The translations under genes and the position numbers were made by a program. A model generated the notes under the pieces. That model saw only the letters and a program-made list of their open reading frames with translations, ran no database searches and was not told the origin of the DNA. A DNA stretch of 37,121 nucleotides from a virus. The stretch's first letter is position 1, and each line of letters opens with the position of its first letter. Below, piece after piece: positions 1 through 37,121 of the stretch. The stretch is taken from IMG/VR virus record IMGVR_UViG_3300024348_000121, positions 1-37,121 of that record. One strand, written 5' to 3'.

Positions 1-1
1 A

Positions 2-430
2 AAAAATTGGAAGCCTACTGACTATCACGATGATGGCAGGACATTAACTGCAGAAGAAACTGATAGAAGAAATAGTCAGGTTACTGAAATGTTTAATAGG
101 TTAAACTCTTCAGTTCTTTTAACTCTTTTATTTGAGAATCTTGGCGAGTTTGTTTTTGATAGAAAAGATTTAATTCATTTAAACAAATACGACATGCCAC
201 CTAATGACACATCTGTAAACCCATATGATCCAGACTTTCATGACTACATCAAAGATATTGGCGGACACGTTAATGTTTATTACAACGCCAAGACAGACAA
301 GGTATCAATGAGAATTGTAAGTTATGAAGAAGGTCTTCATACACAGAATAATAATGAAACTGTAGGCTTCTTTTCAATAAGAAGGCCATGGAATGTCTAT
401 GGCATAAAATTCCTTAAGGAGGAAGAATGA
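2..430 (+). CDS. Hypothetical protein, 5' end outside the window
   Basis: The frame is open from the window edge (first residues KNWKPTDYHDDGR), so the start lies upstream and an internal ATG at 89 is probably not the true start. The visible 142 residues are mixed in composition with no signal peptide or membrane segment. The last 90 residues include a short beta-rich part with N, Y and D clusters. No family is recognised. The stop overlaps the next ATG (ATGA at 427-430), indicating translational coupling with the following small gene and membership in the same operon as the MazG-like gene. Confidence 0.7.
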   Translation, partial: KNWKPTDYHDDGRTLTAEETDRRNSQVTEMFNRLNSSVLLTLLFENLGEFVFDRKDLIHLNKYDMPPNDTSVNPYDPDFHDYIKDIGGHVNVYYNAKTDKVSMRIVSYEEGLHTQNNNETVGFFSIRRPWNVYGIKFLKEEE

Positions 431-660
431 CACAAGAACAAGATATTTTTGCATCATTAAATGTATCAAAGATATTAGTTGCAATATTAGAAATGCAAAA
501 TGAAATTACAATACCTAGCGATTTATTTATTAACGCAGCAACAATTGATAAAGAGCTTCAAGTTGATTACGACTCAGAGAATCAATCATTTAAGTTTAAG
601 TTAAAAGGAAAAGATGAATCAGGGACAAATAACGACCAGCTCATTACAGACTTCGAGTAA
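427..660 (+). CDS. Small hypothetical protein
   Basis: A 77-residue acidic protein starting at the ATGA overlap with the preceding gene and preceded by AAGGAGGAAG, a good Shine-Dalgarno sequence. The N-terminal half is predicted helical (ILVAILEMQNEI), the C-terminal half is charged (KFKLKGKDESG). Its last 47 bases are shared in another frame with the MazG-like gene, a long overlap for this window. No family recognised; it may be a partner or regulator of the next gene, but nothing in the sequence proves that. Confidence 0.65.
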   Translation: MTQEQDIFASLNVSKILVAILEMQNEITIPSDLFINAATIDKELQVDYDSENQSFKFKLKGKDESGTNNDQLITDFE

Positions 661-1003
661 TGACGTAGAGCTTGTAACAGACTATGGGCTAGATGTTTTA
701 TCAGCACTACTTCACGAAACGGCAATTGAAAAAGGTTTTTGGAATAACCCAAAAAACTTTGATGTCTTTGGCAATAAGCTTGCATTGGTTCATTCTGAAG
801 TAACTGAAGTCCTTGAAGCGATTAGAAAAAATAAAGGGTCTGAGCAGATTGTTGAAGAAATGGTTGACATTATAATTAGAACTCTTGATTTGTATGCATC
901 TATGCGAAATGCTGGCTTTGTAACTCATAGTTTAGATGAAGTTTTATTTAATAAAATAGAAATAAATAAGGACCGACCAGCACTTCACGGCAATTTATTT
1001 TAA
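614..1003 (+). CDS. MazG-like nucleotide pyrophosphohydrolase
   Basis: The 129-residue protein carries the all-alpha NTP pyrophosphohydrolase signature: E62-x2-E65 in HSEVTEVLEA and E82-x2-D85 in EEMVDIII, which bind Mg2+ in MazG and dUTPase-2 families. Such enzymes hydrolyse (d)NTPs to monophosphates and pyrophosphate and are frequent in phages, where they trim nucleotide pools or alarmone levels. The ATG at 614 is preceded by AAGGAAAAG, supporting this start despite a 47-base overlap with the previous gene. Its place just before recA fits a nucleotide and DNA metabolism operon. Substrate cannot be inferred. Confidence 0.8.
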   Translation: MNQGQITTSSLQTSSNDVELVTDYGLDVLSALLHETAIEKGFWNNPKNFDVFGNKLALVHSEVTEVLEAIRKNKGSEQIVEEMVDIIIRTLDLYASMRNAGFVTHSLDEVLFNKIEINKDRPALHGNLF

Positions 1004-1006
1004 TGA

Positions 1007-1012
1007 TATAAT
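1007..1012 (+). promoter_or_regulatory. Promoter of the recA-like gene (-10 box)
   Basis: A perfect TATAAT lies in the short gap before the recA-like gene; 17 bases upstream is TTCACG at 984-989, four of six matches to TTGACA. The transcript would have a leader of about 15 bases containing GAGAGAGA before the ATG at 1035. Confidence 0.6.
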
Positions 1013-1034
1013 TGTATCAAAGAGAGAGAAAAAA

Positions 1035-2039
1035 ATGACTATAGCGATTGATGACATCCTAGCAGGATTAGATCCAAAAACAAGAGCAAGAGTAAAAGCA
1101 GCACAAGATGTAAAGGTTGAAAAACAAAAGACACCAAGTATTGGCCTTAACATGGCATTAAGAGGTGGATTAGGCTACGGCAGACAGGCCCTTGTTTGGG
1201 GAAATAAGTCTGCAGGCAAATCTTCATTTTGTTTACAGATGATTGCTCTTGCACAAAAAGAAGGAAAGACATGCGCTTGGATTGATGCAGAAGCATCTTA
1301 TGATCAATCATGGGCTGAACAGTTGGGAGTAGATTCCTCTTCTCTTATTTACTCTCCAGCAAAAACCGTCAATGACATGGTGGATGTTGCTACAAAATTA
1401 ATGGATGCGGGCGTAGATATTATTGTTGTAGATTCTATTTCAGCATTATTGCCAGCAATTTATTTTGAAAAAGATGGAAATGAAATGAAGGATTTGCAAG
1501 ACACAAAGCAAATCGGCGCCGAAGCAAAGGATATGACTCACGCAGTCAAAATGTTAAACTATGCAAATAAAAACACATTACTGGTTCTCATCTCACAGCA
1601 AAGAAATCAATTTGGATCTATGCATGCTTCCCATATCCCAACAGGGGGAATGGCAGTCAAATTCTTTTCTTCAACAGTTATTAAGCTTTGGTCCTCAGAG
1701 GCTGAAGCAAATGCGATTAAGGCAGGCATTAAAGTTGGTGACAAAATTATTGAACAAAGAGTTGGCAGGCCAGTCAATTGGATTATTGATTACAACAAGC
1801 TCGGCCCCCCTAACCTTTCAGGACAATACGACTTCTACTATCAAGGAGAATCTTTAGGCGTTGATTCAGTAGGAGAAACTCTTGACGTTGCAGAGATGGT
1901 CGGGGCAGTGGAAAAAGGTGGAGCTTGGTATACTGTTAATGGAGAAAGACTTCAGGGACGTGCTAAAGCCGTAGCTTATCTAAGAGGCAACCCTAAAGTT
2001 GTTGATGGTCTTATAAAGGACATTGATGCCAAATCTTGA
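1035..2039 (+). CDS. RecA/UvsX-type recombinase
   Basis: A 334-residue RecA-fold ATPase. Walker A is GNKSAGKS near residues 56-63 and Walker B is IIVVDS near residue 130, followed by the RecA-like stretch ISALLP and QIGAEAKDM. It should form filaments on single-stranded DNA and drive strand exchange for recombination-dependent replication and repair. It is about the length of bacterial RecA but diverged, more like phage RecA/UvsX proteins, and starts with a short N-terminal helix. It is followed by an Hjc-like gene and shares the neighbourhood with RuvC and a Cas4-like nuclease, so the recombination pathway is largely present here. Confidence 0.9.
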   Translation: MTIAIDDILAGLDPKTRARVKAAQDVKVEKQKTPSIGLNMALRGGLGYGRQALVWGNKSAGKSSFCLQMIALAQKEGKTCAWIDAEASYDQSWAEQLGVDSSSLIYSPAKTVNDMVDVATKLMDAGVDIIVVDSISALLPAIYFEKDGNEMKDLQDTKQIGAEAKDMTHAVKMLNYANKNTLLVLISQQRNQFGSMHASHIPTGGMAVKFFSSTVIKLWSSEAEANAIKAGIKVGDKIIEQRVGRPVNWIIDYNKLGPPNLSGQYDFYYQGESLGVDSVGETLDVAEMVGAVEKGGAWYTVNGERLQGRAKAVAYLRGNPKVVDGLIKDIDAKS

Positions 2040-2223
2040 TGAGTTTTTAAATAAAGTAAATTTAGATACTCCTGTCATTGACGGTAGCATTGAAATTATA
2101 GAGAGCATTAGGCCTTGTTCAAAATGCGATCTTTATGTAGAATCTTATGAATTTAACAATCAAAGCATGGAGATGTATTGGAAATGCAAAGACGGTCACG
2201 AAACAAGACACAAGGTCGGATGA
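2026..2223 (+). CDS. Small zinc-ribbon-like protein
   Basis: A 65-residue protein. ATG at 2026 is preferred over the in-frame TTG at 2023; either way it overlaps the recA stop. The second half has C-S-K-C, then 21 residues later C-K-D-G-H, a CxxC...CxxxH arrangement that could hold one zinc ion. No other family trait is visible. It is coupled by overlap to genes on both sides. Confidence 0.65.
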   Translation: MPNLDEFLNKVNLDTPVIDGSIEIIESIRPCSKCDLYVESYEFNNQSMEMYWKCKDGHETRHKVG

Positions 2224-2528
2224 TGTCAGAAAGAGCAGAAGTAAAAAGAGACGGCGCTAAAGCGCAAAAAAATTCAGGCAGAGGCGATTATCAAAAGGGT
2301 GATGCACAATGGAATCAATTCCTTGTGGATTACAAAGAAGCAGGTACATCCTTTACTTTAAATAAAGATAACTGGGCAAAAATTTGTACGGACACATTTA
2401 AAGTAAACAGGGATATGCATCCAGCATTAAAGATTATTATAGGAAAAGATTCTAAGGTAAGACTTGGAATTATTGAGTGGGCAGTATTAGAAGATCTAAT
2501 ACATTTCTGGGAGGAAAATCATGAATAA
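2220..2528 (+). CDS. Probable Holliday-junction resolvase-like PD-(D/E)XK nuclease
   Basis: A 102-residue protein beginning MMSERAEVKRDGAKAQKNSG; the ATG at 2220 overlaps the previous stop. The pattern N-S-G-R-G..K-G-D-A followed by FLVDYKEAG.SFTL and W-x-K-I resembles archaeal Hjc-type resolvases and related small phage nucleases: the D of KGDA and the D-x-K of VDYKE would be the metal-binding PD-(D/E)XK core. It would cut branched DNA. Position directly after recA supports this. The assignment is by motif only; a structure-based search would be needed. RuvC at 5128 would make it a second resolvase. Confidence 0.5.
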   Translation: MMSERAEVKRDGAKAQKNSGRGDYQKGDAQWNQFLVDYKEAGTSFTLNKDNWAKICTDTFKVNRDMHPALKIIIGKDSKVRLGIIEWAVLEDLIHFWEENHE

Positions 2529-3492
2529 GTACGAAGTAATGCCACAGGTTGTTATATATAGAGACATGTTTGACAAGGAAGATCTAAAGAGATTTTATAG
2601 TTTAATGGATCTCTATGAAAATGATACAAGCCAATTTGAAATAACACACGAAGAGCTTTCTACAAGAGGTGATAACCACGGAGTCTTGCCAAAAGAAATG
2701 GCAGACATCTCTCCAATAAATGAGTGGGTTCCGTGGCACACCTTTGGCAAAAAGACATTTTTTAACTCTAAGCAAAAGCCAACAGATATTGGTGATGATA
2801 ATCTTGAATTTTTATATAGCTTTAGAGAAAAGCTTTATGACATATTCGCTGTAGTTTTTAAAGACTATATAAATGAATGGTCAGAGTCTGGATATTGGCC
2901 AGAGTATATCGACAACTGGAAGCTAAATGAAGCGGGTGCTGGAAGAATGCATTACTCTGTCATAGAAGTTTTAAAGCATGATATACATGCCGAAAAAAAT
3001 CTTGCAATTACATTTCATACAGATGCACATAAGCATAGAGTTGGTCAGCCAAGAGCACAACAGATTATAACAATCACCATTTATGTAAACGATGATTATA
3101 CAGGAGGAGAAGTTGAGTTCTTAAACGAAATTGACGAAGTGCCAAAGGTCGTTACTTACAAACCAGGAGTTGGAGATGTCACTGTTTTCCCATCTGGCAT
3201 GCCATATTTTCATTCGGCAAAAGCTGTTACTGAAGGAAACAAAAAAGTTTTTGTTAGAGTTTTTGCACAATGGGATTACCCAGGATCAAAAGAATGGGCA
3301 GATGGCATTGAAAAATACGGAGAAGAAGAGTGGCTTCGCATTGTAGATGCTGACGTTCAAGAAAAGGTCTCTACTGGAATATATGATCGTGAAGTTAGAA
3401 TTGAAGGAACAAAATGGCATGATGTAAATCCTTCTATTAAAATTGAAGTGGCTAAAGAAAATCATATTTATGTAGACGGTAGAAACCAGTGA
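2521..3492 (+). CDS. 2-oxoglutarate/Fe(II) oxygenase, prolyl-4-hydroxylase type
   Basis: A 323-residue protein whose centre carries the double-stranded beta-helix metal triad: H-T-D in FHTDAHK, then YVNDDYTGGEVEF, GDVTVFPSG, the distal His in PYFHSAKAV, and the 2OG-binding Arg in FVRVFAQW. These enzymes use 2-oxoglutarate, O2 and Fe(II) to hydroxylate substrates. It has long flanks: about 150 residues before and 80 after the core, so it is larger than the minimal fold. It overlaps the previous gene by 8 bases. It is the first of six oxygenases of this superfamily in the window; its substrate is unknown. Confidence 0.85.
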   Translation: MNKYEVMPQVVIYRDMFDKEDLKRFYSLMDLYENDTSQFEITHEELSTRGDNHGVLPKEMADISPINEWVPWHTFGKKTFFNSKQKPTDIGDDNLEFLYSFREKLYDIFAVVFKDYINEWSESGYWPEYIDNWKLNEAGAGRMHYSVIEVLKHDIHAEKNLAITFHTDAHKHRVGQPRAQQIITITIYVNDDYTGGEVEFLNEIDEVPKVVTYKPGVGDVTVFPSGMPYFHSAKAVTEGNKKVFVRVFAQWDYPGSKEWADGIEKYGEEEWLRIVDADVQEKVSTGIYDREVRIEGTKWHDVNPSIKIEVAKENHIYVDGRNQ

Positions 3493-3593
3493 CTAGATTA
3501 ATCTTCGGGATTATGATAGGATTCTCTGTGGGTTATCCGCTAGGATTATTTATAGACAAATGGGACAAGAGGATTAAAAATGACAGAAGATAA
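3489..3593 (+). CDS. Tiny single-pass membrane protein
   Basis: A 34-residue GTG-started frame overlapping both neighbours (GTGA with the oxygenase stop, 14 bases into the next gene). The sequence MTRLIFGIMIGFSVGYPLGL is hydrophobic with glycines and is followed by the basic tail FIDKWDKRIKNDRR, giving a clear single transmembrane helix with a positive cytoplasmic end. Too short for a family call. It fills what would otherwise be a gap in an overlapping operon, which supports it being real. Confidence 0.5.
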   Translation: MTRLIFGIMIGFSVGYPLGLFIDKWDKRIKNDRR

Positions 3594-3918
3594 GAACACT
3601 CTTCAGCTAATCAGCGATATAACAGAGTTCAATGACCTTCATGAGTACATGAAAGACGAACACTTAGATAAGGCTTTGGCCATTGTTGTTAAGATACTAA
3701 TGAACCCTGAAGTTCCTTCCGCAAAAGCCCCCATGCTAATCATGGAGCTTCAAGCAATGTCTACCAAGTTTGCAGTGATGGCCTCTGTATATTCTACTAT
3801 TGCAAAGGACAAAGCGGGAACTATTAATAACAACAAGAAAAACGTTTACTATTCAGTAAAGGAGTCCATAGACAAACTTGTAGATGCACTTAAGTATGTA
3901 GTAAGGTATAACTCATAA
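3580..3918 (+). CDS. Hypothetical helical protein
   Basis: A 112-residue protein, probably mainly alpha-helical (for instance LDKALAIVVKILMNPEV and VKESIDKLVDALKYVVR), without cysteines, signal peptide or membrane helix. The stop and the next start overlap (TAATG at 3916-3920). No family recognised; the location inside the recombination operon suggests a DNA-metabolism accessory role, but that is only context. Confidence 0.7.
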   Translation: MTEDKNTLQLISDITEFNDLHEYMKDEHLDKALAIVVKILMNPEVPSAKAPMLIMELQAMSTKFAVMASVYSTIAKDKAGTINNNKKNVYYSVKESIDKLVDALKYVVRYNS

Positions 3919-4082
3919 TGATTAAAGACATACTTCTTTGTACGTTGACAGGAGCTATCCTAGGCGGAATATTTGCAGCATTTAAATTGCCAGTTCCAGC
4001 ACCACCATATTTTCCTGCAGTTATGGGGATCATTGGCATTTGGCTCGGCGCTGATTTAGTTTTTAGGTTTGCTAATGGCTAG
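3918..4082 (+). CDS. XapX-domain (DUF1427-like) small membrane protein
   Basis: A 54-residue protein with two hydrophobic segments: LLCTLTGAILGGIFAAF and VMGIIGIWLGADLVF, separated by LPVPAPPYFP. The arrangement G...GxxxAxx..P.PAPP...GxxGxxxG is that of the XapX domain, a small two-helix membrane family of unknown function found in bacteria. It overlaps the stop of the preceding gene and runs 8 bases into the following nuclease gene. Confidence 0.65.
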   Translation: MIKDILLCTLTGAILGGIFAAFKLPVPAPPYFPAVMGIIGIWLGADLVFRFANG

Positions 4083-4866
4083 AGATATTGTAAAGAACCT
4101 TAAGTTTAAAAAACATACTGGTAAGTTTTTTGATCCAGAGTTGTTTGCTCAACTTCTTGATGAGTCATATCGCAATACTAAACGAGCAGACGGAGAGATG
4201 ACTAAGAAGTCATTCAGTCCAAGTTCATTGGGTTACGGTCATGGTAAGTGTCCTAGATATTGGTATATGGCTTTTTCTGGCGCAGTTTTTATTGATGATA
4301 ACGATGCAGTTGCAATTGCTAATATGGCACAGGGAACTCAGGCGCATGAAAGACTACAGAAGCTTATTTCTACCATGCCTCAGTGGAAAGCGGAAGAAGA
4401 AGAGATTGTTAATGAGTATCCGCCAATCAGAGGCTTCATAGATCTTATTATGGAGTATGATGGCGAGACAGTAATTGGTGAAATTAAAACAGCAAAGCAA
4501 GAGGTTTGGGATACAAGACAATCAGAAATGAAGTCTTCTTCAAATCACATGCTTCAGCTTTTAACATACATGAAATTAAAAAATGCTAAAGAAGGATTCT
4601 TCCTGTACGAAAATAAAAATACTCAAGAGATACTTATCATTCCAATCTCAATGAATGAAAAGAATAAAGCCCTGATTGAAAATGCCTTCTTATGGATGCA
4701 AGAGGTTTACGATAACTTTAAAAATGGAGATCTTCCAATGAGGCCAGCAGGCGCAACTAAATCAAAAATGCCCTGCACTTATTGCCCAGTAAAAAAACAA
4801 TGCTACGATAAGTCTGGCCCAACAGGTACAGTTCAAATAGAGTTATACGAGGACTTTATTCTGTGA
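4075..4866 (+). CDS. Cas4/RecB-family exonuclease (PD-(D/E)XK)
   Basis: A 263-residue nuclease. Visible in order: GKCPRYWYM with an early Cys, GTQAHERLQ, the acidic GFIDLIME, then GEIKTAK (E-x-K catalytic core), HMLQLLTYM (QxxxY-type helix) and a C-terminal CTYCPVKKQC. Four cysteines, one before and three after the nuclease core, match the Fe-S cluster layout of Cas4 and AddB. It probably resects DNA ends to feed the RecA-like protein. ATG at 4075 is preferred to TTG at 4069. It should not be taken as a CRISPR gene: no array or other cas gene is present. Confidence 0.8.
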   Translation: MARDIVKNLKFKKHTGKFFDPELFAQLLDESYRNTKRADGEMTKKSFSPSSLGYGHGKCPRYWYMAFSGAVFIDDNDAVAIANMAQGTQAHERLQKLISTMPQWKAEEEEIVNEYPPIRGFIDLIMEYDGETVIGEIKTAKQEVWDTRQSEMKSSSNHMLQLLTYMKLKNAKEGFFLYENKNTQEILIIPISMNEKNKALIENAFLWMQEVYDNFKNGDLPMRPAGATKSKMPCTYCPVKKQCYDKSGPTGTVQIELYEDFIL

Positions 4867-5141
4867 TATGTGCAAATAAAGAATGCATGTCTGAGTTTGT
4901 TTCGAGAACACATAATCAAAAATATTGCTCTGATGAGTGTTGCAGAATTGCAACAAACAAGAGGATCATGGATAAATATTATGAAAAGAAAGCAATTAAA
5001 AAAGGAGCCCTGAGAAATTGCAAAAAATGCAAGTCTGAGCTAAGTAGATATAACACAGAAAATATATGCTCTTCTTGTTCAAAAACTAATTATGCTAAGG
5101 CTAAAAAGATGATCTCGGAAATTATAAATGAAATTAGCTAG
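4863..5141 (+). CDS. Double zinc-finger small protein
   Basis: A 92-residue GTG-started protein (GTGA overlap with the previous stop). The first half has C-x4-C and a later Y-C-S-D-E-C-C, the second half N-C-K-K-C ... I-C-S-S-C, which makes two probable four-Cys zinc sites linked by a basic helix (KKAIKKGALR). The layout suggests nucleic-acid binding. No specific family recognised. Its end overlaps the ruvC-like start by 14 bases. Confidence 0.7.
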   Translation: MICANKECMSEFVSRTHNQKYCSDECCRIATNKRIMDKYYEKKAIKKGALRNCKKCKSELSRYNTENICSSCSKTNYAKAKKMISEIINEIS

Positions 5142-5694
5142 CCTAGTTAAAACTAAAGCCAATAGAGTGTTAGGTATAGACGCCTCAACAAACTCTATAG
5201 CTTTTTGCTTAATGGAAGATGATGTCCCTTTAAAATGGGGAAAGATCAATCTTGTCGGAGAAGACATTTATGAAAAAATTCATGATGCAAAAAATAAAAT
5301 GGCAATGATGTTAGATGAACTTAAGAGTGATTATATTGCCGTAGAAGGAGCCATACTTGTCAGATCACCAGATGCTGTGATAAAATTGTCTTATGTCTAT
5401 GGAGTTGTTATTGCTGAGCTCATGTCTACTGGCGCTAAGGTTATTACTATTAGCCCATCCTCGTGGCAGGCGTACATTGGCAACAAGAATCCGACAAAGG
5501 ATGAGAAGTCTGGAATAAGGTTGGCAAACCCAGGCTATGCAGATTCATGGTATAAGAATCAATTACGTAATATGAGGAAGCAAAGAACTGCTGATTACTT
5601 TAATAAGAAATATGGTTTAGAAATTGTGGATTTTGACGTTGCAGATAGTTTTGGTATTGCACATTATAGTAACCAGGTGCTTACTAAGCGATGA
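5128..5694 (+). CDS. ruvC: RuvC-like Holliday-junction resolvase
   Basis: A 188-residue RNase-H-fold protein. The first catalytic Asp sits in LGIDASTNSIAF, the Glu in IAVEGAIL, and the C-terminal pair in DFDVADSFGIAHY, the D-E-D-D pattern of RuvC. It would cleave Holliday junctions made by the RecA-like protein and resolve them before packaging. A stretch of about 25 extra residues (GNKNPTKDEKSGIRLANPG) precedes the last motif. Start ATG 5128 overlaps the zinc-finger gene; the stop overlaps the next ATG. Confidence 0.8.
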   Translation: MKLASLVKTKANRVLGIDASTNSIAFCLMEDDVPLKWGKINLVGEDIYEKIHDAKNKMAMMLDELKSDYIAVEGAILVRSPDAVIKLSYVYGVVIAELMSTGAKVITISPSSWQAYIGNKNPTKDEKSGIRLANPGYADSWYKNQLRNMRKQRTADYFNKKYGLEIVDFDVADSFGIAHYSNQVLTKR

Positions 5695-5837
5695 AACTTT
5701 ATCAGAGTAAAGATTGGCTTTACAGAAGGTACATAGTACAAAAGAAAACAGTTACAGAAATAGGTAAAGAGTGCGGTGTCTCTGCTATGACTATACAGAG
5801 ATATTTACAAGAGTTTGGACTGCTAAGAAAAAAATGA
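5691..5837 (+). CDS. Small helix-turn-helix protein
   Basis: A 48-residue protein starting at ATGA with the ruvC stop. It is essentially one HTH unit: WLYRRYIVQKKTVTEIGKEC then GVSAMTIQRYLQEFGL, the pattern of homeodomain-like or sigma-region-4-like HTH domains, with a basic end. It is likely a DNA-binding regulator or adaptor; target unknown. Confidence 0.65.
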   Translation: MKLYQSKDWLYRRYIVQKKTVTEIGKECGVSAMTIQRYLQEFGLLRKK

Positions 5838-6160
5838 GTGACTACCCAAATAAATCGGGCGGGTACCAGGCGTGGATAACCGACCTTCAATTAATTGCAA
5901 CAGATGCACCATCAGGACAAAAAATTATTGTTGAGTGTTTAGAGATGGCAGAGATGCTAATTAAAAAGAATGTGTCGTATGGGAACTCAGCGCTAGATCC
6001 AATTCGTATATTTTCAAAGGCGGATTCAAAGGAACAAATTAGAGTCCGTATTGATGACAAGTTAAATAGAATTCAGAATGATCAGGCTTTCCCTGGAGAC
6101 AATGATATTGATGATCTAATAGGATACCTAATTCTTTTAAAAATTGCCAATAAGTCTTAG
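5834..6160 (+). CDS. DUF1599/Nmad1-like nucleotide-metabolism protein
   Basis: A 108-residue protein; the start MSDYPNKSGG at 5834 overlaps the previous stop (ATGA). The block NVSYGNSALDPIRIFS, then EQIRVRIDDKLNRIQ and DIDDLIGYLILL, matches the DUF1599 / nucleotide-modification-associated domain type seen in many phages, which is thought to be related to MazG-type all-alpha enzymes. Function in the family is not settled. It ends the first operon. Confidence 0.6.
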   Translation: MSDYPNKSGGYQAWITDLQLIATDAPSGQKIIVECLEMAEMLIKKNVSYGNSALDPIRIFSKADSKEQIRVRIDDKLNRIQNDQAFPGDNDIDDLIGYLILLKIANKS

Positions 6161-6168
6161 TCAACTAA
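6157..6168 (+). repeat. TTAGTCAACTAA motif, copy 1
   Basis: A 12-base near-palindrome (TTAGT CA ACTAA) spanning the end of the previous gene and lying 7 bases before the -10 box of the terminase promoter, over the -35 position. The same 12-mer is at 27203-27214, an 11-base match at 30633-30643, and the reverse complement at 16487-16498. Confidence 0.4.
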
Positions 6169-6175
6169 AACATGG

Positions 6176-6181
6176 TATAAT
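6176..6181 (+). promoter_or_regulatory. Leaderless promoter of terminase genes
   Basis: TATAAT followed by exactly six bases (TTATAT) and the ATG at 6188. No Shine-Dalgarno is possible, so transcription should start at or next to the A of the ATG. No good -35 is visible. Confidence 0.65.
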
Positions 6182-6187
6182 TTATAT

Positions 6188-6724
6188 ATGAGCGAAATAG
6201 AGCCAGCAGTACATTTTGATCGCATGAATAGGGTTGTGGAAGAGCTTTTAAAGGGCAATTCAGCAACTCAGATAGCCACGCTTACAGGATTCTCACGCAA
6301 AGAAGTTTTAGAGTACGTTGATGAATGGAAGTCTGTTGTTCATAACGACAGCAATATTCGTGACCGTGCAAGAGAGGCCATATCTGGCGCAGACCAGCAC
6401 TACGCAATGCTGATAAAAGAAGCTTGGAAAACGGTAGAAGATGCAGACACACAGGGCCAGCTAAGCGTAAAGGCAGGAGCTTTAAAGTTAATCGCAGATA
6501 TAGAAACAAAAAGAATAGCAATGCTACAGTCAATCGGCGTGTTAGAAAACACTCAGATAGCATCTCAGATTGCAGAGACAGAGCGTAAGCAGGAGATCTT
6601 GGTTGGCATATTAAAAGAAGTAACCGCATCTTGTCCTAAATGCAAAATGGATGTTGCAAAAAGACTTTCTCAGATTACAGGAATTGTTGAAGCAATTGTA
6701 ATTGAGGACGCTGATGTCGTTTGA
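6188..6724 (+). CDS. Probable terminase small subunit
   Basis: A 178-residue protein directly upstream of the large terminase and overlapping it by 11 bases. The N-terminus has an HTH-like stretch (GNSATQIATLTGFSRKEVLEY), the centre is helical (residues about 60-140), and the C-terminus has a CxxC (SCPKCKMDV). Small terminases bind the packaging site through such HTHs and form rings with a helical oligomerisation core. The call is from position plus HTH; the CxxC is not typical. Confidence 0.6.
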   Translation: MSEIEPAVHFDRMNRVVEELLKGNSATQIATLTGFSRKEVLEYVDEWKSVVHNDSNIRDRAREAISGADQHYAMLIKEAWKTVEDADTQGQLSVKAGALKLIADIETKRIAMLQSIGVLENTQIASQIAETERKQEILVGILKEVTASCPKCKMDVAKRLSQITGIVEAIVIEDADVV

Positions 6725-8516
6725 TTTTTCAGATTTAATTGATATTTTAGATGGCGAAGAGTTTGAAGAAAAGCCTGTTGATCTTAGAACATTTGTTAAC
6801 GATCCAAACTATCTAGGACTACCACCTCTTTCAGAATACCAGTACCTTCTGATTGAAAAAAGCTCTCAGATATACAAAGAGTCAACACTAAAGAAGTTGT
6901 TTGGAGAAGACGAAGGTGCAATAAGATTTAAGCAGACAGCAAATGAAGTAGTTGCACAACTTGGCAAAGGTTCAGGAAAAGATTACTGCTCAACAATTGC
7001 AGTTGCATATATAGTATATTTACTATTGTGTTTAAAAGACCCAGCAACATATTATGGAAAGCCCCCAGGAGATTCTATTGATATTATTAATATTGCTATT
7101 AACTCACAACAGGCAAACAATGTATTCTTTAAAGGATTTAAAAGTAGAATAGATAAGTCTCCATGGTTTATAGGGAAATATTATTCAAAGGCTTCTGAAA
7201 TTCAATTCAGTAAAGCAATAACAGTACACTCAGGTCACTCAGAAAGAGAAGCCTGGGAAGGATATAACGTTATTGTTGTTATTCTTGATGAAATTTCTGG
7301 CTTTGCAATTGAAAATACGACGGGCCACGATCAAGCAAAAACAGGTAGTGCGGTGTATGATATGTATAGGGCATCAGTAGACTCACGTTTCCCAGACTTT
7401 GGAAAGGTTATTTTGCTATCGTTCCCTAGATTTAAAAATGACTATATTCAGCAAAGGTACGACGCTGTAATTGGAGAAAAAGAAACTGTAATTAGAGATC
7501 ACAAATTTAAGATGTATGAGGAGTTACCAGATGGAACTGAAGGTAATGAGTTTGAGATTCAATGGGAAGAAGATCATATTGTATCTTACAAAATACCTAA
7601 AGTTTATGCTCTTAAACGCCCAACTTGGGAAGTTAATCCAGTTAGAAAAATTGACGATTTTAAAACAGCCTTCTATACAAACCCAACAGATGCTCTTTCA
7701 AGATTTGCTTGCATGCCACCAGACGCAATTGACGCATTCTTTAAGTCAAGAGAAAAAGTAGAAAAAGCATTTAATGTGGGAGCAATTGCCGTAGACAACT
7801 TCGGCAGACTTGAAGAGTGGTTTTTGCCAGACCCAGATAAAAAATATTATATACACGTAGACTTGGCACAGAAGCATGACCATTGTGCAGTAACGATGGC
7901 TCATGTAAACAAATGGGTTAACGTAAAGGTAACAAATACAATCTCACAGCCCGCCCCTATTGTAGAGATAGACGCAGTTAGATATTGGACTCCTACACCA
8001 GACAAGTCTGTTGACTTTACAGAAGTTAAAGACTACATTCTTTCTCTTAAAACTAGAGGCTTTAATATAGCAATATGTACTTTTGACAGATGGAACTCTC
8101 ATGATATGATGCAACAACTAAAACAATATGGCATCAATACAGAGATTCTGTCTGTCGCTAAAAAACACTATGATGATATGGCAATGATTGTGGCGGAAGA
8201 AAGACTAATAGGGCCGCACATACCATTGCTTATAGATGAACTATGTCAACTTAGAATCATGAGAGACAAGGTTGACCACCCTAGAAAGGGGTCAAAAGAC
8301 TTGGCGGATGCTACTTGTGGAGCTATATTTAATTCAATTAGTAGAACTAGATTTGATAATAATCAAGAAATAAATGTACATACTTATGAATCAATGAGCT
8401 ATGACAATGACTTTGGGGACAAGGATGACCCAGATACAACATCCTATAATCTGATCAGGGCACCAAGAATGCCCCAGGACTTAAGAGAAGCAATGGACAG
8501 GATGCAAATAATATGA
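6714..8516 (+). CDS. Terminase large subunit
   Basis: A 600-residue packaging motor. N-terminal ATPase: Walker A-like QLGKGSGKD around residue 85, Walker B VIVVILDEISG around 190. C-terminal RNase-H nuclease: YYIHVDLAQKHDH near 380, CTFDRWNSHDM near 465, and DLADATCGAIFNS near 535. It pumps DNA into the prohead and cuts concatemers. ATG 6714 (MSFDFSDLIDIL) is preferred over an in-frame TTG at 6702. Its stop overlaps the next start. No portal gene follows, which is unusual. Confidence 0.92.
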   Translation: MSFDFSDLIDILDGEEFEEKPVDLRTFVNDPNYLGLPPLSEYQYLLIEKSSQIYKESTLKKLFGEDEGAIRFKQTANEVVAQLGKGSGKDYCSTIAVAYIVYLLLCLKDPATYYGKPPGDSIDIINIAINSQQANNVFFKGFKSRIDKSPWFIGKYYSKASEIQFSKAITVHSGHSEREAWEGYNVIVVILDEISGFAIENTTGHDQAKTGSAVYDMYRASVDSRFPDFGKVILLSFPRFKNDYIQQRYDAVIGEKETVIRDHKFKMYEELPDGTEGNEFEIQWEEDHIVSYKIPKVYALKRPTWEVNPVRKIDDFKTAFYTNPTDALSRFACMPPDAIDAFFKSREKVEKAFNVGAIAVDNFGRLEEWFLPDPDKKYYIHVDLAQKHDHCAVTMAHVNKWVNVKVTNTISQPAPIVEIDAVRYWTPTPDKSVDFTEVKDYILSLKTRGFNIAICTFDRWNSHDMMQQLKQYGINTEILSVAKKHYDDMAMIVAEERLIGPHIPLLIDELCQLRIMRDKVDHPRKGSKDLADATCGAIFNSISRTRFDNNQEINVHTYESMSYDNDFGDKDDPDTTSYNLIRAPRMPQDLREAMDRMQII

Positions 8517-8752
8517 GCGAATATCAAGAGCTAGCCAAAGAATGTAAGTGTTGCAGTAAACACGTACCTCTTCCAATTGTAATGAAATCATACAATGGTA
8601 TTGTGGTTTGCCCAACTACACTACAAAATATAATAGAGTATAAAAGATTATGGGAGGCATTTGGATCAAGACCCATGGGAGCAATTAGAAAACATTTTTC
8701 AGAGTATGTTCAGCAGATTGTAGAATCTGGTATATCCAAAAATGAAAGCTAA
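8513..8752 (+). CDS. Small CxxC protein after terminase
   Basis: A 79-residue protein overlapping the terminase stop (ATGA). It contains C-K-C-C near residue 12 and a single later Cys (VVCPTTLQN), so it might hold a metal with few ligands or act in dimer form. The C-terminal half is helical. No family recognised. Confidence 0.6.
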   Translation: MSEYQELAKECKCCSKHVPLPIVMKSYNGIVVCPTTLQNIIEYKRLWEAFGSRPMGAIRKHFSEYVQQIVESGISKNES

Positions 8753-9764
8753 ATTTACTTCAAGCAGCCTTGCCGAATCAATTGTTAATGAAAAGGCATC
8801 AAAGTCTGTATACTACTATCCAGGGATAGAGTCTGATATATATAAGAATAAATTAAATCTTATAAAGAACGGTGGATGGAAGAGGATGGAGTTCGGCTCC
8901 ATATGCGAATATAACGAGTATGGATTTAGATCACCTAAATTTAAAAAAGATATAGATCTATTATTTGCTGGATGCTCAGTAGCTTCAGGACTAGGGCTAC
9001 CAATAGAAGAAACAATGCCTTACATATTAAGTAATAATTTGCATGTAGAGTATAACTCTGTTGCAAGATACGGTGACAGCATCCCTGGACAGATAAGTAA
9101 AATTTTTTCTTATATAAATGAATTTGGAAACCCTAAAAAAATAGTAGCATTGTTCCCAGACTTTAATAGATTCCTTACATTTAATAATCAAGCTTTGCTT
9201 GCGTCACAATCATTTTTTGATTCTTATGATGAAAAGACTTTTGTATGGGCAAATACTCAATCTGAAAATGATTTTAGAACTAAAGAGTATATGAATTTTA
9301 TGATTAAAAATAGTACAACAGTTTCTGCAGAACAAAACCCAAAAGGAATATATAAGAGACCTCTGATCGCAAATGATGTTATTACTGAAGAAATTTCACA
9401 CATGTACGCCGCTCAGTATATAGATATGCTGTCTCTTTATTGTAAGGCAGCTGGTATAGATTTTGTTTGGAGCACATGGGATACTACTACTAATGAGCTT
9501 ATTAAAAAAATAAACTTTGAAAATTATATTAGCTGTAGCCCAGAAAATTGGTCTGTCTCTGGAGATTTGGACATCCTGCATGATCCAGAAACAAAAAATA
9601 AAATAAATTGTCACGAAGATAAAAACAACAGCACAAGTTTTCACGTAGCTCTTGATAGAGAAAAAGGTATAGAACACTCACATTTTGGTCATCATAGACA
9701 TCTGCATTACGCTGAAACTTTTTTAAATTACTTAAAAGGAGTCCTAAATCGTGATAGTAATTAA
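8742..9764 (+). CDS. SGNH-hydrolase-like protein (paralogue A)
   Basis: A 340-residue protein. Near residue 65 it has YNEYGFRSPKFKKDIDLLFA followed by GCSVASGLGLPIEETMP, an altered GDS(L)-type block I in which the nucleophile would be the Ser after Gly-Cys. Near the C-terminus is HSHFGHHRHLHYAETFL, which would supply the catalytic His. The protein at 12121 shares the same order (HGYRGP, SGCSQSFGVGVPEE, GNPKKIVALFPDF versus GHPKYLRLLLPDF, SHAHAHYSD), so the two are paralogues. SGNH enzymes are esterases or acyl-modifying enzymes acting on sugars and lipids. Substrate unknown; context is the carbamoyltransferase. Confidence 0.65.
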   Translation: MKAKFTSSSLAESIVNEKASKSVYYYPGIESDIYKNKLNLIKNGGWKRMEFGSICEYNEYGFRSPKFKKDIDLLFAGCSVASGLGLPIEETMPYILSNNLHVEYNSVARYGDSIPGQISKIFSYINEFGNPKKIVALFPDFNRFLTFNNQALLASQSFFDSYDEKTFVWANTQSENDFRTKEYMNFMIKNSTTVSAEQNPKGIYKRPLIANDVITEEISHMYAAQYIDMLSLYCKAAGIDFVWSTWDTTTNELIKKINFENYISCSPENWSVSGDLDILHDPETKNKINCHEDKNNSTSFHVALDREKGIEHSHFGHHRHLHYAETFLNYLKGVLNRDSN

Positions 9765-9828
9765 ATATTACATATATAAAATAATTCAAAAATTTAAAAA
9801 GAAAAAAAAGAATAGGTTTATATACTAA
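9751..9828 (+). CDS. Possible 25-residue basic peptide
   Basis: A GTG-started frame (MIVIKYYIYKIIQKFK then KKKKNRFIY) placed 8 bases after AAAAGGAG, overlapping the end of the SGNH gene and ending in a TAATG overlap with the carbamoyltransferase start. The hydrophobic N-half and polylysine tail suggest membrane association. The good ribosome site and exact coupling argue for translation; it may mainly serve to couple translation of the next gene, which has no Shine-Dalgarno of its own. Confidence 0.35.
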   Translation: MIVIKYYIYKIIQKFKKKKKNRFIY

Positions 9829-11249
9829 TGAGAATATTAGGAATTAATGAGACATCTCATGATGCCTCCGTGTCTTTAATAGAGGACGGAAAGGTATTAT
9901 TTGCAGGTCATGCAGAGAGATATAGCAAGCAAAAAAATGATTGGTATATCAATGATAGTTTAGTTAATGATGCTTTGTCTTACGGCCTACCTGATGCTGT
10001 AGCCTACTACGAGAAACCCCTTCTGAAGGCCTCTAGGCTGCTTGTAAGAGGTGGTTCAGGTGAATGGAACCCAAGGTTTAAGATCGACGGGATACCCCGT
10101 AAATCATTTGGCCACCACTACTCCCATGCATCAGCAGGATATTACACGAGTTCATTTAACGATGCCGCTATAGTGGTTCTAGATGCCATAGGAGAATATA
10201 ACACTTCTACAATATGGACTGGCGAAAGTGATAAGATTAAACTAAAGTATAAGCAAAACTACCCAGTTAGTTTTGGATTATTCTATTCGGCATTTACTCA
10301 GCTAATAGGGCTAATGCCAAACCAGGAAGAATATATTATGATGGGCATGGCCGCATACGGAGATTGGACCAAATACTATAAAAAGGTTAACGACTATTTC
10401 CCTTCATATACTAGCCAAAAATATAATTTTCATAAAGGAATCACAGATTGGGGCTGGGTTTCAGAAGAAGATAAGTTTGACATTGCAGCCGCAGCACAAA
10501 TAGTTTACGAACAAAGACTTAACGATTTTATGCGTATGGCAAAGTCGCTAACTGGCAAAAATAACTTGGTGTTCATGGGTGGATGCGCTCTAAACTCTTC
10601 AGCAAATACTCTGCTATGGAAAATCTTTGATATGATTTGGATTATGCCAAACCCTGGGGATGCTGGAAGCTCGTTAGGAGCAGCAGCAGCAATGTATGGA
10701 AAACATATTGAATGGAAAGATCCTTACCTTGGCCACGATCTTGGCGGGGAATATCCAGTTCAAAAAATAATTGACGGCATACTTAAAGATGGAATTGTAG
10801 CAGTTGCAAGTGGAAGAGCTGAATATGGACCCAGAGCATTAGGAAACAGAAGTATACTAGCGGATCCAAGAGATAGAAGCATTAAGGATAAAGTAAACAA
10901 TATCAAACAGCGTGAGCTGTTTAGGCCGTTTGCACCAGTTGTTATGGAAGAGTGTGCGTCTAAATGGTTTGAAATGGACTTTACATCTCCTTACATGCAA
11001 TACACTGTAAAGTGTTTGCAGCCAGAAAAGATTCCTTCTGTTGTTCATATAGATGGCACATCAAGAGTTCAAACTGTAAATAAGGATCAGCACAGAGGCC
11101 TTTGGAGAGTTTTAAATAAATTCTATCTGCAGACTGGGGTTCCAGTTCTTTTAAATACAAGCCTAAATATAAAAGGTCAGCCACTACTTAACGATGAAAA
11201 TGATATTAAAGATTGGGAATCTATGTATAACACAAAGGTAATTAGATAA
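9828..11249 (+). CDS. NodU/CmcH/TobZ-family O-carbamoyltransferase
   Basis: A 473-residue protein with both domains of the family. N-terminal Kae1/YgjD-like ATPase: MRILGINETSHDASVSLIED, the metal-binding HHYSHASAGYYTS, VVLDAIGEY, the EEYIMMGMAAYG motif and FMGGCALN. C-terminal YrdC-like part: GRAEYGPRALGNRSILADPR, RELFRPFAPVVM and the end-domain VPVLLNTSLNIKGQP. Family members transfer a carbamoyl group from carbamoyl phosphate to hydroxyl groups of antibiotics, Nod factors or, in some phages, hydroxymethylated bases. It is shorter than many relatives. SGNH-like genes lie on both sides; the substrate is unknown. Confidence 0.88.
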   Translation: MRILGINETSHDASVSLIEDGKVLFAGHAERYSKQKNDWYINDSLVNDALSYGLPDAVAYYEKPLLKASRLLVRGGSGEWNPRFKIDGIPRKSFGHHYSHASAGYYTSSFNDAAIVVLDAIGEYNTSTIWTGESDKIKLKYKQNYPVSFGLFYSAFTQLIGLMPNQEEYIMMGMAAYGDWTKYYKKVNDYFPSYTSQKYNFHKGITDWGWVSEEDKFDIAAAAQIVYEQRLNDFMRMAKSLTGKNNLVFMGGCALNSSANTLLWKIFDMIWIMPNPGDAGSSLGAAAAMYGKHIEWKDPYLGHDLGGEYPVQKIIDGILKDGIVAVASGRAEYGPRALGNRSILADPRDRSIKDKVNNIKQRELFRPFAPVVMEECASKWFEMDFTSPYMQYTVKCLQPEKIPSVVHIDGTSRVQTVNKDQHRGLWRVLNKFYLQTGVPVLLNTSLNIKGQPLLNDENDIKDWESMYNTKVIR

Positions 11250-11251
11250 AT

Positions 11252-12013
11252 ATGAAAAAGATATTAGTAATAGGAGACTCTCATACATCTAAAATAGGAA
11301 ACTGTGTTCCTGATATTTTTTTTCTACAAAATAGAAAGCTAGACTATCAATATTCAGAACAAAATTATGTGACTCATATTGTTGAAGATGGTAGGGACAT
11401 ATGGCTAAAAGATTATTTAAAAACTCATGAAGATAAAGGCCTCCAGCTATGGATGTCATCACATCCAGGGAGGTCTGCGCTAAACTTTGATTTTGAAAAT
11501 TTTGCAAGCGGTACACAAAAGAGACAGCTAGATGAATGGAATGAGGCAGGCAGGATAGTTGTCCCATGGCTAGGCTACATAGACATAAGAAACTGGCTCC
11601 CACAGACAGATTTGCCAGGCTACCTTGGAGCAAAAGAAGTTGTTTCGAAATACATTGATAATGTGTTAAAGAAATTTAATAAATGTGAAGTTGTATTCAT
11701 GGAGCCATTGCCTCAATTTATTTGTTTTATTACAAATGGATGGGTAGAAAATAGAAGTGATCCAGATATTGAATTTGAGCGGAGGCATGAACAGCATCTG
11801 TTGTTTATAGATGAACTAAAAAAACAATGCTTAGAGCGTGGTCTTCCTGAGCCTATAAATACAAGAAACATCCTGGGTGACGATATGATAGAGCCATACA
11901 AGCAGCCAAAAAAGCCAATCAATATATTGTTAAATGATCATATGAAACAAGAATACTACGAACCAATCGTAAACTATTTGGCTAACGAACTATCTATTGA
12001 CGATATTAAATAA
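11252..12013 (+). CDS. SGNH/GDSL-like hydrolase (GDSH motif)
   Basis: A 253-residue protein beginning MKKILVIGDSHTSKIG: the G-D-S-H block I with Ser10 as likely nucleophile right at the N-terminus, typical of the SGNH fold. A C-terminal LLNDHMKQEYYEPIV could give the Asp/His pair (D-H). There is no signal peptide, so it acts in the cytoplasm or on the virion. It follows the carbamoyltransferase by 2 bases and is not closely similar to the 8742/12121 pair. Likely works in the same modification pathway. Confidence 0.65.
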   Translation: MKKILVIGDSHTSKIGNCVPDIFFLQNRKLDYQYSEQNYVTHIVEDGRDIWLKDYLKTHEDKGLQLWMSSHPGRSALNFDFENFASGTQKRQLDEWNEAGRIVVPWLGYIDIRNWLPQTDLPGYLGAKEVVSKYIDNVLKKFNKCEVVFMEPLPQFICFITNGWVENRSDPDIEFERRHEQHLLFIDELKKQCLERGLPEPINTRNILGDDMIEPYKQPKKPINILLNDHMKQEYYEPIVNYLANELSIDDIK

Positions 12014-12019
12014 TAAAAG

Positions 12020-12025
12020 TATAAT
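12020..12025 (+). promoter_or_regulatory. Promoter of tRNA-Met
   Basis: TATAAT with only 8 bases before the first base of the mature tRNA. The transcript would begin one or two bases before the tRNA, leaving almost no 5' leader. The tRNA-Arg(TCT) promoter has the same 8-base gap. Confidence 0.55.
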
Positions 12026-12033
12026 TCAACTAG

Positions 12034-12107
12034 GTGCCAGTAGCTTAGTTGGTTAAAGCCCCGAACTCATAATTCGGTAATCGTAGGTTCAAGTCCTACC
12101 TGGCACA
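12034..12107 (+). tRNA. tRNA-Met (CAT anticodon)
   Basis: Full cloverleaf: acceptor GTGCCAG pairs with CTGGCAC, anticodon stem CCGAA/TTCGG with loop CTCATAA (anticodon CAT), T-arm GTAGG-TTCAAGT-CCTAC. CCA is not encoded. CAT could also mean the Ile tRNA whose C is changed to lysidine; the sequence alone does not decide. It lies between two SGNH-like genes. Confidence 0.9.
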
Positions 12108-12120
12108 CATAGGAGATTAA

Positions 12121-13032
12121 ATGAAAAGATTAGTTTGGGACAAAGATAAATACCCGCTAGATTTTTTTGGCATATTGACATCTGAGGCGCAAGAAAATGA
12201 TCTATATGAAGATTTGATTACCTCTCAGTATAGAGAAAATAATATGGTTAAAGAGCTATTCTTAGGTGCGCCTTATAAAAAATTTACATACAAGGGCAAG
12301 ATAAAGGTAGACTACTCTGTTAATTCTCATGGATACAGAGGACCAGAGCTTGGGTCATCAGAACTACTTACATCTGGGTGCTCCCAATCATTTGGAGTCG
12401 GAGTCCCAGAGGAGTTGACATGGACTCACCTGTTAGCCAAAAACAATAACATGTCTTACAATAATCTTTCATACCCAGGAAACAGCACAATTGCAATGGT
12501 AGAAGATGTATTTAAATACTTTGAGTCGTACGGTCACCCAAAATATCTAAGACTTTTGTTGCCAGACTTTTTAAGGTTTAAGTTTATTAAGGCAGCAAAT
12601 GAAAATACATTTATACAAAATTCTCAAGGAAAGATAGGAGAGTTTTTAAATACCGTTTCAGATGCGGATAGATCTATGGCAAAATATGAAAAGCTGCCTA
12701 TTGCTATTGAAAAAATTATGCCTACATCGGTACCATTTAGATCAAATTTAATTGCTATAAAAATGCTGGAGCAATATGTTTTACAGACAGATATAGATTT
12801 TAAATGGTCTAGCTGGCATAACGAATTGAATATTCATTTTGATAAACATAATTATGGATTTAAAAATTATGTAAATAGTAAGCCAGACTACGATAATAAT
12901 TACAATGAATGCCATAGAGATATTGAGAATTTAGACCCAAGATTTTTCAAGGTTGGCACAGATCCTCAAGAGCATATGGGTTCACATGCTCATGCACACT
13001 ATTCAGATCTATTTGCTATAGACAATATTTAA
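12121..13032 (+). CDS. SGNH-hydrolase-like protein (paralogue B)
   Basis: A 303-residue paralogue of the protein at 8742. Shared blocks: VNSHGYRGPEL, LLTSGCSQSFGVGVPEELTW (block I with Ser after Gly-Cys), YNNLSYPGNSTIAM, GHPKYLRLLLPDFLRF, and the C-terminal MGSHAHAHYSDLF with the probable catalytic His. No signal peptide. The ATG is preceded by AGGAG, after the tRNA-Met gene. The pair bracketing a carbamoyltransferase and a GDSH protein suggests a conserved cassette. Confidence 0.65.
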   Translation: MKRLVWDKDKYPLDFFGILTSEAQENDLYEDLITSQYRENNMVKELFLGAPYKKFTYKGKIKVDYSVNSHGYRGPELGSSELLTSGCSQSFGVGVPEELTWTHLLAKNNNMSYNNLSYPGNSTIAMVEDVFKYFESYGHPKYLRLLLPDFLRFKFIKAANENTFIQNSQGKIGEFLNTVSDADRSMAKYEKLPIAIEKIMPTSVPFRSNLIAIKMLEQYVLQTDIDFKWSSWHNELNIHFDKHNYGFKNYVNSKPDYDNNYNECHRDIENLDPRFFKVGTDPQEHMGSHAHAHYSDLFAIDNI

Positions 13033-13041
13033 AGTAAATAC

Positions 13042-13047
13042 TATAAT
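13042..13047 (+). promoter_or_regulatory. Promoter of tRNA-Arg(TCT)
   Basis: TATAAT eight bases before the mature 5' end of the tRNA, the same spacing as at the tRNA-Met gene. Confidence 0.55.
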
Positions 13048-13055
13048 CATGATAT

Positions 13056-13130
13056 ACCTTTGTAGCTCAGCGGAAGAGCAACAGACTTCTAATCTGTAGG
13101 TCGCTGGTTCGATCCCAGCCAGGGGTACCA
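13056..13130 (+). tRNA. tRNA-Arg (TCT)
   Basis: Acceptor ACCTTTG pairs with CAGGGGT (two G-U pairs), anticodon stem ACAGA/TCTGT with loop CTTCTAA (anticodon TCT, reads AGA), T-arm GCTGG-TTCGATC-CCAGC. Discriminator A is followed by an encoded CCA. AGA is a common Arg codon in this AT-rich DNA, so the gene likely helps translation in a host that uses it less. Confidence 0.9.
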
Positions 13131-13148
13131 TTTTATTTAGCAGTATGT

Positions 13149-13154
13149 TATACT
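13149..13154 (+). promoter_or_regulatory. Promoter of tRNA-Arg(CCG)
   Basis: TATACT ten bases before the mature tRNA; a TATAAT directly follows at 13155-13160. Either could be the -10; both give a near-leaderless tRNA transcript. Confidence 0.4.
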
Positions 13155-13164
13155 TATAATGTAA

Positions 13165-13235
13165 TTTGGGTTCGTCTAATGGTCGGACACCCGTTTCCGA
13201 AACGGACAATATAGGTCCGATTCCTGTACCCAAAG
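13165..13235 (+). tRNA. Probable tRNA-Arg (CCG)
   Basis: Acceptor TTTGGGT pairs with ACCCAAA, T-arm ATAGG-TCCGATT-CCTGT, and an anticodon arm CCCGT-TTCCGAA-ACGGA (first pair mismatched) giving CCG. The D-arm is GTC/GAC. The alternative of a 5-base loop would be abnormal. CCA is not encoded. Identity is less sure than fold because the anticodon stem is imperfect. Confidence 0.65.
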
Positions 13236-13252
13236 CACAAAAATAGAAATGG

Positions 13253-13258
13253 TATACT
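13253..13258 (+). promoter_or_regulatory. Leaderless promoter of the SDR gene
   Basis: TATACT, six bases (AAAATA), then ATG at 13265. No ribosome-binding site is present. Confidence 0.6.
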
Positions 13259-13264
13259 AAAATA

Positions 13265-13948
13265 ATGGAAAATGAAAACCCTATAGTTATTGTAACAGGT
13301 GCGTCCTACGGTGTTGGAAAGTCAACCGCTAAGCTTTTATCTGAAAGCGGATATCATGTAATAGGAATTGCTAGAGATATCGATCAGCTTAATACCATTA
13401 AAAATGAAAATATTGAAGTCTATGCAGTAGACATAACAAAAGCAGATCAGGTATATGATTTTTGCCAGAACTTGGCTGGAAGAAATATAGTAGCACTTGT
13501 AAACAATGCAGGCGGAGGATTTAATCTTCCAAATAGCATACTCGATGATGATATTGAAAACTGGACAAAAGCTTTTGACCTAAATGTAATTGGTGCAGTA
13601 AATCTTACAAAACAAATTGCTCCAATTATGATTAGCAATGGCGGAGGAAATGTTGTCCTCATAACTTCTATGGCGGGTCATTACGTATATCGTGGAGGAA
13701 GTAGCTATACTGTTGCAAAACATGCAGAGGTAGCCCTTGCCGAAATTTTAAGATTTGAATTATTTCAAAGTAACATAAGAGTTACAGAAATAGCACCAGG
13801 AAATATTGATAGCAGAGGTGATCGTGGGGGAATTAATTCTTTAACTCCAGAAGATGTTGCCGATGCAATTAAATGGTCAATAACAGTACCAAAACATGTT
13901 AATGTAGAGCATATATCAATACTACATGTTAATAATCTAAGTAGATAA
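13265..13948 (+). CDS. Short-chain dehydrogenase/reductase
   Basis: A 227-residue classical SDR. Seen in order: VTGASYGVGKS (nucleotide-binding TGxxxGxG), VNNAGGG (NNAG), LNVIGAVNLT, the catalytic Ser in LITSMAG, and Y-x3-K in SYTVAKHA, then IAPGNI. It would oxidise or reduce an alcohol/ketone with NAD(P)H. Slightly short for the family at the C-terminus. It follows the carbamoyltransferase block but has its own promoter, so a role in the same pathway is possible but not proven. Confidence 0.88.
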   Translation: MENENPIVIVTGASYGVGKSTAKLLSESGYHVIGIARDIDQLNTIKNENIEVYAVDITKADQVYDFCQNLAGRNIVALVNNAGGGFNLPNSILDDDIENWTKAFDLNVIGAVNLTKQIAPIMISNGGGNVVLITSMAGHYVYRGGSSYTVAKHAEVALAEILRFELFQSNIRVTEIAPGNIDSRGDRGGINSLTPEDVADAIKWSITVPKHVNVEHISILHVNNLSR

Positions 13949-13961
13949 TAGGAGAAATAAA

Positions 13962-14543
13962 ATGGCACAAACCACACACCCACTGGCCGCAAAGGTCGTA
14001 GCAGCAGCAAAGAAGTATGCTGATGAGGGATATGCAGAAGGACCAAATAACGATACAGTTTTTGGAAAGAGATACGGAATGAATCACCAACCTTGGTGTG
14101 CAATGTTCGTTTCAGGATGCTTTGATGATGCAGGATTAGTTCACCTAGTTGCCGCTTCAACAAAGAAAGGCTTTGCATCATGCGATGCAGGAGCACAATG
14201 GTTTGCAAAGAACAAGAGAATTGTTCCAATTGGACAAGCACAAGCAGGAGATGTTGTATTCTTTAACTTTGATAAGACACCAACCGATACAGAACACGTT
14301 GGAATTGTTGTAAAAAATGATGGAAAAAATTTGCACTGCTACGAAGGAAACACTAGCGGAAGCTCAAAGGGATCACAAGCAAACGGAGACGGCGTATTCC
14401 TAAAGAAGAGAGCGTATAGTCTTGTAATGTCAGTTGCTCGTCCAGACTGGGATGCACCAGCGCCAAAGGCAGCTGCGGTAAAGAAGTCTGCACCAACAAA
14501 GAAGGCGGCCCCTGTAAAGAAGGCGGCAGTAAAGAAAAAGTAA
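13962..14543 (+). CDS. CHAP-domain endolysin with basic repeat tail
   Basis: A 193-residue protein. CHAP (cysteine amidase/peptidase) core: catalytic Cys in QPWCAMFVSG, AQAGDVVFF, and the His in DTEHVGIVV. It should cut peptidoglycan at lysis. After residue 165 comes a lysine/alanine/proline tail (KKSAPTKKAAPVKKAAVKKK) like the histone-H1-like tails of actinobacterial proteins, which could hold the enzyme on the anionic wall or on DNA. No signal peptide, so release needs the holins at 18647-19116. Shine-Dalgarno AGGAG. Confidence 0.8.
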   Translation: MAQTTHPLAAKVVAAAKKYADEGYAEGPNNDTVFGKRYGMNHQPWCAMFVSGCFDDAGLVHLVAASTKKGFASCDAGAQWFAKNKRIVPIGQAQAGDVVFFNFDKTPTDTEHVGIVVKNDGKNLHCYEGNTSGSSKGSQANGDGVFLKKRAYSLVMSVARPDWDAPAPKAAAVKKSAPTKKAAPVKKAAVKKK

Positions 14544-14947
14544 TGTACGAATACCATGTTAAGAAAGTGACTAACGTAGTAGACGGAGATACAATAGACG
14601 TAGAGATTGATCTAGGTTTTGACATATCATTTAGCTCAAGAGTCAGACTAGCTGGAATTGATACTCCAGAAAGTAGAACAACCAATAAAGCCGAAAAGGT
14701 TTTGGGACTTGAAGCTAAAGAGTATGTAAAGTCTAAGATTAAAGACGCCAAAGATGTTGTTATTAAGACAGAGAAGATGGACTCATCAGAAAAATACGGG
14801 CGTATCCTTGGATGGCTATTCCTAGATGGATCTAAAGTATCAGTCAATGAACAAATGATTGCTGATGGATATGCTTGGGGATACCTGGGGGATACCAAGG
14901 TAAAGGACTTTGAAGCACTTGCGAAAGCTAGATCTAAAAAGAAATGA
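14543..14947 (+). CDS. Thermonuclease-like (SNase) nuclease
   Basis: A 134-residue staphylococcal-nuclease-fold protein: VVDGDTIDVEI, the RLAGIDTPES block (catalytic Arg and Ca-binding Asp), KYGRILGWLFLDG with the second Arg, and NEQMIADGYAWGY. It has no signal peptide, unlike secreted relatives, and a basic end (KARSKKK). It would cut DNA or RNA with Ca2+, perhaps host DNA. It starts on the last base of the endolysin stop, so the two are cotranslated. Confidence 0.82.
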   Translation: MYEYHVKKVTNVVDGDTIDVEIDLGFDISFSSRVRLAGIDTPESRTTNKAEKVLGLEAKEYVKSKIKDAKDVVIKTEKMDSSEKYGRILGWLFLDGSKVSVNEQMIADGYAWGYLGDTKVKDFEALAKARSKKK

Positions 14948-15606
14948 AGCTAACAGAAGTAAAAGCAATAGTAGAGCAGTCTACAAAAGATGGCGTTCCT
15001 GCATTTTTTAAAAATTTAATACCTGTTACCCCATCTTGGGATCAATTTTTAAATCATTTTAATTATCAAGTAAATAAAGGCCCAGCAATAAAGGCAATGA
15101 ACACTGCGCCAGAATATAAGATATTAAACGGTGTGTTACAAAAGCATAACTTTTACTATCAAGTAAGAGATGTTATCAATGAGCCAGGAAAATCTAGAAA
15201 TTTTTTCCCAGAGATACTTGAGCTTAAGAATTTATTTGATATCATATATGAAGAAAATGCCTGGGGCGGAACTTCATTTATTAATTTTAATTCAAATGAG
15301 CCAAATGTTCCATCACACGCAGATGATTGGGTAAATGTACATTGGCAATGTCAAGGACCTACGGTTTGGGAAACAAGAATTAATTCAGAAGATACTGAGC
15401 CATCATTTGTATATAACATGGAGCCAGGAGATGTCATAGTAGTTCCTACTGGCGTACAGCATGCTGTAAATCATATTAGCCCTAGAGCTGGAATAGTATT
15501 GTCTTATCAATTTAAAGATAGTATACACAGACCACAGGCCGCAAACGAAAAAGGCACACACTCTAAAAGACCTTTTGTTATGCCAGAGAATTATTTTTGG
15601 GAATAA
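14944..15606 (+). CDS. JmjC/cupin-type 2OG-Fe(II) oxygenase (paralogue A)
   Basis: A 220-residue protein with SFINFNSNEPNVPSHADDW (H-x-D), then VHWQCQGPTVWE, MEPGDVIVVPTGVQHAVNHI with the distal His, and SPRAGIVLSYQF. This is the cupin_8/JmjC type of iron oxygenase rather than the prolyl-hydroxylase type. It is clearly paralogous to the protein at 25853 (SAYINFAKEQPSDPHFDET, LLPGDVVYIPRGMIHDVATTG). It may hydroxylate a protein side chain. Its last 16 bases overlap the end of a minus-strand oxygenase gene. Confidence 0.75.
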   Translation: MKLTEVKAIVEQSTKDGVPAFFKNLIPVTPSWDQFLNHFNYQVNKGPAIKAMNTAPEYKILNGVLQKHNFYYQVRDVINEPGKSRNFFPEILELKNLFDIIYEENAWGGTSFINFNSNEPNVPSHADDWVNVHWQCQGPTVWETRINSEDTEPSFVYNMEPGDVIVVPTGVQHAVNHISPRAGIVLSYQFKDSIHRPQAANEKGTHSKRPFVMPENYFWE

Positions 15607-16178
15607 TTAAGTCTAGCAAATCCAGCTAAACTAAACCTTTCACCATTTTTTACTTCTTTTACACCGTGCCTGTACATCATTCCAGCGGGGTGAACTACAA
15701 TAGATTTTGCAATTGGTTTAATCTCTAAACCTGCTTTAGGATAATAAAGCTCTCCGCCATCGAAGTCATCGTTAAGATATAAAACAATACCAAGTTTAAT
15801 ATCAGGGGATAGCCCCGAATCGTGATGCTCTTTCATAAAATCCCCATCTCTAAACTTATATATATTGTATAGGGGGTCTAATACGTAGTCGGTTTGATAG
15901 TGATCATTTATTAAATATATACAACGGCTATGAATTTTATCTATTATCATTTTTGCTTTTTCTAATAAATGTGGGTTAAGCTCAAGCCAAAGCATTTGCT
16001 TGGTCCAGTCTCCGTAAGCAGCATTTACTAATTTGGCATCATCGCCTAGGCTTTTTCTATACGCATCCCACTCATCAACAGAAGCATTTTTTGCAATATC
16101 CAAAAGCACGTCGGCCTCTTCTTGGCTTACAATATCTTTTATCATTATTACATATTTATCTACATTGACTTTTTCCAT
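15591..16178 (-). CDS. 2OG-Fe(II) oxygenase, prolyl-4-hydroxylase type
   Basis: A 195-residue minus-strand protein in an otherwise plus-strand region. Motifs: MKEHHDSGLS (H-x-D), GIVLYLNDDFDGGELYY, IVVHPAGMMYRHGVKEV (distal His) and GERFSLAGF (2OG-binding Arg). ATG at 16178 is chosen because TACAAT lies exactly six bases upstream, the leaderless pattern of this genome; an in-frame TTG at 16193 is less likely. It converges on, and overlaps by 16 bases, the JmjC-type gene. It is divergent from the FmdB-like and proline-rich stalk genes. Confidence 0.82.
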   Translation of the reverse strand: MEKVNVDKYVIMIKDIVSQEEADVLLDIAKNASVDEWDAYRKSLGDDAKLVNAAYGDWTKQMLWLELNPHLLEKAKMIIDKIHSRCIYLINDHYQTDYVLDPLYNIYKFRDGDFMKEHHDSGLSPDIKLGIVLYLNDDFDGGELYYPKAGLEIKPIAKSIVVHPAGMMYRHGVKEVKNGERFSLAGFARLNYSQK

Positions 16179-16184
16179 ACTTCT

Positions 16185-16190
16185 ATTGTA
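16185..16190 (-). promoter_or_regulatory. Leaderless promoter of the minus-strand oxygenase
   Basis: On the minus strand TACAAT is followed by AGAAGT and the ATG, six bases, matching the plus-strand leaderless genes. Confidence 0.55.
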
Positions 16191-16199
16191 CAATATACT

Positions 16200-16222
16200 A
16201 GTGCCTTTTACTAGTAGGCACT
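16200..16222. promoter_or_regulatory. Inverted repeat between divergent genes
   Basis: AGTGCCT and AGGCACT separated by 9 bases, in the 56-base gap between the minus-strand oxygenase and the FmdB-like gene. It could be an operator controlling both or a hairpin in the short plus-strand leader. TACTAGT and its complement ACTAGTA also occur here. Confidence 0.45.
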
Positions 16223-16234
16223 TTAGGGACGGTT

Positions 16235-16423
16235 ATGCCAGTATACGAATACAAGTGCTCATACGATGATGCACACGCATTAATGTCGGTACACAGATCT
16301 ATTTCAGATGAAGATCCAGGATATACATGCGTTGAATGTGAGTCATCAATGACAAGATTTTTTACTCCGTTTGGAATACAGTTTAAAGGTAACGGCTTTT
16401 ATAAAACAGATAATCCTAAGTAG
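16235..16423 (+). CDS. FmdB-like zinc-ribbon protein
   Basis: A 62-residue protein with the FmdB pattern: MPVYEYKCSYDDAH at the start, CVECESSMTRFFTPFG, and the end FKGNGFYKTDNPK. FmdB proteins are small putative regulators. Unusually the first CxxC is broken: after YEYKC comes S-Y-D, not a second Cys, so the usual four-Cys site is incomplete (CVEC remains). Confidence 0.8.
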   Translation: MPVYEYKCSYDDAHALMSVHRSISDEDPGYTCVECESSMTRFFTPFGIQFKGNGFYKTDNPK

Positions 16424-16441
16424 TTTAAATTAACATTCTGC

Positions 16442-16447
16442 TATAAT
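16442..16447 (+). promoter_or_regulatory. Promoter of the secreted stalk gene
   Basis: TATAAT in the gap before the stalk gene. Predicted start near 16454, so a hairpin (16451-16478) would sit at the extreme 5' end of the mRNA. Confidence 0.55.
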
Positions 16448-16450
16448 TAA

Positions 16451-16478
16451 CAGGTAAGCAAAAATATTGCATTACCTG
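16451..16478 (+). promoter_or_regulatory. 5'-leader hairpin
   Basis: CAGGTAA-GCA pairs with TGC-(A)-TTACCTG around an AAAATAT loop, about 10 bp. It lies just after the promoter and ends before GGGGGTTCC ahead of the TTG start, so it may stabilise the mRNA or control translation. It is not a terminator because no T-run follows. Confidence 0.5.
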
Positions 16479-16490
16479 GGGGTTCCTTAG

Positions 16491-18650
16491 TTGACTAAGA
16501 AATTAAGAATATTTACAGCCTTCCTACTCTCAGTAGGTTGGCTTTTTGCTGGTCCCTCCCAAGCTAATGCTGCAGACACACTAATAAACGGATCTTTCTC
16601 GTCAACTGGCGGAGGGTGGTCTGGAGCAAATATTACTGGGGCTGTAAATAGTAATGATGCCTGCGCCGATGCTGGACCAAGCCTTGGAGTTTGGCAAGAA
16701 AATGCTTTAGTTATGTCATACGGCACAGACAGGCCAGTCACACAAGTAGTAGTAATATCTCAACCTTCATCTGTAGTATTTACAGTAAATGCTCGGAACA
16801 GATCAGATGTTCCTGGAGCACAAGCAACAATTAGACTTCAAGACTCTAATCAAAATAATTCAACAGGCGGCAACTATTCTACTAGTGGAATTAATAAAAC
16901 GCTAACAGTAACAACCACATCTCCAAATGAAAATGTAACAATAACAATAAGCGGAACAGACGGAATAGGCTGGGCTGGATGCTACGGAACTATATTTACT
17001 AATGCCTCTTTATCTGTCACGCCAACAGTTATTAAAACCATTGGAGCCCCAAGAAATTTAACTATATCTAGCAATGAAACATCAACCGTACTATCCTGGC
17101 AAGCACCAGATACTGGTAACACACAGCCAGAAAGATATGCTATAAGTTTTAATTGCTCTGGGTGCAATGGCTGGGGAATTGCAACTGGAAATGTTGGCGG
17201 ACCAAATTCTTTAAACACAACAATTACAATTGATCACTCCCTGTTAGACAGCCTTCGTCCTGCAGGAACAGTATGGTCATTTCATATTAGATCAGATAAC
17301 GACACATTTGCCCTTTACTCTGCAAATTCAAATGTTGTTACTGGGTCTACATATGTAGCACCTACACCAACACCTACACCAACGCCAGAGCCTTCACCTA
17401 CACCAGCACCAGAGCCTTCACCTACGCCAACACCAGAGCCTTCACCTACGCCAACGCCAGAGCCTTCACCTACACCAGCACCAGAGCCTTCACCTACGCC
17501 AACGCCAGAGCCTTCACCTACGCCAACACCAGAGCCTTCACCTACGCCTGTTGCAACACAAACACCAGCACCAGAGCCAATATCAACTGCGCCAACTGGA
17601 CCAACTGAAGCAGAAATTGCAGCACAGGTAGCAGCCCAGTTATCTGCACAACAAGCAGAAGCAGCAAGAATACAAGCAGAAGCAGCAGCATTAATTGCAC
17701 AACAAGCAGCAGCAGCACAGGCGGAAGCAAACAGGCTTGCAGAACTCGCTGCTGCAAATGCAGAAGCAAACAGAATAGCAGCAGAACTCGCTGCTAAAGT
17801 TGCAGCAGAAGAAGCAGCAATGGCTGAAGAAGCAGCAAGGATTCAAGCAGAGATAGATGCAAATGCTGAGGCTGATCGTATAGCAGCAGAACTAGCAGCA
17901 CTAGAGGCAGAGCGTGAAGCAGCAGCCCAAGCAGAGGCAGATCGTATTGCACAAGAAGAAGCAAAAGCACAAGAAGAAGCAAATGCTAAAGCAGAAGAAG
18001 AAAGAGCTGCTGCAGAGCAAGAGGCTATGGAGCAAGAAATAGCAAATGCTCTAGCAGAAAAAGAAGCAGCCATAGCAGAAGAAGAAGCGGAAATTGCAGA
18101 AGAGTTAGCGGCAATTAAAGAAGAAGAAGAAAAGGTTGTTGAAGAAATAAAGAAAGCCGTAGAGTCTGGGGAAGAATTAACTGAAGAGCAAAAGGATATT
18201 GTAGTAGCAGCATTAATAGAAACCCTGGCCCCAGGAGAATCAATTTCAGTAGCAGAAGTTGTAGCAGCTGGAGTTGAACTTAAAGATTTGCCACCAGATA
18301 CTCCAATTGAAGTTAGAACATCAGAGTCTGGCGAAGTATTAATTATTACTGCCGAGGTAGCAGCAAATATTGAATTAGTTACAGATCCAGGAGCATTGGT
18401 AGAGGCAATATTTACAGATCCACAAGCAGCACTTGCTGCTATTGGAAGCATAGGTGCTGACATGACTGATGAAGAAAGAAAAGAAGCAACTGAGATGGTT
18501 GTAGCAACAGTTGTAGCAACAGGTGCGGCATTAAATGCCGTAGGTGCCGCTACAGGAACCACTGGAGGGTCCACGGGCAGTAGTTCTGGAGGATCAGGTG
18601 GTGGAGGAGCCTCTGGCGATTCCAAGGGAATAAGGAGAAGAAGACCATGA
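16491..18650 (+). CDS. Large secreted proline-rich stalk / coiled-coil protein
   Basis: A 719-residue protein from a TTG start ([20 protein letters not shown] then [10 protein letters not shown], a clear Sec signal cleaved near residue 28). Order: a beta-rich domain about 28-185 (possibly carbohydrate-binding), a fibronectin-III-like domain about 186-285 ([18 protein letters not shown]), a proline stalk of EPSPTP repeats about 292-360, a long Ala/Glu helix region about 365-570, a small domain about 570-690, then a Gly/Ser linker and a basic end (GIRRRRP). It probably sits outside the cell or on the virion. The -RRRRP end is not a known sorting signal. Prolines here are possible targets for the adjacent prolyl-hydroxylase-like enzyme. 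Confidence 0.8.
17384..17548 (+). repeat. 24-bp coding tandem repeat (EPSPTP stalk)
   Basis: Seven EPSPTP units, each followed by TP or AP, in a 24-base periodicity. The TP/AP pattern repeats every third unit, so a 72-base block appears duplicated. Third-position differences (ACG/ACA, CCA/GCA) distinguish units. Such stalks vary in length by slippage. Confidence 0.85.
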
Positions 18651-18826
18651 TAAAGAAAATAATCAAAGATATGATAGATCAACTTTGGACACTTCTAGGT
18701 ATGTTTATTGCCTGGGTAGTCCTTGATGGTTCTGCAAAAACAGTAGTAGGTTATGCAATTGTAGGTACATTAATTGCATGGGGAATTACATACCCAATTA
18801 GAAATAAAGAATGGGATGAAGAATAA
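18647..18826 (+). CDS. Holin-like two-helix membrane protein A
   Basis: A 59-residue protein overlapping the stalk-gene stop (ATGA). Two hydrophobic stretches ([14 protein letters not shown] and [18 protein letters not shown]) with a charged end ([10 protein letters not shown]). Size and topology fit small holins, and it is coupled to a second such gene (TAATG at 18824-18828). The endolysin is 4 kb upstream. Confidence 0.55.
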
Positions 18827-19116
18827 TGGCAAAGGCATATATTGAAGAGCCAACACAGGTAGGTTCAGGAGCAATTGCAAACATTAATAATATTGTAATG
18901 CGAATAATTGCAGTATTTGCTGCATCTGGATTATCTGTAATTGGAGCAGGAGCAATAGTAGGAATTGAAACATACAAAGCAGTTATATTAGCAGGTACTC
19001 TTGGCGTTGCCACCGTAGTTGAAAGGCTTGCACGAGGTTTCCTAGACGACGGTAAATTGACGGTAGCAGAAATAAATGCTGCCTTCTTAGCAGTAGATAA
19101 AAAAGCTTCTAAATAA
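18826..19116 (+). CDS. Holin-like membrane protein B
   Basis: A 96-residue protein: two hydrophobic helices (NIVMRIIAVFAASGLSVIG and ETYKAVILAGTLGVATVVE), then a soluble tail RLARGFLDDGKLTVAEINA typical of actinophage holins. It probably opens the membrane with protein A so that the CHAP enzyme reaches the wall. Position directly after the first candidate fits a holin pair. Confidence 0.65.
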   Translation: MAKAYIEEPTQVGSGAIANINNIVMRIIAVFAASGLSVIGAGAIVGIETYKAVILAGTLGVATVVERLARGFLDDGKLTVAEINAAFLAVDKKASK

Positions 19117-19119
19117 TGC

Positions 19120-19125
19120 TATAAT
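19120..19125 (+). promoter_or_regulatory. Leaderless promoter (TATAAT, six bases to ATG)
   Basis: TATAAT then TGTATT then ATG at 19132. Confidence 0.6.
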
Positions 19126-19131
19126 TGTATT

Positions 19132-19281
19132 ATGAATAAATATCGTATTAAATTGGATATAGAGGTAGAAGTAGAGGCCTTTAACACCGAAGATGCAAAC
19201 GAATACATTCATGATATATTTAACATAGATGACGAAATTAAAAAGATTAATGTCGTAAAAATATCACAAATCAATCATTGA
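19132..19281 (+). CDS. Small hypothetical protein
   Basis: A 49-residue protein: a beta-strand (YRIKLDIEVEVEAF), an acidic helix (NTEDANEYIHDIFN) and a second strand (IKKINVVKIS). No family named. It has its own leaderless promoter, and its stop codon overlaps the -35 of the tRNA promoter. Confidence 0.7.
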   Translation: MNKYRIKLDIEVEVEAFNTEDANEYIHDIFNIDDEIKKINVVKISQINH

Positions 19282-19307
19282 CACGGCCACTGCACACAAG
19301 GTATAAT
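19278..19307 (+). promoter_or_regulatory. Strong promoter of tRNA-Asn/tRNA-Leu
   Basis: Consensus TTGACA at 19278-19283 and TATAAT at 19302-19307 with an 18-base spacer. It gives a 20-base leader before tRNA-Asn. Consensus -35 boxes are rare in this window. Confidence 0.75.
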
Positions 19308-19334
19308 TATCTAGTACAGTGGTTTTGTGCATAT

Positions 19335-19407
19335 TGGTCCATAGCTCAGTTGGTAGAGCGCCAAACTGTTAATTTGGATGTCCCAGGATCGAGACCTGGT
19401 GGACCAG
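19335..19407 (+). tRNA. tRNA-Asn (GTT)
   Basis: Acceptor TGGTCCA pairs with TGGACCA, anticodon stem CCAAA/TTTGG with loop CTGTTAA (anticodon GTT), T-arm CCAGG-ATCGAGA-CCTGG. CCA is not encoded after the discriminator G. Confidence 0.92.
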
Positions 19408-19412
19408 CATAT

Positions 19413-19494
19413 GCCCGAATGGTGGAATCGGTATACACGACAGACTTAAAATTTGTTGCTTCATAGCATGTCGGTTCAAGTCCGACTTCGGGTA
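19413..19494 (+). tRNA. tRNA-Leu (TAA)
   Basis: Acceptor GCCCGAA pairs with TTCGGGT (one G-U), anticodon stem ACAGA/TTTGT with loop CTTAAAA (anticodon TAA), a class-II variable arm (TGC/GCA stem) and T-arm GTCGG-TTCAAGT-CCGAC. It reads TTA, a frequent codon in this AT-rich DNA. Five bases separate it from tRNA-Asn. Confidence 0.92.
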
Positions 19495-19513
19495 CTAGAA
19501 AAGGTAAAGTAAT

Positions 19514-19747
19514 TTGTTGTATTTAACGGAGAAAGGCGTTGAGATTTTTATCAAAAGATCTCAATCAAAAACACAGGAATCGTTTTGGAACAACTACGAT
19601 CTTGTTATATGGAAAAAAGATAACGGCGGCTATACATCTATCAATGGAATGTACAGACAAAATGCTTGGGGCAAAGTAGAAAAGTTTTCTATAGGCCAAG
19701 AAGGAATCTGGAAGCTGTCTAAAAAATATGTCAAACATTTTAAATGA
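19514..19747 (+). CDS. Small hypothetical protein (TTG start)
   Basis: A 77-residue frame beginning at TTG 19514 or 19517 after AAAAGG; no in-frame ATG lies nearby, so the start is uncertain. It contains W-N-N-Y-D-L-V-I-W-K-K-D-N-G-G-Y and ends KKYVKHFK: aromatic, basic, probably beta-rich. It overlaps the WhiB start by 20 bases. No family recognised. Confidence 0.55.
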   Translation: MLYLTEKGVEIFIKRSQSKTQESFWNNYDLVIWKKDNGGYTSINGMYRQNAWGKVEKFSIGQEGIWKLSKKYVKHFK

Positions 19748-20039
19748 TTTAGGTATAGATAAAGAAGATGTAAAGTGGTATGACCTTGCCCTATGCAAGG
19801 GGATGGACACTAATTTATTTTTTGATAAATATGAGTCTGATATAAACATAGCAAAAAACATTGATGAGGCTTGCTTGTCTTGCCCAGTAATTAAAATTTG
19901 CCATGATGAAGGTGTTGCAAATAGTGACTATGGAATCTGGGGCGGAGTTTACTTAAGCTCAGGATCATTAGATAAGTCTAAGAACGCACATAAAACAAAA
20001 GATGTGTGGAAGCGTATAAAGGAAAAGCATGTTTATTGA
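19728..20039 (+). CDS. whiB: WhiB-family iron-sulfur regulator
   Basis: A 103-residue protein with the four-Cys WhiB layout: C in LALCKGMD, then CLSCPVIKIC (C-x2-C-x5-C), and the GIWGGVYL beta-turn motif. These proteins carry a 4Fe-4S cluster and bind region 4 of the primary sigma factor. They are essentially restricted to Actinobacteria and their phages, so this gene is the best host marker in the window. It lies between two small overlapping genes. It may redirect host transcription or answer redox change. Confidence 0.92.
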   Translation: MSNILNDLGIDKEDVKWYDLALCKGMDTNLFFDKYESDINIAKNIDEACLSCPVIKICHDEGVANSDYGIWGGVYLSSGSLDKSKNAHKTKDVWKRIKEKHVY

Positions 20040-20346
20040 TAAGAATAAAGATCACTTTAAATATGGCGTGAATGAATGGACTGGAGAACCAAATAAGCCA
20101 GTGTTCTATAATAAAGAGATGGCGTTAAAGGTAAGAGAGTTGAAGTCCCCTGCACCAGATCTTGAAATGGATATTGTAAAATATCCTGACTTTTTAGCAA
20201 TAAGGTTGTATGAAAATAATTTTGCACAATACGACGGATCAATGAGGGTTAGGGTTATAGAATATATAGAAATGGTAAAAAATATTCTTCAGTCTTATGG
20301 TGTTAGAGTTGAGCTTGAAGGAAAGCCAGGGGGTAAAACAAAATGA
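20029..20346 (+). CDS. Hypothetical protein
   Basis: A 105-residue protein overlapping the WhiB gene by 11 bases. It has an acidic core with MDIVKYPDFLAIRLYENNF (beta) and a helix RVRVIEYIEMVKNILQSYGV. No family recognised. The stop overlaps the start of the following oxygenase (ATGA), so the three genes from WhiB on are coupled. Confidence 0.7.
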   Translation: MFIDKNKDHFKYGVNEWTGEPNKPVFYNKEMALKVRELKSPAPDLEMDIVKYPDFLAIRLYENNFAQYDGSMRVRVIEYIEMVKNILQSYGVRVELEGKPGGKTK

Positions 20347-21095
20347 GTTTTAATATTACAACATTGTATCCAGGGGTTGATGTATATCATGGAGTTTTAA
20401 ACGAAGAGCCTAATTTTTTTAATGCCGTTCTTGATGTTAAGGAAGATTTATGGAAGCCATGGGGTGGCTTTGGAAACTATACCACTTTAATTACTGAATC
20501 CTACTCTGGGAACCCTCAAGAATTTGTAACAAAAACAAAAGAGATAGATGAAAATAAATCCTACATCAGCAATGCTTTTGGAAAAATCTTTAAAGAAACA
20601 ACTGCCGATTACATTTTAAGAAATAATGTTGATCTGCCAAATTGGCATTCATCTGACCCACAACTTTGCAAATATTTTCCAAAGAAAGTAAAGTACACTG
20701 GACTGATATTGCCATTTCATACTGACTATCAACAAGAAAAATCAAAGATGCCAGGAATTAAGCATGGAGTAACCGCAAACCTTTATATTAATGATGATTA
20801 TGAGGGTGGAGAGGTTATGTTTAAGATTGAGCCCAGTGAAGAGATAATTCATTATAAGGCTAAAGCTGGAGATATGGTAATTTTTCCTTCAGGCGCACCA
20901 TACTATCATGGGGTTAAAAACGTTATAGAGGGAGATAAATACATCATAAGATCTTTTTGGCATTATAGATACGATGGAGACCCAGAATACCTTTTAGAAA
21001 AAGAAAAGTGGGACCCAGAAGAATGGAAAGCAAAAGAACAATTAAGACAAAGAATAGAAAGAAACAAATACATGAAATGGATTAAGGTAAATTAA
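20343..21095 (+). CDS. 2OG-Fe(II) oxygenase, prolyl-4-hydroxylase type
   Basis: A 250-residue protein with LPFHTDYQQ (H-x-D), LYINDDYEGGEVMF, GDMVIFPSGAPYYHGVKNV (distal His) and YIIRSFWHY (2OG Arg). It resembles the 2521 enzyme closely in the centre (NDDYTGGEVEF, FPSGMPYFHSAK) but has shorter flanks. Coupled to the gene before it; substrate unknown. Confidence 0.85.
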   Translation: MSFNITTLYPGVDVYHGVLNEEPNFFNAVLDVKEDLWKPWGGFGNYTTLITESYSGNPQEFVTKTKEIDENKSYISNAFGKIFKETTADYILRNNVDLPNWHSSDPQLCKYFPKKVKYTGLILPFHTDYQQEKSKMPGIKHGVTANLYINDDYEGGEVMFKIEPSEEIIHYKAKAGDMVIFPSGAPYYHGVKNVIEGDKYIIRSFWHYRYDGDPEYLLEKEKWDPEEWKAKEQLRQRIERNKYMKWIKVN

Positions 21096-21097
21096 AA

Positions 21098-21334
21098 ATG
21101 GAAAAAGTATTATGTTATTCATGCAACAAGAGCAAAAACGAGCTTTCAGCAAAGAAATCTTCTCTGCTTGCAGTCAATCTATTGTTATGTCAAAGCTGCA
21201 CAGATAATAAATTAGAGCCTAGATGGATTGTAATTTTAGCAGGAAGGCAGTATGGATCTGAACATGTTAAGGAACATATTGCAAAAAAGAAATATATTGG
21301 CTTAGATATAACTGCTTCAGAACTTTTAATTTAA
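21098..21334 (+). CDS. Zinc-finger-like small protein
   Basis: A 78-residue protein with LCYSCNKSKNELS and LLCQSCTDNK, i.e. two CxxC pairs about 24 residues apart, a standard four-Cys zinc-binding layout, followed by a mixed helical end. It begins three bases after the oxygenase stop. Function unknown. Confidence 0.7.
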   Translation: MEKVLCYSCNKSKNELSAKKSSLLAVNLLLCQSCTDNKLEPRWIVILAGRQYGSEHVKEHIAKKKYIGLDITASELLI

Positions 21335-21348
21335 CATAGATTATAAGG

Positions 21349-21354
21349 TATAAT
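21349..21354 (+). promoter_or_regulatory. Promoter before the coiled-coil membrane gene
   Basis: TATAAT ten bases before ATG 21365; the mRNA would be nearly leaderless. The stretch TATAGATATAATG overlaps the start. Confidence 0.45.
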
Positions 21355-21364
21355 TATAGATATA

Positions 21365-21682
21365 ATGAATATCTCTATAACTCAGATACTAATAACTCTG
21401 TTCGCCGCCTCTATAAGCGGTGTATTTACGGCATGGATTAATTCTAGGCGAGTAAAAAAAGATAAAGTTGCACAGATAGCAGATAAAGCTCACGATCAGC
21501 TTTTAATTGAAATTAAAGACCTTCAAATAAAACTATATAAATTAGAGAAGGATTTAAATGAATGGAAAGATAAATATTTTGAGGCTTTGCAGGAACTAAT
21601 TCAGGTAAAGGCAGAGCTAGAGGGAACTATGCTTAAATTAACACATATAGAAATGCATGAAGACCTCCATGAAAACCTCTAG
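21365..21682 (+). CDS. Membrane-anchored coiled-coil protein
   Basis: A 105-residue protein: an N-terminal hydrophobic helix (ITQILITLFAASISGVFTAW) followed by a basic stop-transfer (NSRRVKKDK) and a long coiled coil (LQIKLYKLEKDLNEWKDKYF, LIQVKAELEGTMLKL). Topology would fit an inner-membrane spanin or a small tail or lysis accessory protein, but no lipobox or partner is seen. Confidence 0.65.
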   Translation: MNISITQILITLFAASISGVFTAWINSRRVKKDKVAQIADKAHDQLLIEIKDLQIKLYKLEKDLNEWKDKYFEALQELIQVKAELEGTMLKLTHIEMHEDLHENL

Positions 21683-21702
21683 CATTTCGAATTTATAAAT
21701 AG

Positions 21703-21708
21703 TATACT
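21703..21708 (+). promoter_or_regulatory. Leaderless promoter of the proteasome-like gene
   Basis: TATACT, AATAAT, then ATG at 21715: six bases. Confidence 0.6.
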
Positions 21709-21714
21709 AATAAT

Positions 21715-22272
21715 ATGACTTGTATTGTTGCTATTGCCCAAAATGGTGTTGTTTACATGGGATCAGACCATGCCGCATCAGACGACAAGACTGGTTGGAT
21801 CTTATCAAGAAAAGAGCCAAAAGTTTTTAAGGTTGGACAGTACGGAGTTGCTTTTACAGATTCCTTTCGCATGGGTCAAATTCTTCAGTATATGTGGACG
21901 CCACCCAAATACACTCCAACAAAAACTAACTCAGGTTTAGATAAGTTTATGAGAACTAAGTTTGTTGATTCAGTTAAAGCGGCATTCAAAGATAATGGAT
22001 ACGGAAGTGTAGGATCTTCATCAGAAGAAGACACTGGCGGAATTTTTATAGTTGGAGTATGCGGTAGAATATTTACCATTGATGAAGACTTTCATGTTGG
22101 AGAAAACATTGTAAACTATATGGCAGAAGGCAGTGGTGGAATGATAGCCCTAGGAGCTTTATACGCTACCAAGAATCAGAAGAATCCACGCTTACGACTA
22201 AAGGCGGCATTAGAAGCAGCAACTGAGTTTAATATGAGCGTAGCAGCACCCTATACATATATCCAAGTTTAG
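21715..22272 (+). CDS. Proteasome-beta/HslV-like Ntn hydrolase
   Basis: A 185-residue protein. It starts MTCIVAIAQNGVVYMGSDHA, so Thr2 would be the N-terminal nucleophile once Met is removed, with Asp18, Lys36 (KEPKVFKVG) and the GSGG motif (AEGSGGMIALGALYA) completing the site, as in HslV and proteasome beta subunits. The size fits HslV. Such subunits need an ATPase (HslU or Mpa/ARC); none is present in the window. It might act alone, replace a host subunit, or process capsid proteins. The C-terminus (AAPYTYIQV) could be a docking tail. Confidence 0.78.
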   Translation: MTCIVAIAQNGVVYMGSDHAASDDKTGWILSRKEPKVFKVGQYGVAFTDSFRMGQILQYMWTPPKYTPTKTNSGLDKFMRTKFVDSVKAAFKDNGYGSVGSSSEEDTGGIFIVGVCGRIFTIDEDFHVGENIVNYMAEGSGGMIALGALYATKNQKNPRLRLKAALEAATEFNMSVAAPYTYIQV

Positions 22273-22274
22273 TG

Positions 22275-22280
22275 TATAAT
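22275..22280 (+). promoter_or_regulatory. Leaderless promoter (TATAAT, six bases to ATG)
   Basis: TATAAT then TGATTT then ATG at 22287. A TATACA at 22252-22257 is a possible -35 with 17-base spacing. Confidence 0.6.
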
Positions 22281-22286
22281 TGATTT

Positions 22287-22640
22287 ATGAAGACCTTGTT
22301 TATAATTGCTGCTACACTTTTTGTAATTGTTTCTGTCCAATGGTTTAGAGCAAGATATAAAGTTGGAATTTATTACATAAATCTTGTAGAAGAAGCAATA
22401 GAGCAACTTAAAAACTCAGGGCCTATGGACATCAATGATTTAAAGCCAGAGAATTATGATCACGCAATGGATCTTAGAGGAACACCAACCCACCTATGCC
22501 CATGCGGCTGTAACATTTGGAATGTAAAGGTAATGTTTGAAGATTTTGAAATAGCCACATACTTCCTAGACATGGAATGTGCAAATTGTGGTAGTAGGGC
22601 AACGGCACCTACTTTACTAGACAGAGAGACAATGGAATGA
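22287..22640 (+). CDS. Membrane-anchored zinc-ribbon protein
   Basis: A 117-residue protein with an N-terminal hydrophobic helix (LFIIAATLFVIVSVQWF), a basic flank (RARYK), a linker, and a C-terminal zinc ribbon: LCPCGCNIWNVKVMF and MECANCGSRATAP. Four or more cysteines in CPCGC/CANC make one site. The anchor-plus-ribbon layout is not a recognised enzyme; a regulatory or envelope-sensing role is possible. It overlaps the following gene (ATGA). Confidence 0.7.
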   Translation: MKTLFIIAATLFVIVSVQWFRARYKVGIYYINLVEEAIEQLKNSGPMDINDLKPENYDHAMDLRGTPTHLCPCGCNIWNVKVMFEDFEIATYFLDMECANCGSRATAPTLLDRETME

Positions 22641-22834
22641 GAAAATCAGAAAGACTTAGACAGCTTGAACTGACGGTAGTCAGAATGGAAATGACTCTTG
22701 AATTACTTAGTCTTGCAATAAACAATGTAATGGCATCACAAGAGATGGAAATTGATCATGCAGCAGAGATCGATGCCCTGGAGTCTAGGCTCGACGCTGG
22801 CAAATGGTATAAGAATACCAAAGAGACCCCTTGA
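22637..22834 (+). CDS. Small coiled-coil protein
   Basis: A 65-residue protein, almost wholly helical (LRQLELTVVRMEMTLELLSL then AAEIDALESRLDAG) with heptad-like hydrophobics and no cysteine. Likely an oligomer or partner of the membrane zinc-ribbon protein it overlaps. No family recognised. Confidence 0.65.
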   Translation: MRKSERLRQLELTVVRMEMTLELLSLAINNVMASQEMEIDHAAEIDALESRLDAGKWYKNTKETP

Positions 22835-22858
22835 CATCCTGCTAATATTTAGTAGAAT
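22831..22858 (+). promoter_or_regulatory. Promoter of the subtilisin-like gene
   Basis: TTGACA at 22831-22836, TAGAAT at 22853-22858, 16-base spacer, then six bases (TAAGGC) to ATG 22865. Consensus -35 plus leaderless start. Confidence 0.7.
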
Positions 22859-22864
22859 TAAGGC

Positions 22865-23998
22865 ATGACTAAAAAACTAATAACTGCATTACTATCACTA
22901 TCACTTGCACTACCTCTAGCAGCATATACTGCTAACGCCGCACCATTGGCACCCTCAGTTGCAATCATCGATACAGGTATTGACGATACTTTACCATCAT
23001 TCCAAGGTAAGATTGTAACTCAAGTTTGTATATTGGAATTTACTTTATGTCCAAATGGAACATCATTTGAAGAAAGCCCTCGTGCTGCTGTAGTTCCTGC
23101 AAGCATTATTAATTTAAATGGCTTTGAGCACGGAACACAAATGGCTTCCACATTGCTATTATCTAACCCAAATCTAAATATTGTGTTTATTAGAATTGTG
23201 GGCAATAATGCAACAGGAGGAAGAATTAATCCAACTGCTTCTGCCGTAGATAAAGCTTTAGAGTGGGTAAAAAACAACTCATCAAAGTATAATATTCAGG
23301 CCGTAACAATGGCACAAGGACACCACAACTTGGGTGCTCCAGGAACAGATTATTGCCCAAAGACACCAACTACAGAGCAGGCAATTAAAGATCTTATTTC
23401 AATTAATGTAGCAACATTCTTTGCTGTAGGAAACGGTAAGGACTATGCTCGCATTGATTGGCCTTCATGCATCCCTTCTTCAATTTCAGTAGGTGCTGTT
23501 GACAGGGGAAATCTTGTTGCAAGCAATAGCAATAGCGACACTTTACTAGACTTTTACGCCGCTGGATATGTTACTGTGGCATCTCCAGGTAATATAATGA
23601 AAAATATTGCAGGTTCATCTGCAGCAACACAATCTGCAGCAGGACTATGGTTGGCCTTAAGATCATCAAAGCCTTCATACACATACAATCAGGCAATGGA
23701 TGCTTTTAAAAATACAGCATCACCAGCACCTGGAAGAGCGGGAACATTTGCAAAGCTTATTAATTTAAGTGCTGCTCTATCATACATGCCAACACAGGCT
23801 GGACCAACTGCAGCAGAAACCGCAGCAGCCCAAGCAGCAGCCCAAGCAGCAGCACAGGCAGCAGCACAGGCAGCATTAAAAGTACAAGTAGATGCTGCAT
23901 TGTTAGCAGCACAGGCGGAATACGATGCATCAGTAAAGATAGCAGCAGATAAACTTGCTGCAACTAGAGCAACATGGTTGGCAAAGCTTAATGGCTGA
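22865..23998 (+). CDS. Secreted subtilisin-like serine protease with Ala-rich tail
   Basis: A 377-residue protein. Sec signal MTKKLITALLSLSLALPLAA ending TANAA (about residue 26). Subtilisin (S8) triad: Asp36 in AIIDTGID, His89 in FEHGTQMAS, Ser252 in AGSSAATQSAAG (GSS instead of the usual GTS); the oxyanion Asn is in FFAVGNGKD. The last 80 residues are an alanine-rich coil (AAAQAAAQAAAQAALKVQVD). Secreted proteases are unusual in phages; this one may mature surface proteins or cut host envelope. Its stop overlaps the next start. Confidence 0.85.
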   Translation: MTKKLITALLSLSLALPLAAYTANAAPLAPSVAIIDTGIDDTLPSFQGKIVTQVCILEFTLCPNGTSFEESPRAAVVPASIINLNGFEHGTQMASTLLLSNPNLNIVFIRIVGNNATGGRINPTASAVDKALEWVKNNSSKYNIQAVTMAQGHHNLGAPGTDYCPKTPTTEQAIKDLISINVATFFAVGNGKDYARIDWPSCIPSSISVGAVDRGNLVASNSNSDTLLDFYAAGYVTVASPGNIMKNIAGSSAATQSAAGLWLALRSSKPSYTYNQAMDAFKNTASPAPGRAGTFAKLINLSAALSYMPTQAGPTAAETAAAQAAAQAAAQAAAQAALKVQVDAALLAAQAEYDASVKIAADKLAATRATWLAKLNG

Positions 23999-24197
23999 AT
24001 TAACACTGATGGATGAAATTGTCGGGGAGGTTGCTGAAGGCCTATATAACAAGTGGGTCTCAGCAATGCCTGATGATGAAAAGAATCAGCAAGCATTTAG
24101 CGCAATGTCAAAAAATGCACATGAAACAACACTATTTGTAATCCAAGACTTTATGAATAGATTCAACGCAGCAGCGGAGGAACTTAAGGACAAATGA
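23991..24197 (+). CDS. Small hypothetical helical protein
   Basis: A 68-residue protein starting MAELTLMDEIV at an ATG that overlaps the protease stop. Mostly helical, moderately acidic, no Cys. An upstream in-frame start would lie inside the protease gene and is less likely. It precedes thioredoxin with a 4-base overlap. No family recognised. Confidence 0.65.
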   Translation: MAELTLMDEIVGEVAEGLYNKWVSAMPDDEKNQQAFSAMSKNAHETTLFVIQDFMNRFNAAAEELKDK

Positions 24198-24496
24198 TAG
24201 TCACAGATGAATCCTTTGATTCTGTTCTGCAGAATCATAATCTTGTGCTTATAGATTTTTGGGCACCATGGTGTGGCCCATGCAAGAAGGTATCTCCAAT
24301 CCTAGATGAGATATCAAATGAGGTTGGTTTATGGGTTGGAAAGTTAAATGTTGATGAGAATCCTATCAAATCAGCAGAATACTCAGTAACCTCTATCCCG
24401 ACTATGGTACTATTTAAGCATGGTACCCCTGTAAAAACTATCATGGGTGCCAAGCCCAAGCATATTATGCTGGAGGAGCTTTCAGAATGGATCTAG
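24194..24496 (+). CDS. Thioredoxin
   Basis: A 100-residue thioredoxin with the classical active site DFWAPWCGPCKKVSPIL and the cis-Pro segment VTSIPTMVLFKHG. It reduces protein disulfides using electrons from thioredoxin reductase, which is not encoded here and so would come from the host. It could reduce the peroxiredoxin encoded at 28001. It overlaps both neighbours. Confidence 0.92.
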   Translation: MIVTDESFDSVLQNHNLVLIDFWAPWCGPCKKVSPILDEISNEVGLWVGKLNVDENPIKSAEYSVTSIPTMVLFKHGTPVKTIMGAKPKHIMLEELSEWI

Positions 24497-24681
24497 AAAA
24501 TATAGATGCAGATCATTTAGAGTTTGAAATATGGCTTAAAAATGGTTATGACAGAGGTTGGGTTTCAGATGTATTTTGTAATACACATGAAGGCCCGCCA
24601 TTAACAGAAGAAGAGTCACAAGAATGGGATGATGGTGGAGATCCATGTTCATTTCATGTAAAAATAGATGCGCTAATGTAG
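24487..24681 (+). CDS. Small acidic hypothetical protein
   Basis: A 64-residue protein, strongly acidic (DLENIDADHLEFEIWL, EEESQEWDDGGD), with two Cys (VFCNTHEGPP and DPCSFHVKI). Overlaps thioredoxin by 10 bases. No family recognised. Confidence 0.65.
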   Translation: MDLENIDADHLEFEIWLKNGYDRGWVSDVFCNTHEGPPLTEEESQEWDDGGDPCSFHVKIDALM

Positions 24682-24777
24682 CGACATTTGAATAAGAAAA
24701 GCGTCTTACATAGTGTGAGAACATCACAAATTCTGTACTCGTTAAGAGTCAGACTAATAGAAGGAGAAATAAATAGA

Positions 24778-25812
24778 ATGAAATCATTCAAAAGAGTATC
24801 GCTAATCATCGCTGCAGCCCTGACTAGCACAATGCTTGTATCGCCAGCAGCTAACGCTAACGCTGGAACTGTTACCCTAACGGTGGCGGGATCTGCAGCA
24901 ACAGGTGGAACAGTAGTAACAACTCCTGTAGCACTACCAGTACCAGCAGACAACAGTATCGATGCAGCAGATGCATTAAAGATTGCTGTAACATCAGTAG
25001 ACACTGGAACAGTAGTAACAGCAGTTGCAACTAATGCAACAATTGTTACTGCGCTAGCAACATCAACAGCACCAGTTACCGCATCAAGCGGGTCTTCAAC
25101 ACTTTCAGTTTCAACAGGAACTGGAAACTCGGCAGACTTTTATGTATATACTAAAAGCACAGCAGTAGGAACAGTAGCGATTACTCGTGCTGGAACTACA
25201 ACAGTTTACTATGTACAAGGCACCGCTGGTGCTTTGAACTCAATCGCTATCACCGCACCAGCATCTGGAGCAGCGGGAACAATTGCAACTCTTAAGGTAA
25301 CAGGATACGATGTATTCGGTAACGTAAAGGGTGGAGCAACAATTAATACTTTAGTAAGTTCAAATGGTGCAGCGACATCAACAGCGCTTACAACAGACAC
25401 AGCAGTAGCAACACTTGGAACAAAGGAGCAGACTGTTACACTTCCTGCTTCAGGCTCAGTAGTTGTTACAGCATACGCAACAGTAGCAACAGCCGTAACA
25501 GGCCTAACAGCTCCAATTGGATCTGTAGTTGCAACAGTAGCAGTTCGTGATCTTGCAGGTGAACTTGCAGCAAAGACATCAGAACTTGCAGTTGCTAATG
25601 CAGCACTTGCTGCAGAAAAGGCTGGACGTGCAGCAGACAAGGTTGCATCAGACAAGGCTATTGCCGATGCAGCAACAAAGCTTGCAGCAGATGCAGCAAC
25701 AGCAAAAGCTTCAGCAGATCTTGCTAAGGCTACATATAAGGCGGAATACAATGCGCTTGCAACTAAGTGGAACAAGAAGTTCCCTAAGTTAAAGGTAGCA
25801 CTAAAGAAGTAA
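24778..25812 (+). CDS. Secreted Thr/Ala-rich repeat protein with coiled tail
   Basis: A 344-residue protein. ATG 24778 follows AAGGAGAAAT and begins with a Sec signal (MKSFKRVSLIIAAALTSTML, VSPAANANA), so the longer in-frame reading from 24688 is not the true start. The body is beta-rich (VTLTVAGSAATGG, ASSGSSTLSVSTG, Ig/Big-like segment ATLKVTGYDVFGNVK) and the end is an Ala/Lys helix finishing WNKKFPKLKVALKK. No cysteines. A surface or fibre-like role is likely. The ending is similar in style to the other two secreted proteins. Confidence 0.75.
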   Translation: MKSFKRVSLIIAAALTSTMLVSPAANANAGTVTLTVAGSAATGGTVVTTPVALPVPADNSIDAADALKIAVTSVDTGTVVTAVATNATIVTALATSTAPVTASSGSSTLSVSTGTGNSADFYVYTKSTAVGTVAITRAGTTTVYYVQGTAGALNSIAITAPASGAAGTIATLKVTGYDVFGNVKGGATINTLVSSNGAATSTALTTDTAVATLGTKEQTVTLPASGSVVVTAYATVATAVTGLTAPIGSVVATVAVRDLAGELAAKTSELAVANAALAAEKAGRAADKVASDKAIADAATKLAADAATAKASADLAKATYKAEYNALATKWNKKFPKLKVALKK

Positions 25813-25818
25813 GGTTTT

Positions 25819-25842
25819 GGGCGGGGGGTAAAACCCCCGTCC
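25819..25842 (+). terminator. Strong GC hairpin after the secreted-protein gene
   Basis: GGGCGGGGG and CCCCCGTCC pair with a short TAAAA-type loop, a stem of nine or more pairs in otherwise AT-rich DNA. It begins 6 bases after the stop of the secreted protein and lies directly before the next oxygenase. No T-run follows on either strand, so it may be a weak or Rho-assisted terminator or an mRNA 3'-end stabiliser. Confidence 0.6.
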
Positions 25843-25852
25843 AAATACTATT

Positions 25853-26461
25853 ATGTATACAACAGAAGAAATAAAATTAATATTACAAGAATGTAAAGAT
25901 CTAAATAAACCATACGTATTTAAGTCTTTGTGTAGCGTAGTGCCTAAATGGGAAAATTTTATACAGCACACAAATGACCAGTATTGGAACAACAGGATAG
26001 CAGAAGTTCCAAGTAATCCATATAGAGAAAGATTTGTTCGTGGGGTTTTATTTAAGAACCCCCTATACTTAAATGTCATTGGCCCCAAACAAGAGTGGTA
26101 CCCAGAGATAGAAGAATTTTTTAATATTTTTAATAGCGCAATACCATACAAGGGATCAGCCTTATCTGCATATATCAATTTTGCAAAAGAGCAGCCATCA
26201 GATCCACATTTTGATGAGACAGATAATTTTTATTGGCAATGTATCGGTACTACTATCTGGAAATTTTACGCATCAGAAAAAAGATCATATAGTCAATCTA
26301 ACATAAGCTCATCATCAGAGGGATACTCAGAGTTTGAGTTGCTTCCTGGAGACGTAGTTTATATTCCCAGGGGAATGATACACGACGTTGCAACAACAGG
26401 CCCTAGAGCAGCATTACAGTTTAAATATAATATCCCAGAGGTTGGGTATTCTTTCAACTAA
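25853..26461 (+). CDS. JmjC/cupin-type 2OG-Fe(II) oxygenase (paralogue B)
   Basis: A 202-residue paralogue of the 14944 protein: LSAYINFAKEQPSDPHFDET (H-x-D), FYWQCIGTTIWKF, LLPGDVVYIPRGMIHDVATT (distal His) and GPRAALQFKY. The same order and similar spacing (WQC...T.W) show a duplication. It has no visible Shine-Dalgarno; start ATG 25853 is the first in frame. Substrate unknown. Confidence 0.75.
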   Translation: MYTTEEIKLILQECKDLNKPYVFKSLCSVVPKWENFIQHTNDQYWNNRIAEVPSNPYRERFVRGVLFKNPLYLNVIGPKQEWYPEIEEFFNIFNSAIPYKGSALSAYINFAKEQPSDPHFDETDNFYWQCIGTTIWKFYASEKRSYSQSNISSSSEGYSEFELLPGDVVYIPRGMIHDVATTGPRAALQFKYNIPEVGYSFN

Positions 26462-26469
26462 AAGAATGG

Positions 26470-26475
26470 TAGAAT
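26470..26475 (+). promoter_or_regulatory. Leaderless promoter (TAGAAT, six bases to ATG)
   Basis: TAGAAT then AGATAT then ATG at 26482. Confidence 0.5.
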
Positions 26476-26481
26476 AGATAT

Positions 26482-26700
26482 ATGGAATCAAATAAAAGAA
26501 GTCTATATAAGTCAATCACTTGGCCAGCTGTCCATATTGGGTTTGTTGGTACACTAGTCTATTTTTTTGAAAAGGCTATTACTGGCGAAGCCCATTGGGA
26601 GTACGCTGGTACATTTGCAATCATATACACAGCATGCGAAATGATTGGATTTTTCTTGCACGAAAGAGCGTGGTCAAGATTTGGAAGAAAGATTAAATAA
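26482..26700 (+). CDS. DUF2061-like membrane protein
   Basis: A 72-residue protein. RSLYKSITWPAVHIG, the hydrophobic FVGTLVYFF, TGEAHWEYAGTF and FFLHERAWSRFG match DUF2061, a small two-helix membrane family with a conserved HERAW end and no known function. The stop overlaps the next start (TAATG). Confidence 0.7.
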   Translation: MESNKRSLYKSITWPAVHIGFVGTLVYFFEKAITGEAHWEYAGTFAIIYTACEMIGFFLHERAWSRFGRKIK

Positions 26701-26840
26701 TGGGAAAACATTTAGATAAGATGCAACGTGCATTAGCACAAAGACAGGCAGGATCTTATTCAAGCGGTCAAAAGAAACCAGGATCAATGAATATTAAAAA
26801 AACAGGTTATCGTGGTCAGAAGGCACAGGGTTCAAAGTAA
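26700..26840 (+). CDS. Small basic protein
   Basis: A 46-residue, Lys/Gln/Gly-rich protein (MGKHLDKMQRALAQRQ, then YRGQKAQGSK) coupled to the DUF2061 gene (TAATG). No Cys, probably disordered or nucleic-acid binding. No family recognised. Confidence 0.6.
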   Translation: MGKHLDKMQRALAQRQAGSYSSGQKKPGSMNIKKTGYRGQKAQGSK

Positions 26841-26843
26841 TTA

Positions 26844-26963
26844 ATGCCTAACTCAATTTGTGAAGTTAAAGATTGTACTGAAAGTGCAAAATATATAACA
26901 ACTACAGAGTCTAAAATGATAGAAATCTGTAAGCAGCACTGGAACGAAAAGTATAAATCATGA
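26844..26963 (+). CDS. Small CxxxxC...CxxH protein
   Basis: A 39-residue protein with ICEVKDCTES and MIEICKQHWNEK: C-x4-C then C-x2-H, a plausible zinc site. It overlaps the next start (ATGA). Confidence 0.6.
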   Translation: MPNSICEVKDCTESAKYITTTESKMIEICKQHWNEKYKS

Positions 26964-27214
26964 GCGAACTAGAGCAACAAAAAAAACTTGCCATTGAGTT
27001 AGATCTAAAACACAAAGCGGCTATTGAGGAAAACAATCCCATAGCGGGCCCCTGGAAACAGTCTACATTTATTTGCCCCGACTGCCTAACTATTGTTGAA
27101 ATTAAGACTAGGCTACCCTTTGACAATCCCTTTAGAATTGCTTGCCCCTGCAAGTATTCTGGAATGCATAGATCTACGCCGTGGGAAGAGATTCCTGACC
27201 AATTAGTCAACTAA
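26960..27214 (+). CDS. Zinc-ribbon-like protein
   Basis: An 84-residue protein with ICPDCLTIVEIKTRLP and ACPCKYSGMH (CxxC plus CPC). The N-terminus is a helix (SELEQQKKLAIELDLKHKA). The stop is contained in the TTAGTCAACTAA motif. No family recognised. Confidence 0.65.
   Translation: MSELEQQKKLAIELDLKHKAAIEENNPIAGPWKQSTFICPDCLTIVEIKTRLPFDNPFRIACPCKYSGMHRSTPWEEIPDQLVN
27203..27214 (+). repeat. TTAGTCAACTAA motif, copy 2
   Basis: Identical to the 12-mer at 6157-6168. It contains the stop codon of the zinc-ribbon gene and sits 13 bases before a TATAAT, so it could act as an operator there. Confidence 0.4.
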
Positions 27215-27227
27215 ATAACAATAATGC

Positions 27228-27263
27228 TATAATAGAGTCATAAGCAGAATACTAGTCCTGCTT
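27228..27263 (+). promoter_or_regulatory. Promoter and 5'-leader hairpin of the 27290 operon
   Basis: TATAAT at 27228-27233, then AAGCAG...CTGCTT (about 27242-27263) forming a hairpin in the leader, then TAGGAG before ATG 27290. The same order (promoter, hairpin, strong Shine-Dalgarno) is seen before the stalk and ice-binding genes. Confidence 0.55.
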
Positions 27264-27289
27264 AAATAAATAACCTATAGGAGTACAAA

Positions 27290-27439
27290 ATGTCAGACGG
27301 AAAAGACTTAAAAGGATTTAACGAAACAAAGCCAGCAGGATCATCACCATGGGCAACAGAAAATTACACAGAGGCACCAGCAGCTGCATTCCCAGCATCA
27401 GATGTATCTAACCAAGCATCAGCACAGGGCCCAAAGTAA
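27290..27439 (+). CDS. Small hypothetical protein
   Basis: A 49-residue Ala/Pro/Ser-rich protein (KGFNETKPAGSSPWATENY, then APAAAFPASDVSNQASAQGP), likely disordered. Good Shine-Dalgarno (TAGGAG). It is the first gene of the operon leading to AhpC. Function unknown. Confidence 0.65.
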   Translation: MSDGKDLKGFNETKPAGSSPWATENYTEAPAAAFPASDVSNQASAQGPK

Positions 27440-27441
27440 AA

Positions 27442-27606
27442 ATGGATCTATTTAAAAAAGAAGAAATTGTTGCTCCAACATTTGAAGCGGCAGTAATTTC
27501 AGCAGCAGCTAACGTTGCTGCATCAGTTGCTACAAAGGTAGCATGCACAAGAGACACAAGAGGCGACGCTGATTGTGCTGTAAAGAATTGTGAGAACTGC
27601 AACTAA
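27442..27606 (+). CDS. Small protein with Cys-rich C-terminus
   Basis: A 54-residue protein: acidic start, Ala-rich helix (EAAVISAAANVAASVATK), then VACTRDTRGDADCAVKNCEN with four Cys in the last 18 residues (C-x9-C-x4-C-x2-C). The Cys cluster might bind iron, zinc or thiols. It shares a TAATG with the next gene. Confidence 0.65.
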   Translation: MDLFKKEEIVAPTFEAAVISAAANVAASVATKVACTRDTRGDADCAVKNCENCN

Positions 27607-27713
27607 TGTGTTACGAATGCGGATGCGAAACAGTAGGTAGCACCAAGGGCGCTACTCCAGTCACAATTACAGATGTATCTAGAGATGGTGAGTCAGGCTT
27701 AACTAATGACTAA
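27606..27713 (+). CDS. Tiny Cys-rich protein (CxxCxC)
   Basis: A 35-residue protein beginning MCYECGCETVG, three Cys in the first seven residues. The remainder is polar. Two sister peptides are nearby (27442 and 27915, MCRECGSC). It may be a redox or metal-carrying micro-protein. Confidence 0.55.
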   Translation: MCYECGCETVGSTKGATPVTITDVSRDGESGLTND

Positions 27714-27912
27714 TAGCATTAAAAAAGAAGATGGTACAGGCATGGTGCCACCAGCTAACGCTGGTGCGCCTGCTGGTGCTGTTACAAGCGAAAGAACCCC
27801 AAAGAGATACCCTAGACAGGGTTTAAAAGTGGACATAAACAGACATGGAATAAGAAGAGAAACAAGTCTTGTTCCAAAGCCACCTAAGAAAACGGGCCGA
27901 AAGAAAATTTAG
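27706..27912 (+). CDS. Small basic Pro-rich protein
   Basis: A 68-residue protein, disordered and basic (RTPKRYPRQGLKVDINRHGI, end PKPPKKTGRKKI) with a Gly/Ala/Pro segment (MVPPANAGAPAGAV). It overlaps the previous gene by 8 bases. Probably nucleic-acid binding; no family named. Confidence 0.6.
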   Translation: MTNSIKKEDGTGMVPPANAGAPAGAVTSERTPKRYPRQGLKVDINRHGIRRETSLVPKPPKKTGRKKI

Positions 27913-27914
27913 CC

Positions 27915-28004
27915 GTGTGTAGAGAATGCGGTAGTTGTACCAAAGAGCATTATCCAACAATAGATGATGCTGTTGATAAAGTATTGGATAGCACAATAAT
28001 ATGA
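27915..28004 (+). CDS. Tiny Cys-rich protein (GTG start)
   Basis: A 29-residue protein starting MCRECGSCTKEHYP (C-x2-C-x2-C), GTG start two bases after the previous stop, and overlapping the AhpC start (ATGA). The CxxCxxC layout and operon position beside AhpC suggest a metal or redox peptide. Confidence 0.5.
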   Translation: MCRECGSCTKEHYPTIDDAVDKVLDSTII

Positions 28005-28537
28005 AAACAGTAGGAGAAAAGTTAGGCAACTTTGCCGTAACAGGCGTAAAGCCAGGAGCATTATCTTATGAAGATAGCTCATTTGAAGTAATCACACAAG
28101 ACTCATTTCCAGGTAAATGGAAGATAATTGCTTTCTATCCAAAGGACTTTACATTTGTATGTCCAACAGAGATTGTTGCGTATGATGCTTTGGTAAATGA
28201 TTTTAATGATAGAGATACTGTTTTGCTTACAGGATCTGTAGATAATGAATTTTGTAAAATTGCATGGAGAAATGCACATGATGATTTAAAGAAGACGAAC
28301 TCATGGTCATTTGCAGATACAGCACATCAGCTGGCTAACGATCTAGGCGTACACCACTCATCTGGAGTCACATATCGTGCTACATTTATTGTAGACCCAG
28401 ATAATATCATTCAGCATGTAACATGCAACAACCTAGATGTAGGTCGTAATGCAGATGAAGCTTTGCGTGTATTAGATGCATTACAGACAGGCGAGCTGTG
28501 TGCATGCAATAGACCACTCGGAGGAGAAACTCTATAA
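28001..28537 (+). CDS. ahpC: AhpC-type peroxiredoxin
   Basis: A 178-residue peroxiredoxin. Peroxidatic Cys54 is in TFVCPTE; a C-terminal Cys pair in GELCACNRPLGG provides the resolving Cys, as in actinobacterial AhpC. It reduces hydrogen peroxide and organic peroxides. It is recycled by AhpD (next gene) and/or thioredoxin (24194). The gene is coupled to a tiny Cys-rich peptide before it and to AhpD after it. Confidence 0.93.
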   Translation: MKTVGEKLGNFAVTGVKPGALSYEDSSFEVITQDSFPGKWKIIAFYPKDFTFVCPTEIVAYDALVNDFNDRDTVLLTGSVDNEFCKIAWRNAHDDLKKTNSWSFADTAHQLANDLGVHHSSGVTYRATFIVDPDNIIQHVTCNNLDVGRNADEALRVLDALQTGELCACNRPLGGETL

Positions 28538-29049
28538 TGTTATGGGTAGACCAGCTTAAGGACTCTCTTCCAGAGTATGCTAAGGACATCAAATTAAATC
28601 TTGATGCTGTTATTAATAGATCAACTATTGATCCCGAGCAGGCCACATATCTTTCAATAGCAGCAGCATTTTCAACAGGTAATGCTAAACTGCTTACTTT
28701 TATAGTTGCGAATGCAACTGACGAAGTTGAAAAAAATGCAGCCCTTACAGCTGGCGCTATCATGGCACAAAATAATGTTTGGTATCCATTTATTGAAATG
28801 GCTGATGATCCCAATCTAAAAGGTTTGCCAGCGCAATTAAGAATGAATGCAATTGCAACACATGGCGGAACAACTAAAGCTAAATTTGAAGCATATTCAT
28901 TGGCATCATCTATTGTAGGTAAATGTCACTTCTGTGTTAAAGCACACTATGAAACACTTAAAGAAGAAGGATATACAGTAGAACAGCTAAGGGATATTGG
29001 CAGAATTTCTGCAACAATAAATGCTTTATCAAAGATACTTTCTGCATAA
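28537..29049 (+). CDS. ahpD: AhpD-type alkylhydroperoxidase
   Basis: A 170-residue protein with the CxxC...H site GKCHFCVKAHYETL, preceded by a helical body (LSIAAAFSTGNAKLL) typical of AhpD. In mycobacteria AhpD passes electrons from a lipoylated partner to AhpC. It begins on the last base of the AhpC stop, the usual ahpC-ahpD order in Actinobacteria, so the phage pair was probably taken from such a host. Confidence 0.9.
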   Translation: MLWVDQLKDSLPEYAKDIKLNLDAVINRSTIDPEQATYLSIAAAFSTGNAKLLTFIVANATDEVEKNAALTAGAIMAQNNVWYPFIEMADDPNLKGLPAQLRMNAIATHGGTTKAKFEAYSLASSIVGKCHFCVKAHYETLKEEGYTVEQLRDIGRISATINALSKILSA

Positions 29050-29204
29050 TGGCTACTGAATATGGCGCTGTCGTAATATGTCAGTGCGGTAGATCTGCCT
29101 CTTATCCAGTCTGTGATGGCTCACACGGCAGGCCAGCCGATGAACCAATAGCAGAGCATGACTCTGATCCAAACCCCAGCGAGAGCGGCTCCTGGAAGAG
29201 ATGA
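29049..29204 (+). CDS. CDGSH-type iron-sulfur protein
   Basis: A 51-residue protein with the CDGSH signature ICQCGRSASYPVCDGSH (C-x-C...C-x3-H), which binds a 2Fe-2S cluster through three Cys and one His. Single-domain, with an acidic tail. Small CDGSH proteins move electrons or clusters. It overlaps AhpD and the next gene, making a redox operon. Confidence 0.8.
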   Translation: MATEYGAVVICQCGRSASYPVCDGSHGRPADEPIAEHDSDPNPSESGSWKR

Positions 29205-29350
29205 CAGTATATCTTGAAGCATATTGTGTAATATGCAAAAAGAATGTCAAGGGCAGGTTAAACGAATTAATAATACAAGAATCAGGTAAATGGTTGCACA
29301 TAGGCGAATGCCCTGAGTGTTTTTATGAAATTAAAAGGATTGTTCCATGA
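29201..29350 (+). CDS. Small two-CxxC protein
   Basis: A 49-residue protein with YCVICKKNVKG and ECPECFYEIK: a four-Cys zinc ribbon. Coupled to the CDGSH gene (ATGA) and the following one. Confidence 0.65.
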   Translation: MTVYLEAYCVICKKNVKGRLNELIIQESGKWLHIGECPECFYEIKRIVP

Positions 29351-29487
29351 AGCATTATTTAAATAGAATTAAATGTTATTTTAAAGGACACAATTTAATT
29401 GAAGCAGGACAGTGCCCCTATACTGGATCAACCTATGACTATTGTGATCGTTGCGAAATAATGATACCTAGAGATTTAGCATTCTAA
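29347..29487 (+). CDS. DUF1660-like small phage protein
   Basis: A 46-residue protein: RIKCYFKGHNLIEAGQCPYTG, then YDYCDRCEIMIPRD. The C..GH.....C...C-x2-C layout is like the DUF1660 phage family. Function unknown. Confidence 0.55.
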   Translation: MKHYLNRIKCYFKGHNLIEAGQCPYTGSTYDYCDRCEIMIPRDLAF

Positions 29488-29493
29488 ATAAGA

Positions 29494-29499
29494 TATAAT
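29494..29499 (+). promoter_or_regulatory. Promoter before the 29508 gene
   Basis: TATAAT eight bases before ATG 29508, near-leaderless. Confidence 0.45.
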
Positions 29500-29507
29500 A
29501 GTACTGT

Positions 29508-29726
29508 ATGAGAAAACTATTGAACAACGTATATCCCTTTTTACCTAAAATGTATCAAGGGGCGGAAGTTCACGAATTCAAAGAAGCCGTTGATCTAACT
29601 ATACATACAAAAGCTCCAGGGAAATGGTTACTCGTTGACTTAGAGACAGGTCAGGAGTATATTGGACTTGATGTACCTACACAATGGGGAAGATGGCGAA
29701 GGATAAAAGATAGATATGATAATTGA
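29508..29726 (+). CDS. Small hypothetical protein
   Basis: A 72-residue protein, no Cys: basic start (MRKLLNNVYPFLPKMYQG), helix (VHEFKEAVDLTIHTKAPGKW) and an end rich in W and R (PTQWGRWRRIKDRYDN). No family recognised. Overlaps the next gene by 11 bases. Confidence 0.65.
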   Translation: MRKLLNNVYPFLPKMYQGAEVHEFKEAVDLTIHTKAPGKWLLVDLETGQEYIGLDVPTQWGRWRRIKDRYDN

Positions 29727-29850
29727 CGTTAATAAGCCAGAAAGTGACAAATGTCACTACTGCAATGAAGTGGGATTATACTGGGATCAATTAGGAGCAA
29801 CAATAATTACTGTATGCAAAAAGCATATGAATAATTATTATATAAGCTAG
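29716..29850 (+). CDS. Small Cys/His protein
   Basis: A 44-residue protein with KCHYCNEVG and VCKKHMNNYY (CxxC then CxxH), a plausible single zinc site. The next gene begins 2 bases after its stop. Confidence 0.6.
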   Translation: MIIDVNKPESDKCHYCNEVGLYWDQLGATIITVCKKHMNNYYIS

Positions 29851-29852
29851 CC

Positions 29853-30038
29853 ATGTGCTATATATGCCATTATAGAGGCGAAATGTATCCTTATATAAAC
29901 AAATATAATGATCTATTTATTTTATGTAATGAATGTATGGTAGTGGCAGATGATATTAAAGAATATAATGTAAACTTAGTAAAGATGTTTGAAGATTGGG
30001 CTGTAGCCCAAATAGAATCTTTGGACGAGAATGGCTAA
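29853..30038 (+). CDS. Small two-CxxC protein
   Basis: A 61-residue protein with MCYICHYRG and LCNECMVVADDIKEY: two CxxC pairs 22 residues apart, then an acidic helix. Overlaps the next gene by 8 bases. It belongs to a row of such genes. Confidence 0.65.
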   Translation: MCYICHYRGEMYPYINKYNDLFILCNECMVVADDIKEYNVNLVKMFEDWAVAQIESLDENG

Positions 30039-30201
30039 AGCCTGGGAAGATAAATCCCTCTGGCTTACGCATTGCCAAATATGCTTTTGTGCAGTAACCT
30101 ATCAGTTAATGGATTTTCATTTACAGTATCACGAGCTAAATGATCAAAAGTGCGAAAAGTGCGGCGGTAGAGAGGGCATTGACGCTACCCGTCAGATATA
30201 G
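30031..30201 (+). CDS. Small two-CxxC protein whose end matches dispersed repeats
   Basis: A 56-residue protein with HCQICFCAVTYQLMDFHLQYH and KCEKCGGREGIDATRQI: a four-Cys/His zinc finger. The DNA coding for CGGREGID (GCGGCGGTAGAGAGGGCATTG) is repeated without a reading frame near 32809 and in part near 30616, and the promoter of the next gene overlaps its end, so this tail appears to have been copied as a promoter-bearing unit. Confidence 0.65.
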   Translation: MAKAWEDKSLWLTHCQICFCAVTYQLMDFHLQYHELNDQKCEKCGGREGIDATRQI

Positions 30202-30207
30202 TATACT
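30157..30207 (+). promoter_or_regulatory. Strong promoter with GGCGGTAGAG element
   Basis: TTGACG at 30179-30184 and TATACT at 30202-30207 with a 17-base spacer, six bases to ATG 30214. The GGCGGTAGAG upstream of the -35 also lies upstream of the identical-spacing promoter at 32830-32858. Confidence 0.7.
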
Positions 30208-30213
30208 TCTTAT

Positions 30214-30495
30214 ATGTTATATGAATTAGTAGAAAAATACCTAATGCGCCCAAGACGCCTCAGAGAGGCCATACAAGCAGTTGTAAGAGATAATGACGAA
30301 TTGCTACGCATAATTAAGCAGCATGAAGAAGATGACACCCCAACTAATTTAACTTGGTCCGAGGGAGATACTTGGTATGGCTGGACATTTAATCCAGTCA
30401 GAGGCAGATACTATTTTGATGATATTGGTAACCAATCATTGATGGGCCTATGGGAAGACCAGTGGGCTCGTGAAGCAGAGGAATCTAATGTATAA
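30214..30495 (+). CDS. Hypothetical protein
   Basis: A 93-residue protein with leaderless start. It has a basic helix (YLMRPRRLREAIQAVVRDND), then an aromatic part (LTWSEGDTWYGWTF, GRYYFDDIGN, GLWEDQWAREAE). No family recognised; the eight Trp/Tyr-rich segment may be a beta fold. Overlaps the following gene by 8 bases. Confidence 0.7.
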   Translation: MLYELVEKYLMRPRRLREAIQAVVRDNDELLRIIKQHEEDDTPTNLTWSEGDTWYGWTFNPVRGRYYFDDIGNQSLMGLWEDQWAREAEESNV

Positions 30496-30607
30496 TAGAG
30501 AAGTGATTAACAAATGGAAGCACCCTATCAAATACTTTAAGTTCAAGAGAGCTTATACTGCAATGCTTAAATCTAATGCTGAATATTACAAAATAGATCG
30601 CAATTAG
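30488..30607 (+). CDS. Small basic hypothetical protein
   Basis: A 39-residue protein (NREVINKWKHPIKYFKFKRA, end ADR-type YKIDRN), rich in Lys, Tyr and Phe. Its last codons lie in a sequence (GATCGCAATTAGTGAAA) that is repeated near 32787, downstream of the ice-binding gene. It may be a remnant of the same duplication. Confidence 0.5.
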   Translation: MYNREVINKWKHPIKYFKFKRAYTAMLKSNAEYYKIDRN

Positions 30608-30626
30608 TGAAATTCGCGGCGGTAGA
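30595..30626 (+). repeat. Dispersed repeat copy (AGAYCGCAATTAGTGAAA...GGCGGTAGAG)
   Basis: AGATCGCAATTAGTGAAA, then TTCG and CGGCGGTAGAG, as in the copy at 32787-32822 (AGACCGCAATTAGTGAAA...TTCGGCGGTAGAG). Here it is followed not by a good promoter but by TTAGTCAACTAC and TTGACC. Confidence 0.65.
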
Positions 30627-30632
30627 GCACAA

Positions 30633-30643
30633 TTAGTCAACTA
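30633..30643 (+). repeat. TTAGTCAACTA motif, copy 3
   Basis: Matches 11 of the 12 bases of the motif at 6157 and 27203; followed by CGTTGACC. It lies in the gap before the oxygenase gene, so it may be a shared operator. Confidence 0.35.
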
Positions 30644-30671
30644 CGTTGACCTTATATGAACAGGAAAAGAA

Positions 30672-31193
30672 ATGCAACCCACAGTAATAGATAATTTTAT
30701 TTCAGAACAATCGGCTAAAGATTGCAATGCCTTTTTAAGATCAAAGGCAACAGTTAACCCTATGGGCTTGCTAAGCAAACAATTGTATCCTTTTGAACAG
30801 TTTGCTAATGATCCTGACAAAGAGTTTTATGCAGATTTCAAACTACTTGTAGAGGCTATCCAGAGGGAGTTTGGTTTCCCAGGGGATCAGATCTCTATCA
30901 ATAGAGTCCTGTATCAGGTATTGCGTGAGGGCGAAGAACTTGGCTACCATACAGATGCATACGGCGGTGTGGATGGATACGGAGTTATAGGATATTCAGC
31001 TTTGCTTTATTTAACTAATGATTACGATGGTGGCGAAATCTGTTTCTATGATGAGAATACTCCAACAGCATATAAGCCTAATGAAGGCACATTAGTCTAT
31101 TTCAAGGGTGATGAGAACTATCCCCATTCAGTCAATAAGGTTTTGGGCGGGGAGAGAGCAAATATTATTCTCTTCTTTGATGTAAAGCAATAG
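30672..31193 (+). CDS. 2OG-Fe(II) oxygenase, prolyl-4-hydroxylase type
   Basis: A 173-residue compact protein: LGYHTDAYGG (H-x-D), ALLYLTNDYDGGEICFYDEN, GTLVYFKGDENYPHSVNKV (distal His) and GGERANIILFF (2OG Arg). The smallest and most minimal of the four P4H-like enzymes; it is essentially the core fold. Start follows AGGAAAAG. Substrate unknown. Confidence 0.85.
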   Translation: MQPTVIDNFISEQSAKDCNAFLRSKATVNPMGLLSKQLYPFEQFANDPDKEFYADFKLLVEAIQREFGFPGDQISINRVLYQVLREGEELGYHTDAYGGVDGYGVIGYSALLYLTNDYDGGEICFYDENTPTAYKPNEGTLVYFKGDENYPHSVNKVLGGERANIILFFDVKQ

Positions 31194-31196
31194 GTG

Positions 31197-31221
31197 TATA
31201 ATAGTACTATAAGGGTATAAT
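31197..31221 (+). promoter_or_regulatory. Tandem -10 boxes before 31245 gene
   Basis: TATAAT occurs at 31197-31202 and 31216-31221. The second gives a leader of about 18 bases with AGAGAG before ATG 31245. Confidence 0.5.
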
Positions 31222-31244
31222 CCCTATTAGTAGAGAGCAATATA

Positions 31245-31445
31245 ATGGCATCACCAATGTGCAAGACATGTTCAATAGAAACCAATAAAGCCGCATGGGC
31301 CAAATACCCAGATATGCTCGATCTATGTAAGATGTGCAAGTCCTTTCAAGCATCTATAGAAAATACTATAGCGTCAGCCGAAAAGGTAAGAAATAAAGCC
31401 GAATTGATTGGCAAGAAAATGGAGAAAAACAATGTCAGAGATTAA
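31245..31445 (+). CDS. Small two-CxxC protein
   Basis: A 66-residue protein with MCKTCSIETNKAAWAKYPDM and LCKMCKSFQASIENT, two CxxC pairs making one zinc site, then a basic helix (KVRNKAELIGKKMEK). It overlaps the next gene by 14 bases. No family recognised. Confidence 0.65.
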   Translation: MASPMCKTCSIETNKAAWAKYPDMLDLCKMCKSFQASIENTIASAEKVRNKAELIGKKMEKNNVRD

Positions 31446-31656
31446 CGTACCATCAGATGAAGAGATATCAAAAGGATATGAATCAGATAACGAAGAAGAA
31501 GACAATTGGAATAACTTTGAGAAAGCTTGCTGGAAAGGCTTTAAGCAGGTAGGCATGAAGGATAAGGGCGGAAAGAGAGTTCCTAACTGCGTACCTATTA
31601 AGAAGTCTATATTTGGCACAGAAGGTCCACAAACACTAATACCTAGGAACTCATAA
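31432..31656 (+). CDS. Small phage protein with CWKGFKQVGMK-GGKRVPNCVP motif
   Basis: A 74-residue protein: acidic start (SDEEISKGYESDNEEEDNWN) and a conserved-looking end KACWKGFKQVGMKDKGGKRV PNCVP. The W-K-G-F..G.K.K.G.-VPNCVP arrangement is a common phage motif, often near head or structural genes, of unknown role. The start is chosen at MSEINV (31432); a frame extension upstream to 31408 is not supported. Confidence 0.6.
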   Translation: MSEINVPSDEEISKGYESDNEEEDNWNNFEKACWKGFKQVGMKDKGGKRVPNCVPIKKSIFGTEGPQTLIPRNS

Positions 31657-31748
31657 TGGGTATATTATATAACCTTGAAGCATATCTTGATTTAGATCTA
31701 TTAGACAATCTTGATATAAAAGAAGACATAGACAAAGAAGATTTATAA
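31656..31748 (+). CDS. Tiny acidic protein
   Basis: A 30-residue acidic peptide (MGILYNLEAYLDLDLLDNLD and IKEDIDKEDL) coupled to the preceding stop (TAATG). Few features; possibly a small regulator. Confidence 0.45.
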   Translation: MGILYNLEAYLDLDLLDNLDIKEDIDKEDL

Positions 31749-31771
31749 ACGCATTGGGTTAAGATGTGCGA

Positions 31772-31813
31772 TATACTGTTATTATCTACTAGGGGAATTA
31801 TTTATTGTAATTC
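31772..31813 (+). promoter_or_regulatory. Promoter and 5' hairpin of the ice-binding gene
   Basis: TATACT at 31772-31777; GAATTA (31795-31800) pairs with TAATTC (31808-31813) in the leader. The start codon follows the strong CCTAGGAGG. No clear -35. Confidence 0.5.
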
Positions 31814-31852
31814 AGAACCTAACAGCTTGGTTGATTTTTCCTAGGAGGAAAA

Positions 31853-32782
31853 ATGTCAAGTAATTCAAAAAATTTTAAAGTTAAAAATGGTTTAGATGTA
31901 GGTGGATCAATTGTTATTGGTGGCACTGCTGAAATATTAGATGCCATTAACTTAAATCATGCAGTAACTAAAAGATATGTCGACATTAATTCTTTGCATA
32001 TATCATTGCTAGAACCCACACCAGTATTTCAAGGAATGCAGTGGCTAGACACAACATCTAAAAGATTAAAGATATATGTAGATGGAGCATGGATGTCTAT
32101 TGCAAATCTATTAGATATCGATCCTAACACAGGGGCAGTCCAAGTTGTTTATTTAGGGGCAGGACAAGGATATACAATTGGTGGAGCAACTATAACTGTA
32201 GCAGGGGCTACTACATCAAATGGCGGAGTATCTTCGTTTACTACATCAGCAATAACTGGAACTGCATTTGGTAATCCAAGAAATAATATGAACTCAGCTT
32301 CAGCAGCAGTTGCTACTGATGTTCAATCAGCTTATAATACATTTTGGGGAATGACTCCATCAGGCTCAATAAGAGTAACGGCAACAAATGCTTTAGTTGG
32401 AACATCCCCACATATGGCTGGGGATCTGATAGGTTTAACATTCTATCCTGGAGTTTATCATGCAGGAGCAGCGGTAACAAATTCAGGAGTAATTACTTTT
32501 GATGCTCAAAATAACCCAGGAGCAACATTTATTATGCAGTTAGGTGCAGCTTGGGCTCCTGCTGCATCAACTTCCTTTAATCTAATAAATGGAGCAACGG
32601 CAAGCATGATCTACTTTAACTGTGTTGGAGCAACAACGATTGGAGCATCTGCGGCATGGCAAGGAACAATAATATCCCCAGCAGCTATTGGAGCGGGAGC
32701 AGGAGCTAGTATAAATGGCAGACTATTTAGTTATTCTGGTGCAATTACCTTATCTGCAAATACTATAACAATACCAATTTAA
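31853..32782 (+). CDS. Phage structural protein with ice-binding (DUF3494) domain
   Basis: A 309-residue protein. The first 90 residues (NFKVKNGLDVGGSIVIGG, AVTKRYVDIN, MQWLDTTSKRLKIYVDGAWM) resemble repeats in phage tail or fibre proteins. From about residue 100 to 309 it matches the DUF3494 ice-binding fold: GDLIGLTFYPGVYH, VITFDAQNNPGATFIMQLGA, FNLINGATASMIYFNCVGAT, TIGASAAWQGTIISPAAI and INGRLFSYSGAITLSANTIT. It has no signal peptide, as expected for a virion protein. It would adsorb to ice or to a carbohydrate surface. Strong Shine-Dalgarno (TAGGAGG) implies high expression. Confidence 0.85.
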   Translation: MSSNSKNFKVKNGLDVGGSIVIGGTAEILDAINLNHAVTKRYVDINSLHISLLEPTPVFQGMQWLDTTSKRLKIYVDGAWMSIANLLDIDPNTGAVQVVYLGAGQGYTIGGATITVAGATTSNGGVSSFTTSAITGTAFGNPRNNMNSASAAVATDVQSAYNTFWGMTPSGSIRVTATNALVGTSPHMAGDLIGLTFYPGVYHAGAAVTNSGVITFDAQNNPGATFIMQLGAAWAPAASTSFNLINGATASMIYFNCVGATTIGASAAWQGTIISPAAIGAGAGASINGRLFSYSGAITLSANTITIPI

Positions 32783-32786
32783 TACC

Positions 32787-32822
32787 ATATAGACCGCAAT
32801 TAGTGAAAAAGTTCGGCGGTAG
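32787..32822 (+). repeat. Dispersed repeat copy with functional promoter
   Basis: AGACCGCAATTAGTGAAA followed by TTCGGCGGTAGAG, as at 30595-30626, and aligning with the 3' end of the gene at 30031 (GGCGGTAGAGAG-GCATTGAC). Confidence 0.7.
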
Positions 32823-32829
32823 AGAGGCA

Positions 32830-32858
32830 TTGACAGTACCTGTCATATATACTATAAT
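32830..32858 (+). promoter_or_regulatory. Consensus promoter of the 32865 operon
   Basis: TTGACA at 32830-32835, TATAAT at 32853-32858, 17-base spacer; six bases (GAATAT) then ATG 32865. This is the best promoter in the window and has the same layout as 30179-30207. Confidence 0.8.
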
Positions 32859-32864
32859 GAATAT

Positions 32865-33110
32865 ATGCCTGATCAAAATGGATTTCCGACTAGAAAAGAA
32901 TTAGCCAAATGGGAAAGAGAAATGAAGGCTGCTGGGCTATGGCCTGAAAAGATACGTGTTTACAACGTTACTAAGCCTAAGATAAAAGCTAGAAAAACAG
33001 GATCAATTGCTAATTCAGTATCAGTTAGGCCTGTGTCTCAGGTTCAAAATATGGACGTAAAAGATTTAATAGCGGGAACTAAAGTACATAAGACATCGAG
33101 GTGGGAATAA
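32865..33110 (+). CDS. Small basic hypothetical protein
   Basis: An 81-residue basic protein (KELAKWEREMKAAGLWP, KIRVYNVTKPKIKARKTG). No Cys, no membrane segment. Leaderless. Coupled to the next gene (TAATG). No family recognised. Confidence 0.65.
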   Translation: MPDQNGFPTRKELAKWEREMKAAGLWPEKIRVYNVTKPKIKARKTGSIANSVSVRPVSQVQNMDVKDLIAGTKVHKTSRWE

Positions 33111-33340
33111 TGGCATGGTCGTATATATTAGCGGCAATAGGGGTAACAGGCATATATTTTGTGGGGCGGAAGACAATATGGGCTTGGCTACTATTACTAT
33201 TCAATGAGTTCCTATGGATCATATACGCTTTAACAACAGATCAATACGGATTCATATTTGCAGCAATAGCTTATGGAATAGTCTATATTAGATCCTATAT
33301 ACATTGGTCCAAAGAGCCAGTTAATAGCATTCATCTCTAA
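33110..33340 (+). CDS. Small three-helix membrane protein
   Basis: A 76-residue hydrophobic protein with segments YILAAIGVTGIYFVG, WAWLLLLFNEFLWIIYALTT and YGFIFAAIAYGIVYIRSYI. ATG 33110 chosen over GTG 33101 because it overlaps the previous stop. No known family confidently recognised; short transporter-like or envelope protein. Confidence 0.7.
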   Translation: MAWSYILAAIGVTGIYFVGRKTIWAWLLLLFNEFLWIIYALTTDQYGFIFAAIAYGIVYIRSYIHWSKEPVNSIHL

Positions 33341-33436
33341 GCCAGATAGCTCTGGAAAATAGATCATTTAGGCACCTAACTCCTATATCCCCCTCCCATT
33401 TATCTCCTCTCTAATAGCCCTTAGAAGGCTTATATA

Positions 33437-33462
33437 GTGGAGCAAAGTGGAGTATTGTGGAG
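33437..33462 (+). repeat. Three 10-bp-spaced GTGGAG iterons
   Basis: GTGGAG at 33437, 33447 and 33457, followed each time by a 4-base A/T-rich spacer (CAAA, TATT, AATT). The exact 10-bp phase puts them on one face of the helix, as for initiator or repressor binding. Confidence 0.6.
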
Positions 33463-33720
33463 AATTTATACTCTAGATAACATATCATATACTATAGATA
33501 TATATAGTTAAACATACATATGTAATTGAGCATATCCCATCTTAATCGTAATGTCAATAGCCGAAATGTGCAGCATATTGATCCATATTTGTCAATAGAA
33601 TATGCAAGGGATTTTGGCTTATTCTGCCATATTCTCTACAGATTTGTCGACATTCTATATGTATAATTAATCATATAGACATTATTCTGTAGCATTTTCA
33701 GGCGTATTTGTCAAGGCCTC

Positions 33721-33740
33721 GTAAACGAGAAATTTGGCCC
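33721..33740 (+). repeat. GTAA...AAATTTGGCCC repeat, copy 1
   Basis: GTAAACGAGAAATTTGGCCC; relatives at 34598-34617 (16 of 20 match), 33778-33797 and 36961-36980 (weaker). CTCGTAAACGAG overlapping it is a small inverted repeat. Confidence 0.45.
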
Positions 33741-33828
33741 ACATGTTTTAAATTTCAGGGATTTGAGATCATGTGTCGTAAATGAAAAAAGCTGCCCCCA
33801 TGCCCACACATACAAAAAATCCACAGGA

Positions 33829-33849
33829 TGTGGATAACCCTGTGGATAA
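33829..33849 (-). other. Pair of perfect DnaA boxes
   Basis: TGTGGATAA at 33829-33837 and again at 33841-33849 (TTATCCACA on the minus strand), 12 bp apart. Two identical perfect boxes this close are very unlikely by chance and suggest host DnaA binding at this region. Confidence 0.65.
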
Positions 33850-33909
33850 TTTGGGCTAGATATGTTTATCTATCTAACCAGACATTCATCTATTCATATA
33901 TGTCTATTG

Positions 33910-34272
33910 TTAATTGAATGGATCTTGTTCTTCTCGCCATCCAAACCCTTGTCTTACTATTGGTTCCTCCCGCTTTGGAACTTTAAAAGAACGGGCTGGA
34001 AGTTTAAGAGATTCTAATTGATTATCTTCTTGGTAAGCCTTGATACATTCATTTAATTCAACTGCTAACATCAAACCTTCTGATGTATAGCCATGAACTC
34101 CATGTATCTTAGATTGTTCGGATATGATTGATACAACCATTTCCATAATTCTGTCAATTGTATACATTGGCTGTTCTGCCAAATATCTACCAAAGATTGT
34201 TGGATTAAACCAATGGTCTTCTGTTAGATTTACTATTGATTCTGCTACTTTGATTTCTGGTGATTTACTCAT
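33910..34272 (-). CDS. Hypothetical protein
   Basis: A 120-residue protein, helical and mixed charge: MSKSPEIKVAESIVNLTE, then YTIDRIMEMVVSIISEQS, LMLAVELNECIKAYQED and basic end. No family recognised. A GAAGGCGGAAT ribosome site precedes ATG and a TATAAT (34297-34302 on the minus strand) lies upstream. Confidence 0.7.
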   Translation of the reverse strand: MSKSPEIKVAESIVNLTEDHWFNPTIFGRYLAEQPMYTIDRIMEMVVSIISEQSKIHGVHGYTSEGLMLAVELNECIKAYQEDNQLESLKLPARSFKVPKREEPIVRQGFGWREEQDPFN

Positions 34273-34296
34273 ATTCCGCCTTCCGCCTGACCTTAG

Positions 34297-34302
34297 ATTA
34301 TA
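34297..34302 (-). promoter_or_regulatory. Minus-strand -10 box
   Basis: TATAAT on the minus strand about 24 bases before ATG 34272, just downstream of the terminator of the Lsr2-like gene. Confidence 0.5.
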
Positions 34303-34314
34303 TCAAAAATAAGA

Positions 34315-34350
34315 GACGGGGTCAAGGACCAACGAAGCCCTAACCCCGTC
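34315..34350 (-). terminator. Rho-independent terminator of the Lsr2-like gene
   Basis: GACGGGGT pairs with ACCCCGTC (8 bp) and on the minus strand the stem is followed by TCTTATTTTTG, a T-rich run. It lies 8 bases after the stop at 34358. Confidence 0.75.
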
Positions 34351-34357
34351 CCAAGAA

Positions 34358-34507
34358 TTACTTCGCCTTGTTTGCTGGTACTTCTGCTGTAAATGTAACG
34401 CCCTTGGCTACTGCCTCGGCTAGAGCCACCTTAGCTGCTCCTGAGAAACGACCACGTACACCTACTGTAATGCCTTGTGACTTTAGATATTCACGCTTTG
34501 TTGCCAT
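34358..34507 (-). CDS. Small Lsr2-like nucleoid protein
   Basis: A 49-residue basic protein (MATKREYLKSQGITVGVRGR, FSGAAKVALAEAVAKG, end VPANKAK). The block G-x-x-V-x-x-R-G-R-F-S...A resembles the C-terminal DNA-binding domain of actinobacterial Lsr2 (GYEVSDRGRI), here alone without the dimerisation domain. It would bind AT-rich DNA in the minor groove, and might block or mimic host Lsr2. It has its own promoter with a palindrome over the -35 and a terminator, so it is a single-gene unit. Confidence 0.55.
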   Translation of the reverse strand: MATKREYLKSQGITVGVRGRFSGAAKVALAEAVAKGVTFTAEVPANKAK

Positions 34508-34539
34508 TTGATAATCCCCTTTCAAGAGATGTTTTATTT

Positions 34540-34571
34540 ATTATATCAACTATTTACAAAATTGTAAATAG
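34540..34571 (-). promoter_or_regulatory. Promoter and 22-bp palindromic operator of the Lsr2-like gene
   Basis: On the minus strand TTTACA (34568-34563), 17-base spacer, TATAAT (34545-34540). A perfect inverted repeat, CTATTTACAA / TTGTAAATAG with two central bases, covers 34550-34571, so it covers the -35 and most of the spacer. A bound dimer would repress transcription. Confidence 0.75.
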
Positions 34572-34597
34572 GCTTCAGGCTATTTTCTTTTACAACC

Positions 34598-34617
34598 GTA
34601 AGGAAAAAATTTGGCCC
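34598..34617 (+). repeat. GTAA...AAATTTGGCCC repeat, copy 2
   Basis: GTAAGGAAAAAATTTGGCCC, upstream of the Lsr2-like promoter and immediately beside the stop of the 34618 gene. Confidence 0.45.
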
Positions 34618-34758
34618 CTACGAAAGATCTGCTTGCTCAATACGATCACTGATTAATTTAGCAATGATGTTATGTGCTTCAATATTCTCAGTTTCGGACC
34701 CACCCCACAAAAGCTTTTGGGCTTTGTCTAACTGATCATTCAAGTATATGTCACTCAT
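34618..34758 (-). CDS. Small hypothetical protein
   Basis: A 46-residue helical acidic protein; start chosen at MSDIYLNDQLDKAQKLLWGG because a longer frame would lie inside the previous gene. It overlaps the previous stop by 8 bases. No family recognised. Confidence 0.6.
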   Translation of the reverse strand: MSDIYLNDQLDKAQKLLWGGSETENIEAHNIIAKLISDRIEQADLS

Positions 34759-35110
34759 CTTCATCTGATTCCTCCTCATCATCTTCAGGGACCTCATCAA
34801 TGATGTTCCTGTCAATCATCCAGTCTCTAATGCCCTCGTGTAGGTCTTCTGCGCCATACTCTAGGGACCAGCCATTCTTGTCTGCGTCTTCCCAGAACAT
34901 CTGCCATACGTCTTCTATGTCCTCTGTGACGCAGTATTCTTCCTCGGCACCCTCTTGGATGTTTGTGTATAGATCCCGTGCAACATCCCAGGCATACACC
35001 CAAACCAGGGGCAGGCCAACAGGAAGTTTAGTTATCTTGGCAATGATATCTTCAATCTCAGTATATGTATCTTGCATGCGTGTCTTTTCCTGCAGGTCCA
35101 TGTCAGCCAT
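34751..35110 (-). CDS. Acidic hypothetical protein
   Basis: A 119-residue very acidic protein ending PEDDEEESDEDE. It has several Trp residues (WVYAWDVARDLY, DVWQMFWEDADKNGW). Acidic small early proteins of phages often bind host enzymes or mimic DNA; that is only an analogy. It overlaps both neighbours. Confidence 0.65.
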   Translation of the reverse strand: MADMDLQEKTRMQDTYTEIEDIIAKITKLPVGLPLVWVYAWDVARDLYTNIQEGAEEEYCVTEDIEDVWQMFWEDADKNGWSLEYGAEDLHEGIRDWMIDRNIIDEVPEDDEEESDEDE

Positions 35111-35399
35111 TTACGTGCTCCTTCATATCTCTAATTAGTTTATCGTTCTTAGCAAATGCTATGTCATATGTAAGACCGTATAGTTCTCCATATGTTTCAA
35201 GGACGCCTTCCCAATATTTGCGTTCCATGGAATCCATGGCTTCGCCTGATTCTTCTTCGGCTTCCGTTGCATATTCCAATTGCTTCTCAGCCTCAACCAT
35301 AAGCACTTTTAGTTCGCCGTGCAGAATATCTGCACCGTCCATGTCAAGGTTGACCATGCGTTGCAAATGGGGCGGGAGCCCAATGTCTGTTCTATTCAT
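35103..35399 (-). CDS. Acidic hypothetical helical protein
   Basis: A 98-residue acidic, helical protein (LKVLMVEAEKQLEYATEAEE, ESGEAMDSMERKYWEGV) with no Cys. Preceded by CGAAAGG as ribosome site, and by a TATAAT at 35426-35431 on the minus strand. No family recognised. Confidence 0.65.
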   Translation of the reverse strand: MNRTDIGLPPHLQRMVNLDMDGADILHGELKVLMVEAEKQLEYATEAEEESGEAMDSMERKYWEGVLETYGELYGLTYDIAFAKNDKLIRDMKEHVNG

Positions 35400-35589
35400 T
35401 GTTATACCTTTCGTTAGAAGAGTTCATTATATCAGTAGCCACTGACAAAATGTGCCTGGTGTTTTCAATCTCTGCTTGTTTAACTCTATAGAAATGATGA
35501 CCATTTACATAATCAATCTGTTCTAAGTCTTGTTCTAAACTAATTAGATGTATCTTTAGATACTCCATAAACCTTGATGATTTATTCAT
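35392..35589 (-). CDS. Small hypothetical protein
   Basis: A 65-residue protein (FMEYLKIHLISLEQDLEQID, EIENTRHILSVATDIMNS), predicted helical, overlapping its neighbours by 8 bases. No family recognised. Confidence 0.65.
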   Translation of the reverse strand: MNKSSRFMEYLKIHLISLEQDLEQIDYVNGHHFYRVKQAEIENTRHILSVATDIMNSSNERYNNE

Positions 35590-35698
35590 AATGATATTCG
35601 CCCGTTTCTCTATTGAAGTATCTTACCATAGAGCACTGACAAGTAAAAATTCCAGGGACATCTGAACACTCCCAGTAATGCTGACATTTAGCCCCCAT
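35582..35698 (-). CDS. Small Cys-containing protein
   Basis: A 38-residue protein beginning MGAKCQHYWECSDVPGIFTC QCSM: four Cys and one His, possible zinc site. It is coupled to the upstream gene (TAATG on the minus strand) and overlaps the next by 8 bases. Not obvious without the overlaps. Confidence 0.55.
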   Translation of the reverse strand: MGAKCQHYWECSDVPGIFTCQCSMVRYFNRETGEYHYE

Positions 35699-35874
35699 TA
35701 GTCGAAATACCCTTCTGCCCACAGACCTTGGAAAAAGCTGACTGCATCCTCCAGGTCTTTTCTCAAAGGTTCCTTGTCCATTAAATCGGACGGGGTCCTA
35801 AGATAAAATAACTTAGCATCATGAACAGCATTAGTCATACGATCTAAATCCTCTGCAGTATATCCTAACATCAT
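35698..35874 (-). CDS. Small hypothetical protein
   Basis: A 58-residue protein (MMLGYTAEDLDRMTNAVHDA, then LRKDLEDAVSFFQGLW), mostly helical. ATGA overlap with the gene before and TAATG with the gene after. No family recognised. Confidence 0.6.
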   Translation of the reverse strand: MMLGYTAEDLDRMTNAVHDAKLFYLRTPSDLMDKEPLRKDLEDAVSFFQGLWAEGYFD

Positions 35875-36086
35875 AATAGGAACTCATCTCCCTCAATATA
35901 GCCATAGTATTCGTTATACTGTTGCTTTAATTCACGAGAAGCATATTCCATAAATCTAAATTCAGCATATGCCTCACCCTCCTCTAAATTGTTATAAGAC
36001 CATTGGTCAAATAACGCTTCACCAATTTCTTGTTGCATTGCACCTGTAATGTGCTCTGCTATTGTATCTATAAATTGCTCAGCCAT
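35871..36086 (-). CDS. Acidic small hypothetical protein
   Basis: A 71-residue acidic, Tyr-rich protein (EALFDQWSYNNLEEGEAYAE, QQYNEYYGYIEGDEFLL). Its RBS is CGAAAGG as for other genes here. No family recognised. Confidence 0.65.
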   Translation of the reverse strand: MAEQFIDTIAEHITGAMQQEIGEALFDQWSYNNLEEGEAYAEFRFMEYASRELKQQYNEYYGYIEGDEFLL

Positions 36087-36822
36087 TTATTTCCGCCTTT
36101 CGATATTCGGGAACTTTAGTTTCTAAGTATATACTATGGGTCTGACATTTAGCCACAGCCTCTAGGTCTGCCTCGCCAAGCCAGTGGCAGTTGCCACAAA
36201 TTTGACCACAGTCTTCTTCTTCGCAGTATTCCATTTGGTCAGTTGCATCACAATCACGGCACATAGAATCATATTCTGATTCTGATATAACTTCACCACG
36301 AAGGATTTCCATTTCTCCACCCCAGCCTGTTTCTTCCTCATATGATAAAGTAAATAGTAGTGTTGGGTATTGTGCAGATAGTTTTTGAATGGCTGGCATT
36401 GGACGAGACCAAGCAGTTTCAAAGTTATAATGAACTACATAGTTCTCACCGTTCTCGGCTTCCTCCATATTAGTATTAGGATACTTGTCATCCTCACATA
36501 CAGCCACATCCCATTTAGTGCCCCACTCACGGACATTAAAGTTATACCAATCGTTGGTATCAAACTTAAACCAATTCTCATCTGTTTTAGAGGACGGCGG
36601 TTGAGAGTGGTAATCATTCTCAGATACACCAGCATCTACATATGAATAGATATTATGAAAAGAGAAGATAGGATTAACAAACTTACGTTGTCTAATCCCA
36701 AATGATAAATCACCATTTGCTTCAATAGAATAAACAAATGGCTTATTCATCTGTTTAATTAAAGACTTTACTTGGTCAGGATTACCTTCAATTGTTAAAC
36801 CGTTATACACCCAATTTGGCAT
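36079..36822 (-). CDS. Api92-like protein with C-terminal Cys cluster
   Basis: A 247-residue protein. The start MPNWVYNGLTIEGNPDQVKS matches the opening of Api92/DUF1281-like proteins (MPNW.YN.L.I.G), so ATG 36822 is preferred over a longer frame. GTKWDVAVCED and the ferredoxin-like middle (FTLSYEEETGWGGEMEI) follow the family, often in phages and mobile DNA. The end has a zinc-ribbon-like cluster (MCRDCDATDQMEYCEEEDC, GQICGNCHW). GAAAGGATATAAT precedes the ATG. Confidence 0.75.
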   Translation of the reverse strand: MPNWVYNGLTIEGNPDQVKSLIKQMNKPFVYSIEANGDLSFGIRQRKFVNPIFSFHNIYSYVDAGVSENDYHSQPPSSKTDENWFKFDTNDWYNFNVREWGTKWDVAVCEDDKYPNTNMEEAENGENYVVHYNFETAWSRPMPAIQKLSAQYPTLLFTLSYEEETGWGGEMEILRGEVISESEYDSMCRDCDATDQMEYCEEEDCGQICGNCHWLGEADLEAVAKCQTHSIYLETKVPEYRKAEING

Positions 36823-36849
36823 ATTATATCCTTTCGTTGATATGTGATT

Positions 36850-36878
36850 ATTATACACTGACCCACTGACATATGGAA
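36850..36878 (-). promoter_or_regulatory. Minus-strand promoter with direct repeat
   Basis: TATAAT on the minus strand at 36855-36850. Between it and the expected -35 is GTCAGTGGGTCAGT, a GTCAGT direct repeat 8 bp apart (36857-36870), a possible operator for the right-arm operon. Confidence 0.5.
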
Positions 36879-37005
36879 TACTATTTGGGTGTGAGTCACA
36901 CCACATTTTGTATGCATGTGGTCAAGATCACAGAAATTCAGGCGATTTTAAATTGACGTCGTAAACAAATTATGTTACCCTCAATCTTTTGCGGGCCAAA
37001 AAAAT

Positions 37006-37039
37006 CCCCCTAGTATCAGAGCTGAAGCTGACTAGGGGG
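37006..37039 (-). terminator. Strong rho-independent terminator on the minus strand
   Basis: CCCCCTAGT (37006-37014) pairs with ACTAGGGGG (37031-37039); on the minus strand the stem is followed by ATTTTTTTGG. It would end transcription from genes further right. Confidence 0.8.
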
Positions 37040-37085
37040 TAATGATAAGGCTGCCTGGATCTCCAACGAAAGGAATAGATCCGCT

Positions 37086-37121
37086 TTACTTAGCGACTTG
37101 CGGGACACGCTTAACTAGCCG
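37086..37121 (-). CDS. C-terminal end of a minus-strand gene at the window edge
   Basis: Reading the minus strand into the window, RLVKRVPQVAK then a stop at 37088-37086 is the only frame open to the edge. A strong terminator follows 46 bases later. The basic tail is similar in kind to the Lsr2-like protein end (VPANKAK), but 11 residues prove nothing. Confidence 0.35.
   Translation of the reverse strand, partial: RLVKRVPQVAK

Follow-up and report, generated by a model that had tools for sequence, protein, structure and literature searches.

A predicted AAH-type proteasome-like hydrolase, encoded without an unfoldase, is a core gene of a probable actinophage lineage

Introduction

What does a proteasome-like threonine hydrolase do in a phage that carries no unfoldase of its own? 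Partnerless proteasome-like proteins are a recognised gap. In their 2021 survey, Fuchs, Alva and Lupas named 22 new proteasome homologs, almost none of them with a function (PMC8665760). AAH is described there as commonest in Actinobacteria and as also occurring in Alphaproteobacteria and phages. Its genomic context held nothing that pointed to function, no co-occurring AAA+ protein was reported for AAH-type homologs, no Actinobacteria-specific phages with AAH were found, and nothing indicated that phages transmit AAH in Actinobacteria (PMC8665760). Beyond that survey and a note that HslV is present without HslU in jumbo phages (PMC7823757), our literature search returned no later work on such homologs in phages. 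Here we analyse a gene of this kind in a 37,121-nt stretch of viral DNA, hereafter the window (Table 1).

Table 1. Positions of the features discussed in the window.
Feature	Position	Strand	Remarks
Six 2-oxoglutarate/Fe(II) oxygenase-like ORFs	2521, 14944, 15591, 20343, 25853, 30672	15591 on -	
Large terminase subunit	6702..8516	+	About 64% identity to Streptomyces phages, e.g. Gilson; Faust (Stanwilliamsviridae) 63%
Phage carbamoyltransferase	9828..11249	+	PF02543/PF16861; possibly DNA or metabolite modification
WhiB-like transcription factor	19728..20039	+	PF02467, E 5e-11; conserved neighbour, actinophage marker
-10-like hexamer TATACT	21703..21708	+	Exactly 6 nt before the ATG of the AAH gene
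Putative AAH-type proteasome-like threonine hydrolase	21715..22272	+	ATG start, TAG stop; 185 aa; Thr2, Asp18, Lys36, GSGG 139-142
Secreted-looking subtilase	22865..23998	+	PF00082, E 6e-17; own leaderless-type promoter predicted
Thioredoxin	24194		
AhpC-type peroxiredoxin, then AhpD-like protein	28001..29049	+	PF00578, PF02627

Family, active site and fold

A profile search matched the 185-aa product to PHROG 1040, 'peptidase HslV family' (E 4e-18). The Pfam Proteasome model scored below its cut-off (E 0.12), so the gene would be missed if Pfam's Proteasome family were used alone. An earlier note, made from the letters of the DNA, had called the protein a stand-alone proteasome/HslV-like threonine hydrolase with Thr2, Asp18, Lys36 and a GSGG motif. 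All of these residues are at the positions that it gave (the motif being Gly139-Ser140-Gly141-Gly142), and the fold, the PHROG match, the Thr/Asp/Lys set and the lack of an own unfoldase bear out its reading.

Relatives of the protein were found by tblastn in 178 phage records, including phages of Gammaproteobacteria (Enterobacteria, Vibrio) and Firmicutes, and by a pattern scan of IMG/VR in 331 stretches, with hundreds in wider scans; narrower alignments gave usable patterns for these searches, a wide nine-member phage alignment none. A scan of bacterial genomes returned 112 chromosomal relatives, and the 80 of these that were listed come mostly from Frankia, Streptomyces, Rhizobium, Azospirillum and their kin. 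This taxonomic distribution is the signature of AAH, and the length of the protein, the presence of helix H2 and the absence of a C-terminal helix agree with it. We therefore infer from taxonomy, length and structure that the protein is a member of AAH, a known but uncharacterised kind, and not a host proteasome subunit. One phage relative is considerably longer: in a Pseudoalteromonas phage (contig L085, 3001-4167) an AAH-like domain is fused to some 200 additional residues at its C-terminus, giving 388 aa in total.

The active site is strongly conserved. In an alignment of 115 members below 90% identity, drawn from phages, viral contigs and bacteria, Thr2 is present in 114 and replaced by Ser in the remaining one, and Asp18, Lys36, Ser50, Gly139 and Gly141 are invariant. 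Median dN/dS against 79 close relatives is about 0.03, an approximate value since dS is near saturation. With the many viral relatives, the PHROG match and the conserved residues, this shows that the ORF did not arise by chance. Position 140, the equivalent of proteasome Ser129, is Ser in the window, as in 17 members, and Cys in 94, whilst the position expected to match Gly47 of the proteasome mostly carries Ser, Thr or Asp in the family; the site thus differs in detail from that of the proteasome.

The AlphaFold (AF2) model, built from a 98-row alignment, has a pLDDT of 94.5 and a pTM of 0.90, with helices at 51-60, 75-93, 142-151 and 158-172 and a last strand at 180-184. It is a proteasome fold over its full length (Z 17-21 to BPH, HslV and PrcB). 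Foldseek and VIA-align ranked BPH first (Z 20.6, 2.2 A over 167 residues), then HslV (Z about 19) and bacterial PrcB (about 18), and a PDB sequence profile search also placed BPH at the top. The model shows the compact subunit of AAH and group I homologs, with H1-H4, no S12/H5, no propeptide and Thr directly after Met. The earlier note had named an Ntn fold lacking the nucleophile Thr, or a closer likeness to a non-protease Ntn hydrolase, as the outcome that would overturn it; instead, residue 2 of the model is aligned with the catalytic Thr1 at the head of the chain, both in BPH and in many chains of HslV and of beta subunits.

The proteasome fold does not by itself fix the reaction, since connectase, a relative with this fold, is a monomeric ligase (PMC8665760). 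With that precedent, the AAH protein might be a specific, non-degradative hydrolase or ligase that trims or joins one host or phage protein, counter-defence included. An invariant SFRMGQ-type motif (50-55) at the start of helix 1, with Ser50 and Arg52, is a signature peculiar to this family and is consistent with such a role. However, the model lacks the two-helix insertion of connectase, the PADLOC defence-system models gave no match for the protein, and we regard this explanation as distinctly improbable.

Host lineage, core status and phylogeny

The window is very probably from an actinophage, judging by its WhiB-like gene, a kind described as an actinophage marker (PMC10202952), and by the likeness of its terminase to those of Streptomyces phages. 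A freshwater origin is suggested by resemblance to AT-rich actinophages in the literature rather than by the source record.

Loci picked by AAH similarity would bias a count of conservation, and therefore WhiB was used as an independent seed. The AAH gene is present in all 70 WhiB-seeded loci with room downstream. Its median identity there is 92%, against 77% for WhiB and 54-82% for the other neighbours tested. Twelve relatives of 109-116 kb, whose similar lengths suggest that they are near-complete genomes, carry exactly one AAH copy each. AAH is thus the best-conserved gene of its neighbourhood and a core gene of this actinophage lineage. As the slowest-evolving gene of the region, always kept by this probably freshwater phage lineage, it evidently does something that these phages need.

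A maximum-likelihood tree of 128 rows, in which the long branches of jumbo and T5-like phages are unsure and the bootstrap is not fully settled, unites the window's group in a single clade (97/95) with a long stem and places all 16 actinobacterial chromosomal copies in the other part (98/82). The phage gene was therefore not copied recently from a host AAH gene. Some viral contigs (L249, L252 and L254) cluster with copies from Streptomyces or Actinomadura and have terminase or portal genes nearby, and the AAH gene of Streptomyces sp. SID3212 (contig L129, 3465-4013) precedes a terminase gene by 2.8 kb and a portal-type gene by 4.6 kb. Together these show that prophage-like AAH loci exist in Actinobacteria. 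No isolated actinophage with AAH was seen among the best 40 of 178 and the best 60 of 171 records. The actinophage and prophage copies update the 2021 statement that phage links of AAH were not seen in Actinobacteria (PMC8665760).

The same tree bears on the suggestion, made in the earlier note, that the protein replaces a host subunit. A subunit stolen from the host proteasome, whether to join the 20S particle or to poison it, would share this fold, and proteasomes are frequent in hosts of the phylum. However, the protein resembles BPH and HslV more closely than PrcB in both sequence and fold, it belongs to a separate family and a deep clade apart from every actinobacterial chromosomal copy, its catalytic residues are conserved, and the family extends to phages of Enterobacteria, Vibrio and Firmicutes. 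Moreover, 8 of the 9 AAH-carrying bacteria tested have proteasome or HslV genes of their own beside AAH. Replacement of a host subunit is thus not supported, and a stolen host subunit is very improbable. Membership of PrcB was rejected on two grounds: there is no propeptide, and each long relative has one proteasome-like gene by the AAH profile, which may miss a distant alpha subunit.

Absence of an unfoldase

The window contains no match to the AAA+ unfoldase models PF07724 and PF00004, in line with the earlier note, and the search that it proposed for an ATPase elsewhere in the genome gave none in the 12 relatives of 109-116 kb, although every control genome produced a match. Membership of HslUV was rejected on these results, which cover the phage genomes; a host HslU would lie outside them.

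A missing phage unfoldase, together with a fold typical of subunits that sit under an AAA+ ring, would also suit a protein that binds to a host AAA+ machine, be it Mpa/ARC, ClpX, ClpC or some other, and diverts the protein turnover of the host. The presence of a PF00227 protein in 199 of 247 genomes sampled from the actinobacterial class likewise favours docking, but many of the listed genomes of 1.0-1.5 Mb lack one, and the earlier note's assumption of a host proteasome is not secure for this phage. The family also occurs in phages of HslU hosts and of proteasome hosts alike, whose unfoldases differ, which argues against one specific partner, and the survey's lack of any co-occurring AAA+ for these homologs points the same way. 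We consider docking on a host AAA+ possible, if unlikely.

A promoter-like element

No Shine-Dalgarno sequence is found at the start of the AAH gene, and a -10-like hexamer stands immediately upstream (Table 1). The hexamer keeps its 6-nt spacing in all 80 close relatives, as TATACT in 63 and TACAAT in 17; these are related sequences, so the count measures conservation and not 80 independent cases. At that spacing it is found in none of 78 distant viral and none of 73 chromosomal AAH genes. Within the window, TANNNT lies exactly 6 nt before the ATG at 10 of 60 gene starts, compared with 26 of 920 ATGs overall, and the gene next to AAH also has an element of this type. By its sequence, the AAH gene looks like one transcribed as a leaderless mRNA from its own promoter-like element. 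TANNNT-6-ATG starts in the window include those at 6188, 13265, 19132, 21715, 22287, 22865, 26482, 30214 and 32865.

Context in other phages

Neighbours of AAH within the window's group are phage backbone genes. Around diverse viral AAH genes we find terminase subunits, portal, head-maturation protease, head morphogenesis and capsid families, and no conserved partner across distant phages beyond these head/packaging genes and HNH clusters. Twenty-six further viral contigs have a Phage_portal match, and in these the median distance between AAH and portal is 4.2 kb; in 16 of the 26 the distance is below 5 kb, where 5.8 would be expected (KS p 3e-6), and in 25 the two genes share a strand, AAH being mostly upstream. 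These statistics come from contigs that share ancestry, and many small-phage genes share a strand in any case. Of 78 viral loci, 37 carry a gene for terminase, portal, prohead protease or capsid at most about 4 kb from AAH. Outside the window's group, in smaller phages, AAH therefore clusters beside the packaging/head module, which is a lead and not a function; it is the first testable hint of one, where the 2021 survey reported none. This context is compatible with the earlier note's other suggestion, action on phage proteins.

The proximity to portal and to the head/packaging genes is what would be expected of a head-module peptidase acting in virion assembly, clearing or processing scaffold, portal or other head proteins. 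Against this, in the window's group AAH lies outside the head module, some 13 kb beyond the terminase gene, with an S78 match about 52 kb away (record G006). The gene is beside nucleotide-metabolism genes in Geobacillus virus E3 and in a T5-like phage of Yersinia. Furthermore, the upstream edge of the packaging module, upstream of terminase, is a usual place for accessory genes. A role in virion assembly is therefore rather improbable in our estimation. Identity with the prohead protease itself was rejected, all 12 long relatives having a separate S78 (PF04586) match.

Other genes of the window were recorded in passing (Table 1). The subtilase is a second peptidase near AAH and is present in 59 of 60 relatives, with a median identity of only 46%. 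The AhpC/AhpD-like antioxidant pair is variable (12 of 60 relatives). Six ORFs in 37 kb are oxygenase-like, an annotation made from sequence only.

Discussion

Taken together, the computed fold, conserved active site, family, core status, lack of an unfoldase gene and promoter-like element lead us to favour, with a probability of roughly 0.6, the reading that the AAH phage protein is an unfoldase-free ring peptidase with an N-terminal Thr, a core component that is independently transcribed. Removal of Met1 would leave Thr2 as the N-terminal nucleophile (Thr1), which Lys36 and Asp18 would activate as in the proteasome and HslV. The subunits would most likely form a closed ring barrel like those of BPH and HslV. 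Peptides and unfolded protein may enter its chamber unaided by any dedicated AAA+ partner, and hence independently of ATP, or by way of a borrowed host chaperone, and would be hydrolysed there during infection. Activity and oligomeric state are extrapolations here, since the literature that we searched contained no biochemically tested AAH protein.

More speculatively, and with low confidence, AAH could be a widespread phage-borne, self-compartmentalising, ATPase-free peptidase, often expressed with late or packaging functions, whose conserved role during infection is to clear or process unfolded capsid-related or host proteins. If the unfoldase-free reading is true, an unfoldase-free proteasome has been kept as a core phage gene. 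As an annotation the gene is ordinary; its interest, a moderate one, lies in its core status within a phage lineage and in the lead towards the head module.

Comparison with known systems

PPH, the phage-borne group I homolog, is a short phage form without helix H2 (PMC8665760). It has about 140 residues, whereas the window protein has 185 and a clear second helix (75-93), and membership of PPH was rejected accordingly. PHROG 1040 is a direct profile match, but a clustering label. HslV (ClpQ) resembles the protein in its fold, its Thr1/Asp17/Lys33 set and its GSG motif, with about 20% identity, yet the phage encodes no HslU. AAH itself agrees in taxonomic signature, in lacking a C-terminal H5 and a propeptide, in its conserved Thr/Asp/Lys and in occurring in both phages and bacteria. 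The window's clade differs from the chromosomal AAH copies in being deep and separate, and in consisting of a core actinophage gene with a leaderless-type promoter. The nearest solved fold is that of BPH, the beta-proteobacterial proteasome homologue (PDB 5ovs/5ovt/5ovu), in which Thr1 is aligned; BPH is a bacterial protein of about 22% identity to ours, and it is likewise supposed to work without a dedicated unfoldase.
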